A stretch of 64,000 nt of DNA from an uncultured Cytophagales bacterium (GTDB taxonomy: Bacteria > Bacteroidota > Bacteroidia > Cytophagales > Cyclobacteriaceae), in assembly GCA_913057175.1 (NCBI GenBank), contig CAJXNP010000002.1:186001-250000 (forward strand), given 5' to 3'. The notes under the pieces were generated by a model that had not been told where the DNA came from, ran no database searches, and saw only the letters and a list, made by a program, of their open reading frames with translations. Within the stretch, counting starts at the first letter, position 1. The number at the start of each line of letters is the position of its first letter. This document shows positions 1-64,000 of the stretch, piece by piece. A program made the translations under genes and the position numbers.

Positions 1-599
1 TGAACATCTGCGATTGCATCGCCAAGAGGATCAACATTTTCATTAGATTTATTGAACTCATTGTTCCTAAGATCTTCATCCGTGTAATAAGGCACGTTTC
101 CCCAAGCTTTAAACAACTCGAAATGATAGTAAGCCCTTAAAAACCTGGCTTCACCTTCTATTCTTTGTGCTGTAGCAGATGGTATTCCTTCTGTATCGGT
201 TAATAAGACAATGGTGCTATTACACCTTTTTATTCCTTCGTAATATTGAAGCCACCTTTGATTTAACATGGAATTACCAGCAGACCATTGGTATGTTTCT
301 ATTTCTGTAATCTCACCGATATCACCTTGTTCAGAACCTTTGTAAGCCTCATCTGATGGTACACTTCCCATTATCCAGTTTACAGGATCAGCTGTCCATT
401 GGTTTTGGTCATTTAAATTGTAACCATCCAACATCGAATAAGCACCGATCAATGCATTTTCAACACCGATTTCATTTGACAAATCCGCATTAGAAATAGA
501 TCCTTGGGGATTGAGATCCAAAAAAGAATCTTTACACGACCAAATGGTACTTAACACAGCTAAGACCAAAGCGCTTTGTATGATTATTGATTTTTTCAT
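1..599 (-). CDS. SusD/RagB family nutrient-binding lipoprotein (partial, N-terminal part)
   Basis: The frame runs from the ATG at 599 to the left edge, so only about the first 199 residues are present and the C-terminus lies outside the window. The start MKKSIIIQSA leads into a lipoprotein signal with the likely lipidated Cys at residue 22 (TIWSC). The following text (SFLDLNPQGSISNAD, then ENALIGAYSMLDGY) is typical of the SusD N-terminus, and a later FLRAYYHFEL-type segment matches the conserved TPR helix. SusD proteins sit on the cell surface as the lid over a SusC TonB-dependent transporter and capture the ligand. It starts 27 bases after the susC1 stop, so the two are surely one operon. 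The ligand cannot be told from sequence; glycan or peptide are both possible. Confidence 0.93.
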   Translation of the reverse strand, partial: MKKSIIIQSALVLAVLSTIWSCKDSFLDLNPQGSISNADLSNEIGVENALIGAYSMLDGYNLNDQNQWTADPVNWIMGSVPSDEAYKGSEQGDIGEITEIETYQWSAGNSMLNQRWLQYYEGIKRCNSTIVLLTDTEGIPSATAQRIEGEARFLRAYYHFELFKAWGNVPYYTDEDLRNNEFNKSNENVDPLGDAIADV

Positions 600-626
600 T
601 TTTCTTAGCATTAATTCTTTCAAAAT

Positions 627-3600
627 TTAAAAAGTCACATTTAATCCAGCCATAAAAACTCTTGACGATGGATAGTTACCAAAGTCAAAACCTGTCCAGC
701 TATCATTTTGATTACCATCTCCAATGTCAACATTGGATAATGCCGGATCGATGCCATCATAACCTGAAATGGTAAATGCATTTTGAGCCTGAACATAAAC
801 CCTCAAACTTTGGAATACAGTATTAGCAGGAAAAGTATAGCCTAGAGTAATTGTCTGGGCTCTTACATAGGTTCCGTCCTCTACATAAAATGTGCTTGAT
901 TCTGTACTGAATGAATCATCTCCATCAATTTTTGGTAATGTTCCTCCTGATCCTTCACTAGTCCATGAGTTGGTCAGTACATCTTCACTGACGTTTGAAT
1001 TGAAGAATCCACGATGTGTAAAGATTTTATTATAGTTGTATATGTCATTACCAAATGAACCAAAAATAAATGTCGAGAAATCAAAGTTTTTATAGTTCAA
1101 CCCTATATTTAATCCCATCGTCAAATCTGGGTGCGGGCTACCTATGACGCCTTTGTCTTCATCATTGATTTGTCCATCATCATTTAAATCTTTCCAACGA
1201 AATCTTCCTGGAGCAGCGCCAGCTTGTTCAAGAGCATCCACTTCAGCCTGATTTTGAAATATTCCGTCTAATTGATATCCATAGAAAGAGGAAATGGGTG
1301 AACCAACTACAAAAGCATTTACTTCTCCAAAGCGCTTATCAACACCGCCAGGAAAGATAACATCTGTTCCACCTACCAGCGCGACAACTTCATTCTTGTA
1401 TTGAGAAAGATTTAGCCCAATGTTATAGGAAAAATCATTGTTTATGTTACTTCTATAATTGGCTGAAAAATCCCATCCATTGTTCGTCATTTCTGCTACG
1501 TTACGGAAAGGTACATCAGCATTTCCAGCTGAACCTGGGTACGGTGCCTCGAACAATAGGTCGGTGATGGTTTTGTTATAAACATCCAACACCATATTTA
1601 ACCTACCATCCAATAAAGAGGCATCAAATCCAATATTCCACATTTGGTTTTCTTCCCAGCCGGTTTCAGGGTTACCAATAGCTGTTTGAGTGAACCCGGA
1701 GGAGTTACCGGTATTATCTCCAGTAATGTTATAATTGGCATCGTAGGTAGATCTCGCTCCATAAAGATCTACGGCATTAAATGCCTGTGCTTTTTGATTA
1801 CCTGTAATACCCCATCCACCTCGTATTTTAAGATCAGTTAACCATGAGGTATTTTGCATAAATGCCTCTTCCGATATTCTCCATCCAGCACTAACCGCAG
1901 GGAAGTTACCGTATCTTTGATCATCTGAGAAGTTGGATGACCCATCCCTTCTAATAGTAGCACTAAATAAATACTTATCATCATAGGTATAGTCTACTTT
2001 AGCAAAGATAGAGGCCATGTTAAAGTAAGAATCCCTTTCAACATCACTGTAGACATTATTGTAGCTAGCTAACGACAATGCTAAATACCTAATATCCGTA
2101 GAGGTAAACCCGAAATTATCAACACGTCCTCCGATTCCTCTGTTTGTCTGGCTAACTGCCTCATATCCAACAAGAGCGCCTAATGCATGTTTCTCAGCAA
2201 ATGTTTTTTGGAACTGAAGTGTATTAGTCCAGGTCCATGTAAAATATGTTCGATGGTCTTCTGAAAAGAAGTTATTACCATTAAACTCTCTGTTTTCCCA
2301 AGTTGGGAAAGAGAAATTCTGGTCAAAATTCTGAGCAAAGTCAACACTGAAGCTTGTTTTGGCCGATAGATAATCAGTAATATCAAACTTGCCAAAAACA
2401 TTTGCCAATACATTAAAGTCGATACTTTCGTCATCTTTGTCTCTAACTTGCCTGGCAACCGGGTTGGTACCGTTACTAAATCCAATTGTTTTTGCTGAAG
2501 CAAAATTTCCACCAATATCATATACTGGTACAATAGAATTTAACTTTAAAATTTGCGTCATGGTATTTTGCTCATTTTGGTTACCTCCACTTTGAGCCAC
2601 GGAGGTAGACCTGGCAAATGAAAGAGATTCACCAAAGGTAAACCTTCCAGCATACAACTCACTGTTAATCCTTGCTGATAACCTTTCAAAATAGGTATGA
2701 ATCATCGTACCGTCCTGCCTGAAATAATCAATGGACGCAGCAAAAGTTCCATTTTCTGATCCTCCCGAAATTCCAATTGTGTGGTTAGTGATAGGAGCAG
2801 GATCAAAGACTTCATCCCACCAATCAGTTCCTTCCTGGTTTGACCTCATAATTAGCGTAGGTTCTTGCCTGGGATCTGTGGGGTAGTTATAGGTAGATTC
2901 ATCTACATTCGGGTTGGGCGTTCCATCTGCATTAATAGGGAAAAAATAGGTTGGAATGGAAATTGGCGATCCATAGAACGAATTTGTTGATGGATTCGCC
3001 TGGGTATGCCACTCAGCATATCTGGCCGGATCTTTTATCAGAAAATCATTATATCCACCAACCGGGGATTGTGAACCATAGTAACCGTCATAAGTAACTG
3101 ATACTTTGCCTTTTTTACCTCTTTTCGTAGTTATAATGATTACACCTGCATTAGCTCTGGCACCATAAATAGAAGCAGACGCAGCATCCTTCAATACCTG
3201 CATGCTTTCTATGTCATTAGGGTTCAAACCGTTTAGAGCTTTATCGCCCTGAACCTGAACTCCATCGATAATGATCAGAGGGTCACTACTTGCAAACGAA
3301 CTAATTCCCCGAATCCTAATGTTCGTTCCTCCACCTGGTGTTCCTGCCGTAGAAGTAGTTACACCTGTTGCCTTACCGGCCAATTGTTGACCAATATTGG
3401 CAGCTTTTACTGCTTTTAATTCATCAGTATCTACTACGGAAACCGCTCCGGTTATGTCCTTCTTTCTTTGCGAAGTGTAACCCGTTACAACGATTTCTTC
3501 CAATACTGAAAGCTCCGGGGTCATTTGGACATTGATAACGGATTCGTTTCCAACTACAATTGCTTCCCTTGTATATCCTGTAAAAGAGAATAATAGGGTT

Positions 3601-3839
3601 GATCCTTGTTCTACTTCCAGAGAATACCGACCATCAATGTCTGTAACTGTCCCTTGCGAAGTACCTTCAACAACAACGTTTACACCAGGTAAGCCGCTGT
3701 CGTTTTCATCTGTTACCCTCCCGGTAACGCTTGCCTCTTGCGCAAAAGCAAAAGGGATTAAACATAATTGCATTAACAAAGCCATCAGAAAATTTCTGAA
3801 AAACACTTTGTTACGAATTACATCGTACTTGTTTTTCAT
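627..3839 (-). CDS. SusC/RagA family TonB-linked outer-membrane transporter (susC1)
   Basis: About 1070 residues. Order of parts: signal peptide ending AFAQ near residue 34, a CarboxypepD_reg-like beta-sandwich (about 37-115, with GLPGVNVVVEGT and DGRYSLEV), a TonB-box-like EEIVVTGY, a plug domain (about 120-235, with IRIRGISS and IIIDGVQV), then a long 22-strand barrel ending in AGLNVTF with a terminal Phe. It imports a large ligand across the outer membrane with energy from TonB/ExbBD. The frame is open for 24 more codons upstream, but the Met at 3839 is chosen because MKNKYDVIRNK matches the start of the paralogue at 14358. It is followed by susD1. Upstream lies a DNA module shared with the other susC gene (4020-4140). 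Confidence 0.96.
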   Translation of the reverse strand: MKNKYDVIRNKVFFRNFLMALLMQLCLIPFAFAQEASVTGRVTDENDSGLPGVNVVVEGTSQGTVTDIDGRYSLEVEQGSTLLFSFTGYTREAIVVGNESVINVQMTPELSVLEEIVVTGYTSQRKKDITGAVSVVDTDELKAVKAANIGQQLAGKATGVTTSTAGTPGGGTNIRIRGISSFASSDPLIIIDGVQVQGDKALNGLNPNDIESMQVLKDAASASIYGARANAGVIIITTKRGKKGKVSVTYDGYYGSQSPVGGYNDFLIKDPARYAEWHTQANPSTNSFYGSPISIPTYFFPINADGTPNPNVDESTYNYPTDPRQEPTLIMRSNQEGTDWWDEVFDPAPITNHTIGISGGSENGTFAASIDYFRQDGTMIHTYFERLSARINSELYAGRFTFGESLSFARSTSVAQSGGNQNEQNTMTQILKLNSIVPVYDIGGNFASAKTIGFSNGTNPVARQVRDKDDESIDFNVLANVFGKFDITDYLSAKTSFSVDFAQNFDQNFSFPTWENREFNGNNFFSEDHRTYFTWTWTNTLQFQKTFAEKHALGALVGYEAVSQTNRGIGGRVDNFGFTSTDIRYLALSLASYNNVYSDVERDSYFNMASIFAKVDYTYDDKYLFSATIRRDGSSNFSDDQRYGNFPAVSAGWRISEEAFMQNTSWLTDLKIRGGWGITGNQKAQAFNAVDLYGARSTYDANYNITGDNTGNSSGFTQTAIGNPETGWEENQMWNIGFDASLLDGRLNMVLDVYNKTITDLLFEAPYPGSAGNADVPFRNVAEMTNNGWDFSANYRSNINNDFSYNIGLNLSQYKNEVVALVGGTDVIFPGGVDKRFGEVNAFVVGSPISSFYGYQLDGIFQNQAEVDALEQAGAAPGRFRWKDLNDDGQINDEDKGVIGSPHPDLTMGLNIGLNYKNFDFSTFIFGSFGNDIYNYNKIFTHRGFFNSNVSEDVLTNSWTSEGSGGTLPKIDGDDSFSTESSTFYVEDGTYVRAQTITLGYTFPANTVFQSLRVYVQAQNAFTISGYDGIDPALSNVDIGDGNQNDSWTGFDFGNYPSSRVFMAGLNVTF

Positions 3840-4019
3840 AGTATATAGATTAGATTGAACAATATTTGTTATAAAAAAATCTTTAAAGCCCAGTTTATAG
3901 TAAAGCAACAAATAGTGTAATAGTTTTAACTAAAAAGAAACGAAATACTCTTCGTCAAAGAAGAGCAATGTCATTCAAACATTTATTTCTTTTTTATTTT
4001 AGCAAACACCATTACCAAA

Positions 4020-4046
4020 TTAGTGTACTTTTTACAAAAATCACAA
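4020..4046 (-). promoter_or_regulatory. Conserved element A upstream of susC1
   Basis: On the plus strand this reads TTAGTGTACTTTTTACA, then A/T bases, then TCACAA. It matches 22 of 27 bases of 14644-14670, which lies upstream of the other susC gene in the same orientation. Inside it is an inverted repeat TGTA-N5-TACA. It lies about 180 bases before the susC1 ATG. A transcription-factor site or part of a leader RNA are both possible. Confidence 0.5.
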
Positions 4047-4119
4047 TTAAATAAATAAAAATAATTTAATACGGTTTGAAAAAGTTTAAAATAAACCGCT
4101 ATTATTAAGAGTAATTTTT

Positions 4120-4140
4120 ACACTTATTCAAAATATTGAT
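4120..4140 (-). promoter_or_regulatory. Conserved element B upstream of susC1
   Basis: Plus-strand text ACACTTATT, a short variable part, then AAATATTGAT. A near copy lies at 14747-14769 upstream of the second susC. The distance between elements A and B is 100 bases here and 103 bases there, which argues for a conserved functional module and against chance AT-rich similarity. Confidence 0.4.
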
Positions 4141-4145
4141 GCTTT

Positions 4146-4179
4146 TAATAAAAATTTCCAAATCCTAAAAGTTGGAAAT
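4146..4179 (-). terminator. Weak intrinsic terminator after the VCBS/ASPIC gene
   Basis: Arms ATTTCCAA (4154-4161) and TTGGAAAT (4172-4179) form an 8-bp perfect stem with a 10-base loop. On the minus strand the stem runs straight into a T-rich stretch. It lies about 90 bases after the stop at 4269. Confidence 0.45.
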
Positions 4180-4268
4180 ATCACCTAATTCCTAATGGTA
4201 TAAACGGAAATATTATGTTAAATTCTTACTAAAGAAAAGGCGTTAGTATTGGAGATGTATTAACTATT

Positions 4269-7200
4269 TTATTCCGCTGGTCTCTTCTTACCATTGAACG
4301 ATGTGATCTCAATCTTCTCATAATTAGTCGGAACAATAATTTTCCTGGAAGATTGTGAGATAAAAGTATTTCCGTAAGGATATTCTTTAACGATTTGCAA
4401 ACCATTCTTAAGTACTACAGAAACTTTAAAATCGTTTGGTTGCAGTGATATGATTCTGCCAGCCTTTTTAGATTGGCTACTTCTATACACCTTTAAATGA
4501 CTACGATTCTGAGTAGCCACATAAAGCATTTCTTCCCCAACTTTTACCCTGACAAGGGCTTTAGCATCACCAGATATGTATATACCACTTTCCTGCACAG
4601 ACAGAGGATTAAACATTCCCTTGCCATCTCCCAGCAGAACTAATCCATTTGAAGCATCATACTTTCCATTCAATAATTCGGCACCAAAATCATTGCCAAC
4701 CATCATGATATCTTCATGTCCATCATGGTTAAAATCGTCTGTCGCTATTCCATAAACAGGCGACCACTGGCATGGATCTGGCAGGGGACGAATTTCAAAC
4801 CTATTATTGCCCAGGTTCTCGATAATGCTGGAGGCCATATAGTTAGCCACGAGAATATATGCGCTATCGAGTTGACCTTCTGAGAAAATTTCGTTAGTTG
4901 TTGCAAAACCAAATTCGGCATGTCTGGGGTATTGCTCTGTAATTCCCGGAATTTGTTTTTGATAATCCACCCTTGTGTAAAACGGATATTCGGCGTATTC
5001 ACCTTTATCATTTTTGAAATATGAGACAGGGATTGCATCATATTCGCCGTTGTGATCAAAATCGGCCGAATACATCATGAGCGGAAAATCTTCACTTGCC
5101 TGAAACAAACTATTCAACCCTAAATTTCCAGCTATATAATCCATATCCCCATCGTGATCAATATCAATCGATGCAAGACTATTCCACCAACCAACTTTAT
5201 CTGATACATCTGTAGAGGATGAAACATCAACCAACTTTCCATTCTCATTCTGATAAAATTTTACAGGCATCCATTCACCGACAACTATTAGGTCTATCCA
5301 TGAATCATTATTGAAATCCGTCCATAATGCATCTGTTACCATTCCAAGCTCTTTAAATTGTGAATTAACAGATGGGTTTGCCATTTCAAACTTTAGCTGA
5401 TCCTTAGTAGATTGATTAATCAGGACATAGCTATCAACGGGCCTCGGATATTGATGTGGGTAAACCCTCCCTCCGACAAATAAATCCAAATCTCCATCTT
5501 TATCGAAATCTGCCGCTTTTACGCAAGAACCGCTAACGATCATTTTTGGTAAAGCATTTTTAGCCAATTTAAAGCCATCATCTGTGTTTAAATATAGCTT
5601 GTCCTGGTAATCTCCATCTTCAAGAGTAAACTCATAGCTTCCACTTACAAGATATAGATCAAGATCTCCATCCTGATCCGCATCAAACAAAAGTGACCCT
5701 AATTCTTCCTCCTCTTTGAACTCACCCTCATCCCCTGGCAATAGGTCTTTGTTTTCAAATTCTCCGTTTTCTTTTTGGACTAGGAATCTTCCTTTGAAAA
5801 AATTGGCACCTCCCAGGTACAAATCTTCTAATCCATCATTGTCCACATCCCCTACTGATATGCCTGGTCCATACTGTGTTAATTTATGAGGGATCATCGG
5901 TTGGACGTTGTAATCGTTAAAGTCACGCTCCCGGTATTTATAAACATCCTCAAATTCTGAAGAGACATTCTCGAAAAGTGGTTTTGGATAAATTTCCTGC
6001 TGAATTGATCCGTCAATATCAGCATCTACAATGTTGAGGATCAGTCGTTGATTTGATTTCAAATTATTCAATTTTTGCTTTTTCCCATTCGGCCAAAAAA
6101 CAATCAATGAGTCAACCATTTGATTTTTTCCCAAACCAAAGTGAATGTTATCATCCATACAGGATAAGTATCCTCTTGAGATCGTATGCTCCCAATATCT
6201 TACCGTATCTTTTGTATACAGTTTCATGATGGTCCCAATAGCATTAATATTCTGTTCATTGCCTATAAGCGAAATTTTGAGCCAGTTATTGGTTGGATCA
6301 TGCTTTTCTGTGGTTAAATTTTGGTAGATAAATGCCTTGTCATTTATGTTATTTACAACATAATCCAGGTCGCCATCATTGTCTAAATCACCATATGCAG
6401 CTCCATTTGAAAATGAAGGCATTCGAATCCCCCATTTTTCAGAAACATCCTCAAATTTTCCATTGCCAGCATTTTGAAAGGCATAATTCATGATCTTGAC
6501 GGACGGGATTTGCTCAATCAACATTTTCGCTGGAGCGTACTGGCCATATTCCGTTTGAAACTCTACGTAATCCCTGTCTGTTACATCTTTTGGAAAACCA
6601 TTGGTGACAATTAGATCTCTGAAACCATCATTGTCGAAGTCTGCCACCAGGGGCGCCCAGCTCCAGTCAGTTGCAGCGATGCCCGAGTAGATTCCAATCT
6701 CACTGAAAATGATGTCGCCGGTTTCAGGGTTGGTCCCCTGATTTAATTGCAAGGTGTTTCTAACGAATTGATATCCATTTTTTTGACGGTTCAGATAAGA
6801 GGAATAATTATTTGCCGGAACCATTGTTTTCTTTCTGAAATTATCTTCCGGCAACATATCCAGCACAAAAATGTCAGGGAAGCCATCATTGTTGTAATCT
6901 ACAATATCATTTCCCATGGCTGAAAAGCTAATGTGCTTGAAATATTCGCTATTTAGATCTTTAAAAGTTCCATCGCCCTGGTTGATGTAGGTAAGATCTT
7001 GTGTAGAATAATCATTGGTGACGTAAATATCTTTGTAACCATCCTGATTAATATCGCTGACATTCACGCCTAACCCAAAGCCATCATGCATGATCCCGGC
7101 GCTATCGGATACATCATGAAATACTGGGTGACCCAAGTCTTTATCCCAGTTGTTTTCCAATAATTTATCCATTCTCTCACGAGACATCCTCTTCATGTCC

Positions 7201-7859
7201 TTATTATTGTCCATTCTGGAGTTCCTTTTAAACTCCACCTTGTTGATTAAAAGGTAAACATCCAGGTCACCATCATTATCATAATCAAAGAAAACAGCAT
7301 TTGTTGTATGACTATTATCATCAAGTCCGTACTCTTTCGCTTTATTTTCAAACCTTGGGACTCCATCCCTATCAAGGCCCTGATGGACATAAAGGATATT
7401 TTCAGTTTTCAAACTATCAGGATTAGCTGTAACGGCTATGTAGATATCCTTAAAGCCATCATTGTTTATATCGACAACTGCGACTCCATAGCACCATTTA
7501 TTTTCACCATCTGAATTTGAGGCTTCTGTGACATCTTTAAATTCAAAATCGCCTTGGTTAAGATAAAGCTTATTTGAGACCATGTTTCCTGTAAAATATA
7601 GATCCTGGAGGTCATCATTATTAAAATCGGCAATCGCTACACCACCACCATTATAAATGTGTCCGTACTCTATTATGTTAAAAGAGTCATCTTCAAAAAT
7701 CTCGTTGTTGAAATCTACTTTTGATTTCTTAGAACTGATTTGTTTAAACCTATCCTTATTGTTGGAGCAAGAAATCAGGAATATGAATATGATAAAAATC
7801 ACAAATACTAAATTATCAGCTCTTTTCAATCGTATAATGCCTTTCAATTCTTTAAACAT
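4269..7859 (-). CDS. Large lipoprotein with two sets of FG-GAP/VCBS repeats and an ASPIC/UnbV domain
   Basis: 1196 residues. The N-terminus has a hydrophobic segment ending LISC (Cys31), a lipobox. Seven Ca-binding-type DxDxDGxxD loops precede residue 520 (for example DINNDGFKDIY, DYDNDGDLDVY, DFDNDGFRDLI). An ASPIC/UnbV domain follows at about 523-608 (GLGKNQMVDSLIVFWPNG). Another seven loops come after it (DVDNDGLEDLY, DADQDGDLDLY, DFDKDGDLDLF and so on). This fits two seven-bladed propellers joined by ASPIC/UnbV, as in CRTAC1-like proteins. Cytophagales often place such genes beside SusC/SusD pairs. The molecular role is not established; surface ligand binding or display is the likeliest use. 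It lies 83 bases after the cytochrome-VCBS gene in the same direction, probably one transcript. Confidence 0.9.
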   Translation of the reverse strand: MFKELKGIIRLKRADNLVFVIFIIFIFLISCSNNKDRFKQISSKKSKVDFNNEIFEDDSFNIIEYGHIYNGGGVAIADFNNDDLQDLYFTGNMVSNKLYLNQGDFEFKDVTEASNSDGENKWCYGVAVVDINNDGFKDIYIAVTANPDSLKTENILYVHQGLDRDGVPRFENKAKEYGLDDNSHTTNAVFFDYDNDGDLDVYLLINKVEFKRNSRMDNNKDMKRMSRERMDKLLENNWDKDLGHPVFHDVSDSAGIMHDGFGLGVNVSDINQDGYKDIYVTNDYSTQDLTYINQGDGTFKDLNSEYFKHISFSAMGNDIVDYNNDGFPDIFVLDMLPEDNFRKKTMVPANNYSSYLNRQKNGYQFVRNTLQLNQGTNPETGDIIFSEIGIYSGIAATDWSWAPLVADFDNDGFRDLIVTNGFPKDVTDRDYVEFQTEYGQYAPAKMLIEQIPSVKIMNYAFQNAGNGKFEDVSEKWGIRMPSFSNGAAYGDLDNDGDLDYVVNNINDKAFIYQNLTTEKHDPTNNWLKISLIGNEQNINAIGTIMKLYTKDTVRYWEHTISRGYLSCMDDNIHFGLGKNQMVDSLIVFWPNGKKQKLNNLKSNQRLILNIVDADIDGSIQQEIYPKPLFENVSSEFEDVYKYRERDFNDYNVQPMIPHKLTQYGPGISVGDVDNDGLEDLYLGGANFFKGRFLVQKENGEFENKDLLPGDEGEFKEEEELGSLLFDADQDGDLDLYLVSGSYEFTLEDGDYQDKLYLNTDDGFKLAKNALPKMIVSGSCVKAADFDKDGDLDLFVGGRVYPHQYPRPVDSYVLINQSTKDQLKFEMANPSVNSQFKELGMVTDALWTDFNNDSWIDLIVVGEWMPVKFYQNENGKLVDVSSSTDVSDKVGWWNSLASIDIDHDGDMDYIAGNLGLNSLFQASEDFPLMMYSADFDHNGEYDAIPVSYFKNDKGEYAEYPFYTRVDYQKQIPGITEQYPRHAEFGFATTNEIFSEGQLDSAYILVANYMASSIIENLGNNRFEIRPLPDPCQWSPVYGIATDDFNHDGHEDIMMVGNDFGAELLNGKYDASNGLVLLGDGKGMFNPLSVQESGIYISGDAKALVRVKVGEEMLYVATQNRSHLKVYRSSQSKKAGRIISLQPNDFKVSVVLKNGLQIVKEYPYGNTFISQSSRKIIVPTNYEKIEITSFNGKKRPAE

Positions 7860-7942
7860 TTAAGCCTACAAAAATTTAAACTGGTAGAATGTGTAATACC
7901 GGTTACCCATTACAAATCCGATATTAATCCAAACAAATGCAT

Positions 7943-9484
7943 TTATTTACTTTTAGATAAATGAGGGTCCTTTGAAAGCAATTGATTCTCTAAAATCATG
8001 ATGTCAATATCATTTTGAAATTGTCTTTCCAATTCTTCATTCACTTCTGGGGTTATGGCATAGCTAAAAGCACTAATAATGATGTCTTCATCATTATCCT
8101 GGTCAACATCCCCGGAATCAATTAAAAACCATCTTGCCTTCTTCGACTGATCGAAAATACATTTTTTAAAGAGGAAAGATTTTGAGTTTTCATTTTCGAG
8201 ATAAACAAAAGAATATTCCGGATACTTTTCATAGTCAGGAAATGAACAAACAACTCCCATATCAATGTCACCATCCTGGTCAAAATCATTGGCAACAAAC
8301 CGTGTTGCGCCATTCAAAGGAATAAAACTTTTTTCTTCAAAATTATTATTCCCGTCATTTAGCAGAATACGAACGCCATGATAGGGCTTTGATACATACG
8401 ATTTGTCCATATTATCTCCATTGGCGACAATTAAATCTTCATCACCATCGTCGTCGTAATCCACCATTTCAAACCAGCTACATCCATAAACAGGGCTAAA
8501 TCGAAAGACTTGTTCGATTCTGAATTTCAAAAGTTCCTCCTGAAAAAAGATGTATATACTTTCATCTCCCTGAGCAGAGAGAATGATCAGATCATCCAGG
8601 CCATTCCCATCCATATCATTTGCCAGAACCCGAATAGTACCTGGCTTATTCAGCAGAATTTTTCTCTCATAATCCAATTCTCCCTTTTTAACCAGCAAGG
8701 ATAATTTTCCTGTTAAATGGCCATATTCGCTCAGAATCAATTCGTCTTGTCCGTTTTTATCCAAATCACGGATCAGCAGGTTTACGGGTCGATGGTAATT
8801 CTCAGGAATCCTTTTAACCGAGTCATTTTCTATGATAAGAATGCTACCTGATCTTTGTTCCGAAGGGTCTAAATTGCCAACTGCCGTCACATATGAAATA
8901 TGTTCCTTTTTTATATAATCAGTGATACCTGATCTGAAAAACCCGATATAAGTACTAACTTTATTCAATGGGTCATAGCTCGAAAGGTTTCCCGAAACAT
9001 CTCCAAAGATAATTCTCTCATTTTTATCGTCATAATCTAGGTAGGTGATAAAAGCTCCTTTAGAACTGTCAAGAGAAATTTCATGGGCGATAAACTGATT
9101 CATCTTGCCTAAATTAAATTTTGCGGGAGGTTCCGCTAGTTTCTCCGGCGCTTTCGCTAAAACATATTCCTTTAGTGTTTCCCATTCCTTCAGGCTGATT
9201 TGCTGCTTACCAGGATATACACCTGACTCATAAACAGCCTCCATCTCCTTAAATGTCATGCCTTCTAAAGGATCATAACTCGTATCCCTGATTCCCAACC
9301 TGTAGCCCATTTCCGGCAGGATGCTTTGTAACCAAATGTCCTTTGGAAGATCAGCAATGGAAGGAGTTATGTGACACGTTGTACAATATGTGCGATAAAG
9401 TTTTTCACCTTTTTCCTTTTTTGATATACAGGAAAAACATGAAAATACTCCTGACAAAAAAAGAATAATAAAATATTTAATCAT
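7943..9484 (-). CDS. Lipoprotein with a cytochrome c haem motif fused to VCBS-type repeats
   Basis: 513 residues. The signal ends at a lipobox (GVFSC, Cys16, or Cys19). A haem c motif CTTCH stands at 34-38 within GEKLYRTYCTTCHI, and a Met in LPEMGYRLG some 20 residues later could be the sixth haem ligand. This part (to about residue 115) resembles a small mono-haem cytochrome c. The rest carries at least five Ca-loop repeats (DLDKNGQDELI, DMDGNGLDDLI, DYDDDGDEDLI, DFDQDGDIDMG, DVDQDNDEDII) and is probably a beta-propeller. It should be exported, lipidated and loaded with haem in the periplasm, possibly then surface-exposed. It sits between a susD and the big VCBS/ASPIC gene. A redox role is inference; the haem group may instead be structural. 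Confidence 0.85.
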   Translation of the reverse strand: MIKYFIILFLSGVFSCFSCISKKEKGEKLYRTYCTTCHITPSIADLPKDIWLQSILPEMGYRLGIRDTSYDPLEGMTFKEMEAVYESGVYPGKQQISLKEWETLKEYVLAKAPEKLAEPPAKFNLGKMNQFIAHEISLDSSKGAFITYLDYDDKNERIIFGDVSGNLSSYDPLNKVSTYIGFFRSGITDYIKKEHISYVTAVGNLDPSEQRSGSILIIENDSVKRIPENYHRPVNLLIRDLDKNGQDELILSEYGHLTGKLSLLVKKGELDYERKILLNKPGTIRVLANDMDGNGLDDLIILSAQGDESIYIFFQEELLKFRIEQVFRFSPVYGCSWFEMVDYDDDGDEDLIVANGDNMDKSYVSKPYHGVRILLNDGNNNFEEKSFIPLNGATRFVANDFDQDGDIDMGVVCSFPDYEKYPEYSFVYLENENSKSFLFKKCIFDQSKKARWFLIDSGDVDQDNDEDIIISAFSYAITPEVNEELERQFQNDIDIMILENQLLSKDPHLSKSK

Positions 9485-9626
9485 TTAAAATAGAGAAACT
9501 TGTCTGAAAAACAGTAAAGCAAATGAATGCTTCATATAAAGAAAAAGATTTCAATTCTACCCTCATATATCTTGAAAATTAAAAAATTATATGGAGGCCT
9601 CTAATTTATGGAAATGATGTGAATAC

Positions 9627-9653
9627 AAAAAATGGCCCAAAAAGGGCCATTTT
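9627..9653 (-). terminator. Strong intrinsic terminator after susD2
   Basis: Perfect 10-bp stem AAAATGGCCC (9629-9638) and GGGCCATTTT (9644-9653) with a 5-base loop. On the minus strand the hairpin ends in a run of T. It lies 29 bases past the susD2 stop, so susC2-susD2 form a closed unit and the two lipoprotein genes downstream probably need their own promoter or read-through. Confidence 0.85.
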
Positions 9654-9681
9654 CAGTTAAATGATTAAGCTTTATTACTAA

Positions 9682-11223
9682 TTAGAAATATCCTGGATTT
9701 TGATCGCTATTTTCAATTGCGTTATTAGCATTGATTTCATTTTGAGGAATAGGAAACAGTTCATGCTTTCCAGCAGTAAACCCGTATTGACCTAAAACCT
9801 CCTCTGCAATCCCCCATCGTACCAAGTCGGGAAAACGAGCTTGCTCACCTGCTAACTCAACCTGGCGTTCGTGAACGATCGCATCAAATATCTGCTCTTT
9901 TGAACCAACAGGATACATTGCATCCATCTCTGGAGTTCCATATAATGGCATTCCAACCCGGGTTCTAACTTCATTCAGGTAATCTACTGCAGGTCCCATA
10001 TTGCCTAGTTCATTTTCAATCTCTGCCATCCACAACAATACCTCTGCATACCTGATCACCTTAAAGTTGATCCCTGAGTTGGTATTCTCATTGGTTCGTT
10101 TGTAATAATTCTGATACTTTCTCCATCCTGCTTCTCTTTCCAAAGGAATGTATTGTTCTCCATCAGGAACAGGAGAAGGTATTTCGCCAGTTCTAATTAT
10201 CGTTTCACCAGCCCAGGTGTCACCGTCGGTATAAAAATTAGCATCAAACCTTGGATCTCCATCTTCATATGCATTCAAAAGATCGTCCGATGGGAATACA
10301 TTAAACCAATCGTTCCATCCATATTCCTGACCCCTGAAAGTTGATTCATTCAACCCTAAACCGTTGGCATCGGAATTCCATTGATCAGAAGTTCCCAGAT
10401 CTACCTGGTACTCTACTTCAAATATAGATTCGACGCCATGTTCAGTTTCTTCAAGGAAATTATCAATATAGTCAGGTTCAAGAGAGTAATCCCCTAAAAT
10501 GTTACTTAAAGCTGTTTTAGCAGCGCTATAATCCTTTAAATATAAATGTGTCTTGCCCAACAATGCATAAGCTGCATCACTTGTTGCACGTCCAGCTTCA
10601 TAACCGTTACCACCTTTAACAGGTAAAACACTGGCTGCTTCGGTGAGGTCAGTAATTATTTGTTGATAAACTTCACTGACTGGACTGATAGGGTATCCCT
10701 CACCGGAAGTCGGCAATTCAGTGATTAATGGCACGTTCCCAAACCTTGTGGCAAGAAGAAAATAATAATATGCCCGTAAAAATTTCACCTCTCCTAAGTA
10801 CCTGTCTTTGGTCGCCTGAGGTAATTGGTCGGTGGAAATTTCGTCAATCAAATCAATACTGGACGTCACATAGTTTGCTTTGTTAATCCCTCTGTAGCAG
10901 CTTTCCCAAAAAGCTCGGATAGCCCCATGGCTAGCGTCAAAAGTAAATTCAAGGTATTGCCTCTTGTCTGCTTCTAATTGAGGGTTACCATCGTTGTCAT
11001 GTCCCATGTTATCCATGGAAAAGAACATGTGCCTTGAGTAAAGGCCGCGGGTTTGCATATTCGCATAAACTGCATTAACAGCAGATTGAACTTGAGCAGG
11101 TGTCTTCAGGAATGTTTCCGGAGACAATTGATTTGGATTGGTTAATTCCAGCTTGTCTTTACAAGAATGGAAAGCTATCATACAAACCAGACCTGCAATG
11201 ATATATTTCGATAATGTTTTCAT
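9682..11223 (-). CDS. SusD/RagB family nutrient-binding lipoprotein (susD2)
   Basis: 513 residues from the ATG at 11223; a second ATG nine bases earlier (11232) is also possible. The later one is preferred because it gives a normal lipoprotein signal, MKTLSKYIIAG to Cys21 (IAFHSC). Conserved SusD features are seen: NPNQLSPETF near the start, FLRAYYYFLLATRFGNVPL in the TPR part, the C-terminal ERQVELAGEQARFPDLVRWG signature, and an ending NQNPGYF. It forms the surface lid of the transporter encoded just before it, with nine to eighteen bases between susC2 and this start. A terminator follows. Confidence 0.95.
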   Translation of the reverse strand: MKTLSKYIIAGLVCMIAFHSCKDKLELTNPNQLSPETFLKTPAQVQSAVNAVYANMQTRGLYSRHMFFSMDNMGHDNDGNPQLEADKRQYLEFTFDASHGAIRAFWESCYRGINKANYVTSSIDLIDEISTDQLPQATKDRYLGEVKFLRAYYYFLLATRFGNVPLITELPTSGEGYPISPVSEVYQQIITDLTEAASVLPVKGGNGYEAGRATSDAAYALLGKTHLYLKDYSAAKTALSNILGDYSLEPDYIDNFLEETEHGVESIFEVEYQVDLGTSDQWNSDANGLGLNESTFRGQEYGWNDWFNVFPSDDLLNAYEDGDPRFDANFYTDGDTWAGETIIRTGEIPSPVPDGEQYIPLEREAGWRKYQNYYKRTNENTNSGINFKVIRYAEVLLWMAEIENELGNMGPAVDYLNEVRTRVGMPLYGTPEMDAMYPVGSKEQIFDAIVHERQVELAGEQARFPDLVRWGIAEEVLGQYGFTAGKHELFPIPQNEINANNAIENSDQNPGYF

Positions 11224-11241
11224 TGTTCTCATTTTTACTAA

Positions 11242-14200
11242 TTAAAACTGAATTTGAACACCACCAATAAATGATTTTGGCATTGGATAGTTTCCTAAAT
11301 CAATCCCGGTTTGAAAGTTAACCAGCGGTTGACCATTGGCATTTGTTGCAACAGTACCCGGCGCGGAAGGACCAACACCTGCAGCCACACCGTCGTATTG
11401 ACCAACTTCAGGATCCAGACCAGAATAATCTGTAATGGTGAATAAGTTTTGTGCACTTACATAAATCCTGAATTTGGAAATTTTACCATTCAAAATACTG
11501 GATGCCAGATCATATCCGATGGAAACGTTTCGCAATCTTGTATATGATCCGTTTTCAACATACCTACTACTTGCCTGAGCATTGGTTGCAGCTCCTCCCG
11601 CACGAGGTACAGTATTAGAAGTTCCCGGACCGGTCCATCTATTTAAAACTCCTACGCCAGAATTAAACAATCTTGGCATTGCTTCCAGATCATATATATT
11701 GGTATTGTACACATCAACACCACTTATTCCATTGAAAAATAAATCGAAATCAAACCCTTTGTATGTAGCGGTAAGATTTAACCCATAAGAAAACTTAGGA
11801 AAAGGATTGCCAATAAATGTCCGGTCTTCAGCATTAATTACTCCATCATTGTTGGCATCTACAATTCTGAAATCACCAGGTTCTGCGTTTAGGTTTGAAG
11901 CCTGGCTACCTCCCATGTAATTATTTACCTCTTCCTGGTTTTGGAAGATACCGTCAAATTGCCATCCATAAAACTGGAATAAAGGATTGCCAACGGTTGT
12001 CCAGGAAATATTTTCACTTTCAAAGTTTCCTCCCTGAATCGCATCATTCTCTCCAAGATTTAATACTTCGTTCTTATTGGTTCCCAGGTTTAATGAACCA
12101 GACCATTGGAACTCTCCTTCAAAATCATTGTATCCAAGGTTAAATTCAAATCCTTTGTTTTCCATAGATCCTACGTTTTCAATAACCGAACCATTATGAA
12201 ATCCGGATGAAATCGGTAAAATTCGTGGCATTAACAAATCATCACTTTGGTTATTATAATATTCAGCAGAAAGGGTAATTTGATCTGCAAATAAGCCAAA
12301 ATCCAAACCAAAATTCAGCATGCTGATTTCTTCCCATTTTAAGTCAGGGTTTGAAAGCCCGGAAATGGTGGCTCCAAGTGCATCTGATCCGGCAATAGGA
12401 TAATGAAAGTTTGATTGTACACCGGTAGTATATGCATAATCCGGAATATTATCATTTCCTGTAAGACCCCAGCTAGCCCGGAATTTCAAATTACTTACAG
12501 CCGTCACATTAGTCATAAAAGCTTCTTCGCTAATTCTCCATCCAACCGATGCAGATGGAAAAGTACCCCACCTATAGTTTGCTCCAAATCGGGATGATGC
12601 ATCTCTTCTGAATGAAGCAGATACTATGTACCGGCTATCATAGTTGTAGTTGATCCGGCCAAGAAATCCTAAGCGAAAATATTCATTTAGCGTAGAACTT
12701 AAATTTGAATTGGTATTATCAACCTGTTCTACATCGTTGGTAATAAAATTCTCACTTGTAGTATTTAATGTAGTGATTTCCGTTGAAGTACTTTCAGCAA
12801 GCAGCAATACTTCCAGGTTATGTTTCTCCGCAAAAGTCTTTTGGTAATTCAGGCTATTGGTTAAAATTATAGACTGAAGTCCACTTCTACGCTTTGCGAT
12901 GTCAGCATGATCCTGCTGGTGAGTACCACCTTCCAAGTCGTCATCATATGATGGAATGATACTATTGTATTCAAGTGTAGTATATTCCAATCCCACCTGA
13001 GTTTTGAAAACAAGCCCATCAATAAACTCATATTGTGCATATAAATTTCCAATCAGATTGAACTGGTCAGTTTGGGCATTTGGGTTTTCCAATACCCTTA
13101 CCGGATTTTCTGCATCCTGCCCATCAATTGCAGTATTTGGACCACGGTAACCTCCTAAATTGCTTGGTTCATATATTGGCAGATAAGGCGCCATTTTTAT
13201 TGCATGTTCCAATACTGAGCGGCCACCCGAGTTAAAATATGGTCTTAGCTCTCCAAATGCGACGGAAATATTTTCACCAAAACTAAAATTACCTAGAGTA
13301 AAATTGCTATTGGCCCGGAAGTTATATCTGTCCATTCCAGAGTTGAGTATTACACCTTCCTGTGATAGATAGCCAGCTGAGACCCTGAAATTGCTATTCT
13401 GTCCACCGCCTGATACGGCAACATCATAATTTTGCATCAATCCGCTTTGAAAAATTGCCTCTTGCCAATCAGTATCATTTTCCAAAAGTGATGCATACTG
13501 AGGGTCTGTCATTCTTGGAGGAGCTCCGAATGCTTCAGTTGCATATTGAATATACTGATCGGTATTTAGCAGGTCAAATCGTTTGTTGGTCCATTGCGAA
13601 CCGGCATAAGCATTAGCGCTTACAACCACATCGCCGCTTTTTCCTTTTTTGGTGGTAATCATAATAACACCATTCGAACCTTTTGAACCATATACCGCTG
13701 TAGTAGAAGCATCTTTTAATACTTCAATTGATTCAATATCATTTTGATTAAGTCCATCAATGCTTGATGAAATCACACCATCCACAACATATAATGGCGT
13801 ATTATTCCCAGTAGTTCCTAAACCACGAATCCTAATAGTAGGAGAACTTCCAGGAGAACCATTATTTATAACAGTTACACCTGACGCACGGCCTTGCAAT
13901 GCCTGGCTGATATTTGCAGTTGGTACTGCAGTAATCTCATCAGCTCCAACAGAACTAATCGCACCAGTTACATCAGCTCGGTTTTGCGTACCATAACCCA
14001 CCACGACAATTTCACTTAAGGATGTGATATCTTGTGACATGGAAAGGTTAATCACACTCTGGTCTCCAACTCTTATTTGCTCGGTGACATAACCGATAGA
14101 GGAAAAGACCAAAACAGACTCAGAACCTGGTACAGAGATGGAATAATTACCATCCATGTCTGAAACCGTACCTGAAGTCGTACCTTCAATGACAATATTT

Positions 14201-14358
14201 ACTCCCGGTAAAGCCTCACTATTTTCATCCTTTACCGTACCTGTAACATCAATCTCCTGCGCGAACGCAAAAGATATCAAGCACAATTGCATGAGCGTAA
14301 TAGTCAAAAGATTTTTCAAAAATCCTTTGCTACGCAGTGCATCGTAATTGTTTTTCAT
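11242..14358 (-). CDS. SusC/RagA family TonB-linked outer-membrane transporter (susC2)
   Basis: 1038 residues. A signal peptide ends AFAQ near residue 34, then a CarboxypepD_reg-like domain (VTGTVKDENSEALPGVN, DGNYSISV), a TonB-box-like SEIVVVGYGTQ, a plug (IRIRGLGTTG, LYVVDGVI, IEVLKDAS) and a barrel ending GGVQIQF. It pairs with susD2 downstream. The first 35 residues are close to those of the susC at 627-3839 (MKN-YD--R-K-F--N-L then MQLCLI-FAFAQ), so the two genes look like diverged duplicates. Upstream lies the DNA module also found before susC1. Confidence 0.96.
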   Translation of the reverse strand: MKNNYDALRSKGFLKNLLTITLMQLCLISFAFAQEIDVTGTVKDENSEALPGVNIVIEGTTSGTVSDMDGNYSISVPGSESVLVFSSIGYVTEQIRVGDQSVINLSMSQDITSLSEIVVVGYGTQNRADVTGAISSVGADEITAVPTANISQALQGRASGVTVINNGSPGSSPTIRIRGLGTTGNNTPLYVVDGVISSSIDGLNQNDIESIEVLKDASTTAVYGSKGSNGVIMITTKKGKSGDVVVSANAYAGSQWTNKRFDLLNTDQYIQYATEAFGAPPRMTDPQYASLLENDTDWQEAIFQSGLMQNYDVAVSGGGQNSNFRVSAGYLSQEGVILNSGMDRYNFRANSNFTLGNFSFGENISVAFGELRPYFNSGGRSVLEHAIKMAPYLPIYEPSNLGGYRGPNTAIDGQDAENPVRVLENPNAQTDQFNLIGNLYAQYEFIDGLVFKTQVGLEYTTLEYNSIIPSYDDDLEGGTHQQDHADIAKRRSGLQSIILTNSLNYQKTFAEKHNLEVLLLAESTSTEITTLNTTSENFITNDVEQVDNTNSNLSSTLNEYFRLGFLGRINYNYDSRYIVSASFRRDASSRFGANYRWGTFPSASVGWRISEEAFMTNVTAVSNLKFRASWGLTGNDNIPDYAYTTGVQSNFHYPIAGSDALGATISGLSNPDLKWEEISMLNFGLDFGLFADQITLSAEYYNNQSDDLLMPRILPISSGFHNGSVIENVGSMENKGFEFNLGYNDFEGEFQWSGSLNLGTNKNEVLNLGENDAIQGGNFESENISWTTVGNPLFQFYGWQFDGIFQNQEEVNNYMGGSQASNLNAEPGDFRIVDANNDGVINAEDRTFIGNPFPKFSYGLNLTATYKGFDFDLFFNGISGVDVYNTNIYDLEAMPRLFNSGVGVLNRWTGPGTSNTVPRAGGAATNAQASSRYVENGSYTRLRNVSIGYDLASSILNGKISKFRIYVSAQNLFTITDYSGLDPEVGQYDGVAAGVGPSAPGTVATNANGQPLVNFQTGIDLGNYPMPKSFIGGVQIQF

Positions 14359-14643
14359 AGCATAAAATTTAGGTTATACAATAAAATTAATATTGAATGC
14401 AATCGATTGTTTTAAAATAAAATCCATACTCATCAATTAGTTGTTCCTCATATTGAAACAACCATCCTTTTGACATCATTCTAACCGCCTTCTTAGTTTA
14501 AATAGATATGCCTTAAAATATAGATAGCTTGTGGAATTCAATGTTTAAGGTAATAATTAATTACCCTCCCCACAATAATATTAGTAGAAGATTAACATAG
14601 ATCCAGGCCATCTATTCAAATTTTGTCAATTAACAATTCTAAG

Positions 14644-14670
14644 TTAGTGTATTTTTTACATTTTTCACAA
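14644..14670 (-). promoter_or_regulatory. Conserved element A upstream of susC2
   Basis: Plus-strand TTAGTGTATTTTTTACA, T-rich bases, then CACAA. It matches 22 of 27 bases of 4020-4046, including the TGTA-N5-TACA inverted repeat. It lies about 286 bases before the susC2 ATG, farther than its counterpart is from susC1. Confidence 0.5.
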
Positions 14671-14746
14671 AATATATTTTACAAAAAAATTTTCTTAAGG
14701 AGCAGTTTTTGTAAAATTCCATTGCAAGTGAATAAGCGTACTATTA

Positions 14747-14769
14747 ACACTTATTGATAAAATATTAAT
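14747..14769 (-). promoter_or_regulatory. Conserved element B upstream of susC2
   Basis: Plus-strand ACACTTATTGATAAAATATT, close to 4120-4140 upstream of susC1. It lies 103 bases from element A, against 100 bases at susC1. Confidence 0.4.
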
Positions 14770-15030
14770 AATTTGATATATTCAATTTGACTTTATCAAT
14801 GAAAAAATACCAGAAGTGTGAAATTAATAATCAAGCGGCTCAAACACTTGTACCCATATTTTTAAGAATTTTTTGATAATCAACACTAGCAAATTTTTCG
14901 AAAAATCTCCTAACAAGGGAAATTAGTGTACAGTTATCCTTTAGAGCTGCTTTGAAAAACTATCCATTACAAACAAGTGATAAGTTAGATCTAAGTAATG
15001 GTAATTATTGAAAAAATGAGATGACGAATT

Positions 15031-17994
15031 TTAGATCAATGCTTCCCACAGTATTTCCACCGGATGATATGAATTTCTTCCGGTACCGTCCTTAATCTGG
15101 TGTCGACAGCTTGTCCCGGGAGCAGCTATCAGAACATTCTCTACTGCATCACGGACAGTAGGGAACAGAACGAGCTCACCAACTTTCATGGATACTTCAT
15201 AATGTTCCTTTTCATACCCAAAAGAACCGGCCATACCGCAGCATCCAGATGGGATCATCTGGACAGTGTAATTATCAGGAAGTGAAAGGATCTTCTTTGT
15301 TGGCACAACGGAAGACAATGCCTTTTGATGGCAGTGGCCATGAAGTTTGATTAGTCTTTTTTCATCTATAAACTGAGCATTTGAAATATTTCCTTTTTCC
15401 ATTTCAGAAGCTAAAAACTCGTCAATCAAAAAGGTGTTCTGAGCTATTTTCCTTGCTTTTTCCTTATCAGATCCTCGGGTCAGGTCAATGTATTCATCGC
15501 GGAATGACAAAACCGCTGATGGTTCTAACCCAATTAAGGGGGTTTCTTCAGAAATCAGCTTATCCAGCAGGTTTATGTTTTGGATTGCCAATTTTCTGGC
15601 TTGTTCCAACAAACCTTTTGAAAGAAATGGCCTGCCACTGTCCACATGTTTGGGAATCACTACTTCGTATCCTAGTTTCGTCAGCAATTTGATTGAAGTC
15701 TGACCAATCGGAACATCACTGTAATTGGTAAACTCATCATTGAAGAAATAAACTTTCTTTTTAAACGAACCAGCATTGCTAATTCCAAAATGATTAACCT
15801 TTTCTTTTTTATACCATTTTAAAAGGGTTGTACCATGCAAAAGCGGCATGGACCTTTCAGATGCAAATCCGATGGTCTTTTTGGCCAAGTTGCCAAGAAT
15901 CTGATTCGTGAAAACAAAATTGTAAAGTCCTGGGAAATTAGCTGCCAAAGCGGTCATTCTACTAAAATTTCCAATCAGCCAGGTCCTTAATGAAACCCCT
16001 TTGGTTTTGTGCGACTGGTACAGATATTCTGCCTTAAGCTTGCCAACATCCACATTAGAAGGGCATTCTGCCTTACACCCTTTACAGGAAAGGCACAGAT
16101 CCATTACTTCACTAATTTCTTCGCTTTCAAATGGGTTCTTTTTGGTTGAATTTGTCAAAATTTCCCGAAGAATATTTGCTCTTGCACGGGTTGTATCCTT
16201 CTCGTCTTTTGTCGCCATGTAGCTTGGACACATTGTCCCACCCGACAAATGGGTCTTGCGGCAATCACCCGAACCATTGCATAGTTCTGCCGATCGGACA
16301 ATACCCTGGTAATCGCTGAAATCAAGCATAGTCTCAAACTCCCGGGTTTCTACGCCTGGTTCATATCGGAGTGAAGTATCCATAGGAGGGGTGTCCACGA
16401 TTTTTCCGGGGTTGAACAAATTGTTGGGGTCGAAAATTTTCTTGACTTTCTCTAACAACTGATAAGATTCTTCCCCTACCATAAAACGGATGAATTCCCC
16501 TCTTAACCTGCCATCACCATGCTCGCCACTCAAAGACCCTTTGTATTTTTTAACCAACTCAGCAATTTCCTCCGCGATAGTCCTGAATAATCTGTTACCT
16601 TCCTTTGTTTTGAGGTTTAAGATCGGCCTTAAATGGAGCTCTCCCGTAGCAGCATGCGCATAGTGTACACTGTATAACCCGTGCTTTTTCAGGATTGCAT
16701 TAAAGTCTTTAATGTACTGAGGAAGATCATGAACAAAAACTGCCGTGTCCTCAATTACCGGTGCCGGTTTGGCATCACCGGGCAAATTGGAAAGCAAGCC
16801 CAATCCGGCTTTTCTCAGCGTAAATACCTTTTTAGTTTCATCACCAAATACCATCGGAAAGTGATAACCCAGGCCTTTTGATTTCACCTCCTGGATCATT
16901 TCATCGGCCATCTTTCTTGACTTTTCCATATCATTACTCGAAAGATCGATCATCAAAATCGCTGCAGGATCACCCTGAACAAAAAACCTGTTTTTGGATT
17001 GCTCAATGTTGGATTTGGTACATTCCAGAACATAGTGATCCATCAACTCAACTGCAAGTGGAGCGTATTTTAAAGCTATTAAATTGGCTTCAAGGGATTG
17101 GTACAAGTCGTCAAAATGTGCACAGACAAGTAGTTTTTCATTAGGTGGGATCGGAACACAATTGAGTTTGATTTCTGTAATAAAAGCAAGCGTTCCTTCC
17201 GAACCGGCAATCAGTTTGCAAAAATTGAAAGGAAGAGTTGATCCATTAAAAACTTCTGCATCCATCAAAAGATCCAGGGCATAACCCGTATTTCTTCGCG
17301 GAATTTCCGGTTTTGGATATGTTTTACTGATCTGATCCCGGTTTTTTTCGTTGGAAAGGATTTCATTTATCTGTTGATAAATATTTTGCTCTAAACCTGA
17401 AACAACATTTTTGCCAGAGCACTTATCCTCGAATTCACTTTTCGACAGGCTTTTAAAGATCACTTCACTTCCGTCGCTCAAAAGCGCTTCAATTTCCAGG
17501 ACATGTTCCCGGGTTGACCCGTAAATCACTGAATTGGCCCCACACGAATTATTCCCAACCATTCCCCCGATCATCGCCCGGTTAGCAGTAGATGTTTCCG
17601 GAGCGAAGTATAGTTCATGTGGGTGGAGATAATGATTCAGGTCATCGCGAATTACTCCCGGTTGGACTTTAACCCAAGATTCCTTAGGATTGATTTCCAA
17701 AACCTGATTGAAATGCTTCGAAACATCCACAACGATCCCTCCTCCAACTACCTGACCGGCTAGTGATGTACCAGCTGTTCTGGGGATCAGGGAAGTTTGA
17801 TGTTCATTTGCAAATCTGATGAGCTTTTTAAGATCATCTTTGCTTTTGGGAATGCATACTGCAAGGGGAATTTCCCGATAGGCTGAGGCGTCAGTGGCGT
17901 ACAGCCTACGCATGGTCTCATCGTAATAAAATTCTCCGTCTAACTCGCCTCTTAATTTCTTAAGATGTTGCTGATCCAGCGCTGTTTCTGTCAT
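15031..17994 (-). CDS. FAD-linked 2-hydroxyacid dehydrogenase with Fe-S domains (YdiJ/GlcD-GlcF type fusion)
   Basis: 987 residues. The N-terminal half is a VAO-type FAD_binding_4 domain (RTAGTSLAGQVVGGGIVVDV, then GMVGNNSCGANSVIYGSTREH) followed by the FAD-oxidase C domain (HYAHAATGELHLRP, LSGEHGDGRLRGEF, DPNNLFNPGKI). The C-terminal half has a ferredoxin-like cluster motif CLSCKGCKAECP near residues 625-640 and CCG-type motifs (HCHQKA near 888, PSGCCGMAGSFGYE near 915). This single-chain layout is that of E. coli YdiJ, a D-2-hydroxyglutarate dehydrogenase, and of some D-lactate dehydrogenases. It would oxidise a D-2-hydroxyacid and pass electrons to the quinone pool at the membrane. The exact substrate is uncertain. 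It is last in a minus-strand run starting at the aminotransferase, after an 81-base gap. Confidence 0.9.
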   Translation of the reverse strand: MTETALDQQHLKKLRGELDGEFYYDETMRRLYATDASAYREIPLAVCIPKSKDDLKKLIRFANEHQTSLIPRTAGTSLAGQVVGGGIVVDVSKHFNQVLEINPKESWVKVQPGVIRDDLNHYLHPHELYFAPETSTANRAMIGGMVGNNSCGANSVIYGSTREHVLEIEALLSDGSEVIFKSLSKSEFEDKCSGKNVVSGLEQNIYQQINEILSNEKNRDQISKTYPKPEIPRRNTGYALDLLMDAEVFNGSTLPFNFCKLIAGSEGTLAFITEIKLNCVPIPPNEKLLVCAHFDDLYQSLEANLIALKYAPLAVELMDHYVLECTKSNIEQSKNRFFVQGDPAAILMIDLSSNDMEKSRKMADEMIQEVKSKGLGYHFPMVFGDETKKVFTLRKAGLGLLSNLPGDAKPAPVIEDTAVFVHDLPQYIKDFNAILKKHGLYSVHYAHAATGELHLRPILNLKTKEGNRLFRTIAEEIAELVKKYKGSLSGEHGDGRLRGEFIRFMVGEESYQLLEKVKKIFDPNNLFNPGKIVDTPPMDTSLRYEPGVETREFETMLDFSDYQGIVRSAELCNGSGDCRKTHLSGGTMCPSYMATKDEKDTTRARANILREILTNSTKKNPFESEEISEVMDLCLSCKGCKAECPSNVDVGKLKAEYLYQSHKTKGVSLRTWLIGNFSRMTALAANFPGLYNFVFTNQILGNLAKKTIGFASERSMPLLHGTTLLKWYKKEKVNHFGISNAGSFKKKVYFFNDEFTNYSDVPIGQTSIKLLTKLGYEVVIPKHVDSGRPFLSKGLLEQARKLAIQNINLLDKLISEETPLIGLEPSAVLSFRDEYIDLTRGSDKEKARKIAQNTFLIDEFLASEMEKGNISNAQFIDEKRLIKLHGHCHQKALSSVVPTKKILSLPDNYTVQMIPSGCCGMAGSFGYEKEHYEVSMKVGELVLFPTVRDAVENVLIAAPGTSCRHQIKDGTGRNSYHPVEILWEALI

Positions 17995-18075
17995 GAACTC
18001 GTTGTTGAGTCGACAAAATTAAACCTTGGCAATGAAAAACAAGTATCTGAAAACAAATAATTCCTTTCTGAGAAA

Positions 18076-19077
18076 TTATTGATCTTCCAGGCTGCTGGTT
18101 GAGAGATACCGGTAAAATCCATCAATATATTCTTTCGAATAAAATTTAAATGCTGATTGAAGGGAAAGAGCCAGCTGACTATCACTATATAAATCATATT
18201 TGCAACTTTTCAGCTTTCCGTTTTCATACGAATAATTGATGATCAATTCATTTTTGTTCGAATAGATTATTTTCTTTTGGGAGATCTCCCCATCGGAATT
18301 GTAATGATAAAAGACTTTGGCTTTTAGAATCGAGGATCCATAAAAATTCTTGACAACTAATTCTTTTGGCTTTCCTGCAGAATTATTCCAGATCTTAACT
18401 GTTCTAATTATCTTATTCCCGTTGTATAAAATTCTTTTTAATTTTTGTTCATCTAAATATTTGTACTTCCAGTCCAGTTTTTCATCGAGCAGATGAAAAT
18501 CAGAATATCCGGATAAAAATTCACGGTAAAACTTATTGGATTCATCATGATGAAAATATAGCTGAAATACTTCCCCTGTTGGTTTCATTTCAAGGTTGAG
18601 AAACGGTGTAAAAGCACCATTCTCAACTAAAAAAATATTTTCAAATTCAGGAAGGCTTTCGATATAATCCATGTTCGCCAAAAATTTTACGCCTATCCCA
18701 TGAATGGTATAGACGTCCCGAATGGAATAATATTCTTCTTCCCCATCTACCATTTCCAAAACAAGGTCCAAAAAAGAAATATATTCCTCCGACCATCCTT
18801 CATAGTAAATATCAATTACCGCATCCATTCCAGCTTTTCTGGCAGCATTTATGATGATATTTGCGGCCTTGTCCTTTGAGATCGCTCCCTGACCTTTGGC
18901 CGAAAGTTCTGTGATCTCGATAAACGGAGGCAATTCCGGTTCTTCACCCATGTGAAATGTCATGATGGGTCGATCGTGGTCCTTTCCAGGGATATCATTG
19001 ATCTGAAGATTGTAAAGCTTTGAAGAAGTACAGGAAGATAAAATGAGAATAACAATGGTGTAGTTGACTGCTTTCAT
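18076..19077 (-). CDS. Lipoprotein of unknown function
   Basis: 333 residues. The ATG at 19077 is chosen, ten codons inside the longest frame, because it starts a compact lipoprotein signal MKAVNYTIVILILSSC with Cys16. The N-terminal third contains a segment AANIIINAARKAGMDAVIDI that looks like the small alpha/beta folds often found in lipoproteins. The C-terminal third is rich in Tyr, Lys and short strand patterns (KAKVFYHYNSDGEISQK, KNELIINYSYENGK), similar in style to YD/MORN-like repeat texts. I do not recognise a family. It is 46 bases after the MazG-like gene. Confidence 0.75.
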   Translation of the reverse strand: MKAVNYTIVILILSSCTSSKLYNLQINDIPGKDHDRPIMTFHMGEEPELPPFIEITELSAKGQGAISKDKAANIIINAARKAGMDAVIDIYYEGWSEEYISFLDLVLEMVDGEEEYYSIRDVYTIHGIGVKFLANMDYIESLPEFENIFLVENGAFTPFLNLEMKPTGEVFQLYFHHDESNKFYREFLSGYSDFHLLDEKLDWKYKYLDEQKLKRILYNGNKIIRTVKIWNNSAGKPKELVVKNFYGSSILKAKVFYHYNSDGEISQKKIIYSNKNELIINYSYENGKLKSCKYDLYSDSQLALSLQSAFKFYSKEYIDGFYRYLSTSSLEDQ

Positions 19078-19123
19078 GTCGGTGGTTGTTTGTAAAAATG
19101 AAAGCAAACAAAGTGCCGGAATG

Positions 19124-19450
19124 CTATTTTAATTTCTCATTATTTTGATGACGCTCCTTGTCCCGGTTGGTTTTCTTTTCCAGGTTTTTGATAAATGCAT
19201 CATTCAGATCGACTCCAGTCTGGTTGGCCAGGCAGATCAATACCCAAAGTATATCGGCCATTTCATCTGCGAGGTTTTTCTCTTTGTCACTTTCCTTAAA
19301 GGATTGTTCGCCATATTTTCTGGCAATGATCCGCGCCAACTCCCCGACTTCTTCCGTTAAAATGGCCATATTGGTCAATTCATTAAAGTATCGGACCCCG
19401 TATTTTTTGATCCAGTCATCAACCTGCTTTTGGGCTTCTTCTATTTGCAT
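19124..19450 (-). CDS. MazG-like nucleotide pyrophosphohydrolase
   Basis: 108 residues from the ATG at 19450 (MQIEEAQKQV). The longer open frame to 19519 would overlap the aminotransferase stop and adds text unlike the family. The all-alpha NTP-PPase signature is clear: EEVGELARIIARKYGEQ, then DEMADILWVLICLANQTGVDL, with the EExxE and ExxD metal-binding positions. Such proteins hydrolyse nucleoside triphosphates to monophosphates, usually cleaning non-canonical nucleotides in the cytoplasm. It lies 65 bases after the aminotransferase gene, in the same direction. Confidence 0.9.
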   Translation of the reverse strand: MQIEEAQKQVDDWIKKYGVRYFNELTNMAILTEEVGELARIIARKYGEQSFKESDKEKNLADEMADILWVLICLANQTGVDLNDAFIKNLEKKTNRDKERHQNNEKLK

Positions 19451-19515
19451 AAATCTCTTAGGTATATGAACTATCTTAAAAGTAATTTTAGAGTCATCCT
19501 GAACTTGTTTTAGCA

Positions 19516-20754
19516 TCAAACACTTTGATAAACTTTGTTTTTTGAATTCAAAAATGCAATTGCTTTGGCTATAATCTTTATACCATTTTCAATTTCCTCA
19601 GGTGTAGATTTTGAAAAATTCAATCGGAAAGTATTTTCACGCTTGTTTTCAGTATAAAATACCTCACCAGGCACAAAAACCACACCTGCATCCAAACATA
19701 AATTCATCAGCTTCCAGGATGAAATATGATCGGGCAATTCCCCCCAGAAAAACATTCCTCCGTTAGGAATCCTTACTTTAATATCCTCTGAAAAATGCCT
19801 TTCAATTGCTTTAGCCATAAGATCCCTTCTCTCACGATAACAATTCCTGATGACATTCAAATGTTGTTCGTAGTCATTTGAAATCAGAAATTCATACGCC
19901 ATTTGTTGAGACAGGTTATTGGTATGAAGATCGCTGGACTGTTTGGCTATGACAATCTTCTCCATGATCTCTCGGGAAGCCACGAGCCATCCCAGTCGCA
20001 TGCCAGGAGACAAGGTTTTGGAAAAAGAACCTAATAAAATTCCGTAATCACCAACAATTTTTTTGATGGGATCACGGTTATTTTCTTCTTCAAAAAACAG
20101 TTCTCCGTAGGGATCATCCTCAACTAAAATTGCCTGGTTTTTCTTTGTTAACTCACCTATCTTCTCTCTTTTCAATCGGGAATAACTGATACCGGAGGGA
20201 TTCTGAAAATTCGGAACCAGGTGCATCAATTTTGTGTTTTGATCGACTAATGCCCTTTCTAAATCGGAAAGACTCATTCCATCGTTTTCAAGCGGAACCG
20301 GTACTAAGCTTGGTTCAAAATTCAACAAGGATTGGATCACCCCCAGGTATCCGGGTTGTTCGATCAGCACCCTGTCCCCCTTCTCAATAAAGACCTTTCC
20401 GATCAGGTCAAATGCCTGCTGGGAACCATTCGTGATCAGGATTTCGTCGACAGTAAAATTCATATCAAACTTTTCCCGGTATCGATCGGCGATCCATTGC
20501 CTCAGCGGTAAAAATCCTTCGGAATTGGCATATTGGAATAGCTTATCCCCGTATTTCGAAACAGCATTTTGGAATGCTTTGGAGAGTTGCTCTGTTGGGA
20601 TCAGTTTCTCATCCGGCAGTCCACCTGCAAAGGAAATAACGTCTTTCGAAGCGGCATTTTTCAGCATTTCTCGGATAAATGATCTTGGTATCTGGTTCAT
20701 TCGGTTAGCAAATAGCTGCCCGGGTTTCTGTTCTGGTTTTTCATTTTCATTCAT
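19516..20754 (-). CDS. PLP-dependent class I/II aminotransferase (2-aminoadipate/MocR-like family)
   Basis: 412 residues. The family texts are ISFAGGLPDEKLIP near the start, ILITNGSQQAFDLIGKVF, VPNFQNPSGISYS, the aspartate in EDDPYGELFF, and the PLP lysine in GSFSKTLSPGMRLGW (Lys246). A C-terminal substrate arginine is seen in NTFRLNFSKST. Relatives include LysN/AadAT and the aminotransferase half of MocR regulators; no DNA-binding half is present. It transfers an amino group between an amino acid and 2-oxoglutarate; the substrate is not fixed by sequence. The gene follows a leader with an Ile/Ala/Val-rich short frame and a hairpin terminator (20789-20920), which suggests amino-acid-responsive attenuation and a possible branched-chain role. 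It heads the group with the MazG-like and lipoprotein genes. Confidence 0.92.
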   Translation of the reverse strand: MNENEKPEQKPGQLFANRMNQIPRSFIREMLKNAASKDVISFAGGLPDEKLIPTEQLSKAFQNAVSKYGDKLFQYANSEGFLPLRQWIADRYREKFDMNFTVDEILITNGSQQAFDLIGKVFIEKGDRVLIEQPGYLGVIQSLLNFEPSLVPVPLENDGMSLSDLERALVDQNTKLMHLVPNFQNPSGISYSRLKREKIGELTKKNQAILVEDDPYGELFFEEENNRDPIKKIVGDYGILLGSFSKTLSPGMRLGWLVASREIMEKIVIAKQSSDLHTNNLSQQMAYEFLISNDYEQHLNVIRNCYRERRDLMAKAIERHFSEDIKVRIPNGGMFFWGELPDHISSWKLMNLCLDAGVVFVPGEVFYTENKRENTFRLNFSKSTPEEIENGIKIIAKAIAFLNSKNKVYQSV

Positions 20755-20788
20755 GATTCGAGAATTAATTTGGTTTAAAATATTTCAT

Positions 20789-20825
20789 AAAAAAAGCCCC
20801 ACTCATCATGGATGAGCGGGGCTTT
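20789..20825 (-). terminator. Intrinsic terminator/attenuator before the aminotransferase gene
   Basis: Arms GCCCCACTCATC (20796-20807) and GATGAGCGGGGC (20811-20822), extended by three A-T pairs, give a 15-bp stem with a three-base loop. On the minus strand the single odd pair is a G-U wobble and the hairpin runs into seven T, so it works in the minus direction; on the plus strand the same pair is an A-C mismatch. It lies after the 23-residue frame and only 34 bases before the aminotransferase ATG. The arm text is repeated inside the leader frame, giving alternative pairings (see findings). Confidence 0.85.
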
Positions 20826-20848
20826 CATTTTGATCGCATTCAACAGAC

Positions 20849-20920
20849 TCATCCAAATTCATCGCCATAAATGGCCACGACTGCCGCGATAATAGCGATA
20901 TGGATGAAATGCTTTTTCAT
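20849..20920 (-). CDS. Putative 23-residue leader peptide or small membrane protein
   Basis: ATG at 20920, stop TGA at 20849-20851. The peptide starts MKKHFIHIAI, continues with a run rich in Ile, Ala and Val, and ends GDEFG. Five of 23 residues are Ile, five Ala, two Val and two His. It precedes a terminator and then the aminotransferase gene. The end of the frame including its stop codon (20847-20855) can pair with the left arm of the terminator, and with codons 5-7 of the frame itself. This suggests a leader peptide whose translation sets the fold of the RNA. The alternative is a small single-span membrane protein with its own terminator. No homologue is known to me. Confidence 0.5.
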   Translation of the reverse strand: MKKHFIHIAIIAAVVAIYGDEFG

Positions 20921-20952
20921 TTAAATAATTTTCAATTTTAAAATCTGTTTTT

Positions 20953-20967
20953 AGTCGTCCGACGACT
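20953..20967. promoter_or_regulatory. Palindromic operator-like site, copy 1
   Basis: AGTCGTC-C-GACGACT, a 7-1-7 palindrome that is GC-rich within AT-rich DNA. It lies 33 bases before the ATG of the 23-residue frame. An identical copy lies 32 bases away, centre to centre. Confidence 0.6.
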
Positions 20968-20984
20968 TTTTGATTTTATAAATG

Positions 20985-20999
20985 AGTCGTCCGACGACT
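20985..20999. promoter_or_regulatory. Palindromic operator-like site, copy 2
   Basis: An exact second copy of AGTCGTCCGACGACT. The 32-base spacing is about three helical turns, so two dimers could bind on one face. The 17 bases between the copies include TTTATAAA. The regulator is unknown and no regulator gene lies next to it. Confidence 0.6.
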
Positions 21000-21022
21000 A
21001 CTTCATAAATCTATGTCACAAA

Positions 21023-21051
21023 AAAAAACCGGCTTAGCGGGCCGGTTTTTT
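21023..21051 (-). terminator. Intrinsic terminator after the 24-residue frame
   Basis: Arms AAAAAACCGGC (21023-21033) and GCCGGTTTTTT (21041-21051) form an 11-bp stem with a seven-base loop. Runs of A and T flank it on both sides, so it could stop transcription in either direction. On the minus strand it lies 28 bases past the 24-residue frame and ends in nine T. Confidence 0.85.
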
Positions 21052-21079
21052 AATATTTTGTTCTGGTCAAAAACAAAAT

Positions 21080-21154
21080 TCAATACCGATCCCGATTTGC
21101 AACTTGGACAGCTGCAATGAAGAAGGCGACGATATTGATTTGAAACAAATTCAT
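21080..21154 (-). CDS. Putative 24-residue leader peptide or small membrane protein
   Basis: ATG at 21154, stop TGA at 21080-21082. It starts MNLFQINIVA, has a hydrophobic middle, and ends VANRDRY. Its size, hydrophobic core and following terminator parallel the frame at 20849-20920. The last codons (CGGGATCGGT) could pair with ACCGGCCCG of the terminator with one small internal loop, again like an antiterminator. It begins 69 bases after the dtd stop. Evidence for translation is only circumstantial. Confidence 0.35.
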   Translation of the reverse strand: MNLFQINIVAFFIAAVQVANRDRY

Positions 21155-21223
21155 TTCGGAAATATCCTGCTAATATATTTATACATTTTGGATTTTACCA
21201 AATTTGGAAAATTATATTTTGCT

Positions 21224-21676
21224 CTATTTTCGATCTTTTGAGTCAATGATGATTGTGACCGGGCCGTCATTCGTCAATGATACCTCCATCATAGCACCGA
21301 ATTCACCGGTCTGAGGCGCTTTCCCGGAATCCTTTTTTACCTGTTCGATAAACTTTTCATACAATGGAATAGCCGTTTCCGGCCTGGCTGCTTTGATATA
21401 ACTTGGACGGTTGCCTTTTTTCGTGCTGGCATGAAGGGTGAATTGGCTAACAAGTAAAATCCCTCCGTCAACATCCAGGACACTTTTGTTCATCACCCCT
21501 TCCTCATCATCAAAGATTCGTAGATTGACAATTTTTCTACTCAACCACTCGATATCTTCCTGTCCATCGGCTTCTTCGATACCAACCAGAATCAAAAGAC
21601 CATGTCCAATTTGTCCTGAGATCTTTCCTTCAATAGTTACATCTGCTTTTGAAACTCTTTGTATGACTACAATCAT
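21224..21676 (-). CDS. dtd: D-aminoacyl-tRNA deacylase
   Basis: 150 residues, the usual length. The start MIVVIQRVSKADVTI is canonical. Both active-site motifs are visible: SQFTLHA and NRPSYIKAARPE (the family NxPxxxxxx cross-subunit motif). The homodimer hydrolyses D-amino acids mischarged on tRNA, and glycine mischarged on tRNA-Ala, in the cytoplasm. It lies eight bases after the Rossmann-fold gene upstream, so the two are probably co-transcribed. Confidence 0.96.
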   Translation of the reverse strand: MIVVIQRVSKADVTIEGKISGQIGHGLLILVGIEEADGQEDIEWLSRKIVNLRIFDDEEGVMNKSVLDVDGGILLVSQFTLHASTKKGNRPSYIKAARPETAIPLYEKFIEQVKKDSGKAPQTGEFGAMMEVSLTNDGPVTIIIDSKDRK

Positions 21677-21684
21677 TTATCCGC

Positions 21685-22353
21685 TTATTTTCTGGCAATA
21701 TCATAAATTTCGTCTGACAGAAAAATGTGCTTTCCTTTTTTCGGGTTTTTGAAGGTCAGGTAAATAGTCCTCGCCACATCGTTGATATCAATTCCACGAT
21801 ATTTTCTCAACGGGCCAAGCATCAGAGGATTCAATACTTTTGCCAGTATAATCCCGAAATTTTCTCCAGGCCGGCTTTCTTCCCTGTCACCCATCAACAA
21901 GGATGGCCGGTAAATATTCAGGGATTCAAAATCATATTGGCTGATAGCTTCTTCCACTTCACCTTTGACACGATTGTAGAAAATCGAAGAGTTGCTATCT
22001 GATCCCATGGCGGTGATGATGTGATAATTCGGAACTTCATTTTCAAAGGCAACCTTTGCCAATTCCAATGGGTACCGATAATCCACTTTTTTGAAGTTTT
22101 CTTTTGTTTTGGCTTTCTTAATGGTGGTCCCAAGGCAGCAGAAGATGGCATCTCCTGTTAATTCATTTTTGTAATTTTCAAGTTGATCGAAGTCAACGAT
22201 CAACTCCTTTAGTCCTGGATGGTTTTTATTCGTCTGTTTCCTGACGACAGAGATGACTTCTTCAATATTTTCATCATCCAAAAGTAGATTCAAGAGTGCT
22301 GACCCTACCAATCCAGTGCCTCCGGCAACGATAACTTTTGACTTTTTATTCAT
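21685..22353 (-). CDS. NAD(P)-binding Rossmann-fold protein (SDR-like, HTATIP2/YbjT type)
   Basis: 222 residues. The dinucleotide-binding motif VAGGTGLVGSALLN stands at about 9-22. IFCCLGTTIKKAK near residue 70, ITAMGSDSNSS near 115 and YNRVKGEVEEAI near 130, with its Y-x3-K, match the atypical short-chain reductases called NAD(P)H-binding or oxidoreductase HTATIP2-like. No substrate is known. It is divergent from the exonuclease/GIY-YIG gene and eight bases before dtd. Confidence 0.88.
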   Translation of the reverse strand: MNKKSKVIVAGGTGLVGSALLNLLLDDENIEEVISVVRKQTNKNHPGLKELIVDFDQLENYKNELTGDAIFCCLGTTIKKAKTKENFKKVDYRYPLELAKVAFENEVPNYHIITAMGSDSNSSIFYNRVKGEVEEAISQYDFESLNIYRPSLLMGDREESRPGENFGIILAKVLNPLMLGPLRKYRGIDINDVARTIYLTFKNPKKGKHIFLSDEIYDIARK

Positions 22354-22467
22354 AGTTCCAATTTTATTTTACAAAGTCAGGCTATTAAATTTATGAAATT
22401 GTCTCATGCACTGATTCATGAAAATGATCATATTTATTAAATTACTTTTCTCTTTAAAAATGTTTAA

Positions 22468-23841
22468 GTGAAGTTTGTTGTTGTTGATATAGAGACCACG
22501 GGTGGAAGTGCCAGAAACGAGCGTATCATCGAATTTGCAGGACTTGTTACAGATGGCGAAAAAGTGCTGGACACCTTTCAAACATTGATCAATCCCAACC
22601 GGTATATCCCGGAATTCATCACTTCACTCACAGGGATCAATAACGAAATGGTCGCAGATGCACCAACTTTTGATGAGGTCGCGGCTAAAATAGATGAATT
22701 CACAAAGGATAAGATATTTGTTGCTCACAGTGTTAATTTCGATTACTCATTTGTCAAAAATGAATTTCAGCTACTGGGACATCAATACGACCGCAAGAAA
22801 CTGTGTACAGTGCGATTAAGCAGGAAGATCTTTCCAGGGCACCGTTCTTACGGATTAGGGAATATCTGCAGCCAGCTCGGAATTGATATTGCCGATCGTC
22901 ATCGTGCTTTTGGTGATGCTGAAGCTACAACCATGCTGATGCACCTTCTTGTTGAACATGATAAAAACAATCACATTGACGAATTCCTGAAGATATCTTC
23001 AAAGGAAACCAAGCTGCCTCCGAATATTTCACGTGAAAAATACGAATCCATTCCCGAGACAGCAGGGGTCTATTATTTTCTGGATCAAAGGGGAAAGATC
23101 ATCTATATCGGAAAAGCCAAAAACCTGAAAAAAAGGATTTCCTCTCACTTTACCATTTCCGGCAGTTTGGGAGAGAAAAACAATTTCCTCAACAAGATCC
23201 ACTCGATAGATTTTGCCGAAACAGGCAACGAATTGATTGCACTGCTCATGGAATCGCATGAAATAAAAAAATACTGGCCGGAATATAACCGAAGCCAGAA
23301 ACTGCCCACCTTCAGCTATGCCATTTACGACTATTTTGATAAAACCGGATATCAGAGGTTTACCTTGTCCAAAACACAGAAAGGCCTGAAACCCGTCAAG
23401 GTATTTCCTTCTGCAAGTGAGGGAAAGAAATGGATGTACGATTTGGTGAGAAGGTTTGAACTTTGTCCGAAGCTTTGCGGGTTGCAACCGGCAAAGCACG
23501 AATGTTTCGATCACAAAACCGGTCAGTGCAAGGGAGCTTGTGTGGGCAAAGTTCCGGTTGAAAAGTATAACAACCAGGTTGACTTGGCGATAAACAGTGG
23601 AAAGGATGACGCAGAAACCCTCGCTATTTTTGGCAATGGCAGAAAGTTCGGGGAAAAATCAGTCGTCTATATTGAAGATGGCATTTATCAGGGATATGGT
23701 TTCCTGGAACAGGATGACCAGGTTTCAGATAAAGACCAGATAGTCGAACGGATCAGTATTTACAAAGAGACACCGGAAATTAAAAGTATCTTAAAAGCCT
23801 TTAGTACAACTAAAGCAGGTTATGAAATTATCCGGATTTGA
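22468..23841 (+). CDS. Exonuclease (DnaQ-like) and GIY-YIG nuclease fusion protein
   Basis: 457 residues from a GTG start; an in-frame TAA directly precedes it, so no earlier start is possible. The N-terminal domain (1-165) is a DEDDh exonuclease with Asp7 and Glu9 (VDIETTG), Asp92 (NFDYSF), His145 and Asp150 (HRAFGDAEA). A GIY-YIG domain follows at about 195-275 (GVYYFL, then IIYIGKAKNLKKRISSHF), as in the N-terminal part of UvrC, and a Cys-bearing segment (CPKLCGLQPAKHECFDHKTG) lies beyond it. The fusion is known in several phyla as a DNA polymerase III epsilon-like/Cho-like protein thought to act in DNA repair. The gene ends two bases before the convergent PHP gene. Confidence 0.93.
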   Translation: MKFVVVDIETTGGSARNERIIEFAGLVTDGEKVLDTFQTLINPNRYIPEFITSLTGINNEMVADAPTFDEVAAKIDEFTKDKIFVAHSVNFDYSFVKNEFQLLGHQYDRKKLCTVRLSRKIFPGHRSYGLGNICSQLGIDIADRHRAFGDAEATTMLMHLLVEHDKNNHIDEFLKISSKETKLPPNISREKYESIPETAGVYYFLDQRGKIIYIGKAKNLKKRISSHFTISGSLGEKNNFLNKIHSIDFAETGNELIALLMESHEIKKYWPEYNRSQKLPTFSYAIYDYFDKTGYQRFTLSKTQKGLKPVKVFPSASEGKKWMYDLVRRFELCPKLCGLQPAKHECFDHKTGQCKGACVGKVPVEKYNNQVDLAINSGKDDAETLAIFGNGRKFGEKSVVYIEDGIYQGYGFLEQDDQVSDKDQIVERISIYKETPEIKSILKAFSTTKAGYEIIRI

Positions 23842-23842
23842 T

Positions 23843-24706
23843 TCAAATTTTCAAACCATTTTTATCAAATTCCATATCGACCCATTCTCCCTGATGCAAA
23901 ATTCTCATTTTCTGAAATCCGATTGAATAGAGTAACTCCGCAGTTTCCGGAAACTTTTTCGTAATATCATCAGGTTGATGAGAATCGCTGTTCAGACAGA
24001 TCGGAATATTCATTTCTTTGATCTCTCTTAAAATCGATTTTCCGGGATAAGGTTCTTCGACCAGTTTTTTATACATGCCTCTGGTATTAACTTCGATGAT
24101 CGAACCTGCGGATTTAATTTCCTCCAGCGTTTTGTTTACTTCGTTTTTATACCAGGAATCTTCTTCATCAAAAAAGTATTCATTTGAATTGTGTATTTTG
24201 ATCTTATCCAAATGCCCCACAATATCCGGACGTGCCTCCCTGACCATCATTCTTATCCGCTCATAATAATCCACTACAGCTTTTTGAACATCCCCTTTGT
24301 AAATCTCCTCTACTCCCAATTTGAATTTTGGTGTGGTACTGTCAATTTCCCAATACCTGCCATCATCAAACTGGTTTGCGAAATGAACAGAACCTAACGT
24401 GTAATCAAGCTTCGATTGCTGAATAATATCACTCACAGGTGAAATTATTCCAGGAATGTAGTCGATTTCCATGCTTTTATACACCTCAATCTGTTCTGCG
24501 AATTTCTTCTTCAATTCCTCAATTTCCTCAAGGTAATCCGGTAGTTTTTCTCTATTGATGCTCCATTTATTCTCAAACGGTACCGGGCAATGTGAGGAGA
24601 AACCATAGATCTTCACCCCTTGTTCTACAGCGGCAAGCAGGTTTTCTTCGGGCGACATTTTCCCATCGCAATAATGACAATGGCTATGGTAATTAGTCCA
24701 GCTCAT
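23843..24706 (-). CDS. PHP-family histidinol-phosphatase
   Basis: 287 residues from ATG 24706; a GTG five codons earlier (24721) is an alternative. The PHP metal motif NYHSHCHYCDGKMSPEE stands at the very start, and further metal ligands are seen in FSSHCPVPF, in GSVHFAN, in GHLDKIKIH and at the end in LNSDSHQPDD. This set matches HisK-type histidinol phosphatases, which make histidinol from histidinol phosphate. No other his gene is near, so another small phosphoester is possible. The gene is convergent with the exonuclease gene and divergent from the metallophosphoesterase. Confidence 0.88.
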   Translation of the reverse strand: MSWTNYHSHCHYCDGKMSPEENLLAAVEQGVKIYGFSSHCPVPFENKWSINREKLPDYLEEIEELKKKFAEQIEVYKSMEIDYIPGIISPVSDIIQQSKLDYTLGSVHFANQFDDGRYWEIDSTTPKFKLGVEEIYKGDVQKAVVDYYERIRMMVREARPDIVGHLDKIKIHNSNEYFFDEEDSWYKNEVNKTLEEIKSAGSIIEVNTRGMYKKLVEEPYPGKSILREIKEMNIPICLNSDSHQPDDITKKFPETAELLYSIGFQKMRILHQGEWVDMEFDKNGLKI

Positions 24707-24837
24707 GAAATCAAAATTCACGAAAAATATGCGTCAATCATTATTTATTAAGGTAAATTAATATTCTGTTAATAAAATATTAAAGTAGTCTTTTCGAATA
24801 AAATGCAAATTGCTGCATTTATGAACACAATTTTTAA

Positions 24838-25896
24838 ATGCAATTAAAGCACATTTATCACCAACTGGATAAATTAAAGAAGGAAGCGAAGGTAATACCA
24901 CTGAAACACCGCGATAAATGGGTGATTTTCTCTGACCTGCACGTCGGTGACAGAAGTTCAAAGGATGATTTCCTCACCAATTCACAGCTTTTTATCAATT
25001 CAATAAAATATTACAGGGATAAAAAATTCAAGCTTTTCCTCAACGGGGATATTGAAGAACTGCAGCGTTTTGAATACAAAACCATTTTCGAAAAATGGCC
25101 GGATCTTTATCAAGCGCTTGATCAGATAAAAGAAGAAAACGGATTGTTAAAAACCATTGGCAACCATGACGTAGAGTTCAGCTTTAATGATGAGATAGGC
25201 TTGAATTTTCCCGCAGGACAATCCTACATTTTTAAGCACAAAAAAGGAGAGATTTTTCTCTTTCATGGACACCAGGCATCTACCTTTTATTTTAAATATA
25301 ATAAACTGGTCGGCTGGATCCTGAAATATCTGGCCAATCCGCTTGGCATCAACAATTATTCCGTAGCACATAACAGCAGAAAAAAATACCAGATCGAAAA
25401 GCGGGTCTATCATTACTCGGTTTACCGCGAGATCATCAGCATAATCGGGCATACTCACCGGCCACTTTTTGAATCACTTTCTAAAGCTGAAAGGCTGAAA
25501 ATCCAGATTGAAAATCTTTGCAGGGAATTCGCCAGAGAAAAAGACGATTCAAGATTGAAGGAGATTAAAAAGACAATCAAATCTCATAAAAAAGAGTTGA
25601 AGAAGCTTTTTAAAAAGAATAAATTCGAATCAGTACCTTATTTGTATAATGCACTTGTTCACATTCCCTGTCTTTTTAATTCCGGAACAGTTATTGGCAA
25701 ACGGGGAATGACATGTCTGGAAATAGAGAATAACCGCATCCGGTTGGTGCATTGGTTTGATAAAAAATTATCTGATAAATATTTAAACAAAAGGGGATAT
25801 GAACCGGAGCAGGTGGACGACTCCCAAAACTACCGAATGATCCTTAACCAGGAATCGCTGGATTACATTTTTGCGAGGATCAAACTTTTATCCTGA
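24838..25896 (+). CDS. Metallophosphoesterase (calcineurin-like)
   Basis: 352 residues. The two-metal motifs are in order: FSDLHVGD near residue 27, NGDIEE near 65, GNHDVEF near 105, HGHQ near 140 and IIGHTHRP near 205. A Lys/Glu-rich helix, probably a coiled coil, spans about 215-262 (REFAREKDDSR, KKELKKLFKKNKF) between the last metal motif and the closing strands. The core resembles LpxH-type UDP-diacylglucosamine pyrophosphatases, but the inserted helix and length make the substrate uncertain. It may precede the HtrA-like gene in an operon (66-base gap). Confidence 0.85.
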   Translation: MQLKHIYHQLDKLKKEAKVIPLKHRDKWVIFSDLHVGDRSSKDDFLTNSQLFINSIKYYRDKKFKLFLNGDIEELQRFEYKTIFEKWPDLYQALDQIKEENGLLKTIGNHDVEFSFNDEIGLNFPAGQSYIFKHKKGEIFLFHGHQASTFYFKYNKLVGWILKYLANPLGINNYSVAHNSRKKYQIEKRVYHYSVYREIISIIGHTHRPLFESLSKAERLKIQIENLCREFAREKDDSRLKEIKKTIKSHKKELKKLFKKNKFESVPYLYNALVHIPCLFNSGTVIGKRGMTCLEIENNRIRLVHWFDKKLSDKYLNKRGYEPEQVDDSQNYRMILNQESLDYIFARIKLLS

Positions 25897-25962
25897 CGCA
25901 AAGTTTTATTATTCTCAATCATTCGATATTTTTCCATTGAATAACCAATTACCAAGCTGAGT

Positions 25963-26985
25963 ATGAAAACAAAATATTTACCAATCTTTTTATTCTTCAT
26001 TCATTTTCAACTGACCGGACAAAACCTTACCGAACTTTATGAAAAGGTAAGCCCGGCGGTTGTGGTCATCAATACTTCTGAAAAAGAAATCCTTGGACGA
26101 GGAAATCAAAAAAATGTAGCCACTAGCGAAGGTTTGGGTTCAGGTGTTTTAATATCTGAAGATGGACTGATTCTGACAGCAGCGCATGTTGTGCAAACAG
26201 CTGAAGATGTGCAGGTCCATTTTAATGACGGACAAACAATCCCGGCAAAGGTTGTCTCATCAGCCCCAACCGCAGATGTGGCGATGATCAAACTCATGTG
26301 GGCGCCAAAAAATCCTGTAACTGTCGAAATAGGCGATTCGGATAAAGTGAAGATAGGGGACCAGATTTTTATCATTGGAAGTCCTTACGGAATTGCCCAA
26401 TCGCTATCAGCGGGTTATGTGAGTGGGAGGCATACTCAAAAAAATATTTCTGACGGTTTGAATATGGTTGAATATTTCCAAACCGATGCAGCCATCAACC
26501 AGGGTAATTCCGGTGGGCCGATGTTTAACATGAAGGGCGAAGTCATTGGGGTGGTGAGTTACATTCTTAGTCTTTCAGGTGGATATCAGGGCTTGGGTTT
26601 TGCAGCAACTTCGAAAGTTGTCGATGCATTGTTGATCAAAAAGAAACATCGATGGACTGGCATGGAGGCCAAAATGATTACAGGTACTATGGCGGAACTG
26701 TTCAACATTCCTCAAAAATCTGCCCTGTTTGTACAGAAAGTTGCCGCGCTTTCACCTGCAGATATTGCCGGAATTAAAGGTGGCAAATATAAAGCTGTAA
26801 TTGAAGGAGAAGAATTGATGCTTGGTGGAGATTTTATTCTGGAGGTCTATGATATTAAAATTGAAAAATACGAAGATTTCGAGAAAATTGATGACAAATT
26901 TCAAACACTGAAAAGTGGAGAAAAAGTGCCTATCAAGGTCTTAAGGGGTGGAAAAGTAATGGAATTGGATTACATTGTTCCCTGA
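25963..26985 (+). CDS. HtrA/DegP-like trypsin-type serine protease with one PDZ domain
   Basis: 340 residues. A signal peptide ends near LTGQ (about residue 20). The catalytic triad is His75 (TAAHVVQ), Asp105 (TADVAMIKL) and Ser183 (QGNSGGP). A C-terminal PDZ-like domain of about 100 residues follows (LFVQKVAALSPADIAGIKGG). This matches a shortened DegP/HtrA with one PDZ in place of two, acting in the periplasm on misfolded proteins. It ends seven bases before the convergent LytTR gene. Confidence 0.92.
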   Translation: MKTKYLPIFLFFIHFQLTGQNLTELYEKVSPAVVVINTSEKEILGRGNQKNVATSEGLGSGVLISEDGLILTAAHVVQTAEDVQVHFNDGQTIPAKVVSSAPTADVAMIKLMWAPKNPVTVEIGDSDKVKIGDQIFIIGSPYGIAQSLSAGYVSGRHTQKNISDGLNMVEYFQTDAAINQGNSGGPMFNMKGEVIGVVSYILSLSGGYQGLGFAATSKVVDALLIKKKHRWTGMEAKMITGTMAELFNIPQKSALFVQKVAALSPADIAGIKGGKYKAVIEGEELMLGGDFILEVYDIKIEKYEDFEKIDDKFQTLKSGEKVPIKVLRGGKVMELDYIVP

Positions 26986-26992
26986 TTTGATA

Positions 26993-27727
26993 TCATTGGT
27001 TTAACCAATTTTTAAAATCATTCACCTTATTTCTGCTTACGATTAATTCTTTTTCTACCGGTATTTTAAGAGTAACTTTTAACCGCCTGTTAAGATAATT
27101 TCGCACATCTTCAATCGAGTTGATATTGATAATAAATTGCCTGTTGATCCTGAAAAAATATTCTGGATTGAGCAATCCATTTTGTAGCTCTTCAAGTGTA
27201 TGCTCTATGATGTACTTTCTTCCATTTTCACTTGAGAATAAATAACTGAATTTGCCGTCAGCCTGAAAACAGGCTATTTCATGAGTGTTTTTTACCTGGA
27301 TATGATCTCCAAATTTTACCGAGAACCTCTTTTTGTAATCACTTTGAGATACCAAAATATTTGAAGCTGAATTCCAGTGTTTCTTATATTTTTCAATGGC
27401 GTTAACCAATTCAAAATACTTTATTGGCTTTAATATAAAATCAACACTATTTACCTTGAAGGCTTGCAAAGCATATTGTTCATTTGCAGTAGTAAATATG
27501 ACGGGTGTATCAAAATCGACCTGATTGAAAATATCAAAACTAACACCGTCCGATAAAACCGTATCGATAAGTGCGAGATCAATTTTTGGTCTGGTTTGGT
27601 AAAAATTGACTACTTCCTGAACGCTTTCCAGTATTTTCACCACCTGGATATTTGGATCATATCTTTTCAACATGTTAAATATCCTGTCTGACGAATTTTT
27701 TTCTTCTCCCGCAATCAACACCTTCAT
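26993..27727 (-). CDS. LytTR-family response regulator
   Basis: 244 residues. The N-terminal receiver domain has the phospho-acceptor region LALIDTVLSDG, the switch text PVIFTTANEQYALQAF and the conserved Lys in DFILKPIKY. The C-terminal LytTR DNA-binding domain spans about 140-240 (HEIACFQADGKFSYLF, YFFRINRQFIINI, VSRNKVNDFKNWL). Such regulators bind direct repeats as transcription factors. The partner histidine kinase is not adjacent. The proteins on both sides are secreted (an HtrA-like protease and a fasciclin lipoprotein), but no regulatory link can be read from the sequence. Confidence 0.95.
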   Translation of the reverse strand: MKVLIAGEEKNSSDRIFNMLKRYDPNIQVVKILESVQEVVNFYQTRPKIDLALIDTVLSDGVSFDIFNQVDFDTPVIFTTANEQYALQAFKVNSVDFILKPIKYFELVNAIEKYKKHWNSASNILVSQSDYKKRFSVKFGDHIQVKNTHEIACFQADGKFSYLFSSENGRKYIIEHTLEELQNGLLNPEYFFRINRQFIININSIEDVRNYLNRRLKVTLKIPVEKELIVSRNKVNDFKNWLNQ

Positions 27728-27834
27728 ATTCCTTGCATTTATTTGTCTCTCATTGCAAATCTGATCTCTACGTTGCAGACTCTTAACAATTCAACAGACG
27801 AATTGTTTGGAATTCTCATTTATGATGTCAGCAC

Positions 27835-27864
27835 AAAAAAGAAAACCCATTTTCACGGGTCTTC
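27835..27864 (-). terminator. Intrinsic terminator after the fasciclin gene
   Basis: Arms GAAAACCC (27841-27848) and GGGTCTTC (27857-27864), eight pairs with one G-U on the minus strand and an eight-base loop. Six T follow on the minus strand. It lies 39 bases past the fasciclin gene stop. Confidence 0.75.
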
Positions 27865-27902
27865 TCTTTACTGAATTAAAACATCCAAACAACCAACCTA
27901 TG

Positions 27903-29708
27903 CTATAAAGCCGGCAATAGGACTTTATCTATCACATGAATAACACCATTGCTCCCCTGAATATTTACTTCCGTTACAATGGCATCCTCTCCTCCTGACT
28001 GATCCGTTAGGGAAACAGCTGTTCCATCAATATTGACTATCAGAATCTCGTCATTTAACATTGTCACCTCCATTCCATTGGACAAATCGGTACTAAATAC
28101 CCTGACACCCACAGCATGATATTGAAGGATTTCTGTTAGCTGTTCTTGATTTAGAGTTGGGACGACATCAGAAATTTCAGCAAATGCAGCATCTGTTGGA
28201 GCAAATACCGTTACATCTTCTGATGCAATCAATGCTTCTGCTACGCCAGACAAAGAATCAGATGTTAGTAAACTTACCAGGACAGTAAATTCCGAAGCGT
28301 CACCTGCATCTGCTAACGCAGCCGCAATGTCCACAATATTAGGAGCTGGTGGAACCAAAGTACGATCAATAGTATGAATAACTCCGTTGCTCTTCTCAAT
28401 ATCAACACCAGTAATTTGCGTCAATCCATTGATCAGGACTACAGCATCGGTTAAATATCCGAGGTAGAAATTAGGATTTTCCGTATTTAAGGTTTCTACT
28501 ACACCATCAGCTGGCAAATCAGTAGAAAACACTCTTGCTCCTACAACATGATAAAGCAAAATGGGGCTGAGATCTTCAGCTGTTAATCCATCCAACGAAG
28601 TGATCCCTGCTGCTTCAAATGCCGCATTATCTGGTGCAAAAACTGTAATATCCTGAGTAGTAGAAAGTGTACTTAACAAATCTGCCGTTCGAACTGCCTC
28701 GGTAAGAATGGTATAGTTAGGATTAAAAAGGAATACTTCTGAAACGGTACCAACAGCTTCGACGACATAATCAGGAAGTAATACGGATCTAATTCCATGA
28801 ACCACTCCATTTATAGCCTGAACATCTGGAACGACTACTTCGACATCGTTGATTGTCACACCACCATCAACATTTATTTCAACTGACTCACCTTCCAATA
28901 AAGTTTCAAATTCGCCATTTGAAAGCTCGGTTGAAAGTGCACTCCCTGCAACAATGTGATATTGTACGATCTCCTTTAACAAACCCGCAGGCATTTCATC
29001 AATACTGGTTTTCCCCAAGGCAGTCAAAACTGCTTCAAATGCGGTATTATTAGGCGCAAAAACTGTTAAATCAGAAGTCGGGTCGCTTGCTACAGCTAAC
29101 AGGTCAGACAATTCCGGGAGTGACAAAATATCTACTAAAATGGAAAAATCTTCGTTTCCGGCAGCTATTTGGGTAATAGTCTGTCCGTTAAATCCTTCAG
29201 GGATCAATACTTCATCAATGATATGAATTACACCGTTTGAAGCTTCTATATCTGCCGTAGTGACATTGGATGTACCATTTAAGACCACACCTGCGCCTGA
29301 AACCTCCACATCTATCATCCCTCCGTTTACCGTGGTTACCGGACCAGTAGATAGATCCGAAGATAAAACATTGCCACTCACTACGTGGTATTGCAATAAA
29401 TCTGTTAAGACATCCTGGTTGGCCAGAATATTATTCAATACATCAGCATCGACATTGGCAAATGCTGCGTTTGAGGGAGCGAATACCGTAAGAGGCCCAT
29501 TACCCTGGAAGGCATCTACCAGACCTGCTGTTGTTAGTGCATTTACAAGAGTGCTTAATTCAGATGTCTCCTGAGCTACCTCGACAAGATTCTGTTCGTT
29601 TTCAACAGGATCCATTTCATCATCGTCATTATCACAGGAAGTAGTTAAAATTACTCCTGCTACAAGGATGACAAGCATCCAGATAAATTTTTCTTTGAAG
29701 TTGGTCAT
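27903..29708 (-). CDS. Lipoprotein with four fasciclin (FAS1) domains
   Basis: 601 residues from ATG 29708 (MTNFKEKF); an ATG six bases earlier is nearly equivalent. The signal ends at VILTTSC, a lipobox. Four FAS1 repeats follow, each with the H1 motif (LTVFAPSNAAFA, LTVFAPNNTAFE, ITVFAPDNAAFE, VTVFAPTDAAFA), an LxYHxV core (LQYHVVSG, VQYHIVAG, LLYHVVGA, LQYHAVGV) and the H2 text SNGVIHxID or NGVVHGIR. FAS1 domains mediate adhesion, so a surface or periplasmic adhesive role is likely. A perfect 20-bp palindrome lies just upstream (29731-29750). Confidence 0.94.
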   Translation of the reverse strand: MTNFKEKFIWMLVILVAGVILTTSCDNDDDEMDPVENEQNLVEVAQETSELSTLVNALTTAGLVDAFQGNGPLTVFAPSNAAFANVDADVLNNILANQDVLTDLLQYHVVSGNVLSSDLSTGPVTTVNGGMIDVEVSGAGVVLNGTSNVTTADIEASNGVIHIIDEVLIPEGFNGQTITQIAAGNEDFSILVDILSLPELSDLLAVASDPTSDLTVFAPNNTAFEAVLTALGKTSIDEMPAGLLKEIVQYHIVAGSALSTELSNGEFETLLEGESVEINVDGGVTINDVEVVVPDVQAINGVVHGIRSVLLPDYVVEAVGTVSEVFLFNPNYTILTEAVRTADLLSTLSTTQDITVFAPDNAAFEAAGITSLDGLTAEDLSPILLYHVVGARVFSTDLPADGVVETLNTENPNFYLGYLTDAVVLINGLTQITGVDIEKSNGVIHTIDRTLVPPAPNIVDIAAALADAGDASEFTVLVSLLTSDSLSGVAEALIASEDVTVFAPTDAAFAEISDVVPTLNQEQLTEILQYHAVGVRVFSTDLSNGMEVTMLNDEILIVNIDGTAVSLTDQSGGEDAIVTEVNIQGSNGVIHVIDKVLLPAL

Positions 29709-29730
29709 TATCATATTCTTTAAATTTGTT

Positions 29731-29750
29731 ATTGTTGTATAAACAACAAT
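29731..29750. promoter_or_regulatory. Palindrome upstream of the fasciclin gene
   Basis: ATTGTTGT-N4-ACAACAAT, a perfect 8-4-8 inverted repeat 22 bases before the chosen ATG. It could be an operator for a dimeric regulator or a hairpin in the 5-prime leader. Confidence 0.5.
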
Positions 29751-29823
29751 TGAATATGATTGATTCAACAAAATGAGTGAATGGAGAATTTTTGAGTGTG
29801 GATTGTTTAATTTTTAGAATAAA

Positions 29824-29856
29824 TTGCTAAACAAAATGGATTGCCCAATAAATTTG
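29824..29856 (+). promoter_or_regulatory. Candidate feoAB promoter
   Basis: TTG at 29824, 22 bases, then TAAATTTG (29849-29856), an exact match to the Bacteroidota -7 pattern TAnnTTTG. It would start transcription some 65 bases before feoA. No Fur-box search was possible. Confidence 0.4.
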
Positions 29857-29928
29857 CTAATAATCATGGAAAATTAAATTTTATCGCTTTATTTTGCTTC
29901 TTTAAAATTAATCTAAATAAGGACGAGG

Positions 29929-30150
29929 ATGTCGAAGAGCGTTGCAGACCTTAAACCGGGTGAATTTGGAACAATAACAGGATTCTTAGATAACATCATT
30001 TCATTAAAATTAATGGAAATGGGTTGTTTGCCAGGAGTGAAGGTTAGAATGAATTTTAGCGCACCATTAGGAGACCCCATTGCCATAGACGTAGCGGGAT
30101 ACAGTCTTTCTCTGCGAACATCCGAAGCTTCAAATATCCTGATTGAATAA
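29929..30150 (+). CDS. feoA: Ferrous iron transport protein A
   Basis: 73 residues, the normal size. An SH3-like FeoA fold is shown by LKPGEFGTITGF, LKLMEMGCLPGVKVRM and PIAIDVAGYSLSLR. FeoA is a small cytoplasmic partner that helps the FeoB iron transporter. The feoB start lies 12 bases downstream. Confidence 0.95.
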   Translation: MSKSVADLKPGEFGTITGFLDNIISLKLMEMGCLPGVKVRMNFSAPLGDPIAIDVAGYSLSLRTSEASNILIE

Positions 30151-30162
30151 GGCCAGCTATTG

Positions 30163-32271
30163 ATGACAAAAAAGAAAACAGTCAAGGTAGCGCTAATTGG
30201 CAATCCCAATTCCGGTAAATCTTCTCTCTTTAATCACCTTACAGGTCTCAATCAAAAGGTAGGAAATTTTCCAGGTGTAACGGTTGATAAGAAAACGGGA
30301 AGCTGCAAACTAAATGAGGAAACCAGAGGAGAGATCATAGATCTTCCTGGTACTTATAGCCTGTATCCCCGATCAATTGATGAACAGGTCGTTTTGGATG
30401 TCTTATTGGACAAAAAATCAAAGGATCACCCGGACGTTATTGTAGTCATTGCAGACGCTTCAAACTTAAAAAGAAATCTTCTTCTCTTTACACAGGTAAT
30501 TGATCTTGGTCTTCCGGTAATACTTGCTTTGAACATGTTGGATGTATCCATTAATCTTGGACAAAAAGTTAAGCCTCTGGAAATTGCAAAGGAGCTCAAT
30601 ATCCCGGTTGTCTCTGTTAATGCTCGAAATGGCGATGGAATTAATTTGCTCAAGCAAGCAATTTTAGAGGTTGAAACTCCCCGAAAAGAAATCATAGATG
30701 TAAGTGAGTATGCACCTGAAGTTCTGGCAGATATCAAATTCAATTTTGGTATCGAGAATAATTATGAGGCATTATTGATTGCTCAACAAGGCCGCTTTTC
30801 AGATTTTCTTAATGATTCTGATAAGAAAAAGATCGTTGATATCAATGCCAAAAACAAGTTCAACCATGAATTGATCCAGTCAAAGGAAATTCTTGCCAGG
30901 TATGAAAGGATTGATAAAATAGTCAAACATGCAGTTGAGTTCAATGTCAATCATAACAGAAATCTGACGCATAAAATTGATAAAATTCTAACACACAAAG
31001 TATTTGGCTACCTGATTTTCCTAACCATCCTTTTTCTCATTTTTCAATCAATCTTTACCTGGGCAAATTACCCGATGGATTTGATAGATGGGGCATTTGC
31101 AAGTGTCAGCCAATGGCTGAAAAATGTAATGCCGGAGGGGATTTTGGTCGATATGCTCACTGAAGGAATCATTCCGGGAATCGGTGGCATCGTCATCTTT
31201 ATACCCCAAATTGCTTTGTTATTTGCCTTCATTGCCATTCTGGAAGAATCAGGTTATATGTCAAGGGTAGTCTTTCTCATGGACCGCATTATGAGAAAAT
31301 TCGGATTGAACGGGAAAAGTGTCGTTCCACTTATTTCAGGAGTGGCGTGTGCGATACCGGCTGTTATGGCCACCAGAACAATCAGCAACTGGAAAGAAAG
31401 GCTGATCACCATTTTTGTGACACCGTTTATGAGCTGCTCGGCCCGGTTGCCGGTTTACACCATTTTGATTGCCCTGGTTGTACCGGCCAAAATGATATTT
31501 GGATTTCTCAGTATGCAGGCTATTGCCTTGATGGCATTATATTTACTCGGATTTGTGATGGCTATTGTTTCCGCATGGATATTGAAATTAATTATCAAAA
31601 CACAGGAAAAAAGCTACTTCATCATGGAGCTTCCACTTTACAAGTTTCCAAGGTGGAAGCATGTTGGTTTGACCATTTATGAAAAATCCCGAACATTTGT
31701 CGTAGAGGCTGGAAAGATCATCCTCGCCATTTCCATTGTACTATGGGTTTTGGCTTCTTTTCCCAAACAAGGGATTGAAAATGCCGCCAATACTTTATCG
31801 GCCCAACTAACGAGTCAAAATTATACTGAGGAAGAAATTCAGAAGAAAGTAGATGCTGTCAGACTCGAAAACAGCTATGCGGGAATGTTTGGCAAAACCA
31901 TAGAGCCAGCCATCAAGCCGCTAGGCTATGACTGGAAAATTGGTATTGCTCTGATCACATCATTTGCCGCAAGAGAGGTCTTTGTAGGAACAATGGCTAC
32001 CATTTACAGCATTGGCGCAGATGAAACCGAAGAACAAACCATTAAAAGCAGAATGAAGGCGGAGATCAACCCTGAAACAGGAGGTCCGAGATATACCACA
32101 GCTGTTGCATTCTCGCTCATGGTTTTTTACGCTTTTGCCATGCAATGCATGAGTACATTGGCAATCGTGTGGAGGGAAACTAAAAGCTGGAAATATCCTC
32201 TCTATCAACTCCTTTACATGACTGGTATTGCTTATGTTTTTTCCCTATTGGTTTATCAGATCTTAAAATAA
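30163..32271 (+). CDS. feoB: Ferrous iron transporter B
   Basis: 702 residues from ATG 30163; a TTG one codon earlier is less likely. The N-terminal G domain shows G1 GNPNSGKSS, a G2 region NFPGVTVDKK, G3 DLPGTYSL and G4 NMLD. A membrane part follows from about residue 285 with Gate motifs (CARLPVYTILIAL-type text near 425 and a second gate SFAAREVFVGTMAT near 585). It transports Fe(II) across the inner membrane under GTP control. The gene ends 16 bases before the convergent LOG-family gene. No feoC is seen. Confidence 0.97.
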   Translation: MTKKKTVKVALIGNPNSGKSSLFNHLTGLNQKVGNFPGVTVDKKTGSCKLNEETRGEIIDLPGTYSLYPRSIDEQVVLDVLLDKKSKDHPDVIVVIADASNLKRNLLLFTQVIDLGLPVILALNMLDVSINLGQKVKPLEIAKELNIPVVSVNARNGDGINLLKQAILEVETPRKEIIDVSEYAPEVLADIKFNFGIENNYEALLIAQQGRFSDFLNDSDKKKIVDINAKNKFNHELIQSKEILARYERIDKIVKHAVEFNVNHNRNLTHKIDKILTHKVFGYLIFLTILFLIFQSIFTWANYPMDLIDGAFASVSQWLKNVMPEGILVDMLTEGIIPGIGGIVIFIPQIALLFAFIAILEESGYMSRVVFLMDRIMRKFGLNGKSVVPLISGVACAIPAVMATRTISNWKERLITIFVTPFMSCSARLPVYTILIALVVPAKMIFGFLSMQAIALMALYLLGFVMAIVSAWILKLIIKTQEKSYFIMELPLYKFPRWKHVGLTIYEKSRTFVVEAGKIILAISIVLWVLASFPKQGIENAANTLSAQLTSQNYTEEEIQKKVDAVRLENSYAGMFGKTIEPAIKPLGYDWKIGIALITSFAAREVFVGTMATIYSIGADETEEQTIKSRMKAEINPETGGPRYTTAVAFSLMVFYAFAMQCMSTLAIVWRETKSWKYPLYQLLYMTGIAYVFSLLVYQILK

Positions 32272-32287
32272 TCTGAACAATTATATT

Positions 32288-32863
32288 TTAGACCTTTGAC
32301 AGATCCAGGCCATCATTCGGCGCTTCATAGCTCCTCATTTTTTCAATCACTTCATCAACACTTTCTATTTTGATCAATAATTGAGATGTGTGGTTCCTGA
32401 TAAATCCTTCCTTTTCGGTATGTGCTAAAAACTGGAAAAGCAAATCGAAGTACCCGTTGATGTTTAAGAACGCAACCGGATTCTTCATCAGGCGGAGTTG
32501 TGTCCAGGTAAAAATCTCAAATATCTCTTCCAATGTTCCAATTCCTCCGGGCAATGCTAAAAAACCTTCCGCCAGTTGGGCCATTTTCATTTTTCGTTCA
32601 TGCATGGTTTCCACGATGATCAGGTTGTCCAGGCCATCATGGCCCACCTCCTTATCATAAAGAAATTGAGGGATAACACCTGTAACTTTACCACCAAATT
32701 CCTTTACCGTATCAGCCAGTACACCCATGATGCCGATGCTCCCTCCACCATAAACCAGTTCAATATGATTGTCGGCAAGCAGTTTTCCCAGTTTCATCGC
32801 ATCCCGCTGATAAATATTATTCGTGCCGGGACTCGACCCACAAAATACACATAGCTTATTCAT
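32288..32863 (-). CDS. LOG-family protein (TIGR00730; nucleotide 5-prime-monophosphate phosphoribohydrolase type)
   Basis: 191 residues. The signature texts are VFCGSSPG near the start, YGGGSIGIMGVLADT, and the active-site motif PGGIGTLEEIFE with ERK upstream. LOG proteins split cytokinin riboside monophosphates to free base and ribose phosphate in plants; many bacterial members act on AMP or related nucleotides. Its physiological substrate here is unknown. Confidence 0.92.
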   Translation of the reverse strand: MNKLCVFCGSSPGTNNIYQRDAMKLGKLLADNHIELVYGGGSIGIMGVLADTVKEFGGKVTGVIPQFLYDKEVGHDGLDNLIIVETMHERKMKMAQLAEGFLALPGGIGTLEEIFEIFTWTQLRLMKNPVAFLNINGYFDLLFQFLAHTEKEGFIRNHTSQLLIKIESVDEVIEKMRSYEAPNDGLDLSKV

Positions 32864-32927
32864 TGAAAATATTTTTACTACAAAAACACATCAAACACAA
32901 ATAATAGAAACGCAAATCAAAGCCTTA

Positions 32928-33722
32928 TCATTCCTTTATTTTCCTTTCAATTTTATTCAACCTCACCTCAAGCTTTTGAACCGTATTTTCCAGGTAAATG
33001 ACACGATCCGAAAGCAATGATGGTGGTTTTAATTGTCTCGAGAAATAGCCTGAAACTTCCCATATTTCCAGGAAGCTTTCCTGATTTAGCTCACGCGGCT
33101 CAAAATTCGGATTGTCAGCTGTCAGGACAATCTTCTTTCCATATTTTGTAAATCTACGGATTACAATTTCCTCCTTCAGCACAAAAACGTAAACAAAATG
33201 ATCCTTTAATTTATTTGCATCTTCCAGCTTTACTTTCTGTCCAACAAGAATGTCGCCATTATTCAATCCATGAAAATTGTCATGCATTTCTTCATTGCTC
33301 AGCTCAAATGCCCTTACTTTTTCATCATCCATTCCGGGAATAAAAATTCTGGGCAAACCAGCAATGAAATCCTTGTTCTGATGCTGAATGATGTATTCAA
33401 TTTGCTTAGATGAAGAAACAAAAACGGACCTAATAGAACTTGAAATATTCGCCTGCTCTTTTTCATTTGAATCGATCAATTCCTGTGCATGAAGATCAAA
33501 TTTATATAACTCATTGATTGTTAATTCTTTTGTTAATAAGCTATCGATCGAGATGCCAAAATGGTTAGCAATTTGAATGACCGTTTCAATTTTTGGTTCA
33601 GCGCGCTCTTCCTCATAAGCGCCAACACTTGGTCGAGCAAGGTTAAATAACTCAGCAAATGCAGCCTGGCTCAATTTTTTGACCGTTCTGATTTTTCTGA
33701 TATTTTTTCCTATGGTTGACAT
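32928..33722 (-). CDS. XRE-family regulator with an S24/LexA-like C-terminal domain
   Basis: 264 residues. An HTH_3 domain spans about 5-62 (LSQAAFAELFNLARPSVGAY). An S24-type sensor domain follows at about 120-225 (GLNNGDILVGQKV, FVYVFVLKEEIVIRRF, NPNFEPRELN). In the S24 family the catalytic Ser precedes Met in a G-SM-P motif and a Lys lies in the second strand pair; here the matching positions read EEM and VIRRF, so self-cleavage looks lost. A Lys/Glu-rich helix closes the protein, possibly a coiled coil. It is divergent from the ybjN-like/pspA pair across 171 bases and may regulate it. Confidence 0.88.
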   Translation of the reverse strand: MSTIGKNIRKIRTVKKLSQAAFAELFNLARPSVGAYEEERAEPKIETVIQIANHFGISIDSLLTKELTINELYKFDLHAQELIDSNEKEQANISSSIRSVFVSSSKQIEYIIQHQNKDFIAGLPRIFIPGMDDEKVRAFELSNEEMHDNFHGLNNGDILVGQKVKLEDANKLKDHFVYVFVLKEEIVIRRFTKYGKKIVLTADNPNFEPRELNQESFLEIWEVSGYFSRQLKPPSLLSDRVIYLENTVQKLEVRLNKIERKIKE

Positions 33723-33893
33723 AAATTTTTTTATATTTGGCTAACCTTTTGAGCAATGCTATCGTTATTAGAAGTAAAAGTAAGAATAAATGACAATAAT
33801 ATCAGCATCGACAATATTTAATTTAGAGAAAATGATGTCTTCAATTTTACTAATTTTAACCAAACACCCATAAAAACTCAAAACAATAGAACA

Positions 33894-34289
33894 ATGAGCG
33901 AGCATTTTGAAAAAGTTAGAAATTATTTATTAGAACTCGATTTCAATATTGTGAGCATGAATGAGGAAGATGAAATTTTTTCAGTTGAAAAAGAAGATGC
34001 CGGGATCCACAATTTAATAATAGGATGTGCCGATCCGATCCTTATCATGGAGCAATATCTATTTGAATTAAAAAATAACTCTGCTGATATATTGACAAAA
34101 TTATTAATTAAAAACAGGGATATCATTCACGGAGCATTTGTTCTGAATGAATCAGGGAAAAAAGTAATCTTCAGGGATACTCTCCAGTTGGAGAGCCTGG
34201 ACCTAAATGAACTGGAAGGCTCCATCAATTCACTTAGCTTGTTGTTAAGTGAATATTCAGATCAATTAATAGAATTTTCAAAATCTTAA
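33894..34289 (+). CDS. YbjN/CesT-like small protein next to pspA
   Basis: 131 residues, acidic and cytoplasmic. The fold pattern (short helix, strands ending GCADPILIM, a helix FELKNNSADILTKLLIKN, strands HGAFVLNESGKKVIFRDTL, then a long C-terminal helix) resembles YbjN and type-III chaperone-like proteins. Assignment is by pattern only. Ten bases separate it from pspA, so they form an operon. A TATATTTG motif at 33732-33739 matches the -7 box but has no well-spaced -33 partner. Confidence 0.7.
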   Translation: MSEHFEKVRNYLLELDFNIVSMNEEDEIFSVEKEDAGIHNLIIGCADPILIMEQYLFELKNNSADILTKLLIKNRDIIHGAFVLNESGKKVIFRDTLQLESLDLNELEGSINSLSLLLSEYSDQLIEFSKS

Positions 34290-34299
34290 AATATAAGTC

Positions 34300-35019
34300 A
34301 TGAGCATTTTCAAGCGAATATTCAAAATAGGGCAAGCTGAAGCACATAGCATTGTTGATAAGCTGGAAGACCCCATCAAACTAACCGAACAGGGAATCAG
34401 GGATCTAAAGAAAGATCTCGACGAAAGTTTGAAATCATTTGCAGAAGTAAAGGCTATCTCTATCCGGTCAAAAAAGGAATCATCTGATGCCAAAAACAAA
34501 GCCAATAGCTATGAGCAAAAAGCCATCAGACTGTTGGAAAAAGCTGAATCAGAAGAGATATCAAACGAAGAAGCCGATAGACTGGCAGGGGAAGCCCTCA
34601 TGAAAAAGCAGGAAGCTGAACAACAAGCAAAAGTGGCTGAAGCCAATGCCAAAAAAGTTGATGAGAATTTAGTGCAACTAGATGCAAATATCAAGAAACT
34701 AAAAGCCAGTATTTCTCACTATGAAAATGAGCTGAAAACATTGAAAGCCAGGGCAAAAGTAAGCCAGGCAACAACAAAGTTGAATAAGCAAATGGCTCAG
34801 ATAGATAGCACGGGCACGATCGCTATGCTGGAAAAAATGAAAACAAAAGTTACGGAAACTGAAGCATTATCAGAGGCATATTCAGAGATCGTTGAATCCA
34901 ACAAAACTACAGATGATGAAATCGATGAGATTTTAAAATCAGATAAAAAGGCTTCCGCTAACGAAGCACTGGAAAAGCTAAAAGCCAAAATGAAAAAAGA
35001 AAGTGGCGAAGAAAATTAG
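34300..35019 (+). CDS. PspA/IM30 family protein
   Basis: 239 residues, nearly all alpha-helical coiled coil. The start MSIFKRIFKIGQAEAHSIVDKLEDPIK matches the amphipathic first helix of PspA/Vipp1, and long Lys/Glu/Ala-rich heptads follow to about 190. ESCRT-III-like PspA proteins bind and protect stressed membranes from the cytoplasmic side. No pspB/pspC partner is seen; the partner here is the YbjN-like protein upstream. Confidence 0.9.
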   Translation: MSIFKRIFKIGQAEAHSIVDKLEDPIKLTEQGIRDLKKDLDESLKSFAEVKAISIRSKKESSDAKNKANSYEQKAIRLLEKAESEEISNEEADRLAGEALMKKQEAEQQAKVAEANAKKVDENLVQLDANIKKLKASISHYENELKTLKARAKVSQATTKLNKQMAQIDSTGTIAMLEKMKTKVTETEALSEAYSEIVESNKTTDDEIDEILKSDKKASANEALEKLKAKMKKESGEEN

Positions 35020-35125
35020 GCTTGGCTTTAGCAATTAAAAATTGAAACAGGCTGGAAAATCGTAAAAGGTTCGCCTTTAAAATGTAAACGGCATTTGGGG
35101 CAACCTTTTATTTCCAAAAAATATT

Positions 35126-35163
35126 CAACCCTTTATAATTCCAAAAGCAGTTATAAAGGGTTG
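35126..35163. terminator. Bidirectional hairpin terminator between pspA and comB
   Basis: A perfect 13-bp stem, CAACCCTTTATAA (35126-35138) and TTATAAAGGGTTG (35151-35163), with a 12-base loop. It lies between convergent genes and is followed by a T-rich stretch on the minus strand. A second weaker inverted repeat (TAAAAGGTT at 35063 and AACCTTTTA at 35102) lies on the pspA side. Confidence 0.7.
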
Positions 35164-35167
35164 CTAT

Positions 35168-35896
35168 TTAAACGAGCATGTCATTCAGGCTCATCTTAAC
35201 AATGTGGGATTCCTTTAAAACAGGGATCAGCTTATAAATATCCTTTTGCAAACAAAATTCAATGTCTTTTTCCAATCCCAGTTTAATCAATCGGTTGACG
35301 TGTGAGCTGGATTTCAAGAAAGACATCAGATCATCCTTGCCCTGCAGATATAAAGCCTGAACTATTTTTGGAGCATCTGAAATAATCGTGCAATAGTCCG
35401 ACAATGCATGTACCACTGCTCCGGCAAAAAGACTGTCTTCCATATTGATCTTGCCTTTCCAACCGGCGCAGTGAATAAGGATATCATACGGTTGTTTCTT
35501 CAAATAATTGATTACAGGATTTAGGTTTAGAAAGGATCCGATAATGATCTGCCTTGCCTCTATGGATTTCGAAATAGCTGTTGTGCCATTCGTTGTTGTC
35601 ATGGCGATATCTACTCCTTCCAGGTTTTCAGCCATAAATCCAAAGGGCGAATTACCTAAATCAAAGCCATCAACTTTTAATCCACCTCTTTCAGCTGCAG
35701 CAACATAACCCTGATTTTGATAATCCTTGCATTCAGCCAAAGTGGAAACCGGCTTAATGGACTTCACACCATGGGCAATACCCGTTGTGATGCTGCTGGT
35801 AGCTCGCAAAATATCAACAATCACCACCACTTTTCCCTTCAGATCATACAATTCGATCAAATCCGGGGTCAGGCAAACTTCCAGTTCTTTATTCAT
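35168..35896 (-). CDS. comB: ComB-family 2-phosphosulfolactate phosphatase
   Basis: 242 residues. The family texts are VVVIVDILRATSSITTGIAHG, AAAERGGLKVDGFDLGNSP and TTTNGTTAI, with a conserved GW text later (HCAGWKGK). ComB hydrolyses 2-phospho-3-sulfolactate to sulfolactate, first described in coenzyme M synthesis. Many Bacteroidota carry it without making coenzyme M, so the true product here may feed another sulfonate, for example cysteate-type lipids (speculative). The gene starts seven bases after the gcvT stop, so the two are one operon. Confidence 0.88.
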   Translation of the reverse strand: MNKELEVCLTPDLIELYDLKGKVVVIVDILRATSSITTGIAHGVKSIKPVSTLAECKDYQNQGYVAAAERGGLKVDGFDLGNSPFGFMAENLEGVDIAMTTTNGTTAISKSIEARQIIIGSFLNLNPVINYLKKQPYDILIHCAGWKGKINMEDSLFAGAVVHALSDYCTIISDAPKIVQALYLQGKDDLMSFLKSSSHVNRLIKLGLEKDIEFCLQKDIYKLIPVLKESHIVKMSLNDMLV

Positions 35897-35902
35897 ACAA
35901 GA

Positions 35903-36994
35903 TCAACCTTTATATATCGGCAATTTTACAACATTTGCTTCTAACTGCTTCCCTCTTACCGAAATAAAAATTTTTGTGTCAGGTTTGGCCAGATCTACAG
36001 GCACATAACCCAAACCTATGCCGACATTCATACAGGGAGACATGGTTCCTGATGTCACTTCGCCAATCCTTTTTCCAGAGTCATCGGTGATATCGTAATG
36101 CGCACGTGGAATGCCCTTGTCAATCATAATAAAACCGACCAATTTTCTCTTCACGCCATCCTCTTTTTGAGCCTTTAGTGATCCTGAATTGATAAATTCT
36201 TTCGAAAATTTCGTAATCCAACCCAAACCTGCTTCCAAAGGAGAGGTCTTATCGGTAATATCATTACCATACAGGCAAAACCCTTTTTCCAGTCTCAGGG
36301 TATCCCGCGCACCCAATCCGATAGGCTTTAGCTCATATTCCTTTCCAGTTTCAAAAATTTTCTGCCAAACCGCAGACGCATATTTGTTTTCAACATAGAT
36401 CTCAAAACCACCTGCACCTGTATATCCCGTAGCAGAAATAATAGCATCGGAACAAATGTCTGCAATGTTTCCCTCCTGAAAAGTATAATATTCCATCGAT
36501 GCCAGATCAACATCTGTAAGTGGTTGGAGAACTTTAATAGCATTTGGTCCCTGTAAAGCAAACAAAGATATGTCATCCGATTTGTTTTCAAGGGCGGCAT
36601 CAAACCTATTATGCTGATTGATCCAGTTCCAGTCTTTTTCAATATTTGAGGCATTGACAACTAACATGTACTCTTCATCTGAAATTTTGTAGACCAGTAA
36701 ATCGTCCACAATGCCGCCATTTTCATTTGGCAAGCACGAATACTGAATCTTCCCCGGAAACAATTTAGATGCGTCATTGGAAGTGACATACTGGATCAGA
36801 TCGAGGGCTTCCTTTCCTTTCACATAGAATTCACCCATATGTGATACATCAAATATTCCCACATTTTCTCTAACTGCCAGATGCTCTTCCTTATCAGATG
36901 AATACCTAACAGGCATGTTATATCCTGCAAATGGCATCATCTTAGCACCCATCGCTAAATGTATATCTTCCAGAACAAGATTTTTCACTTCCAT
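35903..36994 (-). CDS. gcvT: Aminomethyltransferase (glycine cleavage T protein)
   Basis: 363 residues, the normal size. Family texts: PFAGYNMPVRY, NVGIFDVSHMGEF, NENGGIVDDLLVYK, the folate-binding ATGYTGAGGFEIY, and GLGARDTLRLEKGFCLYGNDI. It transfers the methylene of the glycine-derived aminomethyl group to tetrahydrofolate and releases ammonia, with GcvP, GcvH and Lpd encoded elsewhere. It is first in the gcvT-comB unit and divergent from the alanine symporter gene. Confidence 0.97.
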   Translation of the reverse strand: MEVKNLVLEDIHLAMGAKMMPFAGYNMPVRYSSDKEEHLAVRENVGIFDVSHMGEFYVKGKEALDLIQYVTSNDASKLFPGKIQYSCLPNENGGIVDDLLVYKISDEEYMLVVNASNIEKDWNWINQHNRFDAALENKSDDISLFALQGPNAIKVLQPLTDVDLASMEYYTFQEGNIADICSDAIISATGYTGAGGFEIYVENKYASAVWQKIFETGKEYELKPIGLGARDTLRLEKGFCLYGNDITDKTSPLEAGLGWITKFSKEFINSGSLKAQKEDGVKRKLVGFIMIDKGIPRAHYDITDDSGKRIGEVTSGTMSPCMNVGIGLGYVPVDLAKPDTKIFISVRGKQLEANVVKLPIYKG

Positions 36995-37155
36995 AGATCT
37001 TTTTTCGCAAAGGTAACAATGGCTGGATTTTATAACAGCTTTGCAAAAAAAATTTTAACACTTTCGTAACAAAACCAAGCATCTATTGCCAATAGGCTTT
37101 TGCTATTCAAATATTTTTTACATTTTACAGCCTATTCAATTGACATTTTGAAAAT

Positions 37156-38862
37156 ATGCAAAATTTAAATGAAATCCTTAGCCTGATTGATGGGTTTATT
37201 GGTGGATCCGATTGGTTTGTATTTGCACTGCTAGCTTCAGGCGCATTTTTTACCATATATCTTGGCTTTCCACAAATCCGATATTTTGGACATGCCATCA
37301 AGGCCGTCATGGGAAAATTTGATAAGGCGGGGGATTCCGGTGACACGTCTCATTTTGGGGCATTGACAACAGCACTATCCGGAACAGTGGGTACCGGAAA
37401 TATTGCAGGTGTGGCACTAGCTATTCATTTAGGTGGACCGGCAGCGCTTTTTTGGATGTTGGTAACAGCATTTTTGGGTATGACAACAAAATTTGTCGAA
37501 GTAACGCTCAGCCATAAATACAGGGAATTTGATGAAAAAGGGAATGTGGCCGGTGGTCCCATGTATTACATGAAAAATGCCAACTTTATCTTTTTCGGTA
37601 AAAATGTCAATCTGAAATGGCTTGCCGTCATCTTTGCTATTGCGACCGTTTTATCCTCTTTTGGAACCGGAAACCTGCCGCAGGTCAACTCAATTAGTGA
37701 TTCCCTCTTTACCACATTTCGTATTGATAAAATGTTGACAGGGGCAATTCTTGCTGTTTTGCTTGGCTTGGTTATTATTGGGGGAATTAAACGAATTGTC
37801 AAAGTAACCGAACGACTGGTCCCCACAATGGCGTTCATCTATTTAATTGGTGCACTTTTGGTCATTGGATACAATTACGAAAATATTATCCCCTCCTTTC
37901 TGAGCATTTTCACAGATGTATTTACCGGAACTGCAGCTGTGGGAGGATTTTTAGGCGCTAATTTTACCTATGCTTTCAACCGTGGTGTTAATCGAGGATT
38001 ATTCAGCAACGAAGCTGGGCAGGGTTCCGCGCCAATAGCTCACGCCGCTGCAAAAGCTCATGAGCCCGTTTCGGAAGGGGTGGTGGCTATTTTAGAACCT
38101 TTCATAGATACAATCATTATTTGTACGATTACAGGTTTGGTTCTTTTATCATCCGGAGCGTGGAATGAAAAGCTCAATAACAGATTTGAGTTAACTGATC
38201 TTAAAATACTGGATGGAACATGGTCGGATAAAAATACTGAAGACCAACAACACCTTCATGACTATCTCCTACATGGGACAGGAAATATTGAAAATTTTAC
38301 TGGTGATATGGAAGTAGCCAATGGATTGATAGTCAATGAAGTCACTGTCTTTCATGCAAGGTCTGTAGCCGACAATGTTGTCGTTTACAAAAACAATGAA
38401 TTGTATAATGGAAATATAAGCGTAGCCAATGGCAATATTAATGATCAGGGAGGTCAAATATATTTGAGAGGAGAGTCCCTGGTCCATTCCGCTCCCTTGA
38501 CCACAAGGGCATTTACCAGAAGTATATTAGGCGATTACGGTAAATACATTGTGTCAATCGGTCTCCTTCTCTTTGCCTTTTCAACAACCATTTCGTGGTC
38601 GTACTACGGCGATAGGGCTATGACTTTTTTGTTTGGTGCAAAGTCAGTGATTTACTATCGAATTGTGTATGTAATTGGATTTTTCGTTGCCTCTTTTGCT
38701 GACACAACCATTATCTGGACCTTGTCAGGAATAACCATTGCATTAATGACTTTGCCGAACCTATTGGGAATATTCTGGCTGAGAAGTGACATGAAAAGAA
38801 CCGTCAAAGATTATTGGGCACAATTCAATGATGAATTTCCGGATCACAAGAAGAAAAAATGA
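37156..38862 (+). CDS. Sodium:alanine/glycine symporter (AGCS family) with a soluble insertion
   Basis: 568 residues against a usual 450-480. Conserved AGCS texts include [55 protein letters not shown], then [13 protein letters not shown] and [14 protein letters not shown]. Between about residues 336 and 447 lies a soluble stretch with a repeated strand pattern ([33 protein letters not shown]) that interrupts the transporter between conserved membrane parts. It imports small amino acids with Na+ across the inner membrane. It ends two bases before the convergent DUF2400 gene. Confidence 0.92.
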
Positions 38863-38863
38863 T

Positions 38864-39646
38864 TTAGATTGAAAACCGGACTTTCTCCTCCAGTCCAATT
38901 CCAAACAGGGCAAAATCATATTTGACAGGATCTTCAGAATCAAATTTTTTAAGATTTTCTGTAAGTTCAACAGCGGTCAGCCAATCGGTCGGTTTGCGGG
39001 TAATTAATCCAAATCTGCGAGCTACTTTTTCAACATGAACATCGCATGGACAAACCAATTGGGAAGGTTTGATTGATTTCCAAATTCCGAAATCTACTCC
39101 TTTGTCATCTGATCTGACCATCCACCTTAAGAACATGTTCAACCTTTTACAAGCCGATTTTTTATCAGGAGATGCAATGTGCTTTCCGGTCCTGTGAGGA
39201 AATTCTGGTAAACTGATAAACAATGTGCGGAAAAGGTTTAGCAAATTTTCAGTATTTGGATCATTTACCTCTACAGTTTTGACAAAGGCATTTTCCAAAG
39301 TTTGATACTCACGATAAATGAATCTCAGAAAATGAATAAAGTATAATGCATCAGTAGAGTTAAATGTACGATGTTTGAATTTCAGGAACGGTTTGAGATC
39401 ATTGTCACCATGGTTGACTATGAACTCATACGGTCTGTCATCCATCATTTGCAAAAGTTCCCGGCATTTACTGATAATAGTTTTTCGTTGCCCCCAAGCC
39501 AATATTGCTGCAAAAAATCCTGAAATTTCAATATCTCTTGAGTCGCTGAAAAGGTGAGGTATACTTACAGGATCATCATCGATAAAACCCGGGCAATTGA
39601 ATTGCTCATACTTTTCCTCTAAAAATTCCTGTAAGTTCAGGTTCAT
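38864..39646 (-). CDS. TIGR02757/DUF2400 family protein
   Basis: 260 residues. The texts DDDPVSIPHLFSDSRDIEISGFFAAILAWGQRKTII, LNMFLRWMVRSDDKGVDFGIW and LVCPCDVHVEKVARRFGLITRK match the TIGR02757 family, widespread in Bacteroidota and of unproven function. The all-helical pattern with a conserved LRWMVR and a DVH box is reminiscent of HhH-GPD DNA glycosylase-like folds, but this is inference. It is 18 bases after the LysM gene stop, in the same direction. Confidence 0.88.
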   Translation of the reverse strand: MNLNLQEFLEEKYEQFNCPGFIDDDPVSIPHLFSDSRDIEISGFFAAILAWGQRKTIISKCRELLQMMDDRPYEFIVNHGDNDLKPFLKFKHRTFNSTDALYFIHFLRFIYREYQTLENAFVKTVEVNDPNTENLLNLFRTLFISLPEFPHRTGKHIASPDKKSACKRLNMFLRWMVRSDDKGVDFGIWKSIKPSQLVCPCDVHVEKVARRFGLITRKPTDWLTAVELTENLKKFDSEDPVKYDFALFGIGLEEKVRFSI

Positions 39647-39664
39647 GAAATTCTGGAGTACTAA

Positions 39665-40735
39665 TTAAGGAATGTATGATATTTCAACAGGAAATCTCTG
39701 ATCAACGGCACCTAACCTGTCAAAGGCTTTTTTAGAGATTTTGATAAGTACCTTATTATTATTGTCAGTTCCTGGTATTGTTCCCACTACCCGAACAAAA
39801 ACTGTTTGATTATTCATATCATTCCGAATTTGCATGATGGTTCCTATCGGAGCAGTGCGATGGAGGGCAAGATATTTTTTTGTCTCGCTGCTTCCTTCAA
39901 TTACTTCAGCAAATCCATTTTCAATGACTTTCTTGTTATCATAGGTCTTTCTAGCTGAATTTGGTGGACCTATTTTTACTTCTGGAGTTTTTACTTCCGG
40001 CGCTTTAACAGATGCTGTAGCTGTGCTATCAATTGATGCTGTCTGATCAGCGCTAGGTGGCAACATACTGGAATTTGCAGAAGCAGTTGGAGTTGACTTT
40101 GACTCACCTACAATCAGAACTTGTCCGACGGACAACTCATTAGTAGATAAATTATTCCATGCTTTCAATTCATCTACGCTGATATCATATTTTTTACTAA
40201 TGGAATACATGGTCTCAGAAGGTTCTACAGAATGGATTTTCCTTCCTGAGTAATCAACAGAAACAACCTTTGCCGAACTTAAATATTTATTTTCAGCACT
40301 TATAGCTCCTTTAATGACCAGTTGATCGCCAATATCTATGGTATTTTCTGATAAATTATTCCATTCTTTTAGTTCGTTAACGGAAACTTCGTATTCCCTC
40401 GCAATGGAATAAAGTGTTTCAGATTGCTGAACGGTATGCATTTTATCCCCTTTAGCCAGGGTTTCGGTAAATGGTTTTATATAGGGCACCAGCACTTTCT
40501 GACCTATTTTAAGACCATTCTTTGTTTCGGGATTTTCTTGCTTGATTTCATCAACTTTAACATTGTATCTCCTGCTTAATGAATACAATGTTTCTCCCTC
40601 AACAATTTGATGGATAATAAATGTTTTGTCCGCTTTTTTTGTTATACCAATGGAGTCTGCAACCGAAAAATAAGCATTTGCATGAAATGTCGTTGCTAAG
40701 AAAGCAATGATAAAAAATTGTAGGATCCTGATCAT
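39665..40735 (-). CDS. Secreted protein with three LysM domains and an RlpA-like double-psi barrel
   Basis: 356 residues. A signal peptide lies within the first 25 residues. Three LysM repeats follow: HQIVEGETLYSLSRRYNV (about 42), HTVQQSETLYSIAREYEV (about 100) and HSVEPSETMYSISKKYDI (about 167), each ending in a G-Q/D-L-V text. A Ser/Thr/Pro-rich linker (about 210-250) leads to a DPBB/RlpA-like domain (GFAEVIEGSSETKKYLALHR, TVFVRVVGTIPG). LysM binds peptidoglycan and RlpA-like domains act on denuded glycan or bind septal wall, so a cell-wall role in the periplasm is likely. Confidence 0.9.
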   Translation of the reverse strand: MIRILQFFIIAFLATTFHANAYFSVADSIGITKKADKTFIIHQIVEGETLYSLSRRYNVKVDEIKQENPETKNGLKIGQKVLVPYIKPFTETLAKGDKMHTVQQSETLYSIAREYEVSVNELKEWNNLSENTIDIGDQLVIKGAISAENKYLSSAKVVSVDYSGRKIHSVEPSETMYSISKKYDISVDELKAWNNLSTNELSVGQVLIVGESKSTPTASANSSMLPPSADQTASIDSTATASVKAPEVKTPEVKIGPPNSARKTYDNKKVIENGFAEVIEGSSETKKYLALHRTAPIGTIMQIRNDMNNQTVFVRVVGTIPGTDNNNKVLIKISKKAFDRLGAVDQRFPVEISYIP

Positions 40736-40884
40736 ATCTAATTGTGTTTCAAAAGCAAAATTAAAAAGAATTAAGTATGCTTTGCATTTTTTGGTTTAGA
40801 ATAAAATAATATCAACTGTTATGCCATTTTAACTATTTTATCACCTATTTTATTACAAATGCCAAAAAGAAATCTATTCAAAAG

Positions 40885-40914
40885 TTGAATTGGTAGTAAA
40901 TTAGCAGATATTTG
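40885..40914 (+). promoter_or_regulatory. Candidate nfeD-kdsB promoter
   Basis: TTG at 40885, 19 bases, then GATATTTG (40907-40914), one mismatch from the Bacteroidota -7 pattern TAnnTTTG. Transcription would begin near 40921, which leaves the ATG at 40934 a short leader and makes the ATG at 40925 unlikely. Confidence 0.4.
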
Positions 40915-40933
40915 ACTCAAATAAATGTGTGTT

Positions 40934-42301
40934 ATGAAACCGACACAACTAAAGGAATCATTGAGGTTGGTATTAATATTTTTTTCCGCTTCTATTCTTT
41001 TATCGACAATTTCTTTTGCAGAGGATGCGACGAAGGTCATGGTCATGAAAATTGATGCCGAAATCGACCCGAGAACGAATCGTTATACAGAGCTGGCACT
41101 GGAACATGCTGATGAAATCGATGCGGATATTGTTGTCATAGAAATGGACACCTACGGAGGCGCCGTTAACGATGCTGACGACATACGAACGCGATTTTTG
41201 AATTATGAAAAGCCCCTGTGGGTATTTATCAATAAGGACGCAGCTTCTGCGGGTGCTCTTATATCCATTGCCTGTGACAGCATTTACATGGCTCCGGGAG
41301 CAAGCATTGGGGCTGCAACGGTGGTAGTTGGTGGAACCGGTGAAGCCGCTCCTGATAAATACCAGTCCTACATGAGATCGATGATGCGATCCACAGCAGA
41401 AGCCAATGGACGTGACCCGAAAATAGCCGAGGCCATGGTAGATGAAAATATTGATCTCGACAGCATTGCACCAGCTGGCACAGTATTGACCCTATCAACA
41501 TCAGAAGCAATAAAACTCAATTTTTGTGAAGGTGAAGTAAGAAGTATTGAAGATCTGCTGGAAAAAAATGGTTTAGAAGATTATGAACTTGAAGAATTCA
41601 CGCTCAGTGGAACAGAAAAAATTATCCGGTTTTTCCTCAATCCATTTATTAGTGGCATACTCATTCTGATCATCATAGGTGGTATTTATTTTGAATTGCA
41701 AACTCCTGGTGTAGGATTTCCCATTATCGCTGCTGTAGTGGCTGCAATATTATATTTTGTTCCTTACTATTTAAATGGACTGGCCGACAATTGGGAAATC
41801 ATCATCTTCTTTGTCGGAGTTATTCTGATCTTGCTGGAAGTTTTAGTCATACCGGGGTTCGGGGTAGCGGGTATTTCCGGCATTGCCCTGGTCGTTTCTT
41901 CCTTCATTTTGGTTATGATCAATAATGACAATTTTGATTTTTCATTTGTGGATATTAACGAATTCGTTGCTGCAATCACTGCGACAATGTCAGCTTTCGT
42001 TATTGGAATACTGGGCATGCTATTCGGAGGAGTAAAGTTTTCGGAAAGCAATGCATTCAAGAGAATTGCGCTGGTAGATGTTGAAGATAAGAAACATGGA
42101 TACACATCAAGATTTCATGATAAATCCTATATGGGACAAAAAGGAAAAGCCTACACCGTTCTTCGCCCAAGCGGAAAAATCCTGATTGACAATGAAATTT
42201 TTGACGCCTACACACGAGGAGAATATATCGACAAGGATGCTGAAATTGTAGTAATTGACGAAAGTGGCACTTCACTGAAAGTAAAAGAGGTAAAAAGCTA
42301 G
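40934..42301 (+). CDS. NfeD-family membrane protein with a ClpP/SppA-like serine protease domain
   Basis: 455 residues from ATG 40934 (MKPTQLKESL); an ATG three codons upstream is less likely. A signal peptide ends about ISFAED. A ClpP-class protease domain follows (about 30-215: EMDTYGGAVNDADDI, the Ser in NKDAASAGALISIACD, GASIGAATVV, and a Lys in DKYQSYMRSMM). Four to five hydrophobic segments (about 230-375) and a C-terminal NfeD OB-fold (GQKGKAYTVLRPSGKILIDNE) complete the long NfeD1b layout. Such proteins degrade stomatin-like partners at the membrane. The gene abuts kdsB with no gap. Confidence 0.92.
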   Translation: MKPTQLKESLRLVLIFFSASILLSTISFAEDATKVMVMKIDAEIDPRTNRYTELALEHADEIDADIVVIEMDTYGGAVNDADDIRTRFLNYEKPLWVFINKDAASAGALISIACDSIYMAPGASIGAATVVVGGTGEAAPDKYQSYMRSMMRSTAEANGRDPKIAEAMVDENIDLDSIAPAGTVLTLSTSEAIKLNFCEGEVRSIEDLLEKNGLEDYELEEFTLSGTEKIIRFFLNPFISGILILIIIGGIYFELQTPGVGFPIIAAVVAAILYFVPYYLNGLADNWEIIIFFVGVILILLEVLVIPGFGVAGISGIALVVSSFILVMINNDNFDFSFVDINEFVAAITATMSAFVIGILGMLFGGVKFSESNAFKRIALVDVEDKKHGYTSRFHDKSYMGQKGKAYTVLRPSGKILIDNEIFDAYTRGEYIDKDAEIVVIDESGTSLKVKEVKS

Positions 42302-43045
42302 ATGAGAATACTAGGGGTCATACCAGCGAGATATGGATCAACCCGGTTTCATGCCAAGGCATTGGTAGACATCCAGGGAAAGCCTATGATCCAGCATGTC
42401 TACGAGCGGTCTTCAGAGGCCCTAAGTCTTGATAAGGTTATCGTTGCAACTGACCACCCTGAAATTCTTAATGTAGTTGAAAAATTCGGAGGGCAGGCCA
42501 TCATGACAAAAGAAAGTCATCCATCTGGTACGGATCGCTGCTATGAAGCGTATCTAAACTTAAATGAAACGTACGACTATATTATTAACATACAGGGTGA
42601 CGAGCCATTCATCCAGGCAAAACCAATAGATGAATGCGCTGAATTGCTCGATGGTGAAACCGAGTTGGCAACCATGATATCCAAAATAAAAGATCTGGAA
42701 ACTTTAATCAATCCAAAAATAGCAAAGGTTGTTGTAAACGAATTTCGTGAAGCAATTTACTTCAGCAGGCAGGTTATACCATATTTGAGAGATGTCGATC
42801 TGGAGGATTATCTGGACAATCATACTTTTTACAAGCACGTTTCCATTTATGCTTATAGGACGGATGTCTTAAAGAAAATCACTTCTCTGTCAACAGGTGT
42901 TCTGGAAGAAGCCGAAAAGCTGGAACAGCTACGTTGGATTGAACATGGATTTAGAATTAAAACAGGAGTTACTGAACATGAATCATTCGGTATAGATACC
43001 GAGGATGATCTCATAAAAGCATTAAAAATATTTAAAAACACATGA
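42302..43045 (+). CDS. kdsB: 3-deoxy-manno-octulosonate cytidylyltransferase
   Basis: 247 residues, the usual length. Signature texts: IPARYGSTRFHAKALVDIQGKPMIQHVYE, VATDHPEI, MTKESHPSGTDRCYEA, NIQGDEPFI and the closing GIDTEDDLIKA. It activates Kdo with CTP to CMP-Kdo for the inner core of lipopolysaccharide, in the cytoplasm. The ATG directly follows the nfeD stop and the gene overlaps the next one by four bases, so all three are co-translated. Confidence 0.97.
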   Translation: MRILGVIPARYGSTRFHAKALVDIQGKPMIQHVYERSSEALSLDKVIVATDHPEILNVVEKFGGQAIMTKESHPSGTDRCYEAYLNLNETYDYIINIQGDEPFIQAKPIDECAELLDGETELATMISKIKDLETLINPKIAKVVVNEFREAIYFSRQVIPYLRDVDLEDYLDNHTFYKHVSIYAYRTDVLKKITSLSTGVLEEAEKLEQLRWIEHGFRIKTGVTEHESFGIDTEDDLIKALKIFKNT

Positions 43046-44451
43046 GCAGAATGAATTTGAGAAATCTGGCAATTGCATTGTTCCTGTCGCTCTTTTCAAT
43101 TCATAATTTGAGTGCGGAAAATGGATATACCATAAAAGTAAAAATAAAAAATACGAAAGATACTGTTTGCTATCTGGGTTATCCTTATGGAGACAAAAAG
43201 TATGTCCAGGACACAGCTAAAATTTCTAATGGCAATATGTTCACCTTTCATAAAAACGACACGCTTCAGGAAGGAATATATTTCATCTATACACCAAACA
43301 ATATCTACTTTGAGATAATTGGTGACAATCAAGACATTTCAATCGAAACGGATACAACAGACCTGATCAAAAACCTGAAAGTAGAAGGTTCACCTCAAAC
43401 CAAAATATTCCGGGATTTTCAACTCTTCATGCGCGAGAATCAACTAAATGCTTCCGAACTAAACAGTAAAATGAAATCGGATAAAGCCAATGAAGAAAAG
43501 TACCGTGAAGAGCTTATTCAAATCGATAAAAATGTTAAATCTTATCGAAGTAATTTAATTCAGGAACATTCTGATCTTTTTGTTTCAAAACTCATCAAAT
43601 CTACAATTGAAATAAATGTTCCGGAAAGCCCTAAAGATGCGTCTGGAAAGGAAACAGATCCTAATTTCCGGTTCAATTATTACCGACAACATTATTTTGA
43701 CAATATCGATTTTTCAGAACCGGCCATGTTGAGAACACCGGTCTTTGCGCAGAAAATCAATGAGTATCTTGATAAGCTGACTTATAAACATCCTGACTCC
43801 ATTATTAAATCAGCTCATTTTATTATTGAAAAAGCAAGAGCTAATGAAGATGTGTTCAGGTATTGTGTTGTTTCCATTTCCAACAAATATGAAACATCCA
43901 ACATCATGGGCATGGATGCGGTCTTTGTGGATCTGGCAGAAAGTTATTATTTAACCGGGCAAGCGCATTGGGCTGATAAGGAATTGATTGAAAAAATCGC
44001 CAAGCGCGTGCAGGAATTGAAACCATTGATCGGAGATAAGGCACCCAATATCATCGCACTGGATACAAATGAAAATGTAATTCCTTTGTATTCATTGGAA
44101 AATGAATATGTTGTTCTGTATTTCTATGATCCGGATTGTGGACATTGCAAAAAGAAAACACCCGAGTTGCAACAACTTTATGAATCAAAATTACTTGATA
44201 TGGGTGTGGAAGTGTATGCCGCATCTACCAATACGGATGTTGAAAAATGGAAGGAATTCATCAATAAATTTAACTTAACATTTATCAATGTAGCCGATCC
44301 ATATACACAATCGAATTTCAGAGCGGATTATTATATTGACCACACACCTAAGGTTTTTATTCTTGATTCAGACAAAAATATCATCGCTAAAAAACTGGAT
44401 GTTGAGCAGATAGAAGAGTTTCTTACTAAACAACAAGAGCTGCAACAATAG
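43042..44451 (+). CDS. TlpA-like thioredoxin-fold protein with an N-terminal DUF4369-type domain
   Basis: 469 residues. A signal peptide ends near LSAEN. The N-terminal beta-rich part (about 25-110) is like DUF4369, the middle is helical (DUF5106-like), and the last 140 residues form a thioredoxin/AhpC-TSA domain with a CGHC active site at 366-369 (DPDCGHCKKKTPEL) and the cis-Pro in HTPKVFIL. It would reduce or shuffle disulfides in the periplasm, anchored or free. The start overlaps the kdsB stop (ATGA), which supports ATG 43042 over the ATG three codons later. Confidence 0.9.
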   Translation: MSRMNLRNLAIALFLSLFSIHNLSAENGYTIKVKIKNTKDTVCYLGYPYGDKKYVQDTAKISNGNMFTFHKNDTLQEGIYFIYTPNNIYFEIIGDNQDISIETDTTDLIKNLKVEGSPQTKIFRDFQLFMRENQLNASELNSKMKSDKANEEKYREELIQIDKNVKSYRSNLIQEHSDLFVSKLIKSTIEINVPESPKDASGKETDPNFRFNYYRQHYFDNIDFSEPAMLRTPVFAQKINEYLDKLTYKHPDSIIKSAHFIIEKARANEDVFRYCVVSISNKYETSNIMGMDAVFVDLAESYYLTGQAHWADKELIEKIAKRVQELKPLIGDKAPNIIALDTNENVIPLYSLENEYVVLYFYDPDCGHCKKKTPELQQLYESKLLDMGVEVYAASTNTDVEKWKEFINKFNLTFINVADPYTQSNFRADYYIDHTPKVFILDSDKNIIAKKLDVEQIEEFLTKQQELQQ

Positions 44452-44588
44452 TAATTATAAGGCTAAATTGTTTAAATTGTAAAACAAGCGATATTAGTTT
44501 GAGTTTAAATTATCAAAATTGATTCCTCGATAACTGATTTTTTAACGAAACACGGCTAAACAAAACAGTAAACAACTATTTATTTGCA

Positions 44589-46511
44589 TTGAAACTTGTC
44601 GACACACAATATAGTGAAGAGTCAGATTGGTTGCTCCAGGAGAAAATCGAGCTTGAAGGCAAAGAACTATTGATTCAGCCCCTTCCGCACTTAAACCTGA
44701 ATGAAAGTGGAAAGTACACAACTGAATATTATGTTGTAGACCAACAAATCGTTATCGCTGTTTCCTCGGGAACTCCAGGTGTCCCCGATATAGAAAAAGG
44801 TGTGGAGATAATAAGACAAATCATAGATGACTTCGGAAAGAAGAAATACTATTTCATATGGGATGTCACAAGGGTTAAGAAGATCGGTGTTAAAATCAGA
44901 AAAAGAATTTTTGAGGAAAAAGCCAAATTAGATAAATTCTGGATTTCACAATATGCGATTGTATCAACCCCTTTGAAAATCCTGTTCAAGCTTTATTTAA
45001 CTGTTTTTCCTGAAAAGACTGTTAATTCGTATGCTACCTCATCAATTTTATCAGCAATACGACTGATTCTGAATAGTGATAAATACAAAGAAAATTCTTC
45101 TATCAAATATCAATCCCCCTTTCAAACAACAAAAGATGAATTAAATAAACTCTCAAAAGAAGAGATAATCTCCAGGTATCTTGATGTCGAAAAAACACAC
45201 AATGAACGCATTTTACAGATTTTTAATGCAGTTGGTAAAATTTCGTGGGATGCTTCTTTCAAACCCGTACCCATCGATATCGAGGAAAATGATCCGTATT
45301 TTGATCTGGTCCATTTGATAAATGTTGTTCAATACGACGTTCAGGACATCATCAATGACCTGGTAGACCTGAATCAAAATCTTGAAATGAAAGTCGCTGA
45401 ACGGATCGTTGACATCATTGACAAGGAGTCAAATCTCCGGTCCATTTTGGACAATTCCGATAGTGAAACCTGGCTGATCAACAACAGGTATGAATTAATT
45501 GATTTTAACCACCGGTTTTATAAATCCTTTTGCAAATTAAATTCATCGGAGCCTGAGGTCCATTGTAATATACTCGACCTAATCGATGATCCGGAGGAGG
45601 TAGAAAAATGGAAAAACCGATACGATACCGCACTAAACGGAAAGGCAGGAATTTATATTGATGAAGTAAATGATAATGGCCAGTTAAAAATATTGGAAAT
45701 CAAAACCTTTCCCATTAACGAAATTGGGAAAATAAAAGGTGTTTCCATTTTTGTCAAAGACATATCAGACCTGAAAAAGTCCGAATTAAAGCTAATCCAG
45801 AAAAACAGGGATCTTGAAAAGGTAAACAGCGAGCTGGATAGTTTTGTATACAGGGTATCACACGACTTACGAGCACCATTAACTTCGATACTTGGCCTGA
45901 TCAACCTTCTCAAAATAGAATCAGACCAGGAAAAGCAAAACTATTACATCGATCTCCAGGAAAAAAGTGTCAAAAAACTGGATAACTTTATCCAGGACAT
46001 CATCAATCTATCAAGAAATTCACGACAGGAATTGATGATTGAAAAGATTGATTTCAGCGAGTTGATAAAATACATCTTGGAAGGACAGTATTTCTCCGAT
46101 TATGCCAATGCAATCGAAAAAAGGGTCAACATAGATGAATCAGGAGAGTTTTATACAGATCGAAAGCGGTTAGGGATTATATTAAATAATTTGATCTCAA
46201 ATGGAATAAAATACTGCGATTTAAGAAATGAAAATCCATTTATAGAGATCAATGTAAATGCTGACGAAGATTCCACCATTATTGAAATAAGCGACAACGG
46301 AATAGGAATTTCTGATGATCATCTGAATAAGATATTTACGATGTTTTACCGTGCCCATCAGGACAACTCCGGTTCGGGATTGGGCTTGTACATAGTAAAA
46401 GAAACGATCGATAAATTATATGGGAGTGTTTCTGTCAAATCACAACTAAGGCAGGGATCAAAGTTTACCGTTAAACTTCCGAACCTCAAGGAAATGAACC
46501 AGATGTCGTAA
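44589..46511 (+). CDS. Soluble sensor histidine kinase with a PAS-like domain
   Basis: 640 residues. The start is TTG at 44589, since no ATG occurs in frame before the middle of the protein. The first 165 residues (TTEYYVVDQQIVIAVSSG, YYFIWDVTRVKKIG) resemble a STAS-like module but are not firmly assigned. A helical part (about 190-270), a PAS domain (about 280-400: RSILDNSDSETWLINNRYELIDFN), then HisKA with His425 (VSHDLRAPLTSILGLINLL) and a HATPase with N, G1 and G2 boxes (LNNLISNGIKY, ISDNGIGIS, GSGLGLYIVKETI) follow. There is no membrane segment, so it is cytoplasmic. The response regulator partner is not adjacent. Confidence 0.88.
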   Translation: MKLVDTQYSEESDWLLQEKIELEGKELLIQPLPHLNLNESGKYTTEYYVVDQQIVIAVSSGTPGVPDIEKGVEIIRQIIDDFGKKKYYFIWDVTRVKKIGVKIRKRIFEEKAKLDKFWISQYAIVSTPLKILFKLYLTVFPEKTVNSYATSSILSAIRLILNSDKYKENSSIKYQSPFQTTKDELNKLSKEEIISRYLDVEKTHNERILQIFNAVGKISWDASFKPVPIDIEENDPYFDLVHLINVVQYDVQDIINDLVDLNQNLEMKVAERIVDIIDKESNLRSILDNSDSETWLINNRYELIDFNHRFYKSFCKLNSSEPEVHCNILDLIDDPEEVEKWKNRYDTALNGKAGIYIDEVNDNGQLKILEIKTFPINEIGKIKGVSIFVKDISDLKKSELKLIQKNRDLEKVNSELDSFVYRVSHDLRAPLTSILGLINLLKIESDQEKQNYYIDLQEKSVKKLDNFIQDIINLSRNSRQELMIEKIDFSELIKYILEGQYFSDYANAIEKRVNIDESGEFYTDRKRLGIILNNLISNGIKYCDLRNENPFIEINVNADEDSTIIEISDNGIGISDDHLNKIFTMFYRAHQDNSGSGLGLYIVKETIDKLYGSVSVKSQLRQGSKFTVKLPNLKEMNQMS

Positions 46512-46546
46512 AAAAAGGGTCATTCCATCTCTTTGAAATAACCCTT
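46510..46546 (-). terminator. Hairpin terminator after the M16 protease gene
   Basis: Arms AAGGGT (46515-46520) and ACCCTT (46541-46546), extended by ATT/AAT after one mismatch. A run of T follows on the minus strand. It overlaps the end of the sensor-kinase gene and may serve both convergent transcripts. Confidence 0.55.
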
Positions 46547-46563
46547 ATTTTGAAATCTCAGGA

Positions 46564-49383
46564 TTAGTTTTCCGGATACAATATCACTACTGCGCGGCTA
46601 TCGAAATCAAAATATTTTTTGGCAACTTTCTGTAAATCTTCAGCGCTTAGCTCCTCAATACGTGATTCGTAGTCCAGTACTTCCTTTAGATCCCAGTCGT
46701 AAACAATGCTGTTTTTTATGATGCTTTGCCAAAAGCTATTTTCTTTCAAATTCACCTCCATTTCCCTTTTTTGAGTCTCTTTTACTTTTACCATGTCTTC
46801 AGGAACGACACCATTTTCCTTGATTTTATTTATCTCACCATAAGCAGCCTCAATCAATCCATCTACATTCTCAGGAGCGCAGGGAAATGCAATGACAAGA
46901 TTGTAATGCTGGTATGGATCACGACTTGTCTGGGCATAGGCACCAGTGGAGTATACACCACTTTGTTCTTCCCTTAATATCTCCAGAAGTTTTATTTCCA
47001 GCGCTTCTGACAAAGAATTGATAAGGTAATTGGTTTTTCGATCAAATTCATACTCGTCATGGAAATAAATGTAGACCAATGACTTTGGATCATTCCCGCG
47101 TTTCACTTCTTTTCGTTGTACACCAGATGGCGGCCGAATCCCCCTATCTACCCATTTTTCATCCCTGTTTAGGTCAGGAAGGCTTCCTATATAAGTATTC
47201 AGATAATTTTTAAATTCTTCGACCTCAAAATTGCCTACAAACACAAACTGAAAGTCACTCGCATCTGCAAAACGGTCTTTGTAAACACGAAATGCTTTTT
47301 CAAAATCGACCTGGTTAAGATCCTCCTCCGTTGGATAACCTCCGGCCCGCTCATGCCCCTGGGCCATAAATTTGATACGCTGGTTGTAAAAATAATTCAT
47401 GGGGTTTTCTAATACATTTTTGAAATAAGCTTTCAACCTACTTAAATATGCATTATAAAGATCCTCATTTTGATTGGGATCGGTGAATGCCAGGTGAATC
47501 AACTGAAACATCGTTTCAGCATCCTTTGGAGCACAACGGCCGGTCAGCCCTTCCTCCAAATCACTGATATAAGGAGAAACGCCAGCTATTTTTCCCGATA
47601 ATAATTTCTGGAGATCGCTGGGAGAATACCCTCCGTATCCACATCCCTGAATGATTGCATCCGCGAAAGCAGCTGATTCGTAATCTTCATCCGGGTAAAT
47701 GGAACTACCGCCTGCACTGAACGAAGTAAAAATGATCTCATCATTTTTAAAATCAGTTGGCTTCAAAGCTACTTTGACGCCATTTGATAATTCCAGGTAA
47801 GTGACTCCTGTTGAATCATCTTTTGTCTCTGATAATATAGTTCCCGCTACCGGCTGTTCTTTTAACAATGAAGCACCAGATAATTTATCCTCATAAGCGG
47901 TGAGAGGTGTACTATTCACAGTTTTTACAATTCCTAAAATATCCGCTTCGGTCGGCAATTCCACCCCTTCTTTTTCAGGAGCGGTGACGATGATCACCTG
48001 ATTGTAGTCTTTGATAAATTTATTGCTTAAAGCATTTACTTCTTCCAGGCTAATTTTGTCCATGATATAATTAGCGAAATTATACTCAATTTCTATACCC
48101 GGTATAGTTTCATCTACCAAATAATTCCCCTGATACTCATCGACATAATCATTGGACTCAGTCTTTTCCCTTTCATTGTAAAACTGTTCGTACATTTTTA
48201 GCAATTCAAGCTTATACCTATCCAGTTCGCCATCTGTAAAACCAAATTGTTTTACTCTTTCATTTTCTGTTAAAACAGCTTCAAGTCCTTTAGTTATACC
48301 AGTTTCTGATACACCGGCATAAACTGAAAAGGCATCCTTATTGCGGTTGTAGGTCTCACCATAATCAACACCGGCAAATATGAATGGAGGATCAGGCTTT
48401 TGAGTTAATTCACGTAGCCTTACGTTTAGCATACCTGTGTAAAGGCTTTCTGTTAAGCTCTTTTTATAATCCTCAAACGTAGCAATTTTCTGAACATCAG
48501 CTTTATAATATACCTGAATGGTGGTATTGGTCGCTTCTTTGTCAGATACTACCTTCACTCGCGTATCCTGATGATCAGGTATTTCAAAAATTGTCCTTTT
48601 CTTTGGATTTTTTGCTGCTGGAATTCGACTGAAATGTTCCTTAATTTTAGATTCGATTAAATCAGGATCTAAGTCACCAACAGCAATTATAGCCATCAAA
48701 TCGGGACGATACCAATCTTCGTAATACTTAATCAGCGACTCGTACTTAAAGGTCTGAATGCTTTTAGCTTCGCTTACCGGATCAAAAATGTCCACATAAA
48801 CTTCATTGTTTAGCAAAACAGGCAGGTATTCATTTATCATCCGGATATTGGCGTTGTTCCTCAACCTCATTTCTTCCACCACAACACCCCTTTCTTTCCT
48901 GACCTCGGACGTATCAAAGGTTACGTTGTGAGCCCAATCTTCCATGATTTGAAATCCGTTTTCTACAATTGTGTCATTGTCTGTAGGAATAGGCAGGAAG
49001 TAAACTGTTTCGTCAAGGCTGGTGTAAGCATTGAGGTCAGCGCCAAATTTCACCCCTATCGACTGCAGGTACTTAACAATATCATTTTTCTCAAAATTTT
49101 CGGTGCCGTTAAAACACATATGCTCGACAAAATGGGCTAATCCCTGCTGGTCATCCGTTTCCAACAGCCAACCGGCATTGACTACCAGTCTAAGTGTCAA
49201 TCTATTTTCGGGCTTGCTGTTCTTCCTGACATAGTAGGTCATGCCATTTTCCAGCACTCCCTTTCTAATATTTGGATCTATAGGAATTTCATTTGAAAGG
49301 TCTGAGAATAGTTGCTCATAATTCTGAGCCTTGGCTGTACTCATTACTATCAATAGGAGGATAATGAAAGAATAAATTCTCAT
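46564..49383 (-). CDS. M16-family zinc metalloprotease (pitrilysin-like, two tandem halves)
   Basis: 939 residues. A signal peptide ends about TAKAQ (20). The zinc motif HFVEH stands at 84-88 (LAHFVEHMCFNGT), with a downstream Glu in EVRKERGVVVEEMRLRNN. The second half lacks the HxxEH motif, as is normal for the inactive partner half of M16 enzymes (VFVGNFEVEEFKNYL, LVYIYFHDEYEF, REEQSGVYSTGAY). It cleaves peptides in the periplasm. Bacteroidota often carry such 930-residue secreted M16 proteins. Confidence 0.93.
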   Translation of the reverse strand: MRIYSFIILLLIVMSTAKAQNYEQLFSDLSNEIPIDPNIRKGVLENGMTYYVRKNSKPENRLTLRLVVNAGWLLETDDQQGLAHFVEHMCFNGTENFEKNDIVKYLQSIGVKFGADLNAYTSLDETVYFLPIPTDNDTIVENGFQIMEDWAHNVTFDTSEVRKERGVVVEEMRLRNNANIRMINEYLPVLLNNEVYVDIFDPVSEAKSIQTFKYESLIKYYEDWYRPDLMAIIAVGDLDPDLIESKIKEHFSRIPAAKNPKKRTIFEIPDHQDTRVKVVSDKEATNTTIQVYYKADVQKIATFEDYKKSLTESLYTGMLNVRLRELTQKPDPPFIFAGVDYGETYNRNKDAFSVYAGVSETGITKGLEAVLTENERVKQFGFTDGELDRYKLELLKMYEQFYNEREKTESNDYVDEYQGNYLVDETIPGIEIEYNFANYIMDKISLEEVNALSNKFIKDYNQVIIVTAPEKEGVELPTEADILGIVKTVNSTPLTAYEDKLSGASLLKEQPVAGTILSETKDDSTGVTYLELSNGVKVALKPTDFKNDEIIFTSFSAGGSSIYPDEDYESAAFADAIIQGCGYGGYSPSDLQKLLSGKIAGVSPYISDLEEGLTGRCAPKDAETMFQLIHLAFTDPNQNEDLYNAYLSRLKAYFKNVLENPMNYFYNQRIKFMAQGHERAGGYPTEEDLNQVDFEKAFRVYKDRFADASDFQFVFVGNFEVEEFKNYLNTYIGSLPDLNRDEKWVDRGIRPPSGVQRKEVKRGNDPKSLVYIYFHDEYEFDRKTNYLINSLSEALEIKLLEILREEQSGVYSTGAYAQTSRDPYQHYNLVIAFPCAPENVDGLIEAAYGEINKIKENGVVPEDMVKVKETQKREMEVNLKENSFWQSIIKNSIVYDWDLKEVLDYESRIEELSAEDLQKVAKKYFDFDSRAVVILYPEN

Positions 49384-49474
49384 GCGATTAGTTTTTTATT
49401 TAAAATAAGGTTTTCAATTGATGTATTTCCAGAAAATTATGTGAGAGGTTAATAGCTAACAACAAATTCAAAAT

Positions 49475-50104
49475 TTAAAATTTTAATCCAATTTCTAAGC
49501 CCAGCAGATCATTTTTGACAGAAAAGTTATTGCTTTCAAAGCTTTCCCTCTTGGATACATTTATCATGCCTCGTTGATAGGTCACTCCTAAAACTAATAC
49601 CGTATGTGTACCCAAATTGATTTCTGACCCAGCTGCAAAAACCAACGGAAAATCAATAGCATTGAATTTTTCAATCGCATCTTCACCGTCGGATTTGTTC
49701 TCATTATAAACTTGAATTTCCGCATTGAAACCCGTCTGAAAATAAATCTTTTTATCAATGCTGACCTCATTGGTAAACAACTTTATCGTCAGTGGAATTT
49801 GAATATACTGGGCTATGTACTTTTGTGAGACCTCAGTCCCATCTACCGGATCTATTTTCAGATGGATAGTTTTCGAAATATATCCTATACCTGTGCTAAA
49901 AGAGTAATTTTCAGCAACAGGAATATCAGCAATCAATCCAAACATTGGACGAAAACCGGAACCATCATTTGTTACATTCAAAGAATCAGAATCAATTTTA
50001 ACCCGGTTGAAAACAAATGAAGGAGAGACTTTTACCCCTAGCTTGACCTGGGCAAAGCTCTGAAATGTGATTAAAACAAAAATGACAGATAATAACTTCT
50101 TCAT
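49475..50104 (-). CDS. Outer-membrane beta-barrel protein (porin-like, OMP_b-brl family)
   Basis: 209 residues from ATG 50104 (MKKLLSVIFV), chosen over an earlier start because it opens a clean signal peptide ending SFAQ. Alternating strand texts (VKLGVKVSPSFVFNRV, YSFSTGIGYISKTIHLKI, KYIAQYIQIPLTIKLF, LVFAAGSEINLGTHTVLVLGVTYQRG) with a C-terminal LGLEIGLKF match the small eight-stranded OMP_b-brl_2 barrels. Role unknown, probably outer-membrane structure. It is divergent from gldB. Confidence 0.88.
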   Translation of the reverse strand: MKKLLSVIFVLITFQSFAQVKLGVKVSPSFVFNRVKIDSDSLNVTNDGSGFRPMFGLIADIPVAENYSFSTGIGYISKTIHLKIDPVDGTEVSQKYIAQYIQIPLTIKLFTNEVSIDKKIYFQTGFNAEIQVYNENKSDGEDAIEKFNAIDFPLVFAAGSEINLGTHTVLVLGVTYQRGMINVSKRESFESNNFSVKNDLLGLEIGLKF

Positions 50105-50204
50105 AAGGATGTTTAAAATTAGGGCGTTATTATTCAAGAATTAAATCTTTTGGTTTATTATTTCCATATTTGTCAATCAAAAAATTTACAAGAGAAACGA
50201 TAAA

Positions 50205-51194
50205 ATGAAGGTTAAACTTTTATTAATAGGATTAATCATACTACAATTTTCATGCAAATCTAAAAAAGAAAGATATCTTCCCGATGTTTCAAACATCGAT
50301 GTTGATGTGAAAATAGATCGATTGGACAAGTTTTTGGATTCCGTTTCTACATTTAACCAGGTAGACAGTTTTCTGGTTCAGCATCCGATGTTCGCAGAAG
50401 CATTTCTTCAGGCTTCAGGATATCCGGACAGAAGGATCCTTTCACAAAAATATTTTGAACTATTAACAGATCCAGGAATTGACTCACTATTTATTGAAGT
50501 AAATAATGAGTTTGGAGATCTTACCGAAATCGAAAATCAATTTGAATCAGCATTTAAATACCTAAAATATTATTACCCGGAATTTAAGGTTCCGAAAATC
50601 GAGACTGTGGTAACGGGAATATTAAATGATCTCTACTTATCAGATTCGTTAATCATCATTGGATTGGATTATTACCTGGGTGAAGATGGAAAATATGCAC
50701 CGGAAATTCCCAATTATATTGCTAAGCGCTACCAAAAAGAATATCTGGTCCCACAGTGCATCATGCTTTTCAGCACACATTTCAACGCAAGTAATCTAAA
50801 AGATCAGTCTGCGCTGACAGACATGATATTTTATGGAAAAGCCTATTATTTTACAGAGCAAATCATTCCTTCTATCAGTGACACGTTGATCACGGGTTAT
50901 ACGGGTACTGAGACTCAGGAAATACATCAATACGAAGGAGCAATCTGGGCTGGATTATTGGAAAATGAAGCTATCTATGAAACCAACCATGTCATCAAAG
51001 AGAAATTTTTGGGAGAAAGACCCAAGACCTATGAAATAGGAGAAAATTGTCCGGGAAGAATCGGTCGTTGGGTAGGATACAGAATAGTTTCGGAATACAT
51101 GGACAAACATCCCGATGTTTCCTTACAGGAATTAATGAAGGACAGTAATGCCCAAAAGATCTTTAACCAGTCAAATTACAGACCAATAGATTGA
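50205..51194 (+). CDS. gldB: Gliding motility lipoprotein GldB
   Basis: 329 residues. Lipoprotein signal MKVKLLLIGLIILQFSC with Cys17. The texts VDVKIDRLDKFLDSV, FEQ-like helical parts, DLYLSDSLIIIGLDYYLGEDG, IPNYIAKRYQKEYLVPQC and FYGKAYYFTEQIIPSISD match the GldB family. GldB is needed for gliding in Flavobacterium johnsoniae and works with the type IX secretion machinery at the cell envelope; its partners gldC and others are not in this window. The end overlaps the convergent glycosyltransferase gene by 19 bases. Confidence 0.93.
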   Translation: MKVKLLLIGLIILQFSCKSKKERYLPDVSNIDVDVKIDRLDKFLDSVSTFNQVDSFLVQHPMFAEAFLQASGYPDRRILSQKYFELLTDPGIDSLFIEVNNEFGDLTEIENQFESAFKYLKYYYPEFKVPKIETVVTGILNDLYLSDSLIIIGLDYYLGEDGKYAPEIPNYIAKRYQKEYLVPQCIMLFSTHFNASNLKDQSALTDMIFYGKAYYFTEQIIPSISDTLITGYTGTETQEIHQYEGAIWAGLLENEAIYETNHVIKEKFLGERPKTYEIGENCPGRIGRWVGYRIVSEYMDKHPDVSLQELMKDSNAQKIFNQSNYRPID

Positions 51195-52384
51195 TTGCTT
51201 TTAATTCGAGCAGGAAGGATTTCACTCAATAATTTATTGGTCAGGATTTCCCTGGAGAATGACTTCTCCGCCAACTTTCGTGAATTTTCCTTTGACATGT
51301 TCAATAATTGCCGGTCATTTAAGTAAGGGAGAATTTTTTGATAAAACTCTTCAGGTAATTCAGGATTAGCATAGAATCCACATTCATGCTCATCAACCAG
51401 ATCTTTTACCCACCCCCTGGTATTGGTAATGACCAGCTTTCCTGCCGCCAGTGCATCAAAAAATTTATTTGGGCTATTGGATTCCAGGATCGGGTTTTTC
51501 AAAAAACTGATATAGGCTGCATCAGTTACGTTTAGCAATTTCCGGAGTTTATACTTATCGATATGACCGAGAAAACAGACATTTTTAAGGTTTAACTCTT
51601 TTGCAAGATGTCGAATCTTTCTCTCCTCTCCACCTTTTCCGGCGATGAAGAATTTAATTTTTGAAGATTTCTCCTGACAAATTTTAGCGGCATCAATGAG
51701 ATACTGAAGTTGATTAACCTTACCAATAGCTCCAAAATAACTGATAACAAATTGAGAATCATTGACATCAAATTTTTTCAGGAGATTTTGATTCTTTTCT
51801 TCCAGGTTAAAAAATGAGCAATCAGATATGTTTGGTATCCGAATGGTATTTAAATACAGATACCTCTTTTTAATATCATTTTCAATGGCCGGAGAAAGAC
51901 AGATTATTTTCTCCGCTTTATGATAAATCAGTTTTTCGAACCGGTAAGCTAAGTATATGAGAAGTTTATTCTTCAAAATACCAAGTTTTACCGGAGCTCC
52001 TGGCCACAAATCCCGAACCTCAAAATAATAAGGAAATTTTTTCTTCCATTTAAGCCATAGAGCTACCGCACCAACTGTTAGTGGAGTAGAAGTAGCATAA
52101 CAAATATCTGCATTAATTTTTGAGGAGTAATGTGCTGCAACAAAAATGAATTTAAGAAATGAAACGACTCTTCTGAAGAACCCAAATTTGTTATCGTAAG
52201 TTACAGGCAGATAGTGCACATTTATTCCTTCGATATTTTTATTCACCAAATGCCGACTATTATGAGAAGTTATCATCTCCACCTCATGACCAGCCTTTAT
52301 GAATGATTTGGAAATATAATAGCTCCTGATAGCCCCACCTTCCTGAGGAGTTTTAAAATACTGATGGATGTAAATGATCTTCAT
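51176..52384 (-). CDS. Glycosyltransferase family 4 protein
   Basis: 402 residues from ATG 52384; a TTG one codon earlier is less likely. GT-B fold texts: IYIHQYFKTPQEGGAIRSYYISK at the start, FEVRDLWPGAPVKLG, ISYFGAIGKVNQLQYLIDAAKI, FFIAGKGGEERKIRHLA, FLGHIDKYKLRKLL and ESNSPNKFFDALAAGK with the family Glu-rich donor site. It adds a sugar to a surface glycan or lipid, substrate unknown. The start shares one base with the asnB stop (TGATG), so the two genes are translationally coupled. Confidence 0.93.
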   Translation of the reverse strand: MKIIYIHQYFKTPQEGGAIRSYYISKSFIKAGHEVEMITSHNSRHLVNKNIEGINVHYLPVTYDNKFGFFRRVVSFLKFIFVAAHYSSKINADICYATSTPLTVGAVALWLKWKKKFPYYFEVRDLWPGAPVKLGILKNKLLIYLAYRFEKLIYHKAEKIICLSPAIENDIKKRYLYLNTIRIPNISDCSFFNLEEKNQNLLKKFDVNDSQFVISYFGAIGKVNQLQYLIDAAKICQEKSSKIKFFIAGKGGEERKIRHLAKELNLKNVCFLGHIDKYKLRKLLNVTDAAYISFLKNPILESNSPNKFFDALAAGKLVITNTRGWVKDLVDEHECGFYANPELPEEFYQKILPYLNDRQLLNMSKENSRKLAEKSFSREILTNKLLSEILPARIKSNQSIGL

Positions 52385-54177
52385 CAATCAAATTCTTTTT
52401 GTAGCCAGTGTGCCAGTGTCAAAATAGACCACAGCTCCTGTGAATGGTCTTGTTTAGAGTTTTGATGCGAATGGATTAAGTCTTTAAAAAATTGATGCCT
52501 GACAAAATTAAAGATGATACTATTTTTATTATCAAACAATTTCCAAATATAGCTATTTTTATTTTCTGAAAACCAGCGATTTATCGGCAATCCAAACCCT
52601 GCTTTTTGAGAAACGACCATTGACTTTCCGGCGTATTCCTGAAGCAATTCCTTTAAGATCCATTTTGGTCCTTTTTCCATCAAATAATTTCCTTCACATC
52701 GATTAACAGCATCATAAACATGGTTATCGAGATAGGGCATTCGCATTTCGATGCTCGCCGCCATTGAAGCTACATCGCTGATAGCTAATACATCCCCCGG
52801 CAGGTAATTCACTCGATCTTCAATGAATGAATCGGTCAACGGATCCTCAACCGAATTTTTGAATTCCTTTTCGAATGGAAATTCACTCTGAAATTCTCGG
52901 AAATGTGAAGCGATAAAATTCATATAAGTCCTACCCGCATTTTTCTCAACCCCATTGAAATATTGATTGATTCCCTTACTCATAAACCTTCTTGTGATTG
53001 GCCAGAAATAATTTTTGAGAAAAAGGGAAGATTTCTTATTCTCCAAATACTTTCTAAATGCCAAATGCCGCTTATAACCGGCAAATAATTCGTCAGCTCC
53101 TGCGCCACTGAATAATACCTTAACATCACCAGAAGCAACCTTTGAAAGTTGGTATGTCAATAATCCTGCTGAATCCGAAATAGGCTGATCAAGCTTTTCT
53201 ATGTATTCCGGAAAGACATCTAAAATGGATTGATCATATTCCATAACACGATGCTCAATGTGATGTTTTTTAGTAAGCTTTTCAGCAAACTGTTGTTCCT
53301 GGCTTTTGTTTGCGGAAAATATGGAATAGCATGGCAGGCTAACACCGGATTGTAAAGAAAGCGCCAACAACAAAGATGAATCGACCCCTCCGCTCAACAT
53401 CAATCCGATCCCGCTTTTTGCATACAAATGCTTTTGAACACCATCAAACAGCAATTCCCTGAATTCGTCAACCGAAACATTTTTCTGTTCATATTCCGGT
53501 TTATAATAAGTCATAGGCTCAGAAATGGTCCCCTTTTTGACTTCCAGATAACATGCCGGTGGAACATGAAAAATCTGCTCGTAAAAAGTTCCCGGAGGCT
53601 GAGGATATCGAAAGTGAAAATAATGCGGAATCTGGTCTTCATTTAATTCTTTTTCAACTAATCCTGAGGCAAGAATGCCTCTTATTTCCGAGGATACAAT
53701 TAGGTATTTTGAATTTTCAGCATAGTAAAGAGGTTTCATTCCAAATCTATCCCTTCCCACTAGAATCTCTTGGTTTTCCAAATCAACAAAGACAAAGGAA
53801 AACATACCCTCCAACTCTCCAATCCGTGACTTTCCAAATAATTTCATCCAGTAAAGCAAAACCTCGGTGTCTGAATTTGATTTAAATCGGACATTATGGT
53901 TGAGAAGTTCATTCTTCAGATCGAAAAAATTATAGATCTCACCATTAAATAGTAAAGCATATGATTGATCCTCAGAATAAAAAGGCTGGTCGGCTAGATC
54001 AGATTTTTCAACAATCTTTAACCTATTAGCCCCCAGATATATTTTCTGATTTTGTAAAATATGAGATGTAAAATGTTGTGAATCGGGCCCACGATGATGA
54101 AGTGAGGAAAGCATCCTTCTAATCGGGGCGTCACTCGCCTGACCGGCTTTATCTAATATAAAATTAATGCCACACAT
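52384..54177 (-). CDS. asnB: Glutamine-hydrolysing asparagine synthetase-like amidotransferase
   Basis: 597 residues. The glutaminase N-terminus begins MCGINFILD with the catalytic Cys2, then HHRGPDSQHF and NGEIYNFFDLK. The synthetase half has the PP-loop SGGVDSSLLLALS, YQLSKVASGDVKVLFSGAGADELFAGYKRH and MRMPYLDNHVYD. It makes asparagine from aspartate, or amidates another acid, with ATP. Coupling to a GT4 gene is seen in polysaccharide clusters, where asnB homologues amidate sugar acids, so a surface-glycan role is plausible. Confidence 0.92.
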   Translation of the reverse strand: MCGINFILDKAGQASDAPIRRMLSSLHHRGPDSQHFTSHILQNQKIYLGANRLKIVEKSDLADQPFYSEDQSYALLFNGEIYNFFDLKNELLNHNVRFKSNSDTEVLLYWMKLFGKSRIGELEGMFSFVFVDLENQEILVGRDRFGMKPLYYAENSKYLIVSSEIRGILASGLVEKELNEDQIPHYFHFRYPQPPGTFYEQIFHVPPACYLEVKKGTISEPMTYYKPEYEQKNVSVDEFRELLFDGVQKHLYAKSGIGLMLSGGVDSSLLLALSLQSGVSLPCYSIFSANKSQEQQFAEKLTKKHHIEHRVMEYDQSILDVFPEYIEKLDQPISDSAGLLTYQLSKVASGDVKVLFSGAGADELFAGYKRHLAFRKYLENKKSSLFLKNYFWPITRRFMSKGINQYFNGVEKNAGRTYMNFIASHFREFQSEFPFEKEFKNSVEDPLTDSFIEDRVNYLPGDVLAISDVASMAASIEMRMPYLDNHVYDAVNRCEGNYLMEKGPKWILKELLQEYAGKSMVVSQKAGFGLPINRWFSENKNSYIWKLFDNKNSIIFNFVRHQFFKDLIHSHQNSKQDHSQELWSILTLAHWLQKEFD

Positions 54178-54231
54178 ATGCCTTTACATATGGTGGCAAA
54201 ATAATAGCTTTATTAAGATTAATTGATTTTT

Positions 54232-54465
54232 CTAAATGAAATGTATGTGCTTTGACCGGGAATACTCCAAAATGTTTTCGACAATGCGGTCAGGAGCTTT
54301 TATCTCCAACTTCGACAGTTCGTCGATTACGTCCTGCATGTCAGTGTAAAAATCTCTTAGCTGGTTATCGAATAATAAAGTTTTTTCAATTTCGATGTTT
54401 TCTTCAACAGAGGTTTCTTTGTACAAATACCTCAAGACGTCATTCTGGGTAAAAATTTTGGTCAT
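54232..54465 (-). CDS. Small protein overlapping the sigma factor gene, possible anti-sigma partner
   Basis: 77 residues, soluble and helical, starting MTKIFTQNDVLRYLYKE. It overlaps the end of the ECF sigma gene by 26 bases, so it is co-translated with it. The N-terminal helix pattern (NDVLRYLYKETSVEENIEIEKTL, then DNQLRDFYTDM) resembles the short anti-sigma domains of zinc-free type, and no membrane segment or HxxxCxxC motif is seen. The anti-sigma role is inferred from context only. Confidence 0.65.
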   Translation of the reverse strand: MTKIFTQNDVLRYLYKETSVEENIEIEKTLLFDNQLRDFYTDMQDVIDELSKLEIKAPDRIVENILEYSRSKHIHFI

Positions 54466-55039
54466 AGGCTACATTATTTTGGCCGAGCATTTTTCGGAGA
54501 TTGATCAAAGCGTATCTCATTCTTCCGAGCGCTGTATTGATACTAACTCCAGTTGCTTCAGCGATATCCTTGAAGCTCATTTCCATGTAGCTTCTCATGA
54601 TTAATACCTGCTTTTGTGCATCTGGTAACTCCTGAATTAGAGATTTTAGCTTTTTATGTGTCTCCTTTTTTATTTGCAATTCTTCAACCGGCGCTTCAGA
54701 GAATTTAAGCGTGTTAAATACGCTACTTCCATCCTCCATGATAACAGTTGGGTATCTTTTTGCCCTCCTGAAATGATCTATCGCTAAGTTATGTCCGATC
54801 CTCACAATCCATGGTAAAAATTTACCCTCTTCGTTATACCTTCCAGACTTCATGGTATTGATCGCTTTAATGAATGTTTCCTGCATTAGATCTTCAGCAA
54901 GGTAACGATCCTTCACTACCAGGTTAATCGCCATAAAAACGCGATTTTTGTGTCTGTTCATCAATTCTTCAAAAGCACCCTCATTTCCCTTGATATACTG
55001 AGATACCAAAGTACTGTCATTAACTTTATATTTAGCCAT
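54440..55039 (-). CDS. ECF-type RNA polymerase sigma factor
   Basis: 199 residues. Region 2 (about 25-95) reads AFEELMNRHKNRVFMA, DRYLAEDLMQETFIKAI and PWIVRIGHNLAIDHFRRAKR; region 4 (about 130-185) reads LPDAQKQVLIMRSYMEMSFKDIAEATGVSINTALGRMRYALINLRK. No region 1 or 3 is present. It directs transcription of a stress or envelope regulon, with likely control by the small overlapping partner. It heads a minus-strand group upstream of asnB (54-base gap from the small gene). Confidence 0.94.
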   Translation of the reverse strand: MAKYKVNDSTLVSQYIKGNEGAFEELMNRHKNRVFMAINLVVKDRYLAEDLMQETFIKAINTMKSGRYNEEGKFLPWIVRIGHNLAIDHFRRAKRYPTVIMEDGSSVFNTLKFSEAPVEELQIKKETHKKLKSLIQELPDAQKQVLIMRSYMEMSFKDIAEATGVSINTALGRMRYALINLRKMLGQNNVAYDQNFYPE

Positions 55040-55289
55040 AAAAATTATAGTTTGATAACGTAGAAGTTTACCTCATATTGTAGCTGTTTAACTGTCCAAA
55101 ATTTATTAGGCTCTATTCAAATGTATTTATTAACTGGCGACATGTAAAGAATCTTCACCTACTGAAATGTTAAAAAATGTTAAATACGATTTAACTAAAC
55201 CTATTATTCCAGATAATGAATATTTAATTTTCCCGTAGAAGGTAAAATCCGAATAATGTTTTAAAATTGCCATTTGATAATTAGCTGTG

Positions 55290-58115
55290 ATGGAACGCGT
55301 ATACACGGAAATAGATTACTCAAACATCGATGAACTTGACCCAAAGAAATACATCATCATCAAGCGTGCGCGTGTCAACAACCTTAAGAATTTATCGGTT
55401 GCTATTCCCCGGAATAAGTTCGTTGTTATAACCGGTCTTAGCGGGTCCGGAAAGTCATCCCTTGCTTTCGACACACTTTTCGCCGAAGGGCAAAGAATGT
55501 ATGTGGAAAGCCTTAGCTCGTATGCGAGGCAATTTCTGGGGAGGATGGAAAAACCGGAGGTGGATTATATCAAAGGAGTTTCACCAGCTATTGCGATCGA
55601 GCAAAATGTCACGACCAGAAATCCAAGATCCACGGTTGGAACCACTACAGAAATTTATGACTATCTAAAGCTTCTTTTTGCCAGAATTGGCGATACCATC
55701 TCACCGGTTAGCGGTATAAAAGTCTCCAAAGACACCGTAACCGATGTAGTGGACAAACTATTTTCTAATCCTGAAGGTACACGATTCACCGTATTATGTC
55801 CATTGCAGATAAAAAAGGGGAGAAAATTAAAAGATGAGTTAAATATTCTCCTAAGCAAAGGCTTTTCCAGAATACTGGCTGATGGTGTTGTCACATTTAT
55901 TGAGGATTATTTGGAAAGCGATTCTTTTAACGCCAGTGCTGAAATTTACATGGTCATTGATCGAATCGCGCTTTCAAAGGAGGATGAAGATTTACAGTAC
56001 CGTGTTGCAGATTCCATTCAAACGGCATTTTTTGAAGGTCATGGCGAATGCATCATAGAATTAAAGGATGGTGAAAGATTAACTTTCTCAGATCGCTTCG
56101 AAGCAGACGGAATGACTTTCGAGGAGCCTTCTGTCAATTTTTTCAGCTTCAACAATCCATATGGTGCTTGCAAAAAGTGTGAAGGGTTTGGAAAGATTCT
56201 TGGTATAGACCATGATTTAGTTATGCCTGATAAAAGTCTTTCAGTATATGAAGATGCGGTAGTTCCCTGGCGAACAGAAACTTTCAACCATTATAAAAAA
56301 GACTTGATTCGCAGTGTAGATAAAAATGATTTCCCGTTTCACCGGGCAATTAGAGATCTGACACCTGAAGAATATGACTTACTCTGGACAGGTGACAGTC
56401 ATTTTTCGGGGCTGAATGACTTTTTCAGTTTCCTGGAATCACAAACACATAAGATCCAGTATCGGGTTATGCTTTCGCGGTACCGGGGTCGTACCGTTTG
56501 TCCGGATTGTAAGGGTTCAAGATTGAGGAAAGATGCAGCTTATGTTAAAATTCAGGGCAAATCCATTATAGACCTTTTACTATTGCCCATTTCTGATGTT
56601 TTTGAATTCTTTAAAAAATTGGAACTGGATGAGCATAAATCGCAGGTAAGCAGAAAGATCCTTACGGAAATCAATAGTCGACTGGAATACGTAGAAAAGG
56701 TTGGATTAGGATATCTCACACTAAATCGCCTAACCTCGTCCTTATCTGGTGGCGAATTTCAACGAATAAAATTAGCAACAAGCCTTGGTAGCGCTTTAGT
56801 TGGATCGATGTACGTTCTGGATGAACCAAGCATCGGCCTTCATCCCAGAGATACCAGTAGGCTAATAGAAGTGTTAAAATCGCTGAGAAATCTGGGTAAC
56901 AGCGTGATTGTGGTGGAACATGAAGAAGAGATCATGAAAGCCTCTGATCAGATCATTGACATTGGCCCGGCAGCGGGTAGCCATGGTGGTGAACTGGTTT
57001 TTCAGGGAAGCATTGATGAGATCTTCACCCATAATTCAACATTCACTTCCAAGTATTTAAGTGGAAAAGAAAAAATCGAAGTTCCTGATAAAAGAAGAAA
57101 AGGAAAGTATTTTGTTGAAATATTTGGTGCTCGCGAAAACAATCTTAAAAATATCGATGTGAAAATCCCGCTTGGTTGCTTCACAGTCGTGACAGGAGTA
57201 AGTGGCTCAGGTAAATCAACATTAGTTAAAAATATCCTCTATCCGGCAATTGGTAAAATTCTGGCTACTGTTTCAGAAACAACGGGTAAATTTGATAAGC
57301 TGGAAGGTAACTACGATAAAATCAAAACCATCGAATATGTTGATCAAAATCCCATTGGAAAATCTTCCAGGTCAAATCCGGTCACATATGTAAAGGCTTA
57401 CGATGCCATCAGACAATTGTACGCCGACCAGCAGCTATCTAAGCAAAGAGCATATAAGCCGTCATTCTTTTCTTTTAACGTCGAAGGAGGAAGGTGTGAA
57501 AATTGTCAGGGAGAGGGCACGGTCAAGATCGAAATGCAGTTTATGGCCGATATTTACCTGACATGTGAAAATTGCAAAGGAAAGAGATTTAAAAATGATA
57601 TCCTGGAAGTGAAATATAAAGAAAAAAATATTTCAGACATTCTGGACCTTACCATTGATGATGCAATGGATTTTTTTGCTGATCAAAAATCAATCATCAC
57701 TAAGCTAAAACCTCTTCAAGACGTCGGATTGGGGTATGTTCGACTAGGGCAATCATCCAACACATTGAGTGGCGGGGAAGCTCAGCGTGTTAAATTGGCA
57801 TCTTATCTCGGACAGGGAAACAATAAAGGTGGACATACACTGTTTATTTTTGACGAACCTACAACTGGTCTGCATTTTCATGACATTCACAAACTTTTGA
57901 CTTCCATCAACAAGTTGGTTGATGAAGGAAATACCATCATCGTCATCGAACACAACATGGAAATGGTCAAGTGTGCTGACTGGATCATAGACCTGGGACC
58001 AGAAGGAGGGGAAAAAGGAGGGAATGTGATATTTGAAGGAACTCCTGAAGAAATGGTAAAATTGGAAGGAAACTATACTGCAAGTTATCTCAATGAAAAG
58101 ATTAATGTTAAATAA
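55290..58115 (+). CDS. uvrA: Excinuclease ABC subunit A
   Basis: 941 residues, normal for UvrA. A GTG one codon earlier is possible; the ATG at 55290 is preferred. Two ABC ATPase halves are complete: Walker [10 protein letters not shown] and GVSGSGKST, signature [12 protein letters not shown] and [12 protein letters not shown], Walker [11 protein letters not shown] and FDEPTTGLH. Zinc modules are CKKCEGFGK with CPDCKGSRL, and CENCQGEG with CENCKGKRF. It finds bulky DNA damage and loads UvrB in nucleotide excision repair. Confidence 0.98.
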
Positions 58116-58116
58116 A

Positions 58117-58797
58117 ATGAATTTAATAAAAGCTTCAGCTCTTGTTTTTTTGACTTTCGGGATTGTTTTTCATTCAGTCGGGCAATGTGAAAAGTGCATT
58201 GAAAGTGAAGAATTGAAAGCTGACTATTGTTTTACCGATCAGAGATTCGAGGACTATTGTGCTCAGTTTCAGGTTGATTCACAAAGTTTTTTACTATCCA
58301 GGAAAAAGAAATCCAAAATGGTCGCTCTTGCAGAGAATGATTCATTGGAATACTACATTTCCTTATCTTCAAACAAAAAATATAAATTTTCTGCTCTGGA
58401 TCTTCTTTTCATTCAGGAAGCGTTGATGGTTTGGAAAAAAGAAAAAAAAGATATTGGTATGGAATTTATGGATAGTGGCCTGGGAATTAAAATAATTGAA
58501 GAAGGTAATGGTGAATCCCCTCAAAAAGGCCAAAAAGTTACCGTGCATTACACAGGAACCCTGGAAGATGGTAAAAAATTTGATAGTTCTGTCGACCGTG
58601 GAGAAGCCTTCACATTTACCTTAGGCGTTGGTCAGGTAATTAAAGGGTGGGACGAAGGGGTATCCAAGCTCAGCAAAGGAAGCAAGGCCTTGTTAAAAAT
58701 TCCATCAAACCTCGCCTATGGATCAAGGGGGGCAGGCGGTGTCATTCCACCCGATGCAACCCTCTACTTTGAAGTAGAACTGATCGATTTTGAATAA
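58117..58797 (+). CDS. Secreted FKBP-type peptidyl-prolyl cis-trans isomerase
   Basis: 226 residues from ATG 58117, which directly follows the uvrA stop; two earlier ATGs would overlap uvrA. A signal peptide ends near HSVGQ. An acidic and Lys-rich middle (about 25-135) leads to a full FKBP domain (about 130-226: KGQKVTVHYTGTLEDGKKFDSSVDRGEAFTF text, VIKGWDEGVSKLSKGS, AYGSRGAGGVIPPDATL, FEVELIDF). It catalyses prolyl isomerisation in the periplasm, and in related proteins acts as a chaperone. Confidence 0.93.
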   Translation: MNLIKASALVFLTFGIVFHSVGQCEKCIESEELKADYCFTDQRFEDYCAQFQVDSQSFLLSRKKKSKMVALAENDSLEYYISLSSNKKYKFSALDLLFIQEALMVWKKEKKDIGMEFMDSGLGIKIIEEGNGESPQKGQKVTVHYTGTLEDGKKFDSSVDRGEAFTFTLGVGQVIKGWDEGVSKLSKGSKALLKIPSNLAYGSRGAGGVIPPDATLYFEVELIDFE

Positions 58798-58822
58798 ACT
58801 AAATACAAAAAAGTAAACAGCT

Positions 58823-59959
58823 ATGAATAAAATTGTCTTATCATTTTTCACATTCTTATTAATCACATTTTCACTGATTGCCCAGGATGATGTTGAAGTA
58901 AATGTGGTAGGTTTTAAATTTTTAGATTACCAGGGAAATGCTTTACCGGATGATTTGTTGAAAACCAAATCAGTTGTATTTGTCAGCGTGCCAACAGTCA
59001 GCAAGACATCTCCCGAAAGAGGAGATTGGAAAAAATTTGCGACAGAGGCGCACTCCGTTTTGAAAGATGCTGGCGTTGATCCGGTGAAGTATTATTATAT
59101 GGACGATGTATTAGCTGGTAATGAAGTTTCTCAAGCAATCGCTGAGGAAATGAAAAAGAGAGAAATAGCCAACATCATTATTCTCAGTCATGTTGCTTTT
59201 CAAATAAAAAACAAAGATGCAGAAAGATATGTCATAGTCGCCACGCCTTTTTCGGGAGACGAAAACTTTATGAAAAATGGACAGGTAGCCTGGAAAACTC
59301 AGGACAAAAATTATGACAAAGCATTAAAATCATTTTCTAAAGATGCAGGAAAACTCGGTACAAAGGAAAATTTATTAATAAATGATACACCTGAATTTTT
59401 TGAAACCATAGACATTTTCAAAGGAGCCAGAAATGCGAGCTTTAGTGAAGATTTGAGAATTGATAAGCTGGCTGTTCCAAAATTTTCAGAGATTCAAATT
59501 CCATCAAATCCTCCCGGAGGAGTCATCAATAATAATATTAGGAAAGAGGCGGAAGGCTACAATCAAAATGTCGCAAGTCTCAACAGTAAGCTAGAAAGTG
59601 CTTTTGCAGATTATCCTTTTGAATATGGTCTGGTTGATGAAAATATGGATGATAAAACGTTGAGAGCCCATGGATATCACTTCATTTTACTAAAACTCAA
59701 CACGGCAGGAGAAAATATCAAGCAATTACTTGGGTATGAAAGTGATGACATCATGGATGACTATGTTACGGTGAAGCAAGCTGGAGGAAAGAATATTTTC
59801 AGAAGCATTCCAAAAAAAGCTCCGGTTTACAAATATTATATCCGCCATATCAATTCGGGCGATATCTATCTTGGAACGGGTTGGGACGCAGATGAAACTT
59901 GGCACGAAGCGCTGGAAAATCACCTTTTTAACCTCGTCAAGACCATTAAAACAGAATAA
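58823..59959 (+). CDS. Secreted protein of unknown function
   Basis: 378 residues. A signal peptide ends SLIAQ (21). The text VGFKFLDYQGNALPDDLLKTKSVVFVSVP follows, with a Rossmann-like strand-helix pattern (IANIIILSHVAFQIKNK) and a helical C-terminal half (FADYPFEYGLVDENMDD, then IRHINSGDIYLGTGWDADETWHEALENHLF). I recognise no family. It lies 25 bases after the FKBP gene and is probably co-transcribed with it. Confidence 0.8.
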   Translation: MNKIVLSFFTFLLITFSLIAQDDVEVNVVGFKFLDYQGNALPDDLLKTKSVVFVSVPTVSKTSPERGDWKKFATEAHSVLKDAGVDPVKYYYMDDVLAGNEVSQAIAEEMKKREIANIIILSHVAFQIKNKDAERYVIVATPFSGDENFMKNGQVAWKTQDKNYDKALKSFSKDAGKLGTKENLLINDTPEFFETIDIFKGARNASFSEDLRIDKLAVPKFSEIQIPSNPPGGVINNNIRKEAEGYNQNVASLNSKLESAFADYPFEYGLVDENMDDKTLRAHGYHFILLKLNTAGENIKQLLGYESDDIMDDYVTVKQAGGKNIFRSIPKKAPVYKYYIRHINSGDIYLGTGWDADETWHEALENHLFNLVKTIKTE

Positions 59960-59983
59960 ATTTTAGTGCACATCAAACAATTT

Positions 59984-60014
59984 TTCAATTCAGTACGTTA
60001 AGGCACTAATTGAA
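59984..60014. other. Hairpin in the 282-base gap after the secreted-protein gene
   Basis: TTCAATT (59984-59990) and AATTGAA (60008-60014) pair perfectly across a 17-base loop, and an outer TTAGTGC/GCACTAA pair overlaps the same region. No long T-run follows, so terminator use is uncertain. The rest of 59960-60241 is very AT-rich with no gene seen. Confidence 0.35.
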
Positions 60015-60163
60015 TTTGTCAGTATTTATTCAAAAAATTACATAATCTTTTGTTAACTAGACACTTAATACTTACGTATAAACAAAAGGTTTAAAAGAGC
60101 AGCAAAATTTGTGTAAAATTAATATTAACAAGGTTAATTTTTTTCGAAAAAAAATTGCCTTAA

Positions 60164-60196
60164 TTGTAAAACAATTCCCTTTTAAACCTATATTTA
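60164..60196 (+). promoter_or_regulatory. Candidate promoter of the receiver-like gene
   Basis: TTG at 60164, 22 bases, then TATATTTA (60189-60196), one mismatch from TAnnTTTG. It would start transcription about 40 bases before the ATG at 60242. Confidence 0.3.
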
Positions 60197-60241
60197 TATA
60201 ATATTATCGTTAAAAAATTATACTAATCTAATATCACGACC

Positions 60242-60691
60242 ATGATTAACGTAGCATCAAACCATTACAACCACAGTATTCTGGAAGCGATCAAAAGAAA
60301 AAGAGAGCACACAAATGTGCTGATAATCGGCAATAATCCCATTGAAATTACATCCATTTACAATAGCCTAAATGAATACCGGACAAAAAATTACATAGCC
60401 GATGTCTGTTTCAGTATTCAGGATAGTATTGCCAGAATCTTAAAATTCAAACCGGATTGCATCTTGTTGGATGATAATATCGTGTTGGATCAGATTAAGT
60501 CCTTCATCAAAAAACTGAAAGAAAACTCAAAGTTGAAGAGCATTCCAATTGTACTTCTTAAAAGTTCAAATTTCAGTTTCGTTTCAGGGAATGAAGTTCA
60601 GGATTTCCTTCTAAAAGGAAATCTATCCACAGATTTATTAAGTCATACAATTGAAAAAAACATCCAACAAACAAAGAAATCATTGAGCTAG
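60242..60691 (+). CDS. Orphan receiver-like protein (degenerate acidic pocket)
   Basis: 149 residues, a single REC-like fold. Strand 1 reads VLIIGNN, where normal receivers have an acidic pair; Asn-Asn stands there. The phospho-acceptor position is kept (LLDDN, Asp77 or Asp78), as are the switch Ser (LLKSS) and the conserved Lys125 (DFLLKGN). No output domain is attached. It may bind a partner without normal phosphorylation. It lies alone, with a terminator after it. Confidence 0.75.
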   Translation: MINVASNHYNHSILEAIKRKREHTNVLIIGNNPIEITSIYNSLNEYRTKNYIADVCFSIQDSIARILKFKPDCILLDDNIVLDQIKSFIKKLKENSKLKSIPIVLLKSSNFSFVSGNEVQDFLLKGNLSTDLLSHTIEKNIQQTKKSLS

Positions 60692-60711
60692 AACTTAGTT
60701 GAAATTACAAG

Positions 60712-60742
60712 AAAAAGCCCCGGCAAATGTCGGGGTTTTTTT
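60712..60742 (+). terminator. Intrinsic terminator after the receiver-like gene
   Basis: CCCCG (60718-60722) and CGGGG (60731-60735), extended by a G-U and five A-T pairs, form a stem with an eight-base loop followed by a seven-T run on the plus strand. It lies 21 bases after the stop. Confidence 0.85.
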
Positions 60743-60841
60743 ATTATCTTTGGCGCATGTAAGCAGTACACTTTCCTGCCCTTCAACACGCAGTAGTTTA
60801 ACTATTATTAAATAGGTTCACAAACAACAAAATTTGCAACT

Positions 60842-62506
60842 ATGCCATTACCAAAAGAATTTCAGCATCCATATGAATTTGATCCCAAATACAAAAAAAG
60901 GGTTGCTTATTTCTGCATGGAGTATGCCATCGATCAGCCTCTTAAAACCTATTCCGGAGGGTTGGGGTTTTTGGCGGGATCACACATGCGCAGCGCCTAC
61001 GAATTAAAGCAAAATGTTATTGCAATCGGGATACTCTGGAAACATGGCTATTATGATCAAATCCGAAAGGGCGATCAATCCATGGATTCTTTATTTCAGG
61101 AAAAATTATACGGTTTCTTAAAAGATACTGAAATCGTATTTGAGATAGACATTAATAATCATCCGGTTAAGGTTAAGGCATTTTACCTCCCACCAGAGGT
61201 GTTTGGATCTGTTCCGCTTTTTCTATTATCAACTGACCTTCCTGAAAATGATTACCTGGCCCAAACCACTTGCCATAAGCTTTATGACTCAGACCCGGCA
61301 GGAAAGGTGGCGCAGAGCATTTTGCTGGGAGTAGGCGGCGCAAAGTTGTTAGATATTCTAAAACATGACACCGAGGTTTATCATCTCAATGAAGCACATG
61401 CCCTGTCTGCTGCATTTTACCTATACAGCAAGTCCAAAAATGTTAAGGAAATTAAAGAAAAGTTTGTCTTTACGACTCACACTCCGGAAGAAGCCGGAAA
61501 TGAAAAACATGACATCAGGCTTTTGGAAAAACTTGGGTTTTTCTGTGGTACCCCATTGGAAGAAATAAGAAAAATCACCGGAATAGAAGATGATGTATTC
61601 AATCATTCACTTGTAGCCTTGCGTCTTTCAAAAATCGCAAACGGAGTCTCCAGAATCCATGGAGAAGTCTCTAATAAAATGTGGGGCGGTTACAACAATA
61701 TTTGCCCGATTATTTCCATTACAAATGCCCAAAGTAAAAAATATTGGTACGACAGCATTCTCTATAGTGCCTTGCAAAAAGGTAATGACGATAAGATAGT
61801 AAAGAGAAAAATTGAGTTAAAAAAACAATTATTTGAAGTTGTAGCCGATCAAACCGGTAAGTTATTTGACCCCAAGGTGTTGACCATTGTTTGGGCCAGG
61901 AGATTTGCGGCATATAAGCGACCGGATCTGATTATGCAAGACAATAAATTCTTCGAAATCATATCGAATGCTAAATATCCGGTCCAAATCATATGGGCTG
62001 GTAAACCTTATCCCATGGATTACAATGCCATCAGCACATTTAACAATTTAGTGCATACCAGCAAGTCACATAGCAATATGACTGTACTTGTAGGATATGA
62101 GCTAAAATTATCAAAATTGCTGAAGGCAGGTTCTGATATTTGGCTGAACAACCCAAGATTGCCTCGGGAAGCTTCCGGAACGAGTGGAATGACTGCAGCC
62201 ATGAATGGATCACTGAATTTTTCAACATATGATGGATGGATTCCTGAATTTGCCAAGCACAATGTCAATTCGTTTGTGGTTCCGCCAGTTGATCAGACAT
62301 TACCACAACATCAACAGGATCAGTTAGATTTACAAAACCTTCACACCATTCTGGAAAAAGACATCATTCCAAAATATTACAAAAACCCTGATGAATGGGT
62401 TAAAATGATCAAAAATAGTATGCAGGATGTTGTACCATACTTTGATTCGGACCGAATGGCCTATCAATATTATGAAAAGGCATACAATTATCAGAAAATA
62501 GAATAA
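60842..62506 (+). CDS. Short alpha-glucan phosphorylase homologue lacking the PLP lysine
   Basis: 554 residues, near the short GT35 form (about 600) and far below the 800 of classical glycogen phosphorylase. Family texts are CMEYAIDQPLKTYSGGLGFLAG, HLNEAHALSAAF, TTHTPEEAGNEKHD, HGEVSNKMWGG, IVWARRFAAYKRPDL, IIWAGKPYPMDY and IWLNNPRLPREASGTSG. In this family the last motif continues with MK, the Lys carrying PLP; here it reads MTAAMNG with Thr451. The enzyme may be a non-PLP glycosyltransferase or pseudoenzyme in glycogen turnover. It lies 258 bases before a glycogen-synthase-like gene in the same direction. A TATCTTTG at 60745-60752 matches the -7 pattern but lacks a good -33 partner. Confidence 0.88.
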   Translation: MPLPKEFQHPYEFDPKYKKRVAYFCMEYAIDQPLKTYSGGLGFLAGSHMRSAYELKQNVIAIGILWKHGYYDQIRKGDQSMDSLFQEKLYGFLKDTEIVFEIDINNHPVKVKAFYLPPEVFGSVPLFLLSTDLPENDYLAQTTCHKLYDSDPAGKVAQSILLGVGGAKLLDILKHDTEVYHLNEAHALSAAFYLYSKSKNVKEIKEKFVFTTHTPEEAGNEKHDIRLLEKLGFFCGTPLEEIRKITGIEDDVFNHSLVALRLSKIANGVSRIHGEVSNKMWGGYNNICPIISITNAQSKKYWYDSILYSALQKGNDDKIVKRKIELKKQLFEVVADQTGKLFDPKVLTIVWARRFAAYKRPDLIMQDNKFFEIISNAKYPVQIIWAGKPYPMDYNAISTFNNLVHTSKSHSNMTVLVGYELKLSKLLKAGSDIWLNNPRLPREASGTSGMTAAMNGSLNFSTYDGWIPEFAKHNVNSFVVPPVDQTLPQHQQDQLDLQNLHTILEKDIIPKYYKNPDEWVKMIKNSMQDVVPYFDSDRMAYQYYEKAYNYQKIE

Positions 62507-62526
62507 GCTAAAAATGAAAAATTTGT

Positions 62527-62556
62527 AAAAAGGCCGGATAATCCCGGCCTTTTTTT
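62527..62556 (+). terminator. Intrinsic terminator after the phosphorylase homologue gene
   Basis: Arms AAAAAGGCCGG (62527-62537) and CCGGCCTTTTT (62544-62554) form a perfect 11-bp stem with a six-base loop and T-tail. It separates this gene from the next, so the glycosyltransferase has its own promoter in 62560-62760, where none was clear. Confidence 0.9.
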
Positions 62557-62763
62557 GTGATTCTGTTTAAAAATTTCCTCAAAAATTAAAACTTTTCACA
62601 TTCAAAAAATTAACCCGCCATTCAGGGAATTATTTACAACTTATTTTCATTAAATTTATTGGAGTGGAGCTTGTGTCGCCTATTTCATTCCTTGTTTTCT
62701 TACGTTAATAAATCGTGTTAATTCTTTATTTTTTGTTTATTTTGGGGTTAAATCCATTATCGA

Positions 62764-64000
62764 ATGAAGAAACATAAAGTGCTCATGTTAGGCTGGGAGT
62801 ATCCACCATTTATAAACGGTGGCCTTGGTATTGCATGTGCGGGATTATGTGAGGCTCTTTCCCAATTTTCCGAAATAACACTGATCGTACCAAAAATCCT
62901 CCAGAGACAGCCAAATAAAAACATTCAAATTATTGGCCTGAACAGACTGAACGAAGAATACATCGAAGAAACAATAGTCGAACATGAATCACACGATTCC
63001 CATGAGGTTTATAAAATTGATGTTCAATTAAACCCATATCATGTCGAACAAAATGAAGTGGTAGAAAAAATACCCTCGCACAAAATAACTGCTAAAATTG
63101 AGACGAGACAGAAATTTGGGTTGGAAGAAAAAATAGACTTTGAAAACCTCTATGGAAATGATGTAATTCAAAAGGTTATTTATTACAGTGAATTAATAAA
63201 AAAAATTAGCTCTCACTTTGATTTTGAACTCATTCATGCGCACGATTGGATGACCTTCCTTGCTGGTGTGGAGTTAAAAAAAATGACTGAAAAACCCCTG
63301 ATTCTTCACGTTCATTCCTTGGATTATGATCGTGCAGGGAGTGATAGCCGAGGCTGGATATATGATATGGAAAGATCAGCCCTGCACCAGGCCGATCTCA
63401 TAATGCCCGTCAGCAATTATACAGGTAGTATATTGACCAGCCACTATGGAATAAGTAAAAATAAGATTAAGACTATTCACAATGGAATTGGCAACAGCAT
63501 TCAAAGTTTCAGGAAAGAAAAAACATTTCCGGAAAAAATGGTGCTCTTTATTGGAAGATTGACTGGCCAAAAAGGACCGGAATACTTTCTTGATATTGCC
63601 ACCAAAATTTATAGAAAATTTAAAAATGTCCGGTTTGTCATTGCGGGAACAGGCGAGAAATTAACTCATTTACTGGAAGATGGTGCGTATCGCCAAATAG
63701 GAAACAGGGTTCACTTTACTGGTTTCATAGATCGTGAAAAAATAAACGAATTACTTTCCATGGCAGATGTTTACTGTATGCCATCGGTTTCAGAACCGTT
63801 TGGACTAACCGCCCTGGAGGCTGCGCAATTTGGAGTTCCAACAGTGATCTCTGAGAGATCTGGGGTAGCTGAAGTCCTCTCCGGCTCGCTGAAGGCAGAT
63901 TTCTGGGACATAGACTTGATGGTGGAGCATATTTTAAAGCTATTATCTGACAATAAGACCCGTGAAAAAGTAATTCACCAAAATAATAAAGCACTGGAAA
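62764..64000 (+). CDS. Glycogen synthase-like glycosyltransferase (partial, cut at the right edge)
   Basis: The first 412 residues are present. The N-terminus reads KHKVLMLGWEYPPFINGGLG, the ADP-glucose-type loop of GT5/GT4 starch and glycogen synthases. Later texts: LIHAHDWMTFLAGV, LHVHSLDYDRAG, VLFIGRLTGQKGPEYFLDIA, VRFVIAGTGEK, HFTGFIDREKINELL and the donor site SEPFGLTALEAAQFGVPTV. It is shorter and less typical than GlgA of E. coli and resembles the GlgM/GT4 glycogen-type enzymes seen in Bacteroidota. It adds glucose to alpha-glucan chains, probably with the phosphorylase homologue upstream. The C-terminus lies outside the window. Confidence 0.9.
   Translation, partial: MKKHKVLMLGWEYPPFINGGLGIACAGLCEALSQFSEITLIVPKILQRQPNKNIQIIGLNRLNEEYIEETIVEHESHDSHEVYKIDVQLNPYHVEQNEVVEKIPSHKITAKIETRQKFGLEEKIDFENLYGNDVIQKVIYYSELIKKISSHFDFELIHAHDWMTFLAGVELKKMTEKPLILHVHSLDYDRAGSDSRGWIYDMERSALHQADLIMPVSNYTGSILTSHYGISKNKIKTIHNGIGNSIQSFRKEKTFPEKMVLFIGRLTGQKGPEYFLDIATKIYRKFKNVRFVIAGTGEKLTHLLEDGAYRQIGNRVHFTGFIDREKINELLSMADVYCMPSVSEPFGLTALEAAQFGVPTVISERSGVAEVLSGSLKADFWDIDLMVEHILKLLSDNKTREKVIHQNNKALE

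Follow-up and report, generated by a model that had tools for sequence, protein, structure and literature searches.

Attenuation by translation of a leader peptide is a classical mode of regulation, and the leaders of ilvGMEDA and ilvBN in enterobacteria are single attenuators in front of ilv operons. The best-known cases come from Proteobacteria and Actinobacteria (PMC2965389). In the Bacteroidota it was encountered in the literature in passing only: it has been noted for amino-acid biosynthesis operons of Flavobacterium psychrophilum, in passages of that source that come without an operon list or a tandem design (PMC9723704). In Salmonella, the leader RNA of mgtCBR is described as containing a pair of short ORFs together with attenuator structures; the signals sensed by mgtM and mgtP differ, being ATP and Pro-tRNA, and this arrangement has been contrasted with leaders in which two intrinsic terminators are present (PMC3641672). 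The tandem riboswitches of B. clausii metE, as they are cited there, place two terminators one behind the other in front of a single gene and sense by metabolite binding (PMC3641672).

The locus described here lies in a window of 64,000 nucleotides (the whole stretch of DNA analysed) from an uncultured Cytophagales bacterium and resembles each of these systems in part. With the enterobacterial ilv leaders and with an ilvD leader of the same genome it shares a short peptide with branched-chain codons, an intrinsic terminator and an alternative pairing near the leader stop, but those attenuators are single and precede ilv operons, whereas here there are two, one after the other, their leaders carry Val and Ala codons, and the gene behind them encodes a LysN/MocR-like aminotransferase (AT). 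In contrast to mgtCBR, an intrinsic terminator belongs to each of the two modules, and the amino acids sensed appear to be the same for both; in contrast to metE, sensing would take place by leader-peptide translation. With F. psychrophilum the likeness lies in the phylum and in amino-acid biosynthesis. In the literature searched (most subscription papers and all supplements lay outside this search), nothing was found that describes a pair of equal leader-peptide attenuators arranged serially upstream of an aminotransferase, and the novelty of the arrangement is claimed provisionally.

All features are on the minus strand. The AT gene (19516-20754, ATG at 20754) encodes a class I/II PLP aminotransferase of the LysN/MocR-like type without HTH and is preceded by two leader-peptide/terminator modules, module 1 upstream and module 2 AT-proximal; the gene upstream of both, on the same strand, is dtd. 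A promoter-like site of the Bacteroidota type (21170-21202), in which TTTG (21202-21199) and TATATTAG (21177-21170) are 21 nt apart and 9 of 10 specified bases agree, is followed by the predicted leader peptide 1, MNLFQINIVAFFIAAVQVANRDRY (21080-21154), which comes from the short-frame listing and takes the position of leader 1 as in 15 other loci. Segment 2 of this module, CGGGATCGGT (21085-21094), lies directly 5' of the stop codon, and terminator 1, AAAAAACCGGCCCGCTAAGCCGGTTTTTTTTT, occupies 21020-21051. The gap between the modules, 104 nt in the window, carries two copies of the palindrome AGTCGTCGGACGACT (20985-20999 and 20953-20967). Module 2 begins with the predicted leader peptide 2, MKKHFIHIAIIAAVVAIYGDEFG, of 23 codons (20849-20920, likewise from the short-frame listing), with segment 1, TCATCCAT (20900-20907), and segment 2, TGGATGAGT, over the stop codon (20847-20855). 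Terminator 2 (20789-20826, -26.6 kcal) has the stem GAAAGCCCCGCTCATC/GATGAGTGGGGCTTTT and U7; segment 3, GCTCATCCAT (20808-20817), is the apical half of its 5' arm, segment 4, GATGAGTGGGGC (20807-20796), lies in its 3' arm, and 34 nt separate the terminator from the ATG of AT. The initial annotation had placed this frame, the four segments, the terminator and the AT start codon, all of which are found in the sequence at those coordinates, but it had claimed a single attenuator and missed the module at 21154-21020. Downstream, a gene for a MazG-type pyrophosphohydrolase (19124-19519) overlaps the AT stop by 4 nt (19519-19516), which suggests co-translation, and it is probably co-transcribed with AT; such a neighbour was not seen beside AT homologues in the relatives inspected. 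A 343-aa protein encoded at 18076-19107, also on the minus strand, has no Pfam or NCBIfam match.

The module 2 leader folds far better than dinucleotide shuffles (z -6.05), and none of 200 shuffles was as stable. The pairings 1:2, 2:3 and 3:4 are also present, with two details that differ from the description: hairpin 1:2 is larger, being extended by a second, inner helix AUCGCUAU/AUGGCGAU, and 2:3 covers the apical half of the terminator arm only. As the basal part of terminator 2, AAAGCCCC/GGGGCUUU, thus stays free, antitermination in module 2 can only be kinetic. Taken by itself, the 2:3 duplex is of modest strength (-14.6 kcal; against shuffles p=0.15), but with a ribosome at codon 16 the antiterminator gain is significant, at -11.8 kcal versus -5.0 in shuffled sequences (p=0.015). 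In the ribosome-position folds of the window, terminator 2 is the equilibrium structure wherever the ribosome is placed, and the antiterminator comes out best only as long as the 3' arm is missing from the RNA, with the ribosome stalled no further than codon 18. The concern that the 2:3 pairing covers too little of the terminator to matter is true of module 2, but not of module 1 of the window. There, segment 2 and ACCGGCCCG of terminator 1 form a duplex of -14.0 kcal (p=0.033 against shuffles), and the antiterminator is predicted as the best fold even of the full-length RNA, for stalls at codons 6-9 and 11-16, although in a second folding run with slightly different ends fewer codons gave it; terminator 1 forms for stalls from codon 17 on. 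In these folds the module 2 antiterminator is weak at equilibrium, and module 1 is the thermodynamically clean switch.

No close orthologue of AT was found in the genomes searched, where the homologues are 38-50% identical to the AT of the window, and a contig search with AT gave distant matches only, none of them from Bacteroidota. A DNA search with the leader in its own genome returned only the leader itself, and Rfam gave no family at gathering score for the window region and nine related loci. The arrangement of an ORF and a terminator, repeated and then followed by AT, is nevertheless found at 18 AT loci (counting the window) that represent nine genera. Of these, 16 allowed the scoring of both modules; in the two others (L034, L045) the second ORF alone was scored, and a further terminator lies upstream. 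Where neighbours were listed, the flanking genes on both sides vary by genus, and the double leader thus goes with AT and not with dtd. Relatives that keep the gene without the short frame, which had been named in advance as speaking against attenuation, do exist (L004, L020-L025, L038, L047, L048), but these mostly belong to another clade or have the gene inside an operon or another transcription unit. On the tree, the leader label changes three times, as compared to 10.7 times with shuffled labels, and leader presence thus follows descent, with some loss or gain; L049, the same gene as in L063, counted as leaderless in this tree, as its leaders precede ilvB and were found only later. In the window and ten other loci, all 20 short ORFs that are A/V-rich (at least four Ala/Val in six residues) with a terminator behind precede AT or ilvB-AT and none is located elsewhere, and 25 other short ORFs with a terminator in these loci are not A/V-rich.

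The predicted frames thus found are short and contain candidate regulatory codons. Among the 841 residues of 34 leaders, Val makes up 17.0%, versus 4.2% in the AT proteins (4.1-fold), and Ala 13.1% versus 6.0% (2.2-fold), whereas Ile is not enriched (7.1% versus 8.5%, 0.84-fold) and Leu stands at 11.4% versus 9.9%. Of the stall codons proposed earlier, Ile, His and Ala, only Ala is retained for the family, with Val in place of the others; Ile or His as a family-wide signal is rejected by these counts, while leader 2 of the window itself has more Ile (5) than Val (2). GTC accounts for 48% of the Val codons in leaders and for 9% in AT genes; control codons of attenuators are expected to use particular synonymous codons (PMC1183508). 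Beyond the content in Val and Ala, the peptide sequences are not conserved.

Also the alternative pairing is specific to each module. When segment 2 (the leader end and spacer) was paired with segment 3 (the 5' arm and loop of the terminator), the own pairs averaged -14.1 kcal and pairs with terminators of other genera -10.6 kcal; the own terminator was the better partner in 29 of 34 modules (Wilcoxon p=2e-4 on 17 genus-modules), and for both window modules no terminator of a foreign genus pairs better. Judged by duplex energy alone, just 17 of the 34 modules are better than shuffles (p<=0.05). In most modules segment 2 falls inside the last 20 nt or so up to and including the stop codon, a stretch that a ribosome terminating there would cover. 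With the A site of a ribosome placed on the last Val/Ala codon of the richest six-codon stretch, the antiterminator gains -11.0 kcal, versus -3.9 in shuffled sequences (p=1.5e-5 on genus-modules; p<=0.05 in 27 of 34 modules), and with the ribosome at the stop codon -0.5 kcal, the footprint being a model assumption and loci of one genus being related. Where the complete terminator is the stable form, as in most modules, antitermination must be kinetic. Module 1 of the window gains only -0.1 in this test: the stretch scored there runs to A19, so that its final two regulatory codons, V18 and A19, are already past the switch point, while for stalls at A15 and V16 the antiterminator does form. In silico, the antiterminator is thus freed by a stall and blocked with the ribosome at the stop, in module 2 of the window in nascent RNA only. 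As positive control served the ilvD leader of the host genome, MRLISLLLVSVVVIVDNPC (L050, G000:C2:49237), a classical-looking single attenuator with a segment 2:3 of 10 pairs and without Rfam match, which flips at V11-I14 (VVVI) in the folding test. The comparison with relatives strongly supports the amino-acid attenuation that had been proposed from the window alone.

The number of promoters was judged by consensus match to the pattern TTTG-N17-23-TANNTTTG with 10 specified bases. Over 16 loci the mean score is 8.9 of 10 upstream of leader 1; upstream of leader 2 it is 6.5, about shuffle level. There is thus probably one start followed by two attenuators in series, two complete modules with no promoter between them as judged by this consensus. 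Module 2 adjoins AT and dtd lies upstream on the same strand, and one might therefore suppose that only module 2 attenuates AT, that the terminator at 21051-21020 ends the dtd transcript and that the ORF before it is due to chance. The two-module layout exists, however, also where the upstream gene is not dtd, the promoter-like site precedes leader 1 and not leader 2, most relatives share with the window an A/V-rich leader 1, and it is module 1 of the window that has the cleaner switch, all of which makes this explanation improbable. Still less probable is it that the frames are leftovers and the terminators plain ones, which only insulate AT from upstream transcription while a promoter in or after terminator 2 drives the gene. 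It would agree with this that the module 2 stem is very stable and that nearly all full-length module RNAs prefer the terminator at equilibrium; yet the AT start codon follows terminator 2 of the window after only 34 nt, which leaves hardly any room for another promoter, and the codon enrichment, the specific pairing and the co-location over nine genera would lack an explanation.

The palindromes between the modules could point to yet another kind of control. They are two exact 15-bp palindromes, 32 bp apart, which are not expected by chance in the window and fit TNGTNNNACNA, which we take to be a FadR/GntR-type consensus. A DNA-binding regulator of this type at 20999-20985 and 20967-20953 might thus mainly control AT, but related palindromes occur dispersed over the genome, several of them beside a terminator in a repeated element, and relatives lack them between the modules and in L026 and L046 have other sequence in the gap, so that such an operator is about as doubtful as the insulator. 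The set comprises 11 sites in the genome, and a reversed control pattern gave 0. The relatives mostly have little space there (4-37 nt in 12 of 16 other loci measured), for which reason the palindromes are taken as inserted, and AGTCGTCGGACGACT is probably a copy of a repeat. An interspersed repeat with paired 15-bp palindromes AGTCGTCTGACCACTT..AAGTGGTCGGACGACT was seen at G000 C1:208055, C6:8055, C6:237412, C7:265815, C9:116552 and C15:172572 (locus labels L007, L008, L011, L013, L014 and L028-L031); most copies also have a TTTCATGCCTGTGGGTGAATTC..CTCATTCATGAAAG part, and several stand directly behind an intrinsic terminator, as if inserted there. Other repeat-like sequence fills the gap in L026 and L044-L046, namely a GGATAAC-type tandem repeat in L026 and GC-rich stretches in L045/L046. 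That the leaders are small functional membrane peptides with incidental RNA pairing is hardly credible, although leader 2 with KK and a hydrophobic stretch resembles a small transmembrane peptide, as the peptides are conserved in Val/Ala content only, segment 2 tracks its own terminator, and the synonymous preference for GTC (48% versus 9%) matters for ribosome pausing and not for a peptide.

The enzyme behind the leaders has 412 aa and consists of the aminotransferase domain only (PF00155). Family models place it in class I/II near PdxR/MocR, with valine-pyruvate transaminase further down, all below cut-off, and its solved relatives (1x0m, 3aov, 1wst, 2egy; E 1e-77 to 1e-88) are LysN/multiple-substrate aminotransferases, to which group it belongs by sequence relation. 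Being of class I/II it does not have the profile of IlvE (PF01063, class IV), and as the N-terminal winged-helix domain is absent it is no MocR-type transcription factor. The host genome has a separate ilvE_II homologue (L055), upstream of which no leader was seen. In other genomes, AT homologues are part of ilvD-AT-ilvB-ilvN operons (L072, L076) or ilvB-AT operons (L063, L073), both in another order of the class, and leaders with runs of Val, such as MNRIINIVLVVVVISSIQRKV, precede these operons; in L063 (7864-7570, minus strand) two leaders stand in tandem, each with a run of six Val codons. From this context AT is most likely a branched-chain, valine-forming aminotransferase, and the Ala codons would be in line with an exchange of Val and Ala as in AvtA. 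A branched-chain or alanine link, marked as tentative in the initial annotation, is thus backed by the leader codons and by the ilv operons of relatives.

With two modules, their recurrence, the codon enrichment, the specific alternative pairing, one promoter-like site and the operon context of homologues at hand from sequence comparison, it is very likely that AT is preceded by a tandem ribosome-mediated attenuator fed by one promoter. From the promoter upstream of leader 1 a transcript with both attenuators in series before AT would be made, and in each module a ribosome would translate a short peptide with Val and Ala codons (in the window also Ile). With plentiful charged tRNA it would reach the stop codon and cover segment 2, and the intrinsic terminator that lies between leader and structural gene would form, whereas after a stall on the regulatory codons segment 2, left free, would pair with the terminator's 5' arm and let RNA polymerase continue. 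As the polymerase must pass both modules, the output would approximate the product of two read-through probabilities, with low leak and a steeper response, and as AT most likely forms valine, attenuation would be a feedback by its product. That this is a conserved twin-attenuator design in Bacteroidota, with both attenuators sensing Val/Ala and together gating, in a multiplicative way, an alternative valine/alanine aminotransferase which has moved into and out of ilv operons, appears on balance the better supposition. If true, equal tandem attenuators in nine genera of one order, and once in another, would be a testable case of how a translation-sensed switch is sharpened or tightened. Leader codons and operon context together give a likely substrate, branched-chain and most likely valine, to an aminotransferase that is otherwise called PdxR/MocR-like or generic, and a scan for A/V-rich short ORFs beside a terminator could help to annotate also other genes that are unassigned.
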